A stretch of 43,700 nt of DNA from a virus. The stretch's first letter is position 1. The number at the start of each line of letters is the position of its first letter. Of this stretch, positions 1 to 43,700 are shown piece by piece. The position numbers were made by a program, and so were the translations under genes. Under the pieces are notes generated by a model. That model saw only the letters and a list, made by a program, of their open reading frames with translations. It was not told the DNA's origin and ran no database searches. The DNA lies in IMG/VR virus record IMGVR_UViG_3300045010_000158, positions 1 to 43,700 of that record; one strand, given 5' to 3'.

Positions 1-33
1 GGTAAATGTTATGTTGTCGTATGGGTGACAGCG

Positions 34-62
34 AAAAAAACGCGGATTGCTCCGCGTTTTTT
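34..62 (-). terminator. Rho-independent terminator after gene 32
   Basis: A six-base GC stem (CGCGGA at 41-46 and TCCGCG at 51-56) with a TTGC loop is flanked by a run of seven A and a run of six T. Read on the minus strand it begins 35 bases after the gene 32 stop and ends in a U-tract. The A and T runs make it symmetrical, so it could also stop transcription coming from the left. It closes the minus-strand transcription unit of this window. Confidence 0.85.
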
Positions 63-96
63 CAAAAGATTCTAATTATTGTGCTGCTAAAGAAAG

Positions 97-1053
97 TTAG
101 TCTTCTGCGGCAAGACGCTCAAAATAACTCATAGCGTCATCAGAATCATCTTCATCTTCAGACTCTTCCACCTTTTTTGATACAGGCGCTGCTTTCTTGG
201 CAGAAGTAGATGGCTTTGCTGCACCGCTCGGTTTGAAGGTAGATGGAGAGTCATTATCCTCTTCATCCAAATCAACATCTTCTGCTGAAGACTTATTAGG
301 AACTCCCGTATCAGACAATCCCATGACTACATCATAACGAGCCTTTAATTCATTAAATGACTTGTGAGTTTCAGGTGAAGTAAATTCCTTGAGAGAAACT
401 TCTTTTTTCCATACTTCCTCCAATTTGGCGTCATCTCCACCGAAGAGTACAGAGGGAGCATCAAATTCGCTCTTGTCGTAATTGATATATCCCGCAACCT
501 TACGAATCTTTAGTTTGAAGTCTGCCCCCTTCCAAAAGTCGAAAGGATTAATAGGCTTCTCATCCTTAAACTCAGGTTGCATTGCTTGCACAATCTTGTC
601 ATGAATCTTCTTGCCGTACTTGAACAGGAACACCTTGCCTTCGTTCTGTGGTGTGGATGGATCGCTCACCACAAGAATGTTTGAGATATAGTGCAGTCTG
701 CGCTTGCGCTGACGAGCAATGTCCTTGTCCGCCTCATCTCCGCTGTTCCAAAGACGAGAGTTCGCTTCGCAAACAGGACACTTTTTGCCAATAGTGGTGG
801 GACAGTTTTCTATGAACCATCCACCAGGTCCTTGGAATCCGTGACTAAAACATCGTGCCCACGGAATGTCTTCTCCTTCAACCGGCGGCAAGAATCTAAT
901 AACAGCATATCCGTTGCTTGACTTATCAAGTTCAGGACGCCAGAAGCGATCATCCTTGTAAGAATCGCTGCCTTTCTTTGCGAGTTTATTGAGTTCGTTG
1001 CTCAGTTTATCAAATCCAGTATTGGATGACTTTTTTAAATCTTTGAATCCCAT
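97..1053 (-). CDS. 32: Single-stranded DNA-binding protein gp32
   Basis: Coats single-stranded DNA at the fork and during recombination and interacts with gp59, UvsX and the polymerase. The 318-residue product is close to T4 gp32 (301). The basic N-terminal part carries an LAKKGSDSYKDDRFW stretch like the family's LAST region. A zinc-binding set follows, with H71, C84, C92 and C95 in the same order as T4 (His, Cys, Cys, Cys). The last 60 residues are Ser/Pro/Lys linker and then an acidic tail (EESEDEDDSDD) that in T4 recruits partner proteins. The ATG is preceded by AAGGAAACGAAAC. Its own promoter overlaps the end of gene 59 and a terminator follows. Identification is firm. Confidence 0.96.
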   Translation of the reverse strand: MGFKDLKKSSNTGFDKLSNELNKLAKKGSDSYKDDRFWRPELDKSSNGYAVIRFLPPVEGEDIPWARCFSHGFQGPGGWFIENCPTTIGKKCPVCEANSRLWNSGDEADKDIARQRKRRLHYISNILVVSDPSTPQNEGKVFLFKYGKKIHDKIVQAMQPEFKDEKPINPFDFWKGADFKLKIRKVAGYINYDKSEFDAPSVLFGGDDAKLEEVWKKEVSLKEFTSPETHKSFNELKARYDVVMGLSDTGVPNKSSAEDVDLDEEDNDSPSTFKPSGAAKPSTSAKKAAPVSKKVEESEDEDDSDDAMSYFERLAAED

Positions 1054-1090
1054 GTTTCGTTTCCTTTCAGTTTAGTGTAACGATGTGTCA

Positions 1091-1118
1091 AGTATATAAT
1101 ATCTATCAGCAAAGTCAA
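1091..1118 (-). promoter_or_regulatory. Sigma70-like promoter for gene 32
   Basis: On the minus strand a -35 TTGACT (1118-1113) and a -10 TATACT (1096-1091) are separated by 16 bases. The -35 overlaps the stop codon of gene 59. The leader to the gene 32 ATG is about 30 bases. The same architecture recurs at six other gene starts in the window, which raises confidence. Confidence 0.6.
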
Positions 1119-1774
1119 GCCTTGACATCATGTTTGCTGATTTTTTCCTTCAACAATTTCTTGAAACGATCTGGATTGGCACACACAGATACAAATGGTT
1201 TGTATCGCCTGATCTTCTTATAGAAGGTGTCCCAAGTAAAGTCTCCCTTGAGTTTCTTGTGTGCTTTTTGTACAAAGCCTAAAATACAATCCAATAGTAC
1301 GAGAGTTTCGATATGAATCTCTCCGCTCATGCACATCTGAAATGCCAGAGGATACTTGGTGTGTTCCACCGCACCAACCTCATGCACAACAGTTGGGGAG
1401 AATAGCGCGTTGAAAGCGATCCCGCTCTTCTCGATATGATTCAGCATAAATTCACAGTCTTGCCCGAAGATATAGGTGATGCTCTCCTGCGTCTTTTTCC
1501 AATTGCTATAGACATGATCGCAATGTGAATCAAACGCATCTCCAATCCACAATTGATCGTTCATCAGAAAGTTGGATATAAAGAACTCTAGTAGTTCACT
1601 TTCACTATAGCGTTTGGCTAACTTCTCAAAGAAATAGCGATCTTGCCTGCGCTCAAAGGTTTGTGCGCTTGCCCGTGTTTTGCCTCCGTATTTGAAATAG
1701 TCGTAACTATCATGGGTGAAATGACTCTTCACAGCCAGATAGACTTTATAAGCAGCGAATCCTGTAGATTTCAT
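1115..1774 (-). CDS. 59: Helicase loader gp59
   Basis: Loads the gp41 helicase onto gp32-coated fork or recombination DNA. The 219-residue protein matches T4 gp59 (217 aa) in length and in recognisable stretches: YKVYLAVKSH near the start, RRQDRYFFEKLAKRY (T4 KRRDKYFFQKLSEKY), FISNFLMNDQLWIGD (T4 FISNLVANQDAWIGD) and ETLVLLDCIL (T4 ETFILLDSFL). The start overlaps the stop of the preceding gp33-like gene as ATGA, so the two are translationally coupled, as in the T4 33-59 pair. Gene 32 follows after 61 bases with its own promoter. Confidence 0.93.
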   Translation of the reverse strand: MKSTGFAAYKVYLAVKSHFTHDSYDYFKYGGKTRASAQTFERRQDRYFFEKLAKRYSESELLEFFISNFLMNDQLWIGDAFDSHCDHVYSNWKKTQESITYIFGQDCEFMLNHIEKSGIAFNALFSPTVVHEVGAVEHTKYPLAFQMCMSGEIHIETLVLLDCILGFVQKAHKKLKGDFTWDTFYKKIRRYKPFVSVCANPDRFKKLLKEKISKHDVKA

Positions 1775-1977
1775 ATGGGCAATTTTGGTGTGGGTGGTAA
1801 CAGATTGATGCTTTCTCCCTCGGCTCTAATCTTCTCAATAATTGGTTTGGACAAGTACTTGACTACTTGTTCTGGAGCGATGCCCATATCATCACAAACC
1901 GAAAGAACGCTTTCAATATATCCGGTTTTATATTTAGTAATATGCTTGTTTAAAAGATTAAGAAATTGTTTCTGCAT
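1771..1977 (-). CDS. 33: Late-transcription coactivator gp33-like
   Basis: In T4, gp33 bridges the host RNA polymerase flap and the sliding clamp to activate late promoters. This 68-residue product is shorter than T4 gp33 (112) but shares the gp33 core: YIESVLSVCDDMGIAPEQVVKYLSKPIIEKIRAEG parallels the T4 segment YLEATTAFLEENSIPETQFAKFIPSGIIEKIQSEA. Position also agrees, directly before gene 59. I chose the ATG at 1977. A TTG at 1986 would add three residues. A T4-style hydrophobic clamp-binding C-terminus is not obvious, because the protein ends in PPTPKLPI. It overlaps the end of the upstream glycosyltransferase by 20 bases. Confidence 0.78.
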   Translation of the reverse strand: MQKQFLNLLNKHITKYKTGYIESVLSVCDDMGIAPEQVVKYLSKPIIEKIRAEGESINLLPPTPKLPI

Positions 1978-3112
1978 AACCAACAAGGGGGGCTTCTCCT
2001 TTTGTTTGACGCTGCTGAATGTTATGTTGGAGTTTATTTATTAATCCAATTAACATACCATTATTATGAGGTTCATAATATCCTGGAGGATCATCAAAGA
2101 AAGTGGATTCATTAATTTTGATAGCCGTAGCAGCAGCAATAAGTTTTTCGTAATCATCAGTTGTGGTTCTGATGATACCAAAATAAGATCCGCGTAATCT
2201 AGGATATTTCGCAATAGACATACGATAGAAATTTGCGGCAATTTGTTTTGCCTCTGAAATTAATTTGTCTTTTTGCAACTCATTTGGATTTTGTTCTATA
2301 TTTTTAATTTGTTCTTCAAAGAAATTACCAGCAAACACCACCGCTTGTGCTGCTTCGGCCGGCCATGTGGAGTTATCATAAACTTCTTTTAATACATCTA
2401 AACAGATAATATCTTTACGATAAAACAATTGACGGCCATAGTAGTATTTACGGGTATGATGGTTAGGATTCTCAATAACATCTAACCGCATCATTTCTAA
2501 AATTTTATCGTTGTCGTGATTCTTTCCCACATCATCTGGATGATGAATATTATGGTCAATTATCACCTGAATATTTTTTTCATAAGGAATTAAATGTTCG
2601 TGAAACCTATACAACCACTTTGCTTTACCAGGACGCCAAATACAATTGCGAGGAAATTTGTGTCCGTACTTGGTTCTATGGTACAAACCAACAACACCAA
2701 TAGTAGAATTGGTACATTGTAATTTAGTCCGTAATTCTTTACCATTTTCTAGCACTTCATCTGCGTCAAACATAGCAATCCATGTTGCTTTGGTTGTATT
2801 TGCTAATTCTATTGCTTTGTTTCTTGCTTCAGAAAATGAATCAGGCCAGGTCATAGTGTAAACTTTTGCGCCTAATTTTTGTGCAACTTCAATGGTATTG
2901 TCTGTGCTACCTGTATCAACAATTACAATTCTGTCAGCAAATCCATCCAAACTCTTGAATAATCTTGGAAGATTTTCTTCTTCATTCTTTGTAATAAAAA
3001 CAGAAACAATATTAAAATTACGCAACGCTATCAAGTATTTTTGTACTTGTTTACCTCGTTCTAATTTTTGTTTTTTTACTTTGTTGTGTTTACGCCGTTC
3101 ATTTTTTTTCAC
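1958..3112 (-). CDS. Family 2 glycosyltransferase
   Basis: A GT-A-fold glycosyltransferase transferring a sugar from a nucleotide donor to an acceptor I cannot name. The GT2 domain starts around residue 33 after a very basic N-terminus. FITKNEEENLPR and IVDTGSTDNT (residues 65-73) are typical of the WaaE/SunS-like subgroup, and the DxD is FDADE (116-119). The start is GTG at 3112, chosen because AGGAG lies six bases upstream and there is no in-frame ATG nearby. It sits between an HNH nuclease and gene 33, which interrupts the T4 order rnh-33-59, so it looks like an accessory insertion. The C-terminal 150 residues have helical repeat character with no named domain. Confidence 0.85.
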   Translation of the reverse strand: MKKNERRKHNKVKKQKLERGKQVQKYLIALRNFNIVSVFITKNEEENLPRLFKSLDGFADRIVIVDTGSTDNTIEVAQKLGAKVYTMTWPDSFSEARNKAIELANTTKATWIAMFDADEVLENGKELRTKLQCTNSTIGVVGLYHRTKYGHKFPRNCIWRPGKAKWLYRFHEHLIPYEKNIQVIIDHNIHHPDDVGKNHDNDKILEMMRLDVIENPNHHTRKYYYGRQLFYRKDIICLDVLKEVYDNSTWPAEAAQAVVFAGNFFEEQIKNIEQNPNELQKDKLISEAKQIAANFYRMSIAKYPRLRGSYFGIIRTTTDDYEKLIAAATAIKINESTFFDDPPGYYEPHNNGMLIGLINKLQHNIQQRQTKGEAPLVGYAETIS

Positions 3113-3124
3113 ATTAAACTCCTG

Positions 3125-3152
3125 AATTTATTTTACAATATATTTAAGTCAA
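3125..3152 (-). promoter_or_regulatory. Candidate sigma70-like promoter for the GT2 gene
   Basis: TTGACT (3152-3147) and a weak -10 TAAATT (3130-3125) are 16 bases apart on the minus strand. The -35 overlaps the HNH stop codon. The -10 is poor, and the call relies mainly on the shared spacing with the other promoters here. The predicted start point lies just upstream of the AGGAG ribosome binding site, which leaves a very short leader. Confidence 0.4.
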
Positions 3153-3673
3153 ATCAACCATCTACTCCAAATCTTCTTGTGATATTTATCTGTAATCATA
3201 ATAAACAGAAATCCTTTTCTGGGAATAATCGGTAATTTACATAACTTCATTCCTGCTTCTTCAAGAGTTTTGTTGCTTTTTTTGATATTGCACTTCTTAC
3301 ACGATACTACCACATTTGTCCATTCATGACGGCCACCACGAGATTTAGGTATCACATGATCGATGGTAACATTTTCACCATTAACACGACAACCGCAGTA
3401 TTGGCACTCGCTGTTATCTCTGCGAGTGATATTTCGCTTGTTAGGTCTAGTTAATCGAAACGGAATATAAACATAGTTAACCAATACAAGAGCAGAGGGA
3501 AGGCGAAACACCCCTGATCCTGTCTTGATTTCATAGCAATGTTCGTAGTTGAAAGGAGAGCGGGCTTTGCCTTGTATGAGCATGGATACTGCGCGCCACC
3601 AATCAATAATTCCAATAACTTGCTCGGATGCATTTAGAAGAAGAACTTTTCTGTCTTCAATTAGCGTGTCCAT
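3149..3673 (-). CDS. HNH endonuclease
   Basis: A 174-residue nuclease with a complete HNH module: zinc-binding C90/C93 and C125/C128, catalytic DH at 105-106 (TIDHVIPKSRGG) and N120 (WTN). The preceding 85 residues carry the LNASEQVIGIIDWWRAVSMLIQGKA segment common to bacterial and phage HNH_5-type proteins. It may be a free-standing homing endonuclease or a packaging or recombination nuclease, and the sequence does not decide which. Its start lies inside the end of the upstream exonuclease gene (17-base overlap), which suggests coupled translation. Confidence 0.88.
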   Translation of the reverse strand: MDTLIEDRKVLLLNASEQVIGIIDWWRAVSMLIQGKARSPFNYEHCYEIKTGSGVFRLPSALVLVNYVYIPFRLTRPNKRNITRRDNSECQYCGCRVNGENVTIDHVIPKSRGGRHEWTNVVVSCKKCNIKKSNKTLEEAGMKLCKLPIIPRKGFLFIMITDKYHKKIWSRWLI

Positions 3674-4409
3674 GCATGATCTCTTGAATTACTTCTTCGG
3701 GATCAAATTCCGCATAGAACTCGTCAATGCGTTCTTTTAACTCTGGCACAAATCGTTTTGGTGATTCCACAAATGCTTGCTCTTCTCCCTCGGCGCTCAC
3801 CATCATAATTACGATTTGAGGAACGCGAGTACCAGTCACCTCTTGGAACATGATGGAGTATGCAGTTGCTTGCAAGAAGTAGTCATGGCATCCTTGTGTA
3901 TCTTTCATGCGTTCGGCAGTCTTGAAATCGATGATGCTAAGTTTTCCATCAAACTCTGCAACACAATCTGTTCTGCCAGCAAGTCGCATCATATTGCTAT
4001 AGAGCGGTACTTCTAGTCCAACCACATTGTTCACGAAGCGATCAACTCTAGGCTTGATGTTAAAAAACATCTCTTCTAGTTGTGGTCTACCAAACAGAAC
4101 CTGAATGGTATCTCGGTTTGAAAGGTAATACTCCATAGTTTTGTGGAAGTTCTTACCTCGCTCAAGAATCATGCGACTCTTGTCTGCATTATCTTCGCGC
4201 CACTTTTTCCACTTGTCACGATCTCGCCAACCTGTAACTGTGGTTACAGATGGATACCATATCATATCTCCATCGTTGCCTGGTGTTTGATAGAATCGCT
4301 TGCCATTCACAATCTGATCTTTGAGATTTGACAACTTAATCAAGTTGTGACGAAAATTGCCTTGATACTTACTGGCATTATGTTTTTTAAATTCTAATTC
4401 TTTCATCAT
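3657..4409 (-). CDS. PD-(D/E)XK exonuclease (RecB/Cas4-like)
   Basis: A 250-residue nuclease of the RecB/Cas4/MGME1 type. Visible motifs in order are H89 (RGKNFHKTMEYYL), E133 (VGLEVPL), D148 (GRTDCVAEFDG), the D161-x-K163 core (IIDFKTA) and the Q180-A-x-A-Y184 helix. These are the five landmarks of the RecB-type active site. It probably processes DNA ends in replication or recombination, or degrades host DNA. ATG at 4409 (or 4406) is preferred over an in-frame TTG at 4445 because the promoter -10 box lies only four bases upstream of it. It overlaps the following HNH gene. Confidence 0.86.
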   Translation of the reverse strand: MMKELEFKKHNASKYQGNFRHNLIKLSNLKDQIVNGKRFYQTPGNDGDMIWYPSVTTVTGWRDRDKWKKWREDNADKSRMILERGKNFHKTMEYYLSNRDTIQVLFGRPQLEEMFFNIKPRVDRFVNNVVGLEVPLYSNMMRLAGRTDCVAEFDGKLSIIDFKTAERMKDTQGCHDYFLQATAYSIMFQEVTGTRVPQIVIMMVSAEGEEQAFVESPKRFVPELKERIDEFYAEFDPEEVIQEIMHGHAN

Positions 4410-4413
4410 GTAA

Positions 4414-4441
4414 ACTATACCACCGTTTCTAGAAAAGTCAA
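4414..4441 (-). promoter_or_regulatory. Sigma70-like promoter giving a leaderless start
   Basis: TTGACT (4441-4436), a 16-base spacer and TATAGT (4419-4414) on the minus strand. The tandem ATGATG at 4409 and 4406 begins five bases after the -10, so the predicted transcription start coincides with the start codons. The -35 overlaps the FmdB-like stop codon. Confidence 0.58.
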
Positions 4442-4728
4442 CCAAATCTGTCTTTTAAACGCTGGCGAGTTCCATCAAATTTTGGTGCCCGTTTGGCAAT
4501 CTCTTTCATTCTGTCTCTGAATCCTGCATCCAAGTTACCAACTCCGAGCGGATCCATGCGAGAGTCTATTGCCATATTAGGGCCTTCTCCCCATGCGGTT
4601 TGCTTCACCTTGCCCATGTGCTTGCAAGCAGGACACGGCGCCTTGCATGGCTTGGCATGATCTATCATCTTTAGCGACTCTTCAAACTTGTGTTCGCACT
4701 CGTGACACACATACTGATAAATGGGCAT
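4438..4728 (-). CDS. FmdB-type zinc ribbon protein
   Basis: A 96-residue protein whose first 40 residues form an FmdB/CxxC_CXXC_SSSS-type zinc ribbon: MPIYQYVCHECEHKFEE, with C8/C11 and C32/C35 as ligands. The rest is polar, with an FRDRMKEIAKRAPKFDGTRQRLKDRFG tail. Family members are annotated only as putative regulatory proteins, and in phages they are often found near structural or accessory genes. The gene starts two bases after the end of the ParB-like gene, so the two are probably co-translated. No function beyond zinc binding can be assigned. Confidence 0.8.
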   Translation of the reverse strand: MPIYQYVCHECEHKFEESLKMIDHAKPCKAPCPACKHMGKVKQTAWGEGPNMAIDSRMDPLGVGNLDAGFRDRMKEIAKRAPKFDGTRQRLKDRFG

Positions 4729-4730
4729 GA

Positions 4731-5513
4731 TTATCTTTCTAGTTTTGCATATGGAGATCTGATGTCCAAGTCTCCCTTATTCAGCAATGCGCTTGCTGTG
4801 TGTTGTTGTGATTTGTCTGCATCAATCACTGGCATATCTCGTCGTACTGGCGCTCCTGATGGCGGCCGCTTTGCTTTCAGCGTATTGAAACGCTTTTCTA
4901 ATTCTTTCTCACCAATCTTGTTGAGCCATGCTTCTGCCTTTGCTTTATCGTAGAACCGTGGGTTACTATACTTTCCTGTCTTAATGATTTCTAGAACATC
5001 TTTGAAAGAAGCATCATAAAGACTGATATCTCCACCACCAGGCGCTCCTCTGCGGGAGTTCCCGAGCGCGTCCCCCAATGCTCTCAATACAGGCACCAAA
5101 TCACCAATACCAAGATCGGCTTTCACTCCACCAACCTTTGCACTTGGGTTTGCAAGCATGGTTGCTGCCCATCTGTGATGCCCGTCAAGAATGTAATTGT
5201 CCTTAGAGATGATTGCTGCTAAATCTCCGCCAGCAATACCACCGATAGCCATTCCAATTGCTTTGCCCATGAAAATTTCACTTTGTGTGGGCATTAATTC
5301 ACTTGCTGCAATGCTTACAGAGGACGTCTTAACGATATCATCTTTTGCATCCCCATCTTTATGCCCTTTTGTGAGAAACAATTTCGCCATAGTATTGGTT
5401 ATTGGGTTAGGAAAGTGGTCAGGGTTTATAACTCGCGTTGGTAATTCTTCTGCAAGTTTCATTGCGTGTTCAATTAAACTGCGTTGTTTGTAGTAGTCTT
5501 TGAATGATTTCAT
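4731..5513 (-). CDS. ParB/Srx-like domain protein
   Basis: A 260-residue protein containing IISKDNYILDGHHRWAA (residues 101-117), the DGHHR box of ParB/sulfiredoxin-fold proteins. That box binds nucleotides or acts as a nuclease or kinase in different members. A Gly/Ala-rich segment (GKAIGMAIGGIAGGD) precedes it. The C-terminal half is charged, with a helical KAKAEAWLNKIGEKELEKRF stretch. The N-terminus MKSFKDYYKQ resembles the openings of virion-associated proteins in other marine T4-like phages, so a structural role is possible. It is coupled to the upstream gene by an ATGA overlap. Confidence 0.65.
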   Translation of the reverse strand: MKSFKDYYKQRSLIEHAMKLAEELPTRVINPDHFPNPITNTMAKLFLTKGHKDGDAKDDIVKTSSVSIAASELMPTQSEIFMGKAIGMAIGGIAGGDLAAIISKDNYILDGHHRWAATMLANPSAKVGGVKADLGIGDLVPVLRALGDALGNSRRGAPGGGDISLYDASFKDVLEIIKTGKYSNPRFYDKAKAEAWLNKIGEKELEKRFNTLKAKRPPSGAPVRRDMPVIDADKSQQHTASALLNKGDLDIRSPYAKLER

Positions 5514-6190
5514 CTACTTCGCCTTTCTTCTGAACCAAACACTCCGAAATTACTCAATTTATCTAGTGTTTCCTTTTCCTTGGCTTCACGGAATTGCTTG
5601 AAAAACTCAATTTGTTGCAAACGCTTCTTCGCCTTCTCTTCTGAACCAAACACTCCGAAACTACGCGATCCGTCTTTGGAAACCACTTCGTATTTACCAT
5701 CCTTGCGCTTCACAAGCCTTTCTATCAATTGCTCTGTGAGCCTAATGGAGTGTATAGCATTGATAATTGCTTTTTTTCCTGGCGATGCTACATATGCCCA
5801 TGTGACTCCACCCTGACTACTTATCTCAGGAATCACTTCTTTCTTGTTGCTCTTCAGAATAAACTCTGGTTTACCCATCACCACTCGTTTGAGTATAATG
5901 ACCACATCTATCTCTTTGCCTTGATTAGCAGGATCAAACCCCATGGCATCAATCTCTGCGGTCTTCTTCATGCTCATTAGTTTCTTTACTTCAGCAGCAG
6001 AATCACTCATGTCTGCTTTGAGTTTTTTTTCCAAATCATTACGATGTTTACTACTGATTACTGGTTTAGTTAAAATAATGTTCCCGAACCGATCTGATTT
6101 TCGATTCAAAGGAATCATTGCTTTATCAAAAAATCCTGGCATTTTATCGGGTGCAAAGGTTGGTACTTCTTGTAAATTGTGGTCTTTCAT
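5510..6190 (-). CDS. Unknown protein with duplicated FGVFGSEE motif
   Basis: I do not recognise a named family for this 226-residue protein. The first 80 residues are charged helix, followed by a compact region (KEIDVVIILKRVVMGKPEFILK). The C-terminal part, SKDGSRSFGVFGSEEKAKKRLQQIEFFKQF, matches a short motif seen at the ends of many phage proteins (S-G...A-KKRL-QIE-FK). FGVFGSEE occurs a second time at the very end, encoded by a 23-base perfect direct repeat. The start at 6190 (MKDHNLQE) is chosen for its purine-rich upstream (AAAGAAAAGAAGAT). An upstream in-frame extension runs through the palindrome at 6253-6276 and is unlikely to be translated. Confidence 0.62.
   Translation of the reverse strand: MKDHNLQEVPTFAPDKMPGFFDKAMIPLNRKSDRFGNIILTKPVISSKHRNDLEKKLKADMSDSAAEVKKLMSMKKTAEIDAMGFDPANQGKEIDVVIILKRVVMGKPEFILKSNKKEVIPEISSQGGVTWAYVASPGKKAIINAIHSIRLTEQLIERLVKRKDGKYEVVSKDGSRSFGVFGSEEKAKKRLQQIEFFKQFREAKEKETLDKLSNFGVFGSEERRSR
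5527..5549 (-). repeat. Direct repeat copy 1 (FGVFGSEE)
   Basis: A 23-base sequence identical to 5638-5660, 111 bases away, so the copies are in frame with each other. Similarity extends a few bases either side with single mismatches. It encodes the C-terminal FGVFGSEE, followed by RRSR and the stop. Confidence 0.85.
5638..5660 (-). repeat. Direct repeat copy 2 (FGVFGSEE)
   Basis: The internal copy of the 23-base repeat. Here it leads into EKAKKRLQQIEFF, the complete form of the motif. The copy at 5527-5549 breaks off after FGVFGSEER, so this one looks like the original. Confidence 0.85.
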
Positions 6191-6252
6191 ATCTTCTTTT
6201 CTTTCTTTACTATATGTAGTCGCCAAAGAAAAGCCACCCGTACCGAGGCATC

Positions 6253-6276
6253 GTGGGGGAGGATATCCTCCCCCAC
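6253..6276. repeat. Perfect 24-base palindrome, possible terminator
   Basis: GTGGGGGAGGAT is followed directly by its exact reverse complement with no spacer. It lies 12 bases after the outer-membrane protein stop on the minus strand. As RNA it would form a very stable hairpin, but no U-tract follows, so it may be an RNA-stabilising or pausing structure rather than a classical terminator. The symmetry would also suit a dimeric binding protein. Confidence 0.7.
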
Positions 6277-6287
6277 ACATCCATCAG

Positions 6288-7088
6288 TTAGAACTTGAAA
6301 CTAAGTCCTGCATTCATAGCAACATCCAAATTTTGGTTTGCTATATGATGTGTCACAGGAACACCAACTCCAACCGTTAGCACACATGAGTCGCTTAACT
6401 TGTAATCGGCAGCGGGACCCAAAAGAAGAACCGTATCGTAGTTTGCAATAAACTGCGAAAAATTCAAAGCAACACTCAAGTTTTTGTCTAGTTGATAGTC
6501 GGCAGACAACACACCGCTATACACATTAGATGATACAAATCCTCCAAGCGGAGCAATAAAGGTATTGGTATACCCTTCAACAAACTCATAGTTTGCTGTA
6601 TAAGATATAGTTAATGCATCCCATTTTGCTCCCAATGTACTACCGATAGTGTAAGTCATACGACTAGAAGAGTACTCACCGTCAATTGGTATTCCTATCC
6701 CGGTCTTCACATCGATCCAAGTCTTATCAGACTTCAATAAATCCCAATTACCATCGTACAGATCATAGGCAATAAAAAGATCTAGATCTGCCAATCCAGT
6801 ACCCGTACCCGTATTAGTTAGATTGGAGTTAATGATGGGAAGAGCAATACCAAAGTTCCACTTGTCAAAAAGTCTGTGTGTGAACACATTGTCCGCTTCA
6901 ACAATTGTTCCTGAAGAGAACTTAAACACATTCACATCAGTCGATAAATCCATCTTAAATTCATTGTTGGAACATGAGTTGGAACATGATGCAACCGAAG
7001 GTTTTGTTGTTGAAACAACAGTTGCCGGAGTCTGAGCGGATACCGAAGCCGAAACTACTAACGCGATAACACTTGTTAAAATCTTCAT
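6288..7088 (-). CDS. Secreted outer-membrane beta-barrel protein
   Basis: The 266-residue product starts with a clear Sec signal peptide (MKILTSVIALVVSASVSA, predicted cleavage after A18). The rest is alternating polar/hydrophobic beta strands rich in aromatic and small residues (DLDLFIAYDLYDGNW, SYTANYEFVEGY, SVALNFSQFIANYD), and it ends in GLSFKF with the terminal Phe that acts as the BAM recognition signal. Two cysteine pairs lie near residues 35-40 (SCSNSCSNN). This indicates an outer-membrane protein made in the infected Gram-negative host. It could exclude superinfecting phages, alter permeability or import a nutrient. The ATG follows AAAGGACAAACAT. It lies after the RNR gene and a possible terminator hairpin. 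Confidence 0.78.
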   Translation of the reverse strand: MKILTSVIALVVSASVSAQTPATVVSTTKPSVASCSNSCSNNEFKMDLSTDVNVFKFSSGTIVEADNVFTHRLFDKWNFGIALPIINSNLTNTGTGTGLADLDLFIAYDLYDGNWDLLKSDKTWIDVKTGIGIPIDGEYSSSRMTYTIGSTLGAKWDALTISYTANYEFVEGYTNTFIAPLGGFVSSNVYSGVLSADYQLDKNLSVALNFSQFIANYDTVLLLGPAADYKLSDSCVLTVGVGVPVTHHIANQNLDVAMNAGLSFKF

Positions 7089-7128
7089 ATGTTTGTCCTT
7101 TCTGTGACTGTAAATGAATTAAATAATA

Positions 7129-7149
7129 CGCTCATTAGTAACATGAGCG
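7129..7149 (-). terminator. Hairpin after the RNR gene
   Basis: A seven-base perfect stem (CGCTCAT and ATGAGCG) with a seven-base loop begins one base after the RNR stop codon. On the minus strand TATTATTTAATT follows. The tract is only moderately U-rich, so termination may be partial. Confidence 0.5.
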
Positions 7150-7150
7150 G

Positions 7151-9088
7151 TTATATTGATGATGTCAGATCGACCAGTTCGCACTTGTCTCCTGAACACG
7201 CCAATGTTTGTGTGCCTGCGGTGTTATCTTCCTTCTCGTACTTGGCAAGACCTGTCCAATCCACATTGGTAGGAATCTTGGCTGCAAGTGTCTCATGATC
7301 AGCAACACTACACTCTTGATACGGTGCTTGCTTGTATGTGTGATCGCTGTGTGGCAGGAAAGAGATTCCAGAAATCTTATCAAAGTGACGGTACACCCAC
7401 GCTCCCACTTCCAACCACTCATGCTCTCTCACACTAATGGTAACGCTGGGTTTGTGTTCGCACCAGTTCTCTTGATATATTAACCACATCTCTAGTTGCT
7501 CAATAGCAGTTAAATCATTACGATACACGCTCTTTGGAGATTTAATTGGAAAATAAAATACTGTGGTATGATCTGGCTTCATGTTGTCGGGTTCCCATGG
7601 GAATCCGAGGTCTTTCATAAACTTGCATAGTGGATCTTTGTTGTCTGCACGAACAGTACGAACATAGTACTCACTGTGGCGAGCATGAATACCTGATGCA
7701 GAATTTGTGAGTTGCGAGACAGTTCCGCTTGGCTTTACACAAGTAATAGATGCAGAGGGATTCACGCCGATCTTCTTCGCGTAGTCTGCGTTGGTCTTTA
7801 TTGCCAACAAACGGAGATCGTTTAGTATACGCTTTAATTCTTCATTTCCTGCATCGCCTCGTGTTAAAGGACAATCCATGATACCAGTCATAGACACACC
7901 AAGCAATGCTTCTTCTTCACAGTTTTTACGCCACTCACTCGACAGATAGCGGAAGTCCACAAGAGTAGACTGCCATGTGCCGAGAATGGTTGCTAGGCTA
8001 ACTTTGCGAGCAAGCGTATTAATGGTATCATTCTCGCGTATGATGACTTCGCTGAGATTACAGAATTCTCGGTCGCGCAGAATAATCTCGCTGCACGGAT
8101 TTGTTCCAAACTCATAATTAGGATCACGACGATCTCCCAATTTTGTAACAGTCTTACGAGTTGCTTCACGGTTAAATATTCCGCGCTCACCGCTTTTGCT
8201 CTTGTACAGAGACACCCATTCATCCATGAATGTTCCAATCTCTGGCTTCTCTTTATAGGCAACTGAATTGTTTGCAAGTGCGCGTTGTGGATTACTAATC
8301 CACCATTGCCCAACCTTGGCTTCGCGCATACGCTCGTCTGTAAGATTAGACAACGAAATAAGCGCAGAACGACGAACACCACCAACCACAACAATCTCCG
8401 CAATCTTACAAATTAAATCATGTGCTTCAATACTTGTAAGTTTGCGGCCTACTGCGGCCTTGAATGTATCCACAGTGAAATGGAACAAATCATCAAGTGG
8501 ACGAGGACCCGAAGCACGACCACCGAATGTTTTTAGTCTAGCGCCTCCTGGACGAATTTTAGTCAAATCCCACTTTGGAATCTGTCCACCTATCAATAGT
8601 GATATCAGTTCCTTGTATGCCTTTGCCCAACCAATCTTGCTGTCTTCAACAATAATAGTAGTATTACTATTAGTAAACTCTTCTGCAATGGTAGGTAATT
8701 TTTCAACATACTGCCGCTCAACAGAGAATCCAACACCCGTACCACACATCAAAATATACATGATTTCGTCAAACGCTCTCACACGATTAACAGCAATATA
8801 TGAACAATTGTAGCCAGCAACATGATCTCTGCGAAGGGCCTCTCCTGCTGTCATTAAACACCGCATAGAAGGCATGATATCAAGATTTAAAACTGCATCT
8901 TTTAATTCTTTACGAAGTTCTACTGGAATTTTGTAATTATAGTTCTCACGCAGATGCTCGTCAAAGAAAGTGAAATAGCGATCAACCGTTTCCTCCCACG
9001 TTTCGCGTCTTCCTTTTTCATCTATCCATCGAGAATATCGTGAAAGATGAATGAAATTCTGATATTGGGTAGGCAAAGACTTATTCAT
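7151..9088 (-). CDS. nrdJ: Class II (B12-dependent) ribonucleotide reductase
   Basis: Reduces ribonucleotides to deoxyribonucleotides with adenosylcobalamin as radical source. The key residues line up with the monomeric Lactobacillus leichmannii enzyme: redox cysteines C95 and C343, the thiyl-radical C332 in FGTNPCSEI with N330 and E334, and the C-terminal shuttle pair C631/C636 (ACSGDKCEL), spaced exactly as in the reference. At 645 residues it is about 90 shorter than the 739-residue reference, and I see no split or intein. The start has TTGGAG eight bases upstream. It sits with ThyX in a dNTP supply block. T4 itself uses class I NrdAB, so this is a replacement that needs no oxygen but depends on host cobalamin. 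Confidence 0.95.
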   Translation of the reverse strand: MNKSLPTQYQNFIHLSRYSRWIDEKGRRETWEETVDRYFTFFDEHLRENYNYKIPVELRKELKDAVLNLDIMPSMRCLMTAGEALRRDHVAGYNCSYIAVNRVRAFDEIMYILMCGTGVGFSVERQYVEKLPTIAEEFTNSNTTIIVEDSKIGWAKAYKELISLLIGGQIPKWDLTKIRPGGARLKTFGGRASGPRPLDDLFHFTVDTFKAAVGRKLTSIEAHDLICKIAEIVVVGGVRRSALISLSNLTDERMREAKVGQWWISNPQRALANNSVAYKEKPEIGTFMDEWVSLYKSKSGERGIFNREATRKTVTKLGDRRDPNYEFGTNPCSEIILRDREFCNLSEVIIRENDTINTLARKVSLATILGTWQSTLVDFRYLSSEWRKNCEEEALLGVSMTGIMDCPLTRGDAGNEELKRILNDLRLLAIKTNADYAKKIGVNPSASITCVKPSGTVSQLTNSASGIHARHSEYYVRTVRADNKDPLCKFMKDLGFPWEPDNMKPDHTTVFYFPIKSPKSVYRNDLTAIEQLEMWLIYQENWCEHKPSVTISVREHEWLEVGAWVYRHFDKISGISFLPHSDHTYKQAPYQECSVADHETLAAKIPTNVDWTGLAKYEKEDNTAGTQTLACSGDKCELVDLTSSI

Positions 9089-9130
9089 TAAATCATCTCC
9101 AATGTTTTTATTTTTGTAATGGTCATATAG

Positions 9131-9883
9131 TTATGCTGTACTATTATTCGGTGTAGAATTATTTTTGCCTGTCAAGGCTTTCCATGACATGGGAAAAAGA
9201 GGCTCTATGATAGATCCAACTGCTTCGGCATATTGCCTGATTTCCCATTGTGCATGAGGATGAATTCTCTGTTTATAAAAACGACCATATGCAGCAAGAG
9301 AACCAGTCCAATACCATTCAGTATAAGTTCCTTGAGGCAAAACAAATCGTGCTTGTTCAGGAGCCACACCTTCTTCTAATAAAGTCTTATACACATCTAA
9401 TGCTTCATCTATCAAATGTTGATAGATATCGGTTATTGTTGTAACAAATTTCAAAAAATCTTTACTGCCTTGTTTTGCTTCACCAATAGGTGCTCCTCTC
9501 CATTTTGGCAAATAAATTTCAGGTATTTCTTTCACATATCTTCTAGAGATTTCGTTCTCTACAAATCCCTGCTTATGCTTAAAAAATTGAGTTCTAATTG
9601 ATATTGGCGCTTTGATCCGCATAGTAATTTGCGGATGTGCAAATGGCGTCCAATGATTATGTTCTGCTAGATATGATATTAATTTTTTGTCCTGATCAAT
9701 CAAATCAGTAATTCCATCGTCGCTGATATTTTTCCACTTGCTCTCTTTACTGAACGATACTCTTGCAGAATTTACAACTGTGAGGTCTGACCCCATATAA
9801 TCTACAAGATGTACAAATCCATTATCTAATACAGATACAGAATTAATCGGCGCCGTCTGTCTCAAAGTTTTTCCATTCATCAT
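9131..9883 (-). CDS. thyX: Flavin-dependent thymidylate synthase ThyX
   Basis: Methylates dUMP to dTMP using methylenetetrahydrofolate and FAD/NADPH. Recognisable parts are HNHWTPFAHPQITMRIKAPI near the N-terminus, the signature KHKQGFVENEISRRYV (a variant of the classic RHRx7S motif with Lys for Arg and one extra residue), PQGTYTEWYWTGSL and the C-terminal HPHAQWEIRQYAEA. About 250 residues is normal length. The start is placed at tandem ATGs (9883 and 9880) with AAGGA upstream. A longer in-frame reading begins at TTG and has a low-complexity Met/Lys leader that is probably not translated. It overlaps the preceding acidic gene by 41 bases. Confidence 0.93.
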   Translation of the reverse strand: MMNGKTLRQTAPINSVSVLDNGFVHLVDYMGSDLTVVNSARVSFSKESKWKNISDDGITDLIDQDKKLISYLAEHNHWTPFAHPQITMRIKAPISIRTQFFKHKQGFVENEISRRYVKEIPEIYLPKWRGAPIGEAKQGSKDFLKFVTTITDIYQHLIDEALDVYKTLLEEGVAPEQARFVLPQGTYTEWYWTGSLAAYGRFYKQRIHPHAQWEIRQYAEAVGSIIEPLFPMSWKALTGKNNSTPNNSTA

Positions 9884-10172
9884 CGTTTCCTTTATCATAG
9901 TCATCTTCATCATTTTCATCTTGTTCAAAATACTCAATATTGGCGACTACATCTCCACCAGTAATTGTCTTTACATATTCAAATGTTATACCATCAACTA
10001 GTGTAAAAGTCACGGCGTAATCTACCGCTTTCTTCCACAATTCAGGATTCATTTCTTTGATGTATTTTGAGAAATTACCATTAAACTCAATCATTGCCAA
10101 GGCGAGAGCGCCTTGTGTTTCAGGAGGCAGTTCAGATTCATCTTTATATGTGTCATCATTGTCATTGGTCAT
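9843..10172 (-). CDS. Acidic hypothetical protein
   Basis: A 109-residue protein I do not recognise. Asp/Glu-rich ends (NDNDDTYKDESELPPE and EQDENDEDDYDKGNDDEW) flank a folded-looking core (ALALAMIEFNGNFSKYIKEMNPELWKKAVDYAVTF). I place the start at 10172 because this ATG forms an ATGA overlap with the primase stop and has GGAG six bases upstream. A second ATG at 10184 has no visible ribosome binding site. Coupling to primase and overlap with thyX suggest a small replication accessory protein, but nothing in the sequence shows a function. Confidence 0.6.
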   Translation of the reverse strand: MTNDNDDTYKDESELPPETQGALALAMIEFNGNFSKYIKEMNPELWKKAVDYAVTFTLVDGITFEYVKTITGGDVVANIEYFEQDENDEDDYDKGNDDEWKNFETDGAD

Positions 10173-11188
10173 ATCTTTCTCCATCTGTTAAGGTTTAGTC
10201 TCGCCGAAAGACCTTTATATGTATGGTTATCTATCGTCTGACGAATATTTTCCGCAGAGCGAGTTCCCAACATTTCATTGATATCTTTTTCGGCTATTCC
10301 ATCAGGCCAGATGCATACCTGCCTACCTGCCTCAATCAATTCTTCATTATATTCAACAATCTGTTTGTTCCGTGGTTCATTGTCAAGCACAAACACCAAA
10401 TCACTATGGGCAAGAAACTCTGGCAAATCATCACTCGCATTCGCTCCAACCATTGCAATGGTATTAGGAAGTATCATGCTATCTAATGGGCCTTCAACCA
10501 CATATACGCGCTGAGTTGCATCCACCTTCCACAACCCGTACCAAAGTTTCTCTTGTCCCTTTGGTTTCAAGGTAATGTATCGCAAAGATTCTCGTGGATT
10601 TGTGGTTCTACCTTGAACTCCAATGAAGTTGCCGGTGCGATCAAAGAAAGGAATTACAATACGAGAATCTTCTCTGCGAGTGTTTGGAAAGTAATCGGGA
10701 TCAATCTTCTTACCGACTTTTGTAAAGTCATGTGCATACATGAGTTCTGCAAGGCATGACTTCGGAAGACCCCTACCTAGAATATACTGAACTGCTTCAT
10801 GTTGATCGCTCAACTCTACGAGGCGAGGTAATCCTTCTAATGGATTTACTTTACGCTTTTTTGGTGTTTGAATCTTAGGTACGATGGGTATGGGTTGCTC
10901 TGCTGAATTCCCATTTCGATCTTTGAAAGATTCCAATGCGTACTCTCGCGCCAACGATGGAGCAACTTGCTTGAGTATCGCGTGTATTCCACAAGACACA
11001 CCACAGTTGTGACACTTGTATATCCATCGTTCCTTGAACGGGAAGAAGTATCCACGGGCCTTTGATTTGTTCTTGTCGGAGTCTCCACAAAACGGACACC
11101 GACAGTTCGCCAGCGTTTCTTTCTTCCACGCAAAGCGTTCAAGTGAACTAGAAATGTATCCAATATACTTCTTGTCTACAAAACTCAT
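10169..11188 (-). CDS. 61: DNA primase gp61
   Basis: Synthesises RNA primers on the lagging strand together with the gp41 helicase. The 339-residue protein (T4 gp61: 342) has an N-terminal zinc-binding domain, with CPFCGDS (C31, C34) and CHNCG (C59, C62), and a TOPRIM catalytic domain with VVEGPLDSMI, then VFVLDNEP. It is a DnaG-type primase. The order gp41 then gp61 is as in T4. Seventy-two bases separate it from the helicase stop. Its end is coupled to the acidic gene. Confidence 0.93.
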   Translation of the reverse strand: MSFVDKKYIGYISSSLERFAWKKETLANCRCPFCGDSDKNKSKARGYFFPFKERWIYKCHNCGVSCGIHAILKQVAPSLAREYALESFKDRNGNSAEQPIPIVPKIQTPKKRKVNPLEGLPRLVELSDQHEAVQYILGRGLPKSCLAELMYAHDFTKVGKKIDPDYFPNTRREDSRIVIPFFDRTGNFIGVQGRTTNPRESLRYITLKPKGQEKLWYGLWKVDATQRVYVVEGPLDSMILPNTIAMVGANASDDLPEFLAHSDLVFVLDNEPRNKQIVEYNEELIEAGRQVCIWPDGIAEKDINEMLGTRSAENIRQTIDNHTYKGLSARLNLNRWRKI

Positions 11189-11260
11189 GTGAAATACTCA
11201 AAAGAACTGTGACTGTGTTTGTGTGTTGACTTGACAGCGGCCGCAGCGTCCGCGATGGAT
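11189..11260. other. Intergenic spacer between helicase and primase
   Basis: Seventy-two bases containing an unusually GC-rich patch (11236-11256) with an 8-base palindrome GCGGCCGC in an otherwise AT-rich region. I see no promoter of the 16-base-spacer type and no hairpin with a U-tract. Confidence 0.4.
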
Positions 11261-12676
11261 TCAAATCTTCCACTTTTCAAACTTTTTCCCTTCAAATTTG
11301 CTGTTATACGACTTACCATCATATCCAGACCCATATCCTTGCGCTTCGTTATCATCGGCAACTTGTCCAGTATCTACCAAAGAATCTTGGGCCCCCTGCT
11401 CTACATCATAAAACTTCATCTTACCACGATCCACACCCATTATAAACTTTTTGTTAGTGTTCTCGTCTCCATATCGATTCTTGAGTTGTTTCACAAGTAC
11501 TTGATTCAGAGAATCTAATTGTTCAGTACGAATCACAGCAAACATAAAGTCAGCAGTTGCTGGCAAACCAAATGATTCTGATGTGTTTTCTAGCCCAACA
11601 TCGCTATTGTTGAATCCACCACGATTAGTCTGTGTTGCAGAGAAGATGGGAACATCATATTCAACCGCAAGGCCGCGCAATTCTTCTGCAATCGCTTTGA
11701 TGTAAACATAGGTGTTCACATTAGAGTTCATTTTCACGCGAGAACTAGCACAGATGTTCAAGTAGTCTACAAAGATAATATCTGGCACAAATTTCTTTTT
11801 GATCTTGAGTTCATGCAACAGATGTCGGAAATGAGCAACAGTTACGGACGCGGTGGGATACTCCTTGATAATCAGGTTCCCACGCACCGATCCAACCGCT
11901 CTGGCTAAACGCTTATCGTAGGTTTCTTTAGGCAAATCCTTCAGTTCGTCAAGCGCAGTATCCATAAGATTTGCGTCAATGCGCTCTGCAATACGCTCTT
12001 CTGCCATCTCACAAGTGATATACAAAACATTCTTGTTTGCTGCAAGACAGGACGCTGCATGGTGACACATGAACATGGACTTACCAACCCCTGTTCCAGC
12101 CATCACAATGTTCAGAGTTTTGCGCGGAACACCACCCTGTGTGATCTTGTTGAAAAACTCCAAGTCGAACGGTATCTTTTCTTCAACTCGATGATAGAAC
12201 TCATACCGTTTATCTGCATCTGTCATATAATCATGCCCAACAGCAGTATCGAAAGAAACCGCAAGAGCATCAGAAAGCAACTTAGGTATGGCGTTCTTGG
12301 TGTAGTTTTTGTCTTTACCGTCTAGAATTTGAATGGAAGCAAGAACAGCATTATAAACAGCCTTATCTTTGCAGAATTTCTCTGCGGTGTCTATCAACCA
12401 TTTCAAATCGGTATTTTGATCCAATCCAAACACTTCATTGATAAGAGCAACACATTGCTTGTGTTCGTCACCATTGAGTCTAGAATCATCCAAACAAATC
12501 ACTAACGCCTCTTTGGTCGGTTGAGCATTGTAGGTATCAACAAAGTTCTTGATACATCGATATATCACTTGTTCTGGTTTGGTACTGAAATATTCATCTC
12601 TCATGAAAGGAATTACAGCGCGAACAAATTCTTCTTTTGTAGCCAATGCGCCTAGTATGATTTTCTCAGTTTGCAA
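11261..12676 (-). CDS. 41: Replicative DNA helicase gp41
   Basis: A hexameric DnaB-family helicase that unwinds the fork 5'-3' and partners gp61 and gp59. The 471-residue protein (T4: 475) has Walker A AGTGVGKS (about residues 193-200), YITCEMAEERIAERIDANLMD (T4 YISMEMAEEVCAKRIDANMLD), Walker B DIIFVDYLNIC and the GLPATADFMFAVI segment identical in style to T4. The start is TTG at 12676. GAGG is seven bases upstream, there is no in-frame ATG before conserved sequence, and the N-terminus (TEKIILGAL) aligns with T4 (VEIILSHL). An out-of-frame ATG four bases upstream runs into a stop after four codons. Confidence 0.95.
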   Translation of the reverse strand: MQTEKIILGALATKEEFVRAVIPFMRDEYFSTKPEQVIYRCIKNFVDTYNAQPTKEALVICLDDSRLNGDEHKQCVALINEVFGLDQNTDLKWLIDTAEKFCKDKAVYNAVLASIQILDGKDKNYTKNAIPKLLSDALAVSFDTAVGHDYMTDADKRYEFYHRVEEKIPFDLEFFNKITQGGVPRKTLNIVMAGTGVGKSMFMCHHAASCLAANKNVLYITCEMAEERIAERIDANLMDTALDELKDLPKETYDKRLARAVGSVRGNLIIKEYPTASVTVAHFRHLLHELKIKKKFVPDIIFVDYLNICASSRVKMNSNVNTYVYIKAIAEELRGLAVEYDVPIFSATQTNRGGFNNSDVGLENTSESFGLPATADFMFAVIRTEQLDSLNQVLVKQLKNRYGDENTNKKFIMGVDRGKMKFYDVEQGAQDSLVDTGQVADDNEAQGYGSGYDGKSYNSKFEGKKFEKWKI

Positions 12677-12719
12677 ACATAATCCTCAATAATAATTATA
12701 TCATTTATGAATGTTTATT

Positions 12720-13481
12720 TTAATCTTTTTTATGAAACGGGCATCCTTTTATTGATCTTTGATGATTATCGTATATTTTATTTTGATCTATATCTTGTAA
12801 ACCTCTACTATAGAAAGAATGGTTTTTATTTTTTTCTGCTGATAATTTTAAATTACTACGAATTTGACCCCATTTCTTTCTTGTTTTAGCAAATTCTGAA
12901 TTAGGATCTTCTTTTTCATCCACAGCATCAAAAGATTCAAGATAGTATCTTGGAATTGGAAAAATTGTAGCCAAGGCCTCTCCTTTTAAAAACTGAACGG
13001 GTTCATTTTCTTTTGTTAATTTCCAATTTAATGTGAATGTGTAAGGAAGCCAATCTGTTTCAACTATTGCTTCAAGAGCCTGCGCTCCATGTTTAAACTT
13101 ATTTGTTGGCCCTTTAATGAATAAATTATGTCCTTCAGAAGTTTTGAATAAAAATCCAAGATAAGAAAATGTTATGATACCATTTCCAAAATGAGAAGAT
13201 ATATTTTTTCCTTCAACAAACAGTCTATCATTATCGTTTTCTATTTGAAAATCAAATTTTATTGCATCTATGTGACCCAGGTTTCCATTCCAAGTAGCAG
13301 TAAATGAAATTGGATTTAATATTTCCCACCCAAATCCGTTTGCAACATTTAAAGGAATACACCTGTAAGCGTGTCCATTATTAACATCCATCCAATCTCT
13401 TTTAGTACTTGGCAATGATACAATATAAGGACATGATTTTTCTTCTATTATACACCTAATTATGCTTTTATCTTTATTCAT
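12720..13481 (-). CDS. DUF6065 family protein
   Basis: A 253-residue protein resembling DUF6065. The best match is RCIPLNVANGFGWEILNPISFTATWNGN, like the family's Cys-x-Pro-Leu-x-x-Ala-Asn...Gly-Trp segment. A second conserved-looking block is LFIKGPTNKFKHGAQALEAIVETDWLPYTFTLNWKL. The function of the family is unknown. The C-terminus contains CPFH. The start at 13481 has a strong GGAGG at the right distance. A longer reading from 13520 is less likely. It lies between the gp40-like gene and the helicase, so it is expressed with replication genes. The fold looks all-beta with no signal peptide. Confidence 0.7.
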   Translation of the reverse strand: MNKDKSIIRCIIEEKSCPYIVSLPSTKRDWMDVNNGHAYRCIPLNVANGFGWEILNPISFTATWNGNLGHIDAIKFDFQIENDNDRLFVEGKNISSHFGNGIITFSYLGFLFKTSEGHNLFIKGPTNKFKHGAQALEAIVETDWLPYTFTLNWKLTKENEPVQFLKGEALATIFPIPRYYLESFDAVDEKEDPNSEFAKTRKKWGQIRSNLKLSAEKNKNHSFYSRGLQDIDQNKIYDNHQRSIKGCPFHKKD

Positions 13482-13500
13482 AATAACCTCCAATTTATGC

Positions 13501-13920
13501 TTACAAGTATTGTATTTCATTCTGTGACATAATTGGAATAGAACTTACACTCTCGTTCAAATTATATTCCATGATATCAACAAGTATATCACCAATGTAT
13601 TGTAAAAATCGTTGAGAATCAGCGGTCTTGAGTGCGCCTGGATTTTCTACAATATAGTATTCAAAACTCAAACGAACATGATTATCTTCTTCCAAAAGTC
13701 TTGTGCGGCCATAATGGTAAATAACGCCCGCCCATTCACCGTTTTCTAAACGAATCGGTGTAAAGGGGGTCATCCTGTCGATCAAAATGGTGTATTGTTT
13801 TCCGTTTACTTCGCGGATAATTTCAGATTGACCTATCTTTAGATGCGGGTTACTTACCGTTTCCGTCTTCCGCTGATTCGGAAAGAAGCCGAGGGGCGGA
13901 GGATTCTTCGTTATCAGCAT
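13501..13920 (-). CDS. 40: gp40-like head vertex assembly chaperone (candidate)
   Basis: Between UvsX and gp41, exactly where T4 has gene 40. The likely folded part begins around [39 protein letters not shown] and continues to [26 protein letters not shown], about 120 residues, close to T4 gp40 (114). I have not aligned it to gp40 residue by residue, so the call is mostly by position and size. The start is uncertain. The ATG at 13920 lies inside uvsX by 71 bases with a poorly spaced AAAGGA, and the true start may be a rare codon just after the uvsX stop at 13850. Confidence 0.5.
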
Positions 13921-14971
13921 TCCTTTCAACCGAAGAACCGTATTTGAAATGTAATCCAACCATTTTTTCCAATTCATTCATTACCTCTTTAGTAAAATAC
14001 TTTTCAGGATTCTCATTGATATTCTTCTCAAAGGCTTTACTTCCATCGGGCAACTCAATGCGCGTGGAAACTTTCTTGAAGATTCCAAACTCCAACGCCA
14101 AATCAAGCAAACCGTAATACAGATTCAGTCCGCTATTATAAGACACAAGGACATCTACCATAGAGTTCTCTTTAGTTAGACGAGACTTGTATAATTTGCA
14201 ATGGATGATATTACCAATCACCGTATTGTCAGCATCCTTCACCTTTTTCTTGCTGAGATACACAATGGTGGATGCCGCGTACTTTAGTCCACTACCACCA
14301 CCCATTTCTTTCGTAGGAACATAAGCACCAACAACATCGTAGGTATGATTGGTCATTATGAGAGGAATGCCGGCAGCGCCCAATTTTAGAGTCAAAGTTC
14401 GGAAAGTTGCCTTAACAACTTGTGCGCGGGTCATATCACGCACATCCTTACCGGATGCAGTATCTTCCACTTCTTTCTTGGTGGAAAGCATTCCAAGCGA
14501 GTCAAGTACCATCATCATGGGTCGCTGATTTGCTTTAGGCAAAGCGCGATAATTGTCAACAATCTGAATGGCTTGATGCCTAAACTCTTCTACTGTACCA
14601 ACGGGAAACACAGCAACTCGCTTTGGATCAACTCCCCGTATAGTAAACATATCGGTAGTTACTGCCTGCTCTGAATCAAAGTATAGGACTACTCCATCAA
14701 GGTTGTCTTTTAAAAACTTGGAAACAATTCCTAGTGTAAAGAAAGTCTTGCCGGTTGCTGATTCACCTGCAAGTGCAATGATCTTGTTATCAGGAATACC
14801 ACCATATAGACTTCCGCTCAACAAAGCATTAAATGCATACGACCCCGTATCGAGAAATCCACTGATCTCTCCACTTAGTCCTTCCTCAATGACTCCGGCC
14901 AATTCATTACCAGAAAGTTTAACCATGTTTCTTAGAAAATCATTACCACCACTTTGCTTTGCACTACTCAT
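13850..14971 (-). CDS. uvsX: RecA-like recombinase UvsX
   Basis: Forms filaments on single-stranded DNA and drives strand invasion for recombination-dependent replication. The 373-residue protein (T4: 391) has Walker [11 protein letters not shown] (about residues 69-78), VLYFDSEQA, Walker [11 protein letters not shown] (152-161), the [24 protein letters not shown] loop L2 region and the [15 protein letters not shown] segment. The C-terminus is acidic. ATG at 14971 overlaps the stop of the small upstream gene as ATGA, indicating coupling. It is followed directly by the gp40-like gene. Confidence 0.95.
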
Positions 14972-15234
14972 ATTATTTCTCCTGTTCTTTTGAGTTCTTG
15001 GATACTAAGTTTAAGTCGTATACCATCTTCGACTGCCTGGGTGAAGCGATCAATGTTGGGTGTATTAGACTTGGAATTCAAAAGTTGTTTTACCAATACT
15101 TGATTCGCTATTGCTGCACTCTCTAGAGTATTTAGAATGAAGTCATATGCATTTTGAGTTAAATTAATGCAGCGAGTAGGACGCTGGTTCCAATCTTTTG
15201 CCCATTCAAAATTTGAGTCGAGATTTGGATTCAT
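14968..15234 (-). CDS. Small hypothetical protein upstream of uvsX
   Basis: Eighty-eight residues, not recognised. The core is helical ([31 protein letters not shown]), followed by [25 protein letters not shown]. It is tightly packed: its ATG overlaps the methyltransferase stop (TAATG) and its stop overlaps the uvsX start (ATGA). This supports it as a real gene translated in series with both neighbours. Confidence 0.65.
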
Positions 15235-16451
15235 TACATCAAGTTCTCCAACGAAGCAGGCTTTGACTTCGTGACTTCTGTGAGTCTTCGGTCTGCAATC
15301 TTACAGTACTCTGCATTAAGATCAATACCAATAAACTTGCATCCTTCCAACAAAGCACCTTTGCCAGTAGAACCGCTACCCATGAATGGGTCTAAAACTG
15401 TTCCACCCTTGGCACAAACAAGGCGTACAAGATACTGCATGAGAACAGTTGGTTTTACAGTTGGGTGATCGTTTCCTTCTCCACGATCTGCCTTTGAAAT
15501 TTTGGCACAATAGAAGAAACGCGCAAGCGATCCGCCTGGATCATCCAACGCTTCCAAGGTTTCGTATCCTGTGTCTTCTCCATTGTTATTGAACATTCGT
15601 GCGCCAGCAGTACGATTACGAACCATCTTGCCTGGCTTGTCCACGGGAAACTCCGCAACCACTTCGGGACTTCCATCATGCACCAAATTTGCTGGCCATC
15701 TACCACCTGGCTTGTAGGTTGGAATCTCCTTCCCCACCAGAGCGGCAGCACCAAATGCACCCTTAACTGCACCTTCGCTGTTTTGCTGACGCTGTATCTT
15801 TGTGGGATCGTATTCATCTCCCATTGGAACTCGGCATCCATCAATGTTGATGCCTCCAGTTCCATACTTCTGTACATTCTCGGCTACAGTTCCTTCTAGT
15901 GGCTTTCGTGCCATGCAGATGGGTTCGCATGATGGTTTCAGCGCAGTTCCCCATCCCTCCCATTGTTTGGCTGCATCTGTTGCTGCCTTGGTTACTGGAA
16001 TGTCCGCGCCCTTCTGCACGATCCCAACACCACCACGCGCAAATCCACCGTAGCCTTGGTTGTCTTCCACCGTAACTCCACGGGAGAATCCAACAACCTC
16101 ACGATTGACGCCGGCCGCTTTGTCGATTGCCTTGCTTACATCAAGAGATTTGGGGAATGTCTTGCTGCTAACCCATGTCACAATGTCGCGCACCTCCCAT
16201 CCTGCGTCCTCAATGGCCGCAGCAAGTCGATGGTATGTGCGTGTTCCGCTAAAGGCAAGCAGATAAGCACCTGGCTTGGCTACCCGTAGTGCTTCTATCC
16301 AAAAGTCTTTGCCTGGAACTCCACGATCCCACTCGTTGCCCATGAACTCTAATCCATACGGAGGATCGGAGACAATAGCATCCACGCTGTTCGCGGGCAG
16401 TTTACGCATCTCATCCAAACAGTTACCGTTAATGATTTTGAATTCGCTCAT
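15234..16451 (-). CDS. DNA methyltransferase, N6-adenine/N4-cytosine type
   Basis: Transfers a methyl group from SAM to an exocyclic amino group in DNA. Motif IV is DPPYGLEFMGNEWD at residues 29-42. The SAM-binding motif DPFMGSGSTGKGALLEGCKFIGID is near the C-terminus, so the order is IV before I, as in beta-class enzymes. The roughly 300-residue middle contains a variable target-recognition-like region (KYGTGGINIDGCRVP, GGRWPANLVHDGSPEV) typical of phage-borne solitary methyltransferases. No cognate restriction gene is next to it, so it is probably an orphan used for protection or regulation. It overlaps the polymerase stop as ATGA. Confidence 0.9.
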   Translation of the reverse strand: MSEFKIINGNCLDEMRKLPANSVDAIVSDPPYGLEFMGNEWDRGVPGKDFWIEALRVAKPGAYLLAFSGTRTYHRLAAAIEDAGWEVRDIVTWVSSKTFPKSLDVSKAIDKAAGVNREVVGFSRGVTVEDNQGYGGFARGGVGIVQKGADIPVTKAATDAAKQWEGWGTALKPSCEPICMARKPLEGTVAENVQKYGTGGINIDGCRVPMGDEYDPTKIQRQQNSEGAVKGAFGAAALVGKEIPTYKPGGRWPANLVHDGSPEVVAEFPVDKPGKMVRNRTAGARMFNNNGEDTGYETLEALDDPGGSLARFFYCAKISKADRGEGNDHPTVKPTVLMQYLVRLVCAKGGTVLDPFMGSGSTGKGALLEGCKFIGIDLNAEYCKIADRRLTEVTKSKPASLENLM

Positions 16452-18988
16452 CCGAATAAACCCTCCAATGTTGCTCTGTGTTCATGACTCCATCCTACGG
16501 TTTCCAAAATAGTCTTCAGCGGCTCCAAGAATGCTTTATCAAAATGAGTATCATAGTCGATAAATCTCTCAAGGTCAAGTTCTTTTGGAAGATAATCAGG
16601 AAACGCAATCACATTTTCACCGATTGGATTTGGCACTCGTAGATGAATGTATTTGATCTTGTCGTGGTTGGAAATCTGTCTGTATTTGCGGGTAAGTTTA
16701 CGATTCTTTAGCACATGATTCCACACCAATGATGCTCGTACCTGCAACGGGGTACACTTTTTGTATACTGATGCCGAATCAGCGTATTTGTCCATGCCTC
16801 TTACACTGCGAGGAAAGGCAATTGATTGTGAAGGCATCGCATTGAACTCTGTACGAAACGATTCAATATGCTGAATCACAGTTTCCTGATCCGTAGTCAG
16901 GATCAAATTGATGGCTTTGGTCAAGGCGTCGCGCACTACCTGTGGAGTGGAAGAGCGAGTGGTTTCAATACCCATGATCTTTAGCACAGGATTAGTGTAT
17001 CGCACACCCTCCGAATCATGGACATTCAAGATGTATCGTTTCTTGGCAGTCCAAATGCCTGCATCAGCGATCACCTCGCGCTTCATCACCATTTTGTTAG
17101 CGTAAGCATTCATATACTTTGCTAATTCATCGTACTGCGCTTCGATGTAAGGCTCGATCTTGTCTTCCACACACTTGTGTAGAAAGTTCACGATCTTGTT
17201 GGTGTCTGCTCCATTCGGAAACACTCGTTTCACAAGAGCGCCCATGCGAAGATACACCGAATCTGTGTCTGAAGCAATCACATAGTCTACCCCCGTGGTC
17301 TTCAGCAATTCATTCATGTACTTGTTCAGCGCGTTCTCAATCCATCTGATGCTCAGTTGCCCTGAAAGCGTGATTGCTTCTGCTTGTCTGATATCAAAAA
17401 ATCTGAAGTATTCGTTACCCAAAGCACCGTAAGCGGAGTTCAGCGCGATCTTCAAAGCCATCTGCTTGGTAGAATGATAGGCAATTTGATTGTCGCACTC
17501 GCGTGTCTGTTCGGGATCAGTCATTGTTTCTCTGTGCTTTTTGGCGAGAATCATGGCAGTCTTTGCTGCCTTGCGATCCTCATACATTCGCTCCATGAGC
17601 GCAGGCAAGAATCCTTGTCGATCCTTGCGAAAGCATTGACCATTTGCAGCCATTGCAAATCCAAGCCCAGGCAGATGAGATATGTCCACTTCGCGGCGCA
17701 GCAAATCATTCACCGTATTTCCCTTACCCATACCAATGCGATCCACGATGGTATCAGGTGAGATATTGTATTGCATGATGAGATGCGGATACAGAGAGTT
17801 CAAGTCGAGCGATACCACCCAATCATGGCGACCAAGCAGCGGTTCCTTCACATAGGCTCCGGCATACTGGAAGTCTTTGCGCGAGTCCTTTTTCATGGGA
17901 ATCACCGTATTGTGATCCATGAGATACGAGTGAATCAGACAGTCCCATGTACGAACCTGCGAGAACACATCTTCGTAGTTACACTTGGCAAGATACGCAA
18001 TCGACATTTGCAGTTCGATGAGTTTTAGTTTGTCATCTAGGCGCCGAACAAGTGCAACATCCTTGATGTTATACTCCACAAATCGCTTGAAGTTCTGCTT
18101 GTAAAAGTCAGCCATATTGCCGTACTCTTCGTAAAATAACTTGCGCTCGCCAAGTTCTACAAATGCAATATGATCGAGTTTATAACTTTCTTGATTGGTA
18201 AAGGTGTACTGCTTGTACAACTCAAAGTAGTCTAACGAAGAGACACCTACCAGTTCATAGCAGATAGTCTCGCGCTGCTTGATAACCACACGCTTCTCTT
18301 TGATCTTGCGCCAAGGTGACAACCGAACCACCGCTCGATCACCCAACACACGCACAATACGATTGTGTAAGTAAGGCAAATCAAAGAAACGGGTGTTCCA
18401 TCCAGTGATTATATCAGGTGTATTCTGCTCCCAATGCTCCAAGAATGCCTCAAGCAAGTCTTCTTCACGATTGAATGTATGCAATTCCACGGGAGCATCT
18501 GCATTCAAATCTCCCACAATATCACCCAACGCCCAACAATGGTAGCGATCTTTGCGCCAAAGCGTAATCACATTGATCTGTTCGTTGGGATCTTCAGGAA
18601 TCGGAAACCCCGAATCGCAAGTTGTTTCAATGTCGATTATCGCCACATCAATATGTTCAACAGACCATGCAATATCACGCTTCCAATGCTGACGAGTGTA
18701 ATCGTAGGCAAACTGATACTGATACTGTGTGTTGCCGTAAATCTCAAATCCCTGCACACCTTGGTATTGATCCAAGAACTCTTTGCAGTCGCGCATGGTT
18801 CCAGGCATCACGGGTTCCACGCGCTTGCCATCCACGGTGCGATGCTTGGTGTTTGGCTTGTTAGAAGGAACCCACAGCGTTGGTTGGTATTCCGATGTCT
18901 CATTAAAGCGCAATCCTGTTGCGGAGTCTACACCGCGCAACAAGATGCGATTACCAAGAAGCGAAATGTTAGTGTAGTACTTGCTCAT
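16448..18988 (-). CDS. 43: DNA polymerase gp43 (family B)
   Basis: The replicative polymerase with 3'-5' proofreading, clamped by gp45. The 846 residues (T4: 898) show Exo I IIDIETT (D119, E121), Exo III YNIKDVALVRRLDD, Pol A SLDLNSLYPHLIM, Pol B KIALNSAYGALGNEYF and Pol C ASDTDSVYL, so both active sites are intact. The C-terminus (ILETVGWSHEHRATLEGLFG) resembles the family's clamp-interacting tail. The start at 18988 (MSKYYTNISLLG) aligns with the T4 start. It also fits the promoter, whose -10 ends seven bases upstream, giving an almost leaderless message. An in-frame ATG at 19000 overlaps the promoter. Confidence 0.97.
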   Translation of the reverse strand: MSKYYTNISLLGNRILLRGVDSATGLRFNETSEYQPTLWVPSNKPNTKHRTVDGKRVEPVMPGTMRDCKEFLDQYQGVQGFEIYGNTQYQYQFAYDYTRQHWKRDIAWSVEHIDVAIIDIETTCDSGFPIPEDPNEQINVITLWRKDRYHCWALGDIVGDLNADAPVELHTFNREEDLLEAFLEHWEQNTPDIITGWNTRFFDLPYLHNRIVRVLGDRAVVRLSPWRKIKEKRVVIKQRETICYELVGVSSLDYFELYKQYTFTNQESYKLDHIAFVELGERKLFYEEYGNMADFYKQNFKRFVEYNIKDVALVRRLDDKLKLIELQMSIAYLAKCNYEDVFSQVRTWDCLIHSYLMDHNTVIPMKKDSRKDFQYAGAYVKEPLLGRHDWVVSLDLNSLYPHLIMQYNISPDTIVDRIGMGKGNTVNDLLRREVDISHLPGLGFAMAANGQCFRKDRQGFLPALMERMYEDRKAAKTAMILAKKHRETMTDPEQTRECDNQIAYHSTKQMALKIALNSAYGALGNEYFRFFDIRQAEAITLSGQLSIRWIENALNKYMNELLKTTGVDYVIASDTDSVYLRMGALVKRVFPNGADTNKIVNFLHKCVEDKIEPYIEAQYDELAKYMNAYANKMVMKREVIADAGIWTAKKRYILNVHDSEGVRYTNPVLKIMGIETTRSSTPQVVRDALTKAINLILTTDQETVIQHIESFRTEFNAMPSQSIAFPRSVRGMDKYADSASVYKKCTPLQVRASLVWNHVLKNRKLTRKYRQISNHDKIKYIHLRVPNPIGENVIAFPDYLPKELDLERFIDYDTHFDKAFLEPLKTILETVGWSHEHRATLEGLFG

Positions 18989-18995
18989 ACCAATA

Positions 18996-19023
18996 AGCAT
19001 AGCACATATTCAGCACTATGCAA
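18996..19023 (-). promoter_or_regulatory. Candidate sigma70-like promoter for gene 43
   Basis: TTGCAT (19023-19018), a 16-base spacer and TATGCT (19001-18996) on the minus strand, with the gene 43 ATG eight bases after the -10. The hexamers are imperfect, but the spacing matches the other promoters. It lies directly after the stop codon of the lysozyme-like remnant. Confidence 0.45.
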
Positions 19024-19024
19024 G

Positions 19025-19102
19025 TTACTTCATCTCTTTCTTCACCTTGTTCCAATACTTATTCGTTGCCGCCTTTTTGTGCCCGCGAGGCCCGCCGTTA
19101 TG
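19025..19102 (-). pseudogene. C-terminal remnant of a lysozyme-like protein
   Basis: An open frame of 25 codons plus stop with no start of its own, reading HNGGPRGHKKAATN then KYWNKVKKEMK. This closely resembles the end of lysozyme/transglycosylase-like phage and bacterial proteins, where a conserved RY...AT...AR.HNGGP.G....T..YW.KV tail occurs (family recalled, not searched). It begins immediately after the methyltransferase stop and is in frame with it. The missing preceding part is found at 19887-19979, beyond the cassette. The gene is therefore disrupted rather than simply truncated. Confidence 0.62.
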
Positions 19103-19750
19103 TCAAGCAGAAACCGTAAAATTAGAGTCTCTCACCCATATAGAGACTCTTCCTTTTATCACATTTACAAACCCATCATCTATCAGCATCGGATATACCA
19201 GTTGTCCTTTTGATTTTTCGACAAAATCATCATCATCTATGGCAATAATACAATCTGATGCCAAATGTGGTTTGGCGAGTTCATATGCATCTAAATGCCG
19301 TTCTTGGTATTGATGACTGCCCACATCCCATCCATCCAAATACAAAACATCAATGGCAGATCCTTGATAGGTTTTCAGAAACAGCAATCCATCCATGATC
19401 TGTTGAGTTACATTGGGATAAGACTTTCCAGTGTGTCCCTTTGTCCACTCCCACATTTGCAAACAATTAGGATCAATATCCACGCTGATTACATTTGCTC
19501 CAGTTTCTGCCCAATACCAAAGCGCCTGACCATCTTCTTTTACTGGGTGTCTTTCTTCCTGATCGGGATGATATGCAAATCTGATTGATCCAATTTCAAC
19601 GACTGTTGCTAGATCGTGTTTCTTTATCAGATTGCAGATACTTTGCAAGTATCGGTGGGGATATGTTCTTTCCTGCGATGATTTAAAATCATATACAACA
19701 GTGTAGCGATGCGATAGAAACTCATGTTGTGCTGATTTAAGTAAACTCAT
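19103..19750 (-). CDS. Class I SAM-dependent methyltransferase
   Basis: A 215-residue protein with a Rossmann methyltransferase core of the Methyltransf_24 type: VVEIGSIRFAY (motif I, degenerate Gly-rich loop), VISVDIDPNC (acidic residue after strand 2), DVLYLDGWDVGS and CIIAIDDDDF. These small-molecule or sugar methyltransferases are common in glycan clusters, so O-methylation of a glycan is more plausible than DNA methylation, although this is inference. AAGGA lies upstream of ATG 19750. The gene sits inside the broken lysozyme-like gene, sharing its stop region with the remnant, and is a recent-looking cassette. Confidence 0.75.
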   Translation of the reverse strand: MSLLKSAQHEFLSHRYTVVYDFKSSQERTYPHRYLQSICNLIKKHDLATVVEIGSIRFAYHPDQEERHPVKEDGQALWYWAETGANVISVDIDPNCLQMWEWTKGHTGKSYPNVTQQIMDGLLFLKTYQGSAIDVLYLDGWDVGSHQYQERHLDAYELAKPHLASDCIIAIDDDDFVEKSKGQLVYPMLIDDGFVNVIKGRVSIWVRDSNFTVSA

Positions 19751-19890
19751 TGGATAATTCCTTTCATATCATGATGCAATCGTGGAACTTTTTCTAATAT
19801 GTAGCCAGTCTCTGCTGCATTCTCTATGGCAAGAGAGAACTTATAATTTCGCAACCCCTCTATCTTGCGAGGTAAGGGAACGGATCTCCA
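19747..19890 (-). pseudogene. Remnant of a GT10 fucosyltransferase
   Basis: An open frame without a start codon that contains NYKFSLAIENAAETGYILEK, which parallels the donor-binding motif of the complete GT10 gene next door (RYKFSLAIENSNEKYYVSEK). It diverges after EK and runs into the methyltransferase start (stop TGA overlapping ATG). Only about 35 codons are GT10-like. It is a fragment of a second GT10 gene, left by recombination or a partial duplication. Confidence 0.6.
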
Positions 19891-19979
19891 TTATGAATAC
19901 GGGCAAGCGTTTCGTATGAGGTATTGGCGGGAGCATAGCGATCTATATAGGCAATGACGATACGACGAGCGTATGAGAG
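19887..19979 (-). pseudogene. Internal fragment of the split lysozyme-like gene
   Basis: Directly after the GT10 stop codon and in frame with it, 31 codons read LSYARRIVIAYIDRYAPANT then SYETLARIHNG. The sequence then changes to unrelated codons and stops at 19860. RY-AP-A-T...ARIHNG is the segment expected just before the HNGGPRG tail found at 19025-19102. Both junctions share CATAA-GG at the HNG codons, so the original gene can be rejoined there. The N-terminal catalytic part is not visible in the window. Confidence 0.6.
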
Positions 19980-20993
19980 TCATATTGCATTGTCCTTTCC
20001 GCTCAAGTAATTGGTTATGTATCCCATAGTTTTCAGAGTATCCAGTACTTGCTTTAGTGGATTCATTTCAGAGAAATACTTTCTACGGACATCTAAAAGT
20101 TGTGGCAATTTCTGCGCGTAGATTTCACTTGCGTTTTGCTTTATATACAGAAGTTGCTTTCTTACTGCATCATGGTTATCAATATCATGAATTGCTATGT
20201 AACCGTACTCTTCTCCATATAAGTCAGCAATGTTACTGCATCCAAAGTATATTGGTACAGTTTCCTGTAAAATGCAATCGTGAAACTTCTCACTCACATA
20301 GTATTTTTCGTTTGAATTCTCTATTGCTAGAGAGAACTTGTAACGCTGTAAATTATCCCACTTAGATTGATACGAATTCTCTGTCCTTTCTGTTTTCCAT
20401 CCTCCATAAAAGTCAACACTATCTTGAAGATTTGGCAATAATGCGGTTATTAGATTGCATCTTCGTGCATACAGACAACTCGAAGGATATTTTCCATCGG
20501 CGGCCATATGTCCAGGCATCTCAGGATTTCTAGTAGAGACAAACGAACAAATATCATTTGTCTTGTACTTTTGAAAGTCTGTAGATCGTATGGTTTCATA
20601 TCTCCACGGTCCATCTCCAGTGCAAGCAGTTAGACCACCATAGTACATCTTACAAAACTGAGGAATGGCCTTTACTAGAGGCAAGTTTTCAATATTGTAA
20701 AGGCTAGGATCTAATGTCCAATACACAAGCGGCCATGTAATGTCTTTGCCTATATGTCTAGTATGAACCCCATCCCATGTTGGTTCGTTGACAAACAACA
20801 AAGAAGGTCGTTTATCATTAGGGGGTCTGCCTCTCATCCATCCATATTCTACTATAACATCCCAATCCGTGTTTTCTTCACCTGAATCTACCCATTCGAT
20901 TTCACTTAGATCCAACTCTTCAGTAAAAAATTGCTGAACGCTTCTGGATGGCCAGTACCCCCCCCACATATCTTTAATTCTACACTTATTCAC
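19980..20993 (-). CDS. GT10 (alpha-1,3-fucosyltransferase-like) glycosyltransferase
   Basis: The 337-residue enzyme carries the GT10 C-terminal motif at about residues 218-251: YKFSLAIENS, YYVSEKFHDC and VPIYFGCSNI, the GDP-fucose binding region of alpha-1,3/4-fucosyltransferases. CSFVSTRNP and VDFYGGW upstream also fit the family. There is no signal peptide or membrane segment, so it is cytoplasmic. The start is GTG at 20993, overlapping the upstream stop (GTGA). An ATG follows at codon 9 and runs straight into eight G residues, a possible slippage tract. The acceptor is unknown. Fucosylation of a phage or host glycan is the likely role. Confidence 0.85.
   Translation of the reverse strand: MNKCRIKDMWGGYWPSRSVQQFFTEELDLSEIEWVDSGEENTDWDVIVEYGWMRGRPPNDKRPSLLFVNEPTWDGVHTRHIGKDITWPLVYWTLDPSLYNIENLPLVKAIPQFCKMYYGGLTACTGDGPWRYETIRSTDFQKYKTNDICSFVSTRNPEMPGHMAADGKYPSSCLYARRCNLITALLPNLQDSVDFYGGWKTERTENSYQSKWDNLQRYKFSLAIENSNEKYYVSEKFHDCILQETVPIYFGCSNIADLYGEEYGYIAIHDIDNHDAVRKQLLYIKQNASEIYAQKLPQLLDVRRKYFSEMNPLKQVLDTLKTMGYITNYLSGKDNAI
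20958..20965 (-). repeat. Poly-G tract (8 G) near the GT10 start
   Basis: Eight consecutive G on the coding strand, at codons 10-12 of the GT10 gene, just after the internal ATG. Such a run is exceptional in this AT-rich sequence. Gain or loss of one G would shift the frame and silence the enzyme, the classic arrangement for phase-variable glycosyltransferases. Confidence 0.6.
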
Positions 20994-21748
20994 TGCGGAT
21001 CCATTCGATTTAAATCTATTAGTGTTGATTGATGTAAAGGTTTGTTTTCTTCAGTCATTCCCATACCAATGAAGGTATTTCTATCAAGCCTAGGAATATA
21101 AACATTCGTATTGGAAGACGGAAGACATCTATCGTACAGATACCAACTATTAGAAGTTTCTGCAAAGAAGTTTGATAAGAATGATTCATCTTGACCATAT
21201 TGTTCTGATATAGATCCAAACTCATGTAGATACTTATACATTCTATTCAAAAACAAACTCTTGTCTCCGCGTAATCCCAAAATACTACCATTTGGTATTT
21301 TTTGCGATGGGTGATCTCTAACTGAAAAGTACTGCTTGTCGGATTGCAACCAAAGTTTCATATACTGAACTTCTCTTTCGTTTAGTCTGCAATCTGCATC
21401 AAATGACCTTATTGGTTTATCTCCACATATAGAAGAGACAGCAAATCTCCAAAACATTCCAGACTTTACTATACATAGAGGAAAATTATCTTGATAACTC
21501 TCTACATTAACTATCGCTGCATTTTTATATAGTTTACAGGCATCACTAACATCATTTAGGTTATATGGATAGCAAAATGTTTTGGATACGCAAATCAAAA
21601 CATTCCAATCGGGAATAAGTTCTCTAATCAACTCAATTTGCCGTATAGCACCAATACCGTATATTGGCGTATATCCCCAAAGAGATATAGTCGCTAATCC
21701 CTCACAGTTGTCGATCACTTCACGAATGCAGTCTTTATCTTGCATCAT
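20990..21748 (-). CDS. Glycosyltransferase-like protein
   Basis: A 252-residue protein that looks like the uncharacterised glycosyltransferases that open with SLWG..P.Y..GAIR. Here it reads ISLWGYTPIYGIGAIRQIEL, then IPDWNVLICVS, RSFDADCRLNEREVQYMKLWLQ (with DAD as a probable metal-binding DxD) and FSVRDHPSQKIPNGSILGLRG. The RxxDxD plus RDHP pattern is characteristic of that group. I chose the tandem ATGs at 21748/21745 within the end of the upstream gene. A GTG at 21799 would add 17 residues without conserved sequence. Its stop overlaps the GT10 start. Confidence 0.72.
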   Translation of the reverse strand: MMQDKDCIREVIDNCEGLATISLWGYTPIYGIGAIRQIELIRELIPDWNVLICVSKTFCYPYNLNDVSDACKLYKNAAIVNVESYQDNFPLCIVKSGMFWRFAVSSICGDKPIRSFDADCRLNEREVQYMKLWLQSDKQYFSVRDHPSQKIPNGSILGLRGDKSLFLNRMYKYLHEFGSISEQYGQDESFLSNFFAETSNSWYLYDRCLPSSNTNVYIPRLDRNTFIGMGMTEENKPLHQSTLIDLNRMDPQ

Positions 21749-22499
21749 ACCATCCAGCCTGTATCCACTCTTGCGTGACCTCATCTGCATAGGGTACACC
21801 TAGCATACATTCGGATGAATGTTTTCTGATTCTGCATCCACTCGGCTCCCACTGATGACATAGTTTTCCAACTATAGGAAAACTTTCAACTCTAGGAGAA
21901 AAATCAGTCTCTCCCGGCCACGCACATACATATTTTTTGATACCATTTTTTCCTAGCATACAACCAATAGTAGTATCATCACACCAATTCAATCTAGCAC
22001 AAGAATAGTATACTGAATCAAAGAATTTTCTGAGATAGGATACCGATTTATACCCTTCAACAACGCGAACCTGATAATCTTTTTCAACCGAAGTACAGAA
22101 TCTAACACCATCAAATGATCCAAGCCCTGCAAATCCAATAGCAGAATTTGGATATTTAGTTGCTCTCAATTCCATATGCAACTTAATGAGATCGTGATGA
22201 TACACAAGATCATCGTCAACCGTAATAATGATTGCATCGGGATCGCTTTCTCTCTTAAGAGTAGGAACTAATTTAGTATGCGATCCCCAATCTCTATCGG
22301 CTTGATGAATTTGCAACTTTGGATACTTTGATGTCCATGATGGAATTTCGTAGTCTACACCTTCTAGATCAGAATGCTTTGGTATGTTTAGATGAAATTC
22401 AAAATCTTGATAACTCTGATTAATAATACATTCTACCATAGGTTCAATAAACCTAAATCTGCTCGGTAAAGTTGTAAATGAAACAATAACTCTATTCAT
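21735..22499 (-). CDS. Glycosyltransferase (GT-A-type, DDD motif)
   Basis: The 254-residue protein opens with VIVSFTTLPSRFRFIEPMVECIINQSYQDFEFHLNIP, which is the typical start of a group of bacterial and viral GT2-like transferases. DWGSHTKLVPTLKRE and a DDD at residues 95-97 (IITVDDDLVY) follow. The acceptor-side half includes WCDDTTIGCMLGKNGI and WPGETDFS. It is cytoplasmic with no membrane segment. The start overlaps the stop of the upstream two-domain gene (22496), so it is part of a tightly coupled run of four glycosyltransferase genes. Sugar and acceptor cannot be read from the sequence. Confidence 0.8.
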   Translation of the reverse strand: MNRVIVSFTTLPSRFRFIEPMVECIINQSYQDFEFHLNIPKHSDLEGVDYEIPSWTSKYPKLQIHQADRDWGSHTKLVPTLKRESDPDAIIITVDDDLVYHHDLIKLHMELRATKYPNSAIGFAGLGSFDGVRFCTSVEKDYQVRVVEGYKSVSYLRKFFDSVYYSCARLNWCDDTTIGCMLGKNGIKKYVCAWPGETDFSPRVESFPIVGKLCHQWEPSGCRIRKHSSECMLGVPYADEVTQEWIQAGWYDAR

Positions 22500-24127
22500 A
22501 AATTTTCCTTTCTTTGCTGACCATCATAATGAAATGCTCGATTATGATTAATGGGACTTGCCAATAGACATCCTGCTTTAATCTTACCATCGACGATCAT
22601 TTGATGCACATGACTCATCCATGTTTGCTCATAGGGATGCGCCCACTTGGTTTCCAAAAAAACTTTTCGGTTTCCCTGCTTGCTGAACATCACCGGCCAA
22701 TTGCAGTAATGAAACTCTCCTACTGCATATGAGAGTCCTTCCACGGAGCCTGTATAGTATATCTTTGTTCGATTGCATACTCCCTTAATCTGAGGTCCCG
22801 GGAAGTACTGCTCTTTCTTGTCAGACGGGAGATTATGCCATGACCAGTTCAGATGATTATCTCCAAAGAATTCGCTGAATGATAACTTCAGATAATCAAG
22901 AGACTCTTTTTCCATGATGCTCATGCAGTTATGAAATAATTTTGGATCATAACGAAGCAATCCGTTTTTACATGGCTCATCTTCTTTGCCGCATAGCATC
23001 ATGTCATCTTCAAAGAACACCATGTATTCGTGTTCCGAATCCTCAAACATCTCAGCACATAGTTGCCTGGCGCCACATATTCCTAGATTCTCTGGCTTTC
23101 GGATCTGTTGAATGGAATGTTTTTTACATAGCGCAGAGAACTCATCATCGGTCGATAAATCTGTAGAGTTGTTGATCACATACTTGGAAGAATACTTGAA
23201 CACAGAATCGTGATTGCGAGTGGAGTCTATCCAAAGTTTATACTGTGCGGGAAGATTAAAGCACACCGAGTATATGCCAAGTTTGCTAGTGTTTGTGCTT
23301 TCTCTTGGCTTGCTCAGTATCTTCTCTATCCACGGAGCAATCAATCCATTTGCTCCTATCATCTGATAGTTACACAGATCAGGGTGATTATATGTGAGCA
23401 AGGTGAAAATGCTCTCTTCAGTACCCATTAATCCCCCGCCCAAACTATCTGCAAGATATGCGTAGTAATGGGCGTTGAGTTTGTTTAAGGTTTCTTTGGT
23501 TCCTCCAAATAAACCACCCCTGGCAACTCGGGTTACTGTAACTCCCCGTGCAAACTCATTCATCTTAGACGAAACAAATCCGTGAATTTCGCCTTCAGAA
23601 TCATATGGAAAACACAAGAATAGCGCAGAATCTTCCATGTATTTGACTACTTCATTTTCAAACTTCTCACCAAGCAGCCCATCCCATACTGTATTGGTTA
23701 TGCCTCCGTCTAACCACAAAAAATACTTGGTGTTATGCGTGTTTGTTAACGATGCATCATTGAGCCAAAAGAACTTTGACATAACAAGCGGATTGTATAA
23801 CTCTAACCGTGCTTGTGTGCTTTCTTCTAGCCAAGATTTTTGCTTGAACCAAGCAGGATTAGTTCTAATAGTCTGAATCTGATCGTAGAATGGCATTTTT
23901 TTCAGATCGTCAGCACCAACAAATTTAATGGTTGTATTCAATCTATCCCTATGTTGCCAAACAAAGTCTTCCAGATCAGGACTAATAAAAAGCATCATTG
24001 GACATTTCACAGCAGTCAGAAGTTTAGCAAAACATTCTTTGTAGTGATCAAAAGGGCGAGAAAATGAAGTGCCTATCTCTGCCCTTCCAATATTAATAAG
24101 ACCGCTCACTATAGTCAATGATGACAT
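22496..24127 (-). CDS. Two-domain glycosyltransferase (HtrL/WlaTC + GT2-like)
   Basis: A 543-residue fusion. Residues 1 to about 280 resemble the WlaTC/HtrL_YibB family of LPS-type transferases (LTIVSGLINIGR, YNPLVMSKFFWLNDA, KYFLWLDGGIT, FARGVTVTRVARGGLFGGT). From about residue 290 a second glycosyltransferase-like domain begins (LGIYSVCFNLPAQYKLWIDS, ENLGICGARQLCAEMF, YMVFFEDDMMLCG, where EDD is the metal-binding site) and ends in a region rich in aromatics. Two catalytic domains in one chain suggest successive addition of two sugars. AAAGGAATAAATT precedes the ATG. It starts the second half of the glycosylation island. Confidence 0.78.
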   Translation of the reverse strand: MSSLTIVSGLINIGRAEIGTSFSRPFDHYKECFAKLLTAVKCPMMLFISPDLEDFVWQHRDRLNTTIKFVGADDLKKMPFYDQIQTIRTNPAWFKQKSWLEESTQARLELYNPLVMSKFFWLNDASLTNTHNTKYFLWLDGGITNTVWDGLLGEKFENEVVKYMEDSALFLCFPYDSEGEIHGFVSSKMNEFARGVTVTRVARGGLFGGTKETLNKLNAHYYAYLADSLGGGLMGTEESIFTLLTYNHPDLCNYQMIGANGLIAPWIEKILSKPRESTNTSKLGIYSVCFNLPAQYKLWIDSTRNHDSVFKYSSKYVINNSTDLSTDDEFSALCKKHSIQQIRKPENLGICGARQLCAEMFEDSEHEYMVFFEDDMMLCGKEDEPCKNGLLRYDPKLFHNCMSIMEKESLDYLKLSFSEFFGDNHLNWSWHNLPSDKKEQYFPGPQIKGVCNRTKIYYTGSVEGLSYAVGEFHYCNWPVMFSKQGNRKVFLETKWAHPYEQTWMSHVHQMIVDGKIKAGCLLASPINHNRAFHYDGQQRKENL

Positions 24128-24268
24128 AATTTATTCCTTTCATTCATCTACAGTATTTGGGTGTTTTTTACGAAATACATTAGAAAATTCTTTCATCCAA
24201 TGAAGCATATATCTGTCGCTACTGCCTGGATTTTCATCAGTTATTCAATGTATTCTAAACATATTAGT
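24128..24268. other. Intergenic region with a gene remnant
   Basis: On the minus strand, 24244-24140 is an open frame without a start, reading ITDENPGSSDRYMLHWMKEF then SNVFRKKHPNTVDE and a stop. It looks like the C-terminal tail of a lost protein, which I cannot identify. The rest is AT-rich and ends in the ribosome binding site of the two-domain transferase. No promoter of the window's common type is visible. Confidence 0.45.
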
Positions 24269-25597
24269 TTAATATCCGATATTAATTGTTTTCTCTATTC
24301 GGTGTAACCAACCTTTGCTCTTGCTATGAGGCCAAAGCACAAACTTGCTTGGAGCAGAATCCATCTTTGCAGTAAACACAACTGCAAGTTTACTGTGTCC
24401 TTCTCTTAATTCATCATTTGATTGGATTGATTTATCCCACATGATGCGCCTAGTGTCAGGTTTAAAGTCTTCTCTCCATAGAGTATCACCTGCATCATTG
24501 TGAATGGCGCACACTACAAAATCTAGATCAGTTGCTTGATGAAAGTGTTCAGGATTCCATGTCAACAAAGTAGCAAATTTACCGTCTCCATTCGGGAGTA
24601 TCTCTGCTCTTCTCTTGAAGTCTAACTTAGCGTATGCTTCATAGTCTGCCAAGGTTCTAACAGTTCCGATTCCATACTTCCCGAATACTATGTTTGGATC
24701 TGACTCCATATCAAACAACACTCTATTTCGATGATGGGATATATTGTTACGATCATACCAGTTTATACCATCAACTAAATTATTTTTGTTTGCATCTACA
24801 TGATCTACCCAATGTTTATGAATTCTATACTCACGGGTATATTCGTGCCAGATTACGGTTCTATGAGGAGAAAACAGATCATAACCATGCGTGAAACTAC
24901 GCATGGCTATAGAAATTTCTTCACCGTGAAAATAATAATTCGGATCATGCGGAACTTCTCGCACCATATCTCCAATAGAAAATGCAAAATGAGCCGAGAA
25001 AAATCTACAAGGTATAGCAGAAGTTAACTCATGAAAGCCTTTTCCATTTCCCGCCCAAAAATTACTACCATCAATGTAATGTGGTTTAAAAAACACACAG
25101 CCTTCGGGGGTAAACCGATCAAACTCCAAATACAAAGCATGATCCTTTTCCAACAAATTATCATGCTGTCTGCCTCGATGTTTTTCAGGATTAAAAGGAG
25201 TTGCATAAGCGGTAAGTATTGGTTTCTTGTGGCCTTTAGCCTGTAAATCTTTTATCCAACCAATTAAGGTTTCGTCCCAATCTTGAGCAAAGCGATGATG
25301 AGAGTCTAATTGTAGAGTATACTCTTCTCCATCATACAACTGTTCTTGAATAGAGTTGCGGGCCCAACAGGCTCCTTTGCTGTTATTCCACCGCACATCA
25401 ATAATCTTGAATCTCGGATCATTTTTAAATTCCAACAGTTCAGAATCCCACGAATCAGTAACTTCATGCTGCCAGCATATTCCAAAACGCAGACGATCAG
25501 GATACTTAGCCTTGTCTAAACAATCCTTAATGGTAGGAACTAGTTCAGGATCACGATACGCAGCAATCTGTATGAAAATACGATCATTATTTGGCAT
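24269..25597 (-). CDS. GlcNAc transferase-like glycosyltransferase (PF11397-type)
   Basis: The 442-residue protein matches the Glycosyltransferase (GlcNAc) family related to Skp1 hydroxyproline GlcNAc-transferase: IFIQIAAYRDPELVPTIKDCLDKAKYPDRLRFGICWQ at the start, GACWARNSIQEQLYDGEEYTLQLDSHHRF with a DSH in place of DxD, FWAGNGKGFHE and YFHGEEISIAMRSFTHGYDLFSP. After about residue 320 an extra C-terminal beta-rich domain of roughly 110 residues has no named match. The family transfers GlcNAc, but the phage acceptor is unknown. It overlaps the upstream DUF1599 gene by 11 bases. Confidence 0.85.
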   Translation of the reverse strand: MPNNDRIFIQIAAYRDPELVPTIKDCLDKAKYPDRLRFGICWQHEVTDSWDSELLEFKNDPRFKIIDVRWNNSKGACWARNSIQEQLYDGEEYTLQLDSHHRFAQDWDETLIGWIKDLQAKGHKKPILTAYATPFNPEKHRGRQHDNLLEKDHALYLEFDRFTPEGCVFFKPHYIDGSNFWAGNGKGFHELTSAIPCRFFSAHFAFSIGDMVREVPHDPNYYFHGEEISIAMRSFTHGYDLFSPHRTVIWHEYTREYRIHKHWVDHVDANKNNLVDGINWYDRNNISHHRNRVLFDMESDPNIVFGKYGIGTVRTLADYEAYAKLDFKRRAEILPNGDGKFATLLTWNPEHFHQATDLDFVVCAIHNDAGDTLWREDFKPDTRRIMWDKSIQSNDELREGHSKLAVVFTAKMDSAPSKFVLWPHSKSKGWLHRIEKTINIGY

Positions 25598-25919
25598 TAT
25601 ATACTCTCTCTTTCTGTTTCAAATAAGCACTCAATAGAACCATATAGTTGATTACATCAATACAAGTATCCATGAAACTCTCATTGGAAACATGAAGTTT
25701 GCCAGACTCTACGAATGAACTGAGTCTGCTCATCTTATCAGTAAGACGAACCAAGAACCCCTGCTCGGTGGAGCAGATGCCCATTGATTCTACTCTTGTA
25801 AAATTTGCGAAAGGTTCTTGTCCGTCATTGCCTGCGTAGTCTCTATTCTTCGCATCCATGAGGGTGCGACCAGACTCACAAATTTCTTTGTGCCATGCCA
25901 AAAGTTCATCACGAGTCAT
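25587..25919 (-). CDS. DUF1599 (Nmad1-like) protein
   Basis: A 110-residue protein with the DUF1599 pattern: LMDAKNRDYAGND, PFANFTRVESMGI, FLVRLTDKMSRLSSFVE and ESFMDTCIDVINYMVLL. As I recall, DUF1599 is also called nucleotide modification associated domain 1, because it occurs with enzymes of modified DNA bases. The helical, acidic layout resembles MazG-type nucleotide pyrophosphatases. It sits directly after dUTPase, so a housekeeping role on nucleotides is reasonable. GGAG lies upstream of the ATG. The exact substrate is unknown. Confidence 0.75.
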   Translation of the reverse strand: MTRDELLAWHKEICESGRTLMDAKNRDYAGNDGQEPFANFTRVESMGICSTEQGFLVRLTDKMSRLSSFVESGKLHVSNESFMDTCIDVINYMVLLSAYLKQKERVYNAK

Positions 25920-25925
25920 AATGTA

Positions 25926-26444
25926 TTACTCTCCTGTTGATCCGAATCCACCTGTACGATTTGTAGTTTGTTCTGGTCTATTATATATTTGTTGAATTGG
26001 AAATTGCACATTTTTTATTATTTCACCCTGACAAATTCTTTCGCCATGTTTCACAACAACAGAAGTATTGGATATGTTTCTAATCAACATAAATAACTCA
26101 TCAAAATAATCTGCGTCTATAATTCCTTCTCCATTTGGAACAATAAGTCCTCTTTTTAAGGCAACACTTGATCGCATATGAATTCGTAGTGAATAACCAC
26201 TTGGTATTTTAGCAATCAATCCAGTCGGAATGAGCATGGTGGTAGACGAAGGAATGATGAGTGCAGAGTTTGTAATAGCCGCTGAGTATGCACGGTTTTG
26301 CTCGTCCACACTCTTGATGGAGCAAAACTTTCCTTCGTTGTCCATCAAAAAGGCAGCGAGATCAAAACACGCCGAGTCTGCCGTAGCATACGATGGTATA
26401 GTGGCGTTGGGATAAAGTTTATGAAAGTGGAGCATTTGTAGCAT
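25926..26444 (-). CDS. dut: dUTPase
   Basis: Hydrolyses dUTP to dUMP, preventing uracil incorporation and feeding ThyX. All five trimeric-dUTPase motifs are visible in the 172 residues: ADSACFDLAAF (1), MRSSVALKRGL (2), EGIIDADYFDELFMLI (3), HGERICQGEI (4) and RTGGFGSTG (5). A roughly 20-residue insertion (GKFCSIKSVDEQNRAYSAAI) lies between motifs 1 and 2, making it slightly longer than usual. ATG at 26444 is used, and an ATG three codons later is also possible. It lies within the glycosylation island. Confidence 0.94.
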   Translation of the reverse strand: MLQMLHFHKLYPNATIPSYATADSACFDLAAFLMDNEGKFCSIKSVDEQNRAYSAAITNSALIIPSSTTMLIPTGLIAKIPSGYSLRIHMRSSVALKRGLIVPNGEGIIDADYFDELFMLIRNISNTSVVVKHGERICQGEIIKNVQFPIQQIYNRPEQTTNRTGGFGSTGE

Positions 26445-26466
26445 CTATTGGATGTTCAAAAAATGC

Positions 26467-27183
26467 TCAATGTGGGTTTGTGGCATTACTAATCCCCTTA
26501 AAGTTGTTTACTAGTTTCATTGCTCTCTTAACATGAAACTTACCATGAAATCCAAACGAGTTGTCTATGGTTGGATATTTACGGCAGACGGATTCTCTCG
26601 AAAACCTCGCTGCGGTATCTTCGTCAGGAAACTTTATTCCTGCGTTGATGGCCTTCGCGTAATTATGTACACATAGAAAGATGTCATCGTATTTATATGT
26701 TTCGTGGGGTTTGTTGTGTGGTGTACCATCATAATCATCAAAGGTGGTTGACCATTTCAAAAACTTTCTGCTTCTAAGACAGAATCCGCTATTTCCTACA
26801 TTGTTTGGAGAAGTTTTCGGTAACCACCATTGAGTCCCGTGAAACCACGGTGCGCCCACATAATCGTAATCAAGAAACCCATCTTCCCAAAGGTCTGGTT
26901 TGAGAATGAACCCGTCTGTATGGACATTTAGGCAATAATCGGATTGTATGATATTTGGAAGATCGCGCACACTCCACCTATTGTATCCATTATATGTCAT
27001 CTTCGGAACTCCCATGCGGGTAATCCCATCATACGATGCATTTACACCACCACCTGAAACATGAAGAACCGAATGAAACTCTATATCCTTCATACACCAT
27101 CGAAGAACTCTGTCCATTAACTCAGATTCGGTTCCTGTTCCATCTATTCCCACAAGAGTAACTTGGTGTAATTTTCGTTTCAT
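26467..27183 (-). CDS. DUF5672 glycosyltransferase-like protein
   Basis: The 238-residue protein has the DUF5672 signature: YNGYNRWSVRDLPNIIQSDYCLNVHTDGFI (the HTDGF segment carries the acidic residues), then WEDGFLDYDYVGAPWF, NVGNSGFCLRSRKFLKW and the C-terminal NSFGFHGKF. DUF5672 is treated as a GT-A-like glycosyltransferase family, and its sugar is not known. The start overlaps the GT25 stop as ATGA, so the two are coupled and likely act on the same glycan. Confidence 0.82.
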   Translation of the reverse strand: MKRKLHQVTLVGIDGTGTESELMDRVLRWCMKDIEFHSVLHVSGGGVNASYDGITRMGVPKMTYNGYNRWSVRDLPNIIQSDYCLNVHTDGFILKPDLWEDGFLDYDYVGAPWFHGTQWWLPKTSPNNVGNSGFCLRSRKFLKWSTTFDDYDGTPHNKPHETYKYDDIFLCVHNYAKAINAGIKFPDEDTAARFSRESVCRKYPTIDNSFGFHGKFHVKRAMKLVNNFKGISNATNPH

Positions 27184-27845
27184 ACTGTACTCTCAAATGG
27201 AATGGGAAGAACAATGTTTGGGACTAAAGGGCCTTCTGTTAACTTCTGCCATTTGTTGGCACTTTGTCTAGCATCCGACTGAACAAAACTAGGATACTTA
27301 CCAGCAATCACATTAAACTTAAATTGAGCAGCGGCCAACCCCATATCAAGCATCATGTTTTTTGCGATCACATACTTGGGCATCAGATCTATGGCATATT
27401 GTCTGTATCTCTCCGAAACATATAGAACAGCGTGAGCAGATAACATACCACAAATCCTATACCATCCATTTTTCAAATCCACAACAAGTTGTTTTTGGTT
27501 GGCCTTTGAGATACCCAAGTAAACAGCATCAGTATCATCGGGAATGTCTATAACCGAGGTATAGTGTTGTGTTACTAAAGCATCATCTTCAAGCACCAAT
27601 ACTGCACCAGATTCAACAGATGTTAGTGCATCGTAGTGTGCTTGGCTACATCCTAAAAAGTGCTTACCTACCATCTTAAGATGGTCTGCTGATAGATTAT
27701 TTGGTGGTTGGATTGCTTTTCCAACAATCCGTTGATGATTAGTAATCCCCAAGCGATCAAATTGCTCGATCATTTCTTTGGCATTAAGAGTGGCTTGATC
27801 TAGATTGATCCACCTAGTTGGTACATTACGAAGGTCAATTTTCAT
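27180..27845 (-). CDS. GT25-like glycosyltransferase
   Basis: A 221-residue GT25 (LPS or collagen galactosyltransferase-type) enzyme: VPTRWINLDQATLNAKEMIEQFDRLGI at the start, GKHFLGCSQAHYDALTSVESGAVLVLEDDALV with the EDD metal-binding triad, and a short C-terminal half ending in QSDARQSANKW. This order (GCxxSH-like, then EDD) is standard. It is the first gene of the glycosylation island, nine bases after the RegA stop, so it is probably co-transcribed with the clamp-loader operon. Confidence 0.82.
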   Translation of the reverse strand: MKIDLRNVPTRWINLDQATLNAKEMIEQFDRLGITNHQRIVGKAIQPPNNLSADHLKMVGKHFLGCSQAHYDALTSVESGAVLVLEDDALVTQHYTSVIDIPDDTDAVYLGISKANQKQLVVDLKNGWYRICGMLSAHAVLYVSERYRQYAIDLMPKYVIAKNMMLDMGLAAAQFKFNVIAGKYPSFVQSDARQSANKWQKLTEGPLVPNIVLPIPFESTV

Positions 27846-27854
27846 GTTATTCTT

Positions 27855-28265
27855 TTAGAACTTTTTGCCGATGTGATACTTGGGAATCAATTCCCAATCC
27901 GTTTTTTCTTTGTATGGAATAATCTTAATTTGAGCAAGACCTGATGCAATATTTACAGTTTGATTTGGATTAACAACTTTTAATAGTCCCCATTCATCTA
28001 ATAAGGTAGCAATAGTATTGCGCCTGATAATATCTTCTTCAGTCAATGTAAACCGAAGGCCATCAAGCGCAAACAGTTCCTTGAAATGAACGATATAGTA
28101 TTTGCCTCGTTTATGAAGAATATGGCAAGACTGATACAGTTTCTTTTCGGTCTTGGAAGAAATACCAATACGGGTCAGGGTTTCTTTTACTTTTAAGAAA
28201 TCGTCTGGTTTTGCGAGTGTAATTTCTATTAAATCTTCAACAGTAATTTTCGATTGATTTTCCAT
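27855..28265 (-). CDS. regA: Translational repressor RegA
   Basis: Binds ribosome initiation regions of early phage mRNAs and represses their translation, including its own and clamp-loader genes in T4. Near-identical blocks with T4 RegA: IEITLAKPDDFLKVKETLTRIGI, LYQSCHILHKRGKYYIVHFKELF, RRNTIATLLDEWGL and WELIPKYHIG. The 136 residues exceed T4 (122) by an N-terminal extension (MENQSKITVEDL). I favour ATG 28265, with GGAG nine bases upstream, over 28280. It follows gp62 as in T4, but gene 43 is displaced downstream by the glycosylation island. Confidence 0.95.
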   Translation of the reverse strand: MENQSKITVEDLIEITLAKPDDFLKVKETLTRIGISSKTEKKLYQSCHILHKRGKYYIVHFKELFALDGLRFTLTEEDIIRRNTIATLLDEWGLLKVVNPNQTVNIASGLAQIKIIPYKEKTDWELIPKYHIGKKF

Positions 28266-28326
28266 ACATATGCACTCCATGCTAATGAGTATGCCTCATG
28301 TTTCTGATATGTAGGAGACTAACAAT

Positions 28327-28707
28327 TTAGGTGCCACCCTTATTGGTTGATCGTACAATGTCAGCAACCTGTTTAGGGGTAAGAACCCGCATGATTTCTT
28401 TTGCTTTGGCAGCAGAGCAATCGTATCTTTCTTTGATAGATGCCAAATTTTCTGCTTCTTCTGCTTTGAACCATTTGCTGAACCGCTTCCTAGCACGGAT
28501 ACTATGTCGTAGAAAGTCAAACTGCATTCTCTTACGCAAAGATCCGTGTCGATTCATATCATTTGCTTGCATAATAGTATCAGGAAAGTAAGAGAGTCCT
28601 CGGTTTATCAAGAAAGGGATATACCCCCTCTCATCATACTCTTCGTCGCAGAGAGGATTCTTATTAACATTAATGGCATTTAGATAGTCTGCGAGTTTAA
28701 GTGTCAT
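28327..28707 (-). CDS. 62: Clamp loader small subunit gp62
   Basis: One gp62 joins four gp44 to load gp45. At 126 residues it is much shorter than T4 gp62 (187) but has the marine T4-like form: LADYLNAINVNKNPL, RGYIPFLINRGLSYFPDTIMQANDMN, MQFDFLRHSIRARKRFSKWFKAEEAENLASIKERYDCSAAKAKEIMRVLT, ending KGGT. ATG 28707 overlaps the stop of the GroES-like gene. Its place between gp44 and RegA agrees with T4. Confidence 0.88.
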   Translation of the reverse strand: MTLKLADYLNAINVNKNPLCDEEYDERGYIPFLINRGLSYFPDTIMQANDMNRHGSLRKRMQFDFLRHSIRARKRFSKWFKAEEAENLASIKERYDCSAAKAKEIMRVLTPKQVADIVRSTNKGGT

Positions 28708-29036
28708 TTTTTCAAAATGTTGTACAGTTCTTCGTTGAGTTCTATGCTGAAGCGTGATTGAATTTCTGTGTCCTTTTGTACCACCAGAGCAATATGATCT
28801 TGATGCACTAGGTCTAGATCACCGTAATGATTTTCTCTATTGGTTGCTAATTCCCAATATACATCATCTCCCACTTGGATATCCTCGGTGACACCATTTC
28901 CAACAGCAACAACACTGGCAAACACATAATGTCCTTTGGTCGTGTTGTCATTGTAGATGATTCCACTATCGGTTCTTTTCTCTTTGCCTAGATCGGTTCG
29001 CACCGCAATCCATTTACCAATCGGTCTTATACTCAT
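28704..29036 (-). CDS. GroES-like co-chaperonin
   Basis: A 110-residue Cpn10-fold protein. IRPIGKWIAVRTD, the loop KEKRTDSGIIYNDNTTKGHYVFASVVAVGNG and VGDDVYWELATN follow the GroES layout. The mobile loop carries SGIIY, corresponding to the GGIVL that docks on GroEL. T4 gp31 and other phage co-chaperonins replace GroES for folding the large capsid protein. Unlike T4 gene 31, this gene is embedded between gp44 and gp62 with ATGA overlaps on both sides. It could also serve another phage protein. The C-terminal 30 residues are an unusual charged extension. Confidence 0.75.
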   Translation of the reverse strand: MSIRPIGKWIAVRTDLGKEKRTDSGIIYNDNTTKGHYVFASVVAVGNGVTEDIQVGDDVYWELATNRENHYGDLDLVHQDHIALVVQKDTEIQSRFSIELNEELYNILKK

Positions 29037-29980
29037 TTAAACTCACACTCCATCATAATCTCTGTGAGACAAGCAGCCATGTTAATTTCTGCATCAGCCA
29101 CAAACGCTGCTTTATATTGATACTCGGCTAGAATTAGAATCAGTTTCGGTATACTCGATGAAGCGAAGCACTCATACATGGACTCATAAATCTTACGAAA
29201 CAACGATGCAGAATCGGCATCAGAATTCTCTACAACCCACTTGCGAACAGAAATAAAGTCTTTGCCTTTCAAAGCAGAGATGAGTTCTTTGATCTTAATT
29301 TCGCCAAGTTGAATCAGAATTCCCACATCAATTTTGCCAGACACCGAATATCGCTGCAATTCATTCAAAATGCGGCGAAAATCAGGAAAATACTTCATTA
29401 TGAGTTCAACAAGCACCTTTTCATCATATGCAATACCTTCCGCATCTAATATGCCCTTGACTCGTTTAAGCATCTGTTTGGCAAGTGCAGGTCTTTCTTT
29501 GACAGGAATTTGAAAATTAATGCAAGTACACCGCGAGTGTAGAGGTTCGATAATTCTGTTCTTGAAATTACAAGTCAAAATGAACCGGCAGTTTGCACTG
29601 AATTCTTCCATGAATCCACGCAAAGCAGGCTGTGTGCTTTGAGCATTTGAATAATCAAATTCGTCAAGAATTACAACTTTCTTGTTGCCCGACATGGATA
29701 CAGTACTAGCAAAATTTCTGATGCGAGTACGAAGCGTATCAATATTTCCGTCTTCTGAACAGTTTACAATAATGTAATCGCTGTCAACTTCGGCGCATAA
29801 AGCGCGAGCAATCGTGGTCTTACCGCATCCTGCACCACCAGATAACAGCAAATTCTGCACTTCGGCTGACTGCGCCATATCGGTGAAAGTCTTTTTCATT
29901 GCAGACGGAAGAATGCAGTCTGCGATCACCTTCGGGCGATACTTCTCCACCCAAAGGTAATCTGTTATTATTGCAGACAT
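29033..29980 (-). CDS. 44: Clamp loader large subunit gp44
   Basis: An AAA+ ATPase that opens and loads the gp45 ring. The 315 residues (T4: 319) include LWVEKYRPKVIADCILP (T4-type start), Walker A GGAGCGKT (48-55), Walker B ILDEFDYSN (DEFD at 106-109), sensor LTCNFKNRI and the arginine-finger SRC (LHSRCTCINF). The C-terminal helical collar is present. It is separated from gp45 by only three bases. Confidence 0.96.
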   Translation of the reverse strand: MSAIITDYLWVEKYRPKVIADCILPSAMKKTFTDMAQSAEVQNLLLSGGAGCGKTTIARALCAEVDSDYIIVNCSEDGNIDTLRTRIRNFASTVSMSGNKKVVILDEFDYSNAQSTQPALRGFMEEFSANCRFILTCNFKNRIIEPLHSRCTCINFQIPVKERPALAKQMLKRVKGILDAEGIAYDEKVLVELIMKYFPDFRRILNELQRYSVSGKIDVGILIQLGEIKIKELISALKGKDFISVRKWVVENSDADSASLFRKIYESMYECFASSSIPKLILILAEYQYKAAFVADAEINMAACLTEIMMECEFK

Positions 29981-29983
29981 TTT

Positions 29984-30700
29984 TTACTCCTTATAGGCAG
30001 TGTTTGAAGTTGCCTCAAGAGCAACAAAATAAATTAAATCCTTACTACAATGTGAGAATTTAGCAACAATACTTTTACTGATATCAACTGTATAATCGCC
30101 AGGCATAAGTTTAAGATTATCTACCTTCATATGAATATCAAACTTAGTTTTAGCCTTGTTTTCTCCAACAACTATAGAATATGTGTTAGAACCCTTATCT
30201 GTCTTATCAAGCAATACCACCTCAATTTTGTCTTTTGTTCCACGCACAGAAATATCACCAACTTGTAATACAGAACTCGCTCTCATGATCTCGGCAACAT
30301 TGTCTGCGGTCAACTTGAACGATACAAGAATATCCGGCATAGTAATGCTCTTTTTGGGAGCAGTAAGTAGGCTTGGTTCACAATAGTAGTAGGTTACACT
30401 TGGTGCATTTTTGCGAGAAGCATCTGATATCAATACAGACTTCTCTCCAAATGTCAGCATGGGTTCTTTGAACAGAGAAATTACACCAAGAAATTTGTTC
30501 AAGTCCCAAATACCAAATTGAATGTCAAAAGTTTCTTCTACAGTTGCTTGAGCCATAACATTCTTTACAGTGGTAATTGTAGAGAGAGTATTGCCTGGAC
30601 AAATAAGAATATTTGAATTTAAAGAGGCGAAATTCTTGAGAACAGCAAGAGTTTCTTGTGAAAGTTTCATACCAGTTTCGTTTTCAATAGCAGTAGTCAT
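29984..30700 (-). CDS. 45: Sliding clamp gp45
   Basis: A trimeric ring that tethers gp43 and, in T4, also activates late transcription with gp33 and gp55. The 238 residues (T4: 228) align at MKLSQETLAVLKNFASLNSNI (T4 MKLSKDTTALLKNFATINSGI), WDLNKFLGVISLF (T4 YDLNGFLGILSLV) and MKVDNLKLMPGDYTVDI (T4 MANMKMQPGNYKLLL). Compared with T4 there is a ten-residue N-terminal extension (MTTAIENETG). The start is supported by GGAG at seven bases. A promoter candidate lies about 40 bases upstream. Confidence 0.95.
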   Translation of the reverse strand: MTTAIENETGMKLSQETLAVLKNFASLNSNILICPGNTLSTITTVKNVMAQATVEETFDIQFGIWDLNKFLGVISLFKEPMLTFGEKSVLISDASRKNAPSVTYYYCEPSLLTAPKKSITMPDILVSFKLTADNVAEIMRASSVLQVGDISVRGTKDKIEVVLLDKTDKGSNTYSIVVGENKAKTKFDIHMKVDNLKLMPGDYTVDISKSIVAKFSHCSKDLIYFVALEATSNTAYKE

Positions 30701-30738
30701 TTTATCTCCATTTTATAATAGTTGTCAAAACTCACCGA

Positions 30739-30766
30739 ATCATACAATTATTTAGATTTATTGCAA
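30739..30766 (-). promoter_or_regulatory. Candidate sigma70-like promoter for gene 45
   Basis: TTGCAA (30766-30761), a 16-base spacer and TATGAT (30744-30739) on the minus strand. It overlaps the end of the small Pro-rich gene. The leader would be about 35 bases and contains GGAG before the gp45 ATG. It would drive gp45, gp44, the GroES-like gene, gp62 and regA as one unit. Confidence 0.45.
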
Positions 30767-30942
30767 CCACATCCTTTAGATTTTTGTTGAATTGGTTGTT
30801 GCATCTGTTTTGGTAGTGGAGGCGGAAAAGTGGCCATGGGAGAAGTATTAATTGTTACTTTAGGCGCATTTTCAGGATTATATTTCGATTTATTCCACGG
30901 GGGGGTGGAATTTACAAGAGTTGGTTTATTTATTTTTCTCAT
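30748..30942 (-). CDS. Small Pro-rich protein with GCGC C-terminus
   Basis: Sixty-four residues, not recognised: a basic start (MRKINKPTLVNSTPPWNKSKYNP), a Pro-rich middle (ATFPPPLPKQMQQPIQQ) and a KSKGCGCNKSK end. The closely spaced cysteines could bind metal or be modified. It overlaps the previous Cys-rich gene by 17 bases and has no clear ribosome binding site, so coding is moderately supported. A run of seven C in the coding strand lies at the STPPW codons. Confidence 0.45.
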   Translation of the reverse strand: MRKINKPTLVNSTPPWNKSKYNPENAPKVTINTSPMATFPPPLPKQMQQPIQQKSKGCGCNKSK

Positions 30943-31543
30943 CTGTTTGTTTGATTGTAAGATCAACCGATCTTTCAATTTGTTCCTTTCTAGTAAAATC
31001 GTATTTCATTTTACGGGCAACAGTTTCTTTTATAGCAGGTGTATAATTGGTAAACCCTGGCATATTAAGAGGACAAACCACAGTAGGAAAATCTAGTTTT
31101 GTATAATCTTCAGGAGTTTTACTATTCAACCAAGTGGCTGGTCTGTCTCCACACCCACATTCACCACAATAGTATCTTCCCTCTTCCTTACTGATTCGTC
31201 TAAACGAGCATGGTGCAATTCCTAAAGATTCATCTCCGTGACAAGAAATACTGCGAATACGCTTGGTATTAGAATCGCATCTTTTATCTTGCGTTATCCC
31301 CCGTGAAGCATAAGAGTTAACTATACTTTTAACTTTATTTAATATTGATGGGGGATGTAATGGACTATCCGATTCACCTGTAATATGGCCTTCTTCAGAA
31401 GATGGTACTATATTTTCTGAATTTATTGATAAATTAGGAGTAGTAATAGGTTTTCCATTATTCGGTGTCGAAGAAGATGTATGAGTAATATTTCCTTTAC
31501 TCCAATTTCCCTTAGCAATTATTCTTTTACTCGGTTCTCCCAT
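30926..31543 (-). CDS. Cys-rich phage protein of unknown function
   Basis: A 205-residue protein. The N-terminal 90 residues are low-complexity Ser/Thr/Pro/Asn. The C-terminal half holds a cysteine cluster (RCDSNTKRIRSISCHGD, APCSFRR, YYCGECGCGDRPATWLN) followed by YTKLDFPTVVCPLNMPGFTNY. The pattern suggests one or two metal sites. Similar YCGxCGCGD proteins seem familiar from T4-like phages of aquatic bacteria, though I cannot name a function. ATG 31543 has AAGGA eight bases upstream and overlaps the previous small gene by 17 bases. Confidence 0.65.
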   Translation of the reverse strand: MGEPSKRIIAKGNWSKGNITHTSSSTPNNGKPITTPNLSINSENIVPSSEEGHITGESDSPLHPPSILNKVKSIVNSYASRGITQDKRCDSNTKRIRSISCHGDESLGIAPCSFRRISKEEGRYYCGECGCGDRPATWLNSKTPEDYTKLDFPTVVCPLNMPGFTNYTPAIKETVARKMKYDFTRKEQIERSVDLTIKQTDEKNK

Positions 31544-31715
31544 TTGGATAATCCTTAAAAAAATCATTATCAATCAAATCACGGTCATTAATAATTTCTC
31601 GCATTATTTTTTTTTGAAAATAACGATTTCCTCTTTTTTCTTTTTTCTTCATACTTCTATCTTTACGAAATTTTTCATATGAATCATCATCATAATCATC
31701 CCATTTTTTATTCAT
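31527..31715 (-). CDS. Small charged protein
   Basis: Sixty-two residues, highly charged (MNKKWDDYDDDSYEKFRKDR, KKKEKRGNRYFQKK, DRDLIDNDFFKDYPNGR), probably helical and possibly nucleic-acid binding. GGAG lies seven bases before the ATG. It sits one base after the RNase H stop and overlaps the following Cys-rich gene, which supports it as part of the operon. Confidence 0.6.
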   Translation of the reverse strand: MNKKWDDYDDDSYEKFRKDRSMKKKEKRGNRYFQKKIMREIINDRDLIDNDFFKDYPNGRTE

Positions 31716-31716
31716 T

Positions 31717-32586
31717 TTAAAACTCCGAAACAACTTCTAATAAATTTTTCATTTTATGATCTATAAGATAAGAAAGAATATTTCCATTACGAGATGAATC
31801 AGACTCCTTATAACTTTTTAAGATACTATTCTCTAACTCTATTGGTATATATCTAAAATCTACAAGGCAACGATTACGATCCCAATTTCTTTTCACTTTG
31901 TTCGGACAAGTTGCTTTGGTGTCCACCTGATTACCCATCACAAGAATCTGCTCTTTGATAGCAGCAGACTTCTTACTCGTTAAGGGGGTCTGGCGCTTTC
32001 CATCTGTAATCAAACAATCATCATCAGACAATATATTAGGAATACCATCCCCCGAGTCACCGCTCATGATATGATTCAATAAGAACTCTGTTGGGTTCTT
32101 ACACACCACAAATCCTTTTGTTGCAGGACTCCATTGCCGAACATTTGGATAAATTTGTAACTGTTGAAAATCTTTGTCGCTAGACACAATAACAATTTGC
32201 TCCTTATTAGAATAATATTTAGTCAAAGTAGCGATAACATCATCTGCCTCTGCTCCCTTCACTTGCAAATGCCGATACGGAAACACACCACGAATTTCTT
32301 CGCGGATTCCATCAATCATACCATAAATTGCCTTCCAATCAACATCCGAAGAGGCCTTTGCTTTGACCCTGTTCTGCTTGTATTGAGGAAATACAGCATT
32401 ACGCCAGCATTTACCACCCTCATGGCACAGTATAATCTCTCCAGCATCTCTAAACTTTTGTCTGTATGTACGATAAATATTTAGAACTGTATGTCGTAGC
32501 AAATCTTCTGAAAATTGAGTTGCATCGCCTTTTGTAAGAGCGAACAGGCTTCCCAATATTACTTGGTTATTATCAATTAGAATCAT
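31717..32586 (-). CDS. rnh: RNase H / 5'-3' exonuclease
   Basis: Removes lagging-strand RNA primers (FEN1/T5 exonuclease family, like T4 RNase H). Metal-binding acidic motifs in order: LIDNNQ (D4), ILCHEGGKCWRNAVFPQYKQNR, KGAEADDVIATLTKYY, IVSSDKDFQQLQ and HIMSGDSGDGIPN. The 289 residues compare with 305 in T4. The start overlaps the upstream stop as TAATG. In T4, rnh is near 33-59-32. Here it is in the clamp operon, so it has moved relative to T4. Confidence 0.9.
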   Translation of the reverse strand: MILIDNNQVILGSLFALTKGDATQFSEDLLRHTVLNIYRTYRQKFRDAGEIILCHEGGKCWRNAVFPQYKQNRVKAKASSDVDWKAIYGMIDGIREEIRGVFPYRHLQVKGAEADDVIATLTKYYSNKEQIVIVSSDKDFQQLQIYPNVRQWSPATKGFVVCKNPTEFLLNHIMSGDSGDGIPNILSDDDCLITDGKRQTPLTSKKSAAIKEQILVMGNQVDTKATCPNKVKRNWDRNRCLVDFRYIPIELENSILKSYKESDSSRNGNILSYLIDHKMKNLLEVVSEF

Positions 32587-33692
32587 TAGTAGGATCCAAC
32601 AAGAACACAGTTCTCATTAATTCTTCCACTCATTTTTAATGGTTTAGTTTTGATGAAATTCAAAACATTTTGCACAGAACGAATTCCTGTTAATTTACTC
32701 AACACATCTTTAGGTTTACGAAGTTTCTTGGATAAAGATTTGACTTCATCATAATTAACAATGGTGGTTCCTTTTACACCTAGTCCACGGGGATCCTTTG
32801 CAAAGAATACAGTTAGTGTACGATACTTTTCATTAAGGACAATCACCACTTCACTGCCAATAATTTTCTCTGGTGATATGCTTTTAATCCCATACTCTTT
32901 TGACTCCGGCAAATACTTCATCTTTTTAATAATTTGACTAGGACTTTTTTGCTTCTTCTTACGAGGAGTTCTATCACATTTCTTTTCATCTGCAAATGCA
33001 CGGAAAATATTGACAGTTTCTGAAAGCATCTGTATAAGTTTCTTTAGACGAGGTTTAGTTAAAAAGGAATATCCCTCCACCAGTTGCTCATCTTTGCCAT
33101 CATATGCAGATACCATCTCTTGCAGATAATTAGTTTCGATATATCCTGCAATTTTACCGCAATGCAATGGTTTAATTTTATGGGTGATCGCCCACCCCTT
33201 TGGGTCAAAATTCATATTACATTTGTTTGTATAAGCATCTATAATAGAATCTACCAACACATCAACATCACCCAAATATTCACGATATTTTTGCTCTGTA
33301 CGCTCTTTTATAGAAGGCAAATCAGATTTCTGGCGTTTAGAAAGAATAACAGCACCTGTGTTTTTCAGGGAATTTATATCTGTTGTAATTTTTTGTTTGG
33401 TTTGCTCGGTTAAAGGTGCGCCTCGTGAAAGCATTCTACACAAATAACCAATACTAGAATAACTCTTGATACCATTTTGGGCAACACATTTAATATCTTC
33501 AGCATTCATCTTGATGTACTTACAGTAATCCAAAACCCATCGCTTTTTTTCTCGGTTGGATCCTTTGTTCCAATACCAATTAAAAGCCTTCTGGAGTGCA
33601 AAGTCTACCTCATTTTCTGTGGCGTAAGACTCTGCACCCCAAACAGGCTCATTACCGTATGCCTTTTCAAGCGTTTTCGTATAAGTTTTCAT
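32586..33692 (-). CDS. Conserved-looking protein of unknown function (368 aa)
   Basis: I do not recognise a domain. The N-terminal third has a helical region with WYWNKGSNREKKRWVLDYCKYI and VAQNGIKSYSSIGYLCRMLSRGA. The middle has LGDVDVLVDSIIDAYTNKC and a very basic stretch (RTPRKKKQKSPSQIIKKMKYLP). The C-terminus is beta-rich (KIIGSEVVIVLNEKYRTLTVFFA, GLGVKGTTIVNYD). The basic patch and its coupling to RNase H suggest a DNA- or RNA-handling role, which is inference only. It has the best sigma70 promoter in the window, placed so close that the mRNA should be almost leaderless. Confidence 0.75.
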   Translation of the reverse strand: MKTYTKTLEKAYGNEPVWGAESYATENEVDFALQKAFNWYWNKGSNREKKRWVLDYCKYIKMNAEDIKCVAQNGIKSYSSIGYLCRMLSRGAPLTEQTKQKITTDINSLKNTGAVILSKRQKSDLPSIKERTEQKYREYLGDVDVLVDSIIDAYTNKCNMNFDPKGWAITHKIKPLHCGKIAGYIETNYLQEMVSAYDGKDEQLVEGYSFLTKPRLKKLIQMLSETVNIFRAFADEKKCDRTPRKKKQKSPSQIIKKMKYLPESKEYGIKSISPEKIIGSEVVIVLNEKYRTLTVFFAKDPRGLGVKGTTIVNYDEVKSLSKKLRKPKDVLSKLTGIRSVQNVLNFIKTKPLKMSGRINENCVLVGSY

Positions 33693-33700
33693 TGAATTAA

Positions 33701-33728
33701 ATTATACGATGAATACTATAATAGTCAA
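33701..33728 (-). promoter_or_regulatory. Strong sigma70-like promoter, leaderless start
   Basis: TTGACT (33728-33723), 16-base spacer, TATAAT (33706-33701) on the minus strand. The ATG of the 368-aa gene begins nine bases after the -10, so the predicted start point is within one or two bases of the ATG. No ribosome binding site is present in the remaining TTAATTCA. Confidence 0.68.
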
Positions 33729-33729
33729 G

Positions 33730-34974
33730 TTAATTTACAAGTTTAGGTTTAAATGTTTCCGACTTGATAGGTGTAGTAGTAGAAGAAGAATTTACAACAT
33801 TAACAAGGCTACGAGAAAGGGCAAGAACACCCAAATACGGATCCATATTGGCAGATGGACGACGATCTTCAATATAAATCAAGTGAGATGTATCATCTGA
33901 TACGGTTGTCGTAGGGAATTTCCCACACCACCCCGTAGTCACAGGGATAGTAGTAACGCACAAAGATGCGCTACGATCACCAAATCCCCAAGTAAATTTG
34001 TTAAAATCACTCGTTCCTTGAGTTTTTCCGACCAAACGAGTCTCGTTTCCACTACCATATGATGCCATATGCTCACTATGATCTTTTCCAATTGTTTCAC
34101 AAATATGTCTAGCATTATCTGCAAGTATCTGGCGATCATTCATGTAAATACGAATATTACAGGCGTTTCCATTCCATTCCGTGCCAGGAAAACTTTTTGG
34201 CTGGTAACTAATAACACATCTAGGCTTTTCTGAAGATTCTGCTGCTATTTCCAGCAGGTATCTTGTCAAGACTAATGTATCACAGGCAGTTAGAATATCA
34301 GTTTCTTTTGTGGAGTAAGACCATTGAGAAAGACAAATTCCTGCGGTTTGAGAAGTTAATTCAATTCCTGTTTCAAGACATATATTGGTAAACCGATCAA
34401 ATATTTCTCTTCCCCGCTGAAAATCGCCAGATCCACCATAATATCTTCCTTGAGGTCCTGGAAATATTACTTGAGTTTCACCCTTATCATCTTTTCCAGT
34501 TGGCCAACGATAAGGCTGTCGAGTATCTGGATCTATAAACAATATTTCTTGTTCAAATCCAATATGTACATTACTCATATCATTTTTACTGATAAACTTG
34601 TGAAGACTTGCTCGGGAATTGGTAGCGTGTGGAGTTCCATCTGCGGTTTGCACTTCACACAACACAATACCACGATTATTAGAAGGACCTAGAATGCGAA
34701 CAGGAACCAAGAAAAGATCTGCATTATCTACCGATGCTTGTTTGCAAGCAGAACCATCAAATCTTTGTATCTTTGGTGTTTCTCCTACAGAAAAATATCT
34801 TGCACTGCGAATTGTTCCGTCTCCAGCCAACCAAACATAATTCCAATGAGTTAAATTTGTTTTTGTTTCACCTACATGAGTTGGTGGTTTTTCGGAATTA
34901 GATGGATCATTACAGCACTTCATCTTTTTTCTACCACTAGTGTCTACGGGTTCATTCTTTTCATTCTTTGACAT
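33730..34974 (-). CDS. Glutamine synthetase-like protein (GSII type), probably non-catalytic
   Basis: A 414-residue homologue of eukaryotic-type (class II) glutamine synthetase. Fold landmarks are clear: YVWLAGDGTIRS, ADLFLVPVRIL, IGFEQEILF, FPGPQGRYYGG, WNGNACNIRIY, DRSASL and IEDRRPSANMDPY. By eye-alignment to the human enzyme, the first two metal glutamates (E141, E143) and the EDRRPSAN loop are kept. Other essential positions are changed: E196 to G212, E203 to S219, H253 to N273, the HETSN loop Glu to Gln/Gly near 319-320, and the RIP arginine to Cys. A roughly 35-residue hydrophilic N-terminal extension is present. Normal synthesis of glutamine is therefore unlikely, and a regulatory or altered function is more plausible. 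AAGGAG precedes the ATG. Confidence 0.85.
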   Translation of the reverse strand: MSKNEKNEPVDTSGRKKMKCCNDPSNSEKPPTHVGETKTNLTHWNYVWLAGDGTIRSARYFSVGETPKIQRFDGSACKQASVDNADLFLVPVRILGPSNNRGIVLCEVQTADGTPHATNSRASLHKFISKNDMSNVHIGFEQEILFIDPDTRQPYRWPTGKDDKGETQVIFPGPQGRYYGGSGDFQRGREIFDRFTNICLETGIELTSQTAGICLSQWSYSTKETDILTACDTLVLTRYLLEIAAESSEKPRCVISYQPKSFPGTEWNGNACNIRIYMNDRQILADNARHICETIGKDHSEHMASYGSGNETRLVGKTQGTSDFNKFTWGFGDRSASLCVTTIPVTTGWCGKFPTTTVSDDTSHLIYIEDRRPSANMDPYLGVLALSRSLVNVVNSSSTTTPIKSETFKPKLVN

Positions 34975-34985
34975 TCTAAATCTCC

Positions 34986-36611
34986 TTAATGGGGTTTATA
35001 AAACACATACACTGGTTCATACTTCATGTAATCACCTTTCACTTTACAAAAATTCTTACACATGGGTAATCCTGTCTCTTCATCAAGACGATTCTGCCCA
35101 GGCATAGATTCCATAGCCATCTTCACTTTATATTTATACACAAGTCCAAATTCTTCAAGAATTTTCTGTGAATCTTTTTCTAGAGGAATATAATCTCCTC
35201 CAATCTGAATATCGGCAATGTTCCACAGCAAGTAACGATCAGGCTTCAAGAACTCTGCACAAGTCTTTAGCGTTGGGCGAAGAAATCCATCGCGCCAATT
35301 TTTATAAGAAGAACCGTATTTCTTGTATGATTGATTCTTGTCTTTTGAATAGGCTTCACGGTTAAAATAAGGAGGACTAGTAAAGATCATGTCAATCTTA
35401 CCTTTATACTTCTTGAAATTCGGATCTTTGCCTATTTCTTCAGAGCCTAATCTGTAGATTTCATAAGTATTGGTTTCGCTGAAGAATGGATTGCCTCGAT
35501 AAGTCTTTGTGTTGTAGAAGTCTGCAACATCAGCATAGCGAGGACGCTCCTCTCCTGTTTCTTCATCAATATAATACAGTTCAGGATTTGGATCAGTTCC
35601 AATGTAATGAATCTTACGATCATCGCGCACACTCATGGCGCCTAGAATACGACCACCCCATCCTGATGACGGATCGTAAATCACAAGCGGAGTCTTTTGA
35701 TCTTTAACATGATCGGTAAATCGTTCGTACAAATACTTGGCAGTCATGGGCGGGAAATTGTGTGCCACCTGAATGTATCCGATACGGAAAGCAGCAAACC
35801 CTTTTGGAAAAACTCGCTCGCCCTTCTTGTAGATGCGAATGGTGTATACCCGATCATCAGGCATAGCACTCACATCAAAAGTAGAGAAATGCCGATACTG
35901 CAATACTCCCCCATCCTTCAGTTGTTGTACTTGCTCTCGCGTAAGATTCAAAATGTCAGACTGATTCAGTTGGAAATATCCTGTATTGTTTCCTTCACGA
36001 ACCTTCACCTGTTCAAGCATGAAGTCGTAGCCTTTGAAGATTTCTTTGTTGGTTTGGAACGCATTGATCCAAGACAAAGCATCAGGCACAGACACAAGAG
36101 CAGGCTTTGGATTGTTACGCAAGCACGACAAGGCGTGCATATAGAGTGAGTCTCTACGGAAGTGCCGCATTGATCCCTTCACCATACGATCTAAAAACCT
36201 ATCTTCAGCAAACAATTCATAGATGGAGTATCCATCGTCCTTTTCGCTGTAGTTGATGCGAGTCTTCATCATGGTCGGGAACCATTGATCCACTTCAGAA
36301 CCAAGTCTTGCCTTGTTCAATATCACATCTTTACCAATATCTTCTAGTTCATCATCAAATTCCAACGACTTCACAGGATACTCAGCCATCTTGTTCCACT
36401 CTTCGATAATGTCTTCTTCAATCTTTCCGATGCGCGGAGGACACCCCTTGTTGTCCCAAATATCGACAACGGTTTTACGCATATTAATAACCCACTTGCG
36501 GAACTTGCCTTCGTCCATCTCTAGCAGTTCTTCAAAAGTCACATTAACTGGATGGGTAAGAAGGTGAGTGTTCTTCTCAAAAAAAGTTTTGTGTGCTTGT
36601 AGAGTTTCCAT
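34986..36611 (-). CDS. Large DNA methyltransferase-like protein (SPPY type)
   Basis: 541 residues. The C-terminal 230 contain a methyltransferase core with LVIYDPSSGWGGRILGAM (motif I), IGTDPNPELY, then MIFTSPPYFNREAYS (motif IV, SPPY as in N4-cytosine and some N6-adenine enzymes) and YLLWNIADIQIGGDYIPL. Motif I precedes IV. The N-terminal 300 residues are an extra region (SMRHFRRDSLYMHALSCLRNNP, KGFAAFRIGYIQVAHNFPPMTAKYLYERF) that may recognise the target. There is no restriction partner. It has no strong ribosome binding site, but a small coding remnant with one lies immediately upstream. Confidence 0.82.
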   Translation of the reverse strand: METLQAHKTFFEKNTHLLTHPVNVTFEELLEMDEGKFRKWVINMRKTVVDIWDNKGCPPRIGKIEEDIIEEWNKMAEYPVKSLEFDDELEDIGKDVILNKARLGSEVDQWFPTMMKTRINYSEKDDGYSIYELFAEDRFLDRMVKGSMRHFRRDSLYMHALSCLRNNPKPALVSVPDALSWINAFQTNKEIFKGYDFMLEQVKVREGNNTGYFQLNQSDILNLTREQVQQLKDGGVLQYRHFSTFDVSAMPDDRVYTIRIYKKGERVFPKGFAAFRIGYIQVAHNFPPMTAKYLYERFTDHVKDQKTPLVIYDPSSGWGGRILGAMSVRDDRKIHYIGTDPNPELYYIDEETGEERPRYADVADFYNTKTYRGNPFFSETNTYEIYRLGSEEIGKDPNFKKYKGKIDMIFTSPPYFNREAYSKDKNQSYKKYGSSYKNWRDGFLRPTLKTCAEFLKPDRYLLWNIADIQIGGDYIPLEKDSQKILEEFGLVYKYKVKMAMESMPGQNRLDEETGLPMCKNFCKVKGDYMKYEPVYVFYKPH

Positions 36612-36613
36612 TT

Positions 36614-36716
36614 TTATTTCACTTGTAGTTTTTTATTAATATATTCTTTATACGAATGTTTCATTTCTATTGTCTGTAATTCTGGTGGTAAAAATTTAAA
36701 AGCATTCGTATTGCAT
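36614..36716 (-). pseudogene. Small ORF interrupted by one extra base
   Basis: AAAGGAG is followed at optimal distance by ATG and six codons (MQYECF), then TAA at 36696-36698. Skipping one base at the TTTTAAA sequence restores a frame reading KFLPPELQTIEMKH, SYKEYINKKLQVK and a stop two bases before the methyltransferase ATG. The whole would be about 33 residues. It is either a frameshifted pseudogene, a sequencing indel in a T run, or a +1 frameshift. The rest of the 141-base gap (36612-36752) shows no promoter that I trust. Confidence 0.4.
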
Positions 36717-36752
36717 TTTTACTCCTTTACTGTGAAATAATATTAAATCACT

Positions 36753-37682
36753 TCAAGTTGTAGAATTCATTATGCAATAAACCTCAGTTTTACTTAGTCT
36801 GCGTCCAACCACCCAAAAGCAAGTGCGCTTGTTCATATCAAGATTCTCACGCATCCACTTGTGGGCCTTTGCTTCATACAGATCGTCAAGAAGTGTACCA
36901 TCTGCTGTCTTTTCTGCAAGAGGTTTTCCATACACAGTATTTAGACAATGTAATTCGTAGTCTGGCAGAGGATATCCCGCCATCGGGTTCACCCACTTGT
37001 TAATGTTTTCCGTGCGCTTCGGTCCAACACACAATCCGATCACTTTGCCTACACTTATTGAGTACCGATATATGCCTCTTATAATGGCAGCAAAGTGAAC
37101 TCCACTACCCACAGGCACCACAAGTTGATCCAAATTAGTTGGTAGGTTACCTACCTGATGCTCAATGCTATCAAGAATTGCGTCTTCTCTGTTTTCGATA
37201 TTATGGGTAAAGACTGCATCGTATAGTTTTTCGGCTTCGGCAATCTCGCGCATTCGAGCAAGCACAGGCCCGTGCATTCCTGTTCCACAAACATTACGAA
37301 CATCTGCTCCCAACCATTTTGCATATCGCATCATATGATGATTATCAATAGTTTCTGGCGAACTTCCACCAACACAAATCACACAAGGGATTTGTAAATC
37401 TTTGCACACTCGGGCAACAATCGCTCCCGTTGTGGAATGCACCTGCGTATGAGTTATCACTCCATTGAAATGTTTTTTTAAACCATCTCTCATGGAATAA
37501 AGAAGAGTAAAAGCCTGTCTTACTTTGCCCCCGCTCACATCTCCAATACCATACGGAGTGTACATATCATCTCGCTTGTACCACACTCCATCAATGAGTT
37601 GGACAGGTGTTCTGTTTAGAACATGAGCAGGAAACTCTTTAAAAACTCCATGCTCTTGTTGCATATCAACTTCGATGTTCAT
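36753..37682 (-). CDS. Fold-type II PLP-dependent enzyme (ACC deaminase/D-cysteine desulfhydrase-like)
   Basis: 309 residues. WYKRDDMYTPYGIGDVSGGKVRQ includes the probable Schiff-base lysine K53 in the ACC-deaminase-type GG(N)K-R context. HTQVHSTTGAIVARVCKDLQIPCVICVGG corresponds to the substrate and cofactor loop, and LVVPVGSGVHFAAIIRG is the Gly-rich phosphate-binding loop. Such enzymes act on amino acids (deamination, beta-elimination or replacement). The start overlaps the methyltransferase stop as ATGA, so the two proteins are made together. That suggests a joint role, perhaps in building or attaching an amino-acid-derived group, but the substrate is unknown. Confidence 0.8.
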   Translation of the reverse strand: MNIEVDMQQEHGVFKEFPAHVLNRTPVQLIDGVWYKRDDMYTPYGIGDVSGGKVRQAFTLLYSMRDGLKKHFNGVITHTQVHSTTGAIVARVCKDLQIPCVICVGGSSPETIDNHHMMRYAKWLGADVRNVCGTGMHGPVLARMREIAEAEKLYDAVFTHNIENREDAILDSIEHQVGNLPTNLDQLVVPVGSGVHFAAIIRGIYRYSISVGKVIGLCVGPKRTENINKWVNPMAGYPLPDYELHCLNTVYGKPLAEKTADGTLLDDLYEAKAHKWMRENLDMNKRTCFWVVGRRLSKTEVYCIMNSTT

Positions 37683-38344
37683 AATGGTAGAGTTGTTTTG
37701 GAATGATTAAAGGTCGGATCGTAGAACTTCTCTTCTAATTCACACCCCCACCATCTGCGTCCAATAGTTTTGGCGGCAAGCAGAACAGGCGCTACTCCAG
37801 CAAAAGGATCAACAACCAAATCGCCTGGTTTGGTGAGATTCTCAATCACATACTTGCAGAAGTCTTGTGACCATACAGATTGATTCAGCACTTTCTCTTG
37901 CTGATCCACATAGATGTCGCGTAACCAATCTCCCTTGCGATGAATCACTCCTTTTTTTGTGTACACAAGCATATGCTGAAAAGTAAAATAGTACATATCC
38001 CGTTTACCAACTTCATTTCTCACAACTATTTTATAGTCTTTTAGAGATAGTCCTTCTTTTTCTAAACATTTTGAATACCACATATGATTTGACATGATAA
38101 AACCATTTACCCGTCGATCTGTTTGACACACCACAACAAATCCAGTAGGCTTTACAATGCGAGCAAACTCTTGCATAATCTTTTGCTGAAACTGCCTATA
38201 CGAATCGGTTTCATCCCTACCAAACGGAGTCTGAGACAGATCGGGGCAGGAAGTAAATACCAAGTCTACAGTCTCGGAAGGAATAATAGGCAGATAGTCG
38301 AAGGCATCTCCCAACACATACGAATTCTCTTTGAAGTTTGTCAT
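37679..38344 (-). CDS. DNA methyltransferase-like protein with SCPD in place of (D/N/S)PPY
   Basis: 221 residues arranged like a beta-class DNA methyltransferase: LGDAFDYLPIIPSETVDLVFTSCPDL at the position of motif IV (SCPD at 32-35), FARIVKPTGFVVVCQTD, then GDLVVDPFAGVAPVLLAAKTIGRRWWGCELEE as motif I (DPFAG 179-183). The aromatic residue that normally stacks on the flipped base, and the first proline, are replaced. SAM binding looks intact, but the normal exocyclic-amine chemistry is doubtful. It could act on a different position or substrate. The start overlaps gene 46 and the end overlaps the PLP gene, both as ATGA. Confidence 0.78.
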   Translation of the reverse strand: MTNFKENSYVLGDAFDYLPIIPSETVDLVFTSCPDLSQTPFGRDETDSYRQFQQKIMQEFARIVKPTGFVVVCQTDRRVNGFIMSNHMWYSKCLEKEGLSLKDYKIVVRNEVGKRDMYYFTFQHMLVYTKKGVIHRKGDWLRDIYVDQQEKVLNQSVWSQDFCKYVIENLTKPGDLVVDPFAGVAPVLLAAKTIGRRWWGCELEEKFYDPTFNHSKTTLPL

Positions 38345-40065
38345 GGTGCAATCCTACTGAAGTTGTTCTTCTTCTCGAACGACATGGTGTGTTCAAACTT
38401 GTCTACCAACTGATCTGCCTTGTGAGAAATCACAAACACATTCGAGTTGGCTCCAAAGGAATGAAGAATTTTCATAAACTCTTCGGTTCCTGCGGTGTCT
38501 AGCGATGAATCAAATACTTCATCCAAGATGAGCAGATTGGTATTTGCGCTGTTCTTGATTCGTGCAATCTCACGCCATGCAAGCAGCAAAGCCAAATCAA
38601 TACGCATCTTTTCACCCTCGCTAAAACTCATGTACGAGAAAGCATCACGGTGTCTGCTCTTGATAGTTTCGTTGAATTCTTCATCAAGGGTAAAGTTTGC
38701 AAAAAAGTCCATCGTGTTCAGATACTTGTTGATGGTCTTGTTGATAATTGGCAGATAGTAGCGAATGATCTTTGCCTTGATGCCGCTATCTTTCAGCAGA
38801 GTTGCCGCTACGCTGTAGTAGTGCATCTCTTCCACCAGGCTATTTTTGGAAGACTCGTTCTTGTTCAAGTCTCCCTCGAAATCCACCAATCGCTTCTGAT
38901 GATCTGTGTCCTCGGTTTCCTTGCTCTGAATCACCTTGTTCTCTTTGCTGAGTTTGCTGATGTACGAGTTGCACGCCGTAATGGTGCTGTTCGCCTCCAT
39001 TATCTGCGTGTTCATAGATTCCAGTTCAGCAGATACTTCTTCATACTCTTCAATCTGAGTTCGCTTGGTTTCAATCTCGGTAACAATGTCATCGACTGCT
39101 TCATTCAGTTCGCCCTGCTTGCTCTTCTTTTTGCATAGCAATCCGTGAATAGGCTGACTAGCCTTGTCGATGGACTGATGACAAGTGGGGCATACCTCGT
39201 TGTTGTTAAAGAACGACAACTCATCGCCTACTTTTTTGCGATTGGATTCCAGTTGCTTCTGCAAGGTTTCCAGTTTGCTAATCTGCTTTAATAGAGAAAC
39301 TTTGCCTTGCAGTTTGAATTTTATCAGTTGAATCTGCTCATTTAGAGTTGCAAGTTCTACCTGCTTCTCTTCGATCAGAGATTCAGAGCGGGTGATCTCT
39401 TTCAGATTTCCTTGCACTTGTTCATCAGTCTTGCTTTTTAGCCCTGCGATCAAGTCTTTTTGAGCGCGGATAGATTCGCGCAAAATGTCAATCTTTCGTT
39501 CATTGTCTGCAATCTCTTCCTTCAGAGTAGACATCTTTGCCTTGAGAATGGTGTTCATGGTAGAGAACACATTGATATCAAGGATATCTTCAATCACTGC
39601 GCGGCGATCTGCGGCGGACAACTGCATGAATGGAACAAACGAAGAACTACCAAGAATCACCACCTGAGTGAATGACTTGTAGTTCATCTTCAGAACCTGC
39701 TCTTCAAGCATCTTCTGATAGTCTTTGGTAGTGGCGTGCTGATCCAACACAGTACCATTTTTCCACACCTCAAAGCGATTCGGCTTGATTCCACGAACCA
39801 CCTTGTAAGAATCGTTGGCAAGGGTGAACTCCACCTCTACCAAGCAATCTTTCTCATTGATGCTATTCACCAACTGCGGAAGATTGATCTTTCTGAACGG
39901 CTTTCCGAACAATCCAAAAGTGATGGAATCTAGCAGAGCAAATGACTTACCATGCCCATTGCTGCCTGAAACTAGCACCATCTTGGCTTTGTTCATTTGA
40001 ATCTCGGTGAAGTTGTTTCCGAACGATCCAAAGTTCTTGAACCGAACCTTCGTGAAGTTAATCAT
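38341..40065 (-). CDS. 46: Recombination nuclease subunit gp46 (SbcC/Rad50-like)
   Basis: The ATPase subunit of the gp46/gp47 complex that resects DNA ends and degrades host DNA. The 574 residues (T4: 560) have N-terminal Walker A SGSNGHGKSF (33-42), two long coiled-coil segments flanking the zinc hook CPTC (292-295), the ABC signature MSFSEGEKMRIDLALLLAW and Walker B LLILDEVFDSSLD. The start overlaps the gp47 stop as ATGA. It is complete and unmistakable. Confidence 0.96.
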   Translation of the reverse strand: MINFTKVRFKNFGSFGNNFTEIQMNKAKMVLVSGSNGHGKSFALLDSITFGLFGKPFRKINLPQLVNSINEKDCLVEVEFTLANDSYKVVRGIKPNRFEVWKNGTVLDQHATTKDYQKMLEEQVLKMNYKSFTQVVILGSSSFVPFMQLSAADRRAVIEDILDINVFSTMNTILKAKMSTLKEEIADNERKIDILRESIRAQKDLIAGLKSKTDEQVQGNLKEITRSESLIEEKQVELATLNEQIQLIKFKLQGKVSLLKQISKLETLQKQLESNRKKVGDELSFFNNNEVCPTCHQSIDKASQPIHGLLCKKKSKQGELNEAVDDIVTEIETKRTQIEEYEEVSAELESMNTQIMEANSTITACNSYISKLSKENKVIQSKETEDTDHQKRLVDFEGDLNKNESSKNSLVEEMHYYSVAATLLKDSGIKAKIIRYYLPIINKTINKYLNTMDFFANFTLDEEFNETIKSRHRDAFSYMSFSEGEKMRIDLALLLAWREIARIKNSANTNLLILDEVFDSSLDTAGTEEFMKILHSFGANSNVFVISHKADQLVDKFEHTMSFEKKNNFSRIAP

Positions 40066-41120
40066 AGAGATAGACTCTCCATGTATAGATCGCGCACAAT
40101 ACGCTTCAGCATGGACTTGTCATGTACTTCTTCCATGCCATCAATCTCTTTGTTGATTAGGCCAAGCGTGTCTAGTGCCATGTCTGCTGCGGGTTCGCCT
40201 GTACTGGTATCAGTATTTTGTTCCACAATGGTTACGCCTATGACGGGCGCGCCGTAAATACCATCCAAGAACTTGTCGAACACATATGGTTTGGTCTTTA
40301 CATCCACAAACACCTTTACAAAGGTATTTGCGTACCGCGAAAAGTCTGCGTTCTCTAGCAGTTTAGTATAGTCATGCCGTGAATCATCGTAATGAATGGC
40401 ATGAAACATCCTGTTAGGATTCTCAATAAACTCTAATTGCCGAGTTTCTGTATCAAGCACATGGAATCCCTTGCGGTCTTCCAAGTCACCGAAAGTAATC
40501 TGATATTGTGTACCCAAGTATTGCACATTTCCACCACCATGTTTGTGATGGAAATGCCCAGACAGAACCATCTCGTAGCGGGCAAGCATACTAGCAGGCA
40601 TACCACCTTCAAACTTTATACCTCGCATAACCTGATAACCTTCGAGTTCAAAGTGTCCACAAATAACAGGACATTTACTCTTCTTAATGAAGCGCATAAA
40701 TTCTTCATAGTTATTCTTGTTAATCCAAGGCACCATTGCCAATCGTAAAGAACCAAATTGCAATTCAATCGGCTCTTCGTAAATGTTGAAATTGGTGTAG
40801 CGTTCTCCAAACAGTTCCTTTGGAGAGTTCACTAGGTTGGTGTTCTTGTAGTACACATCGTGGTTGCCGAGAATGCAATGCACGGTCATACCGCGCTGCA
40901 ACAACGGTTCCATGAATCGCGTTCGCACTTGATTTAATGTTTGGAAGTTCACAAACTTGCGGCGATCCAACAGATCACCCAAGTGCAACACGGTGTTGAT
41001 ACCATGCTTGTCGCAGTAAGGAAAGAACACATCATCAAAGAACTTGAAGAAATATTCACCAAATACTGGCGAATCAGATCTGGCGCCAAAATGCGTATCA
41101 TTAATAATGGCTAGTTTCAT
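40062..41120 (-). CDS. 47: Recombination nuclease subunit gp47 (SbcD/Mre11-like)
   Basis: The metallophosphoesterase nuclease of the gp46/gp47 complex. Visible phosphoesterase motifs: INDTHFGARSD (D8, H10), LHLGDLLDRR, ILGNHDVYYKN, ICGHFELEG and LSGHFHHKHGG. 352 residues against 339 in T4. Unlike T4, where small genes separate 46 and 47, here they overlap directly. It has its own promoter after gene 55, with a leader of about 25 bases. Confidence 0.96.
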   Translation of the reverse strand: MKLAIINDTHFGARSDSPVFGEYFFKFFDDVFFPYCDKHGINTVLHLGDLLDRRKFVNFQTLNQVRTRFMEPLLQRGMTVHCILGNHDVYYKNTNLVNSPKELFGERYTNFNIYEEPIELQFGSLRLAMVPWINKNNYEEFMRFIKKSKCPVICGHFELEGYQVMRGIKFEGGMPASMLARYEMVLSGHFHHKHGGGNVQYLGTQYQITFGDLEDRKGFHVLDTETRQLEFIENPNRMFHAIHYDDSRHDYTKLLENADFSRYANTFVKVFVDVKTKPYVFDKFLDGIYGAPVIGVTIVEQNTDTSTGEPAADMALDTLGLINKEIDGMEEVHDKSMLKRIVRDLYMESLSL

Positions 41121-41147
41121 CGTAAACTCGTAAACTGCTCATGTACA

Positions 41148-41175
41148 AGTATATACTATAATTACAGTTCGTCAA
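41148..41175 (-). promoter_or_regulatory. Sigma70-like promoter for genes 47-46
   Basis: TTGACG (41175-41170), a 16-base spacer and TATACT (41153-41148) on the minus strand. The -35 lies within the last codons of gene 55 (Leu-Asp-Glu). It would drive 47, 46, the atypical methyltransferase and the PLP gene, which are all joined by ATGA overlaps. Confidence 0.6.
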
Positions 41176-41812
41176 GCCGATTGTGGTTTGCCTTCTTATT
41201 TTTTTTGCCTTTTCTTTTATTTTTGGCATTTTCTGACTTAGAAAACTTGGCTAAATCATTCTTGGTCAGATGAAAGAAATCGGCAACAGGATCATCTGCC
41301 ATTCCGTCTGAAGCATTTAATAAATTACGGCGAACTTTACCTGTTTTATCTGCCGCTTCTAGCATTTTATATCTGATATACATTTGTTTTTTTTCTTTGG
41401 CTATTCTACGTAAAAAGGCAAAATAAATAATCTGTGTAAAGTATGAGAATGGATTCTTGGACTTATTTGGATCGAAATTGCTGGCATACATCAAACAATT
41501 TTCAATGGCATCACCAATCATCTCTTCTCGATAAGGATAGTTAATAAAGTTCGGTCGATAAGAAAGATGATTGGCAATATCTAAAAAGCATTTTCCGATA
41601 TAATCGGTTACAGGGGGAATCTTTCGTTCCGCTGCTAGTTCTTTGTCAACAAATGCTTTCCACTTCACAATTTCTGCATAAAATATTTTATTATCAATGT
41701 AATGCCCGGACTTGGTTTCTTCTTCAATCTCTTGATCTATATCTTTCGAGTCGATGTCCAATTCTTCTTCGTTTTCTTTATCTATTTCGGTTTTATTTTT
41801 TTGCTTCTTCAT
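41162..41812 (-). CDS. 55: Late-transcription sigma factor gp55
   Basis: Directs host RNA polymerase to T4-type late promoters. 216 residues (T4: 185). The conserved core is YPYREEMIGDAIENCLMYASNFDPNKSKNPFSYFTQIIYFAFLRRIAKEKKQMYIRYKML, which is the sigma region 2-like part. The N-terminus has an acidic extension (ENEEELDIDSKDIDQEIEEE) and the C-terminus a Lys-rich tail ending NRLDEL. ATG 41812 has GGAG at the right distance. No TATAAATA-type late promoters appear in usable positions in this window, as expected for a region of early and middle genes. Confidence 0.92.
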   Translation of the reverse strand: MKKQKNKTEIDKENEEELDIDSKDIDQEIEEETKSGHYIDNKIFYAEIVKWKAFVDKELAAERKIPPVTDYIGKCFLDIANHLSYRPNFINYPYREEMIGDAIENCLMYASNFDPNKSKNPFSYFTQIIYFAFLRRIAKEKKQMYIRYKMLEAADKTGKVRRNLLNASDGMADDPVADFFHLTKNDLAKFSKSENAKNKRKGKKNKKANHNRLDEL

Positions 41813-41832
41813 ATATCTCCATTTTAATAACA

Positions 41833-41841
41833 ACTATAACA
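41833..41841 (-). promoter_or_regulatory. Possible extended -10 promoter for gene 55
   Basis: TGT-TATAGT on the minus strand fits an extended -10 (TGn then TATAGT), 20 bases before the gene 55 ATG. I see no -35 at 16 or 17 bases. The surrounding 129-base gap (41813-41941) also holds a 12-codon Cys-x-x-Cys remnant and an A8 tract. Confidence 0.3.
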
Positions 41842-41873
41842 CGAATTATCAATAATACTAGTCTATAAAACTT

Positions 41874-41912
41874 TTATTTTTTTTCGAGGCATTGACTGCA
41901 CTGCTTATACAT
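41874..41912 (-). pseudogene. Possible N-terminal remnant of an HNH-type gene
   Basis: ATG followed by 11 codons reads MYKQCSQCLEKK and then a stop in an A8 tract. CxxCxxxK is how many HNH homing endonucleases begin, but nothing recognisable continues in any frame. There is no ribosome binding site. This is a weak call. Confidence 0.2.
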
Positions 41913-41941
41913 AAAGTGAAGGTTTCACGGTCCTTAATATA

Positions 41942-42484
41942 TTAAATATAGTCACGAGGATCAGGCGACCAATCATTTGGTCTATTCCCAAATCCTTCAT
42001 TAGGACCACCGTTATTCTCTTCTGGAGAAAGTTTTTCATGTTCTGAATTGTTCTGACTATGTTCACTATTGGTACTATCATCTTTTATCATATCAGGAGT
42101 AATTTCACCTTTCTTAATTTGATCTAATAGTTTCTCCATAAAAGAAAATCCTTCCTCTAATTCATTTTGTTCAATTGGATTTGATCTAAAGATACCTCCA
42201 TTTTTCAATACCATGAGATAATGTGCAATTGCCTTATCACATGGAATCATGCAATCTAAAATATATGTTTTGGGTAAAGATATCACGCCATCTTTTGTCC
42301 AGTTTGTCCACTTCTTCATTAGAAGGCGTTCATCCCGAGGTATACCGTTCTGATCAATCAAAGTAAGTGTTTCAATGGTAAATACATTTTCAAGCACCAT
42401 ACGGGTTTTGGTTACTCCTCGTACAGTTCCAATAATATCATCTCCAGTTTTTAATTTAATTATGGTTGGATCGCTATATTCCAT
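41942..42484 (-). CDS. Sm-like domain protein, unknown function
   Basis: 180 residues. The first 60 read SDPTIIKLKTGDDIIGTVRGVTKTRMVLENVFTIETL, which fits an Sm/LSm-type beta barrel (a Sm1-like D-D-x-I-x-G-x-V pattern with a following hydrophobic strand). Similar N-terminal barrels occur in short proteins of cyanophages and pelagiphages. The central region (WTNWTKDGVISLPKTYILDCMIPCDKAIAHYLMVLKN) extends the fold. The C-terminal 60 residues are disordered, rich in Ser, Asn, Glu and Pro. It may bind RNA or protein, but this is inference. AGGAG precedes the ATG. It lies between UvsW and gp55. Confidence 0.68.
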   Translation of the reverse strand: MEYSDPTIIKLKTGDDIIGTVRGVTKTRMVLENVFTIETLTLIDQNGIPRDERLLMKKWTNWTKDGVISLPKTYILDCMIPCDKAIAHYLMVLKNGGIFRSNPIEQNELEEGFSFMEKLLDQIKKGEITPDMIKDDSTNSEHSQNNSEHEKLSPEENNGGPNEGFGNRPNDWSPDPRDYI

Positions 42485-42492
42485 TGCGTCTC

Positions 42493-43700
42493 CTATAGTT
42501 TAATGGTGACCATGTTGTAGTCGAATTTTTCATTTGCATACATTTTTATACGCTCCAAAAAATGATTCAGGGTAAAATTAATTTTAGATTTCCATCGCAA
42601 ATCATCTGCAATATCATATAATTTGGCTTTTTCTTTATATTCTGATTTACGAAGTTGACGCCCAATACTCTGAAGCACCCGAATTCTGCTTTTAGATGGA
42701 GATGCAAACACTATGTTATGTAGTCTACGAATAGATACTCCAGTACTAAAAGTTCCGTAAGACGCTACAATTATTGCATTATCTTTGGTTTCTGCTAAAT
42801 TACGGATATACTCGCGCTGTTCCATATCTGTTCCACCAAACACAAAAAACACTTCTTTCCCAAGCGGTTTGCTTTGTGCAAGAATCATGTCATGTAGAGA
42901 CTTCCCATGTTTCTCCACATATTGAAACAACACTAGGGTATTACCTTTGGTTTTGCAAGCCAAATCGGTGATAAACTTGTTACGATTGGAATGCGAAATC
43001 AAAAAGTCAATTTCTTCTTGATAACGCATTCTTTTCATTGCTTTGCAATCTTCATCTGAATATTTCAAAGTTATACAGTCGATGGTAAAATCGCTTAGTA
43101 GTTTTTGCTTGATGAGTTCTGTAGTACTTGTAACTTTATGAACAGCACCAAATAATCCTTCAATAATAAGACGATGTGTTTGAGTTCCGTCAAGTGTTCC
43201 TGTTGTTCCTATGCGAAATTCACAATCGATCAAACGAGACATGATTGTTGACAGCGATTTTGCTTTGTACAGATGACACTCATCTCCAAACACCGATCCA
43301 AACTGTCGAAACCACTTCACAGGTTGTTTGTAGATGCTCTGCCATGTCGAAATTATCACTCGTTTCTCTGTGATTTTGCTTTGCCCTGCGAAAATCTTGT
43401 GGATGTGCTTCTGTGCTTTCCAAGATTTGTCATCAGAAGCGTAGTCAATAAAGTCATTTTCCATCTGCGCTACCAGAGATGTGGTTGGAACAATAATGAG
43501 AACATTTCTATTATCTTCTTCTAATCGTCTACGCATCAGCGTATAAATGATGAGACTTTTACCTGACGCAGTGGGAGACAACAATAAACATCGTTCTCGA
43601 TTCAGCGCATGATATACGGCGTCAATTTGATGTTGGTGCGGATCAATTGGTTTACCAGCAGCAACCAATTTCAAAGTTTTCATATAGTTACAAACATCAT
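42493..43700 (-). CDS. uvsW: DNA/RNA helicase UvsW (5' end beyond the window)
   Basis: A RecG-like branch-migration and R-loop-unwinding helicase. Motifs: PTASGKSLII (Walker A), VPTTSLVAQMENDFIDY (T4 VPTTALTTQMADDFVDY), GDECHLYKAKS (DExH), GTTGTLDG, ASYGTFSTGVSI and QSIGRQLRKSE. The C-terminus YANEKFDYNMVTIKL matches T4 YADEKFNYVMKTVNL. T4 UvsW has 503 residues with an N-terminal domain of about 100. The ATG at 43683 gives 396 residues with no ribosome binding site, and the frame stays open to 43700. The N-terminal domain probably continues outside the window, so this entry is partial. Confidence 0.94.
   Translation of the reverse strand, partial: DVCNYMKTLKLVAAGKPIDPHQHQIDAVYHALNRERCLLLSPTASGKSLIIYTLMRRRLEEDNRNVLIIVPTTSLVAQMENDFIDYASDDKSWKAQKHIHKIFAGQSKITEKRVIISTWQSIYKQPVKWFRQFGSVFGDECHLYKAKSLSTIMSRLIDCEFRIGTTGTLDGTQTHRLIIEGLFGAVHKVTSTTELIKQKLLSDFTIDCITLKYSDEDCKAMKRMRYQEEIDFLISHSNRNKFITDLACKTKGNTLVLFQYVEKHGKSLHDMILAQSKPLGKEVFFVFGGTDMEQREYIRNLAETKDNAIIVASYGTFSTGVSIRRLHNIVFASPSKSRIRVLQSIGRQLRKSEYKEKAKLYDIADDLRWKSKINFTLNHFLERIKMYANEKFDYNMVTIKL

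Follow-up and report, generated by a model that had tools for sequence, protein, structure and literature searches.

An uncultured T4-like phage lineage encodes a protein with the fold and ancestry of class II glutamine synthetase (GS). As judged from its sequence, this pseudo-GS is a probable pseudoenzyme, namely an enzyme homologue that has lost residues essential for catalysis. The preferred reading, to which we assign a probability of roughly 0.7, is that it descends from a phage GS, is retained by selection as a pseudoenzyme and serves, without catalysis, as a partner in binding or assembly. The gene was found in the IMG/VR virus record IMGVR_UViG_3300045010_000158, positions 1 to 43,700, and this whole stretch of 43,700 nucleotides is referred to here as the window. 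A pseudoenzyme had already been suggested in a first-pass annotation of this DNA, and the suggestion has gained support from relatives, tree, synteny and codon evidence.

The open reading frame begins with an ATG codon, and its position is given in Table 1 together with those of its motifs and adjoining genes. In phmmer searches, the PDB matches of the pseudo-GS are all GS, with near-full-length alignments and Medicago GS2 (4is4, E 5e-42) at the top, and the closest sequence matches are plant and human GS (E 5e-42). An AlphaFold2 monomer model obtained from a 40-sequence alignment (pLDDT 84.6, pTM 0.83) was matched by Foldseek to maize GS (2d3a; E 1.7e-30, TM 0.85 by target length), to which the sequence identity is about 34%. 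The pseudo-GS belongs to class II GS both by fold, with a beta-grasp and a catalytic domain, and by ancestry. Fold, length and the motifs GFEQE, FPGPQG, DGS and EDRRP are common to the pseudo-GS and to class II GS enzymes (GlnII, GSII; maize 2d3a, human 2qc8), and the motifs GFEQE, FPGPQG and EDRRPSAN are present in the window protein as the first-pass annotation had stated. The Pfam Gln-synt_C score is 23 bits, just under the 24-bit cut-off, while the NCBIfam GlnII model (NF041605) gives an E-value of 3e-47 and 161 bits without reaching its 500-bit equivalog cut-off. This cut-off tells little about phage GS, since an active-type GS from a sister phage (L022) scores just 277 bits and likewise remains under it.

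Table 1. Positions in the window of the pseudo-GS gene, its motifs and its adjoining genes (residue numbers are those of the window protein; single substitutions are in maize numbering on the left).
Feature	Position	Strand	Basis or remark
Pseudo-glutamine synthetase, class II fold, 414 aa	33730..34974	-	phmmer, AlphaFold2/Foldseek, alignment
N-terminal extension, residues 1-40	34855..34974	-	Low model confidence; length differs among relatives
FDGSA loop, residues 72-76 (maize YDGSS)	34747..34761	-	Asp56 kept in 8/9; Ser59 to Ala
GFEQE, residues 139-143	34546..34560	-	Maize E129/E131 kept in window protein; E131 to Asp in other 8
GICLSQWSYS, residues 212-221, replaces EVMPGQWEFQ	34312..34341	-	E192 to Gly, E199 to Ser
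NGNACNIRIY, residues 268-277, replaces NGAGAHTNYS	34144..34173	-	H249 to Asn, N251 to Arg, S253 to Tyr
Flap RLVGKTQGTS, residues 313-322	34009..34038	-	Arg291 kept; E297 to Gln/Gly, one-residue insertion
DRSASLCVT, residues 333-341	33952..33978	-	Arg311 kept; Arg316 to Cys339
EDRRP, residues 369-373	33856..33870	-	E330 and R332 kept in 9/9
C-terminal tail FKPKLVN, residues 408-414	33733..33753	-	F[EKQ]PKLV in 9/9; follows low-confidence linker
541-aa N6/N4 DNA methyltransferase (TSPPY)	34986..36611	-	Adjoins GS in sister phages too
Downstream neighbour phrog_11903, function unassigned	32586..33692	-	Family match

The roles of the residues concerned have been described for class II GS, where, in maize numbering, E129, E131, E192, E199, H249 and E330 bind cations, R311 and R316 are substrate ligands and E297 belongs to the flap (PMC3975887). 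Five replacements at such sites had been claimed in the window protein, and the alignment places each of them exactly: E192 to G212, E199 to S219, H249 to N273, E297 to Q319/G320 and R316 to C339. Two further replacements of the same kind were detected (N251 to R275 and S253 to Y277). At 15 active-site positions compared, all of them fully invariant in 116 other class II GS (57 cellular and 59 from other phages), the pseudo-GS family differs at these seven, which include two n1 glutamates, the n2 histidine, the flap glutamate and a substrate-binding arginine and are changed in all eight aligned members.

The family was gathered by IMG/VR scans and comprises nine distinct sequences, including that of the window, from 12 contigs, all of them metagenomic fragments; members are 57-70% identical to the window protein. 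The first-pass annotation had proposed asking whether virome homologues share the substitutions, and the same seven sites are indeed changed in nine of nine sequences. The ninth member (L177) has Ser in place of Cys at the R316 site, with D56 to Asn and R311 to His as additional changes. The cation ligands E192, E199 and H249 are lost throughout the nine, flap E297 has become Gly or Gln across the family, and R316 is Cys in the members other than L177. Chance or alignment error is ruled out, as the losses recur in nine sequences in one register and HMMER pairwise alignments agree. In 75 columns, conservation among the 116 other class II GS reaches 97% or more; of these columns, 44 are kept in all eight aligned members, 12 are mixed and 19 are lost in all eight, the latter including E192, E199, Q201, H249, N251, F252, S253, R258, E297 and R316.

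On these sequence grounds, the pseudo-GS almost certainly does not synthesise glutamine. The claim that two metal glutamates and the EDRRP loop are retained was borne out by E129, E131 and E330, although the second glutamate of the EQE motif (E131) is Asp in eight of the nine family members. The presence of these three residues and of R291, R311 and R332 in the window protein speaks for glutamine still being made through an unusual site, but two n1 ligands, the n2 histidine, the flap glutamate, Arg316 and Asn251/Ser253 are gone, all of them invariant in the 116 others, and activity of this kind is exceedingly improbable. ATP-dependent amidation by the pseudo-GS is thus very unlikely, and owing to the loss of the metal and nucleotide residues, another ATP-dependent ligation is unlikely.

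Other parts of the active site have been preserved. Among the residues reported to line the glutamate site of GS (PMC8982429), Q197, N244, G245, R291 and R332 are kept in all nine members, Gly247 in seven of the eight aligned members and R311 in seven of nine. As several glutamate-site residues are kept, a putative, weakened amino-acid pocket is possible. Setting the amino-acid half of the site (kept) against the metal/nucleotide half (lost) gave a Fisher p of 0.009, a value that was obtained on hand-chosen sites, is weakened by L177 and is given no weight here.

New residues have also become fixed. Arg275 and Tyr277 occur in nine of nine members, against Asn and Ser in all 116 others, and Arg275 is invariant across the synonymous codons CGT, CGC and CGG; Cys214, Cys272, Glu224 and Asp226 are family-invariant and Cys339 is near-invariant. 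Glu224 lies at maize position 204, on the edge of the active-site cavity, with Asp226 nearby, and either could in principle form a new site. In the main rival reading, all seven of these residues would belong to a repurposed enzyme whose emptied cavity catalyses some other reaction; its substrate might be an amino acid or a nucleotide, and the metal-ATP chemistry typical of GS would not be used. Their conservation favours such a reaction, as do the kept pocket residues Arg291, Arg332, Asn244 and Gly245 and the enzyme-like nature of the neighbouring PLP-fold gene and large DNA methyltransferase. However, position 249 drifts within the family (N, I, C, V, T) and L177 alters D56, R311 and Cys339, which would be odd for an active site, and no ligase with the GS fold is known to us in which E192, E199 and H249 are all missing. 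A repurposed enzyme is considered unlikely.

Pairwise Nei-Gojobori dN/dS values are mostly 0.10-0.20 within the pseudo-GS family and 0.03-0.20 for the active-type phage GS pairs with measurable dS. Most neighbour genes are tighter (about 0.03-0.07), with the PLP-fold and phrog_11903 genes being similar to the pseudo-GS. Across the nine sequences, codon variation was detected at 148 of the 180 amino-acid-invariant columns. The pseudo-GS is present in every clade contig covering the locus (L184 stops short of it) and its reading frame is open in all contigs examined. The pseudo-GS is maintained by purifying selection and is not a pseudogene, which dN/dS and the open frames rule out. A remnant in the course of decay might be expected to evolve faster than most of its neighbours, as this gene does, and some sister phages are without GS at the locus; nonetheless, the open frames, a level of purifying selection within the range of active phage GS, the newly fixed residues and a conserved tail make decay scarcely credible.

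In the phylogenetic tree, the pseudo-GS family forms one clade with 100/100 support and a stem of 1.56 changes per column. A branch with 100/99 support separates this clade, which lies with the T4-phage GS, from cellular and most other phage GS; the exact branching point of the clade is uncertain because of the long stem. At this locus, sister T4-like phages have a GS whose catalytic residues are intact, the gene order being SbcD-SbcC-methyltransferase-GS-RNase H-clamp-clamp loader; L024 differs, with GS before the methyltransferase. The intact GS of eight sister marine T4-like phages (L022, L023, L026, L031, L043, L060, L064 and L186) share position, neighbours and the nearest side of the tree with the pseudo-GS and hold all catalytic residues. 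Since the sister phages have an intact GS at the same place, the pseudo-GS is best read as a positional ortholog of the active phage GS. In L185, L190, L192, L193, L195, L196 and L203, no GS is present at the locus and the methyltransferase and RNase H remain. These GS-less sister loci imply repeated gain or loss of GS.

The first-pass annotation had regarded GS as not standard in T4-like phages, a view that has to be revised in light of the sisters' intact genes and of the frequency of class II GS in uncultured phages, where it is widespread on contigs (at least 577 IMG/VR stretches; loci L019-L094 are among the IMG/VR loci) and also occurs in huge phages. A second, active GS was not found in the 10 pseudo-GS contigs searched, all of them fragments, and the psbA family, sought as a test of cyanophage origin, was not found in nine contigs.

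Many of the intact sister GS have an N-terminal thioredoxin/glutaredoxin-like domain that the pseudo-GS family is without. This domain is roughly 100 aa long, contains the motifs CGWC and CGTP, and has been detected on the intact-type sister GS of L019, L021, L022, L025, L028 and L031, as well as on the intact-type GS of L051, L059, L060, L064, L186 and L188. Its matches to thioredoxin/glutaredoxin families are weak (best Pfam E 9e-5, below cut-offs), and it may represent a redox domain fused to phage GS.

The pseudo-GS locus is a T4-like replication/recombination region that comprises gp32, helicase loader, UvsX and DnaB-like helicase and primase families, along with a T4-type DNA polymerase, RNase H, SbcC and SbcD; on the basis of location and sequence, 29984-30700 is a putative sliding clamp gene and 29033-29980 a putative clamp loader gene. 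The pseudo-GS gene lies 11 bases downstream of the 541-aa methyltransferase and 37 bases upstream of the phrog_11903 gene, and this tight spacing on a single strand makes co-transcription likely. A functional pairing of GS and methyltransferase is not supported, the methyltransferase being found without GS in L185, L190, L193, L195, L196 and L203. In L003 (6335-7968), two separate frames cover the 541-aa methyltransferase, probably through an assembly error, as it is whole in the near-identical L005.

Further genes of the window deserve mention. A second DNA methyltransferase of 221 aa (37679-38344, minus strand) keeps DPFAG at motif I and has TSCPDL at motif IV, where the TSPPY type is expected; the same pattern occurs in L002, L003 and L004, and this protein is possibly a second non-catalytic one. 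An insert of about 1 kb between SbcC and the 221-aa methyltransferase was observed in L017 (1825-2801) and is not in L018. A third DNA methyltransferase of 405 aa (15234-16451, minus strand) has its SDPPY motif intact. The PLP-fold enzyme (PALP, phrog_3650; 36753-37682, minus strand) is, among the phages compared, confined to the pseudo-GS clade, and its INPHARED relatives belong mostly to Salmonella, Vibrio, Klebsiella and Shigella phages (e.g. Ag3), at about 22-26% identity; a role in DNA hypermodification is conceivable. The glycosyltransferase-like, HtrL/YibB and DUF5672 genes at 1958-3112, 22496-24127, 24269-25597 and 26467-27183 (minus strand) perhaps serve DNA or surface glycans.

All nine family members end in F-[EKQ]-P-K-L-V, following a linker of low model confidence, and this ending is found on no other ORF of the 43,700-nt window; it looks like a docking peptide. 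A non-catalytic binding role is the probable one for the pseudo-GS. An ancestor of the T4-like lineage would have carried an active class II GS at the same place, beside the DNA methyltransferase, after which the lineage would have dismantled the metal and ATP chemistry, retained the fold, the subunit-completing Asp loop and several glutamate-pocket residues, and fixed new residues in the emptied cavity. The protein would then work by binding, most likely to another protein, which would be contacted through a GS-like ring or interface surface and the invariant tail, and a ligand resembling glutamate perhaps still occupies the cavity and serves as a signal. The partner is only tentatively sought in the nitrogen-metabolism machinery of the host, for instance in GS or in a regulator of the PII type, and a viral partner is just as possible.

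In a narrower form of the binding role, the pseudo-GS would join host class II GS rings and poison or redirect them, since its neighbours would receive an Asp56 loop that is still conserved and a catalytic half that is inactive. Such a decoy subunit would suit the location of GS active sites between subunits (PMC3975887), the conservation of D56 and Y158 in all eight aligned members (D56 is Asn in L177) and the occurrence of class II GS in many marine bacteria and archaea. It is nevertheless quite improbable, given that inter-ring loop 138-157 has an insertion of about eight residues and has lost Trp141 (active T4-like GS vary there too), that the subunit-completing loop is altered by Ser59 to Ala and Trp53 to Gln, and that the protein shares only about 35% identity with cellular GS.

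Known GS pseudoenzymes are class I, an example being lengsin of the vertebrate lens, a GS-fold protein considered non-enzymatic. Lengsin has a bacterial-like architecture (PMC3975887) and differs from the pseudo-GS in being of class I (bacterial-type) and eukaryotic, in its lens role and in the unrelated origin of its loss. Phage-borne nitrogen regulators have been reported in the form of viral GlnK/PII with AmtB (PMC8115048); these resemble the proposed function of the pseudo-GS as phage genes perhaps acting on host nitrogen control by binding, but have another fold and keep a functional signalling residue. Viral GS auxiliary metabolic genes have been described in metagenomes, for example in viruses putatively infecting SAR86, and are reported there as enzyme-encoding (PMC10721903). 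A GS gene in a virus is common to both cases, and the loss of catalytic residues is described here for the pseudo-GS. Further metagenome reports of viral GS exist (PMC9083009, PMC13037316), and phage class II GS as such is already known, although a phrase search of the open-licence literature returned no papers naming phage-encoded GS and phage class II GS is little mentioned there. The first-pass annotation knew of no described phage GS pseudoenzyme, and searches of open-licence papers turned up neither a phage pseudo-GS nor a clade of pseudo-GS within class II. What appears new here is a probable GS-derived pseudoenzyme in a phage, with a clean comparison of intact and dismantled forms at one locus.

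The usual assumption about viral auxiliary metabolic genes is that they code for enzymes which enhance the metabolism of the host, and annotation by fold would name the pseudo-GS a glutamine synthetase. It is conceivable, if doubtful, that an auxiliary nitrogen enzyme has here turned into a dedicated regulator whose ring surface and F-x-P-K-L-V tail would contact GS of the host, a regulator of the PII type or a protein of the phage, and whose emptied pocket may read glutamate or glutamine. If so, an auxiliary metabolic gene would have gone from making a metabolite to sensing or controlling its synthesis. The occurrence of intact and dismantled GS at one locus in related phages constitutes a natural experiment on the passage from an enzyme to a non-catalytic tool, and the pseudo-GS serves as a caution against judging viral genes functional by fold alone.

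Follow-up and report, generated by a model that had tools for sequence, protein, structure and literature searches.

What do a fold-II PLP enzyme and a methyltransferase homologue without its base-stacking aromatic residue do side by side in a virus? Both are encoded on the minus strand of the window, by which we mean the whole 43.7-kb IMG/VR virus record analysed here, and T4-like replication genes occupy the same strand. An earlier note had singled out the two genes as a candidate pair for making or attaching an amino-acid-derived group. Comparison with related phages points to an undescribed way of adding such a group to viral DNA, carried by a PLP–methyltransferase cassette in viruses of lakes and the sea. 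The features concerned are as follows.

36753–37682, minus strand: PLP enzyme of fold type II (PALP; ACC-deaminase / D-cysteine-desulfhydrase fold), 309 aa, assigned with PF00291, phrog_3650, and AlphaFold
37524–37526, minus strand: PLP-binding lysine K53 in GGKVRQ, from alignments
37679–38344, minus strand: MTscpd, a homologue of beta-order N6/N4 DNA methyltransferases with SxPD replacing SPPY, 221 aa, assigned with PF01555 and AlphaFold
38240–38251, minus strand: SCPD at the motif IV position of MTscpd, family motif S[P/C/L/M]PD[I/L]SQ, from the alignment
37796–37810, minus strand: DPFAG, the SAM-binding motif I of MTscpd (D179, P180, F181, and A182 invariant in alignment A1)
37679–37682, minus strand: ATGA, the 4-base stop/start overlap of MTscpd and the PLP gene
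38341–38344, minus strand: ATGA, the 4-base overlap between the end of the SbcC/gp46-like gene and the start of MTscpd
34986–36611, minus strand: gamma-order methyltransferase, 541 aa, with motif I (DPSSGWGGR) followed by motif IV (TSPPYF), assigned with PF01555
35364–35381, minus strand: TSPPYF, motif IV of the 541-aa methyltransferase (T411, S412, P413, P414, Y415, and F416 invariant in alignment A3)
33730–34974, minus strand: type II glutamine-synthetase homologue, the next gene downstream of the cassette (profile against PDB glutamine synthetases, E 8e-77)

By profile, fold, and lysine, the product of 36753–37682 is a fold-II PLP (PALP) enzyme. It matches PF00291 with 51.3 bits (cut-off 35) and phrog_3650 with E 2e-32, and its AlphaFold model (pLDDT 87.8) has D-cysteine desulfhydrase and ACC deaminase as the best PDB matches. 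K53 is invariant in alignment A2, is kept in 23 of 24 diverse phage homologues, and aligns with the lysine of GNKIRK in the ACC-deaminase homologue 1j0a. The residues lining the substrate, the GSG loop and YEAK among them, are conserved in the family as well. The protein scores far under the NCBIfam equivalog cut-offs (TIGR01275, 35.1 versus 289.4 bits; NF010646, 26.4 versus 550).

MTscpd is matched by the N6_N4_Mtase profile (PF01555) with 63.1 bits (cut-off 26.7). AlphaFold (pLDDT 86.8) gives it the fold of a beta-class DNA methyltransferase; the best PDB match is an N4-cytosine methyltransferase, and the closest folds are 8s9m, 2zie, and CcrM. The SAM site DPFAG is normal, as the earlier note had stated. 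Motif IV, read in 18 aligned homologues (A1) and then in a larger set of distinct loci, is S[P/C/L/M]PD[I/L]SQ in 48 of 50 family members; the other two do not show the region. The earlier note was right that SCPD is present in the window and that the aromatic is lost, Asp standing in its place in these 48 members, but the cysteine to which it gave prominence is a local variant. P, L, or M is found at this position in most members (SPPD is the reading in 13 loci), indicating that the cysteine is no family trait and ruling it out as a catalytic nucleophile. The constant oddity is the Asp where (D/N/S)PPY enzymes carry the base-stacking aromatic, and with it MTscpd departs from the catalytic pattern (D/N/S)PP(Y/F/W). 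In a HMMER profile alignment with solved N4-cytosine methyltransferases, about 11 residues are missing directly after the motif. Invariance of the SAM motifs and of many polar residues argues for MTscpd being an active enzyme rather than a dead copy.

The neighbourhoods of the two genes were compared in 56 distinct IMG/VR loci, collected with PLP or MTscpd queries after removal of identical ones. Both genes are present in 45 loci. They lie on one strand in all 45, their frames overlap in 38, and the order is PLP–MTscpd in 27 loci and MTscpd–PLP in the other 18. MTscpd is missing from the surroundings of five distinct PLP loci, and four or five of the unpaired loci are contigs that end beside the gene; the true PLP-only loci are L071–L078, and L117 has MTscpd only, also truly so. 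As the searches started from the two proteins and returned loci that are related among themselves, the counts are evidence of linkage but do not amount to a random sample. The pairing is conserved beyond chance, in agreement with the coupling proposed in the earlier note, which had also described both overlaps of MTscpd correctly, with the PLP gene and with the SbcC/gp46 reading frame.

The setting of the pair varies by lineage. SbcC and RNase H genes flank it in the window's group, and in other lineages it adjoins clamp loader and polymerase genes. A scan of 84,980 genomes for a bacterial home of the cassette returned only two short MAG contigs, which look viral. The deposited names of the cassette genes are 'hypothetical', 'ACC deaminase', or 'DNA methylase'. 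Beside the cassettes, no restriction endonuclease was recognised, and PADLOC gave generic methyltransferase models only.

Taking the two genes as the unit does not hold as well as their coupling: the more constant partner of the PLP gene is the TSPPYF methyltransferase encoded at 34986–36611. This 541-aa protein matches PF01555 with 29.7 bits (cut-off 26.7). Residues D313, G317, G319, and R321 precede TSPPYF (residues 411–416), and all are invariant in A3; motif I is placed ahead of motif IV, indicating the gamma order. The gene adjoins the pair in most relatives, and all 12 of the longer contigs searched carry a copy, including two (126 and 136 kb) whose PLP gene is without a true MTscpd. It is apparently the third and most constant member of the cassette.

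The glutamine-synthetase homologue at 33730–34974 is eukaryote-like, with altered GPYYC and DGSST motifs. It is present in L002–L017, the window's lineage, and absent from more distant cassettes. A role as the core amide ligase was rejected, as the protein is a type II homologue confined to the window's lineage; it is a possible accessory. Elsewhere in the window, 19980–27845 contains several glycosyltransferase-like genes, with a clear PF11397 GlcNAc transferase at 24269–25597 (E 1e-67), and may be a glycosylation island. At 15234–16451 (minus strand), a further N6/N4 DNA methyltransferase with an ordinary SDPPYG motif (96.5 bits) adjoins the DNA polymerase gene.

Additional genes accompany the pair in some relatives. 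In marine relatives (L018 4895–6001, L024 4824–6023, L079, L086, L111, and L128), the end of a gene for an Asp/Asn-hydroxylase-like 2-oxoglutarate iron oxygenase (PF05118, HxD...H intact) overlaps the PLP start; it is a possible extra tailoring enzyme. In L024 (6897–7400), L025, L027, and L028, a gene of 167–179 aa lies between PLP and MTscpd; it looks 2-oxoglutarate oxygenase-like by eye and has no Pfam match. In one aquatic group, a weak ParB-like match (phrog_723) and an HD-domain protein are located just upstream of the MTscpd–PLP pair (L055 950–1813 and L058 3086–3826). In the PLP-only contigs L072 and L077, the PLP gene adjoins a trypsin-like protease and a MoxR-like AAA ATPase, both recognised by eye, and a 541-type methyltransferase is encoded elsewhere on the same contigs.

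Distant relatives of the PLP enzyme are embedded in methyltransferases. One polypeptide (gp70 of Pseudanabaena phage Pam4 and its counterparts in L089, L093, and L095) contains, in this order, a ParB-like region, motif I (DPFAGGSVRG), a whole PLP domain, and motif IV (CPPYxDLEVYS). The PLP lysine and the methyltransferase motifs are invariant in the fused proteins, and PALP and N6_N4_Mtase score above the Pfam cut-offs in fused examples, as does ParB_N in one. A search with the fused family, together with inspection of phage records, gave 36 fused loci, 25 with adjacent separate reading frames, 27 with the methyltransferase only, and 1 with PLP only. The PLP domain is mostly inserted between motifs I and IV and is C-terminal in a few proteins. 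Cultured carriers of fused or adjacent genes are the Erythrobacter phages vB_EliS_R6L (gp1) and ZS04 (gp7), Pam4 (gp70), the Mycobacterium phages Vincenzo and AlanGrant (gp1 and gp2), Microcystis phage Mae-JY30, and Staphylococcus phage Alsa_1, in which the methyltransferase and PLP genes stand immediately ahead of SbcD.

A quick tree of 81 methyltransferase cores requires at least 22 changes among the fused, adjacent, and absent states, and at least 14 between PLP presence and absence. The PLP-linked and PLP-less cores are alike, with no group-specific column to separate them, so that both may use one donor group, perhaps simply methyl. MTscpd is restricted to aquatic T4-like lineages and does not occur in the fused systems, and its role is therefore the weakest part of the explanation given below.

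Three loci with related genes deserve mention. In L095, a second ParB-methyltransferase-like reading frame (7252–8301) directly follows the fused gene; it seems to be without motifs I and IV and may be a degenerate partner subunit. A DGQHR/ParB-like reading frame (L091 5086–5964) directly precedes a PLP gene near which no methyltransferase was recognised. In Staphylococcus phage Quidividi (L060 5950–8802), four tandem genes are annotated as methyltransferases, and the annotated neighbours include no PLP gene.

No report of PLP–methyltransferase–ParB fusions was found in the open-access literature; an earlier notice in closed-access papers is possible (Iyer 2013; Lee 2018, 2022). In the MetaGPA paper no connection with these domains is mentioned. 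In the R6L genome publication, gp1 is described as a CcrM-like DNA modification methylase, and PLP goes unmentioned in the portion of the text available.

The PLP family is also tied to phage DNA hypermodification, in line with the earlier note, which had pointed to PLP enzymes in known thymine hypermodification systems of phages. The profile of window-type PLP enzymes (A2) matches the Ackermannviridae PLP protein with 130 bits, Vincenzo gp2 with 98, and Montesquieu gp41 with 57; it also matches a protein in ViI, and the best solved cellular enzyme in the PDB reaches 27 bits. ORF169 of Dickeya phage PP35, the Ackermannviridae homologue, appears as the PLP enzyme in a published list of 5-hmdU thymidine-modification genes (PMC6336734), and ViI DNA contains 5-(2-aminoethoxy)methyl-dU (PMC6449724). 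In Glutamicibacter phage Montesquieu, the PLP gene lies between an annotated alpha-glutamyl/putrescinyl-thymine pyrophosphorylase (the depositor's name, with no Pfam match) and two P-loop nucleotide kinases, with a pyrimidine hydroxymethylase near. Three other PLP families (PF00282, PF02784, and PF00155) have no match in PP35, Ag3, and A8-29, so that by elimination the fold-II protein is likely the PLP enzyme of these phages. The partner sets are mutually exclusive: PP35, Ag3, and A8-29 have the 5-hmdU kinase PF18747 and no gamma methyltransferase, and the complete genomes of Pam4, R6L, Vincenzo, Alsa_1, and Mae-JY30 have the gamma methyltransferase and no PF18747 kinase.

In the ViI-type pathway, a kinase and a transferase attach an amino acid, which is decarboxylated afterwards; in ViI-like phages a PLP enzyme is reported to do this to DNA-linked serine (Lee et al. 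2018, 2022). We take the cassette to be, with a probability of roughly 0.6, a post-replicative DNA base-hypermodification module in which a SAM-dependent methyltransferase homologue stands in for the 5-hmdU route and an amino-acid group is tailored, perhaps by decarboxylation, by the PLP enzyme. The methyltransferase with a complete SPPY or CPPY motif (34986–36611 in the window; the ParB-methyltransferase in the fused systems) would flip the target base and attach a SAM-derived group. The PLP enzyme (36753–37682) would next act on the alpha-amino-acid moiety of that base. MTscpd (37679–38344) would serve in a later step or as a partner subunit, on a non-planar, probably cationic group; with Asp at the place where a planar base would otherwise stack, the enzyme would be suited to a cationic amine. 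This step is the least certain of the model.

The likeliest chemistry would be transfer of the 3-amino-3-carboxypropyl (acp) group of SAM, instead of methyl, to the exocyclic amino group of A or C. By analogy with ViI-like phages, the PLP enzyme would then decarboxylate acp to give an aminopropyl base. Three points make acp transfer and decarboxylation the simplest model: PLP enzymes act on amino acids, their constant partner here is a homologue of SAM-dependent DNA methyltransferases, often in one chain with them, and the related PLP enzyme is part of a pathway in which an amino acid on DNA is trimmed. Coupling, fusion, intact SAM and PLP motifs, homology to the listed thymidine-modification gene, and exclusive partner sets are observed; the chemistry of the cassette, its substrate included, is inferred from them, and its parts differ in strength. 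DNA is probably the substrate. Placement of the amino-acid group by the methyltransferase is conceivable at somewhat less than even odds, and acp as the group attached is a tentative proposal. The full scheme, in which acp is transferred to a DNA base and decarboxylated to an aminopropyl base, often within one polypeptide, with the SxPD homologue acting on the new amine, is doubtful in its entirety. The benefit would probably be phage DNA that resists host nucleases or evades host defences.

The main chemical rival of the acp model is beta-replacement, in which the PLP enzyme would turn serine, or serine in an activated form, into an aminoacrylate. Addition of the exocyclic amine of a base that the methyltransferase domain has flipped out would yield an N-(2-amino-2-carboxyethyl) base, and methylation would be a separate or a second step. 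Reactions of this type with N nucleophiles are classic for fold-II PLP enzymes. The location of the PLP domain inside the methyltransferase, beside the motif that binds the target base, would suit it, as would the conserved substrate-lining residues (GSG loop and YEAK). However, attachment in the ViI-type pathway falls to the kinase and transferase, leaving that branch with no need of beta-replacement, and we consider this chemistry unlikely. A lower probability still is given to ordinary DNA methylation (6mA or 4mC) accompanied by a metabolic PLP enzyme of the amino-acid/SAM cycle, the two being linked by SAM supply or by-product removal. The methyltransferase core is indeed the same with and without PLP, and the PLP fold is like that of catabolic deaminases and desulfhydrases, but supply alone explains poorly why fusion has occurred repeatedly within the methyltransferase domain and why the family is found in 5-hmdU gene sets.

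The cassette could also modify something other than DNA, namely RNA, protein, or a small molecule. The lost aromatic of MTscpd is consistent with such a target, and so is the Asp/Asn-hydroxylase-like oxygenase beside the cassette in marine relatives; the ParB and N6/N4 DNA-methyltransferase domains of the fused proteins and the position of the cassette among DNA replication and repair genes speak against it and make it improbable. Known 5-hmdU thymidine hypermodification, with kinase and transferase genes elsewhere in the genome, would account for the PLP homology to ViI-type phages, and the window contains a weak DUF1599 match. However, this match is below the cut-off (18.8 versus 25 bits), and the ThyX that the earlier note called unusual looks ordinary (Thy1, E 6e-48), so that neither of these genes, cited there in support, is good evidence. 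None of 12 related contigs of up to 136 kb yielded the PF18747 kinase (the window's own genome is incomplete). The transferase ADDT (PF18724) was not found above cut-off in these contigs or in the complete genomes of Pam4 and R6L, with PP35 positive as the control; one related contig has a sub-cut-off PF18724 match containing 4 stops. Together with the lack of the kinase in complete Pam4, R6L, Vincenzo, Alsa_1, and Mae-JY30, these results indicate that the cassette probably does not follow the known thymine route, which we rejected as very improbable.

If the proposed hypermodification module is real, it would be a second front end for phage DNA hypermodification, in which SAM-dependent methyltransferase homologues feed the PLP tailoring family of the 5-hmdU route. 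Unknown modified bases would be predicted both in cultured phages, infecting mycobacteria, cyanobacteria, Erythrobacter, and staphylococci, and in the phages of lakes and oceans that have yet to be cultured, and the presence of 'ACC deaminase' or 'DNA methylase' among phage annotations would be explained. The fused proteins might then provide a single-polypeptide tool for putting reactive groups on DNA. The hypothesis is directly testable on isolates.

The cassette resembles several known systems in part. ACC deaminase and D-cysteine desulfhydrase have the fold and the PLP lysine in common with the cassette PLP enzyme, which differs in its sub-cut-off NCBIfam scores, the YEAK signature of the phage family, and its partner genes. 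Orphan phage N6/N4 DNA methyltransferases, with or without a ParB domain, have the PF01555 domain and the SPPY/CPPY and DPFAG motifs in common with the cassettes, and the PLP-less relatives have the same core; the cassettes differ in the PLP enzyme, which is inserted, fused, or adjacent, and, in aquatic T4-like lineages, in a second homologue with SxPD. The 5-hmdU systems of Ackermannviridae (ViI, Ag3, and PP35) and Montesquieu share the PLP family with the cassette. They attach the group through 5-hmdU DNA kinases and amino-acid:DNA transferases, or genes so annotated, and have no gamma methyltransferase, whereas the cassette has methyltransferase homologues and no kinase. A parallel in concept is the 5-carboxymethylcytosine system CmoA/CmoX/CmoY of Synechococcus phage S-B43, in which a SAM-derived non-methyl group serves as the handle for amino-acid hypermodification (PMC12783734). 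Like the proposed cassette, it relies on a phage DNA methyltransferase homologue that uses a SAM-derived group other than methyl. However, neither CmoA nor a C5-methyltransferase homologue was noticed among the cassette genes, and CmoX is a C5-cytosine methyltransferase homologue that works with carboxy-SAM from CmoA and an asparagine-synthetase-like ligase, whereas the cassette combines N6/N4-type methyltransferases with a PLP enzyme.
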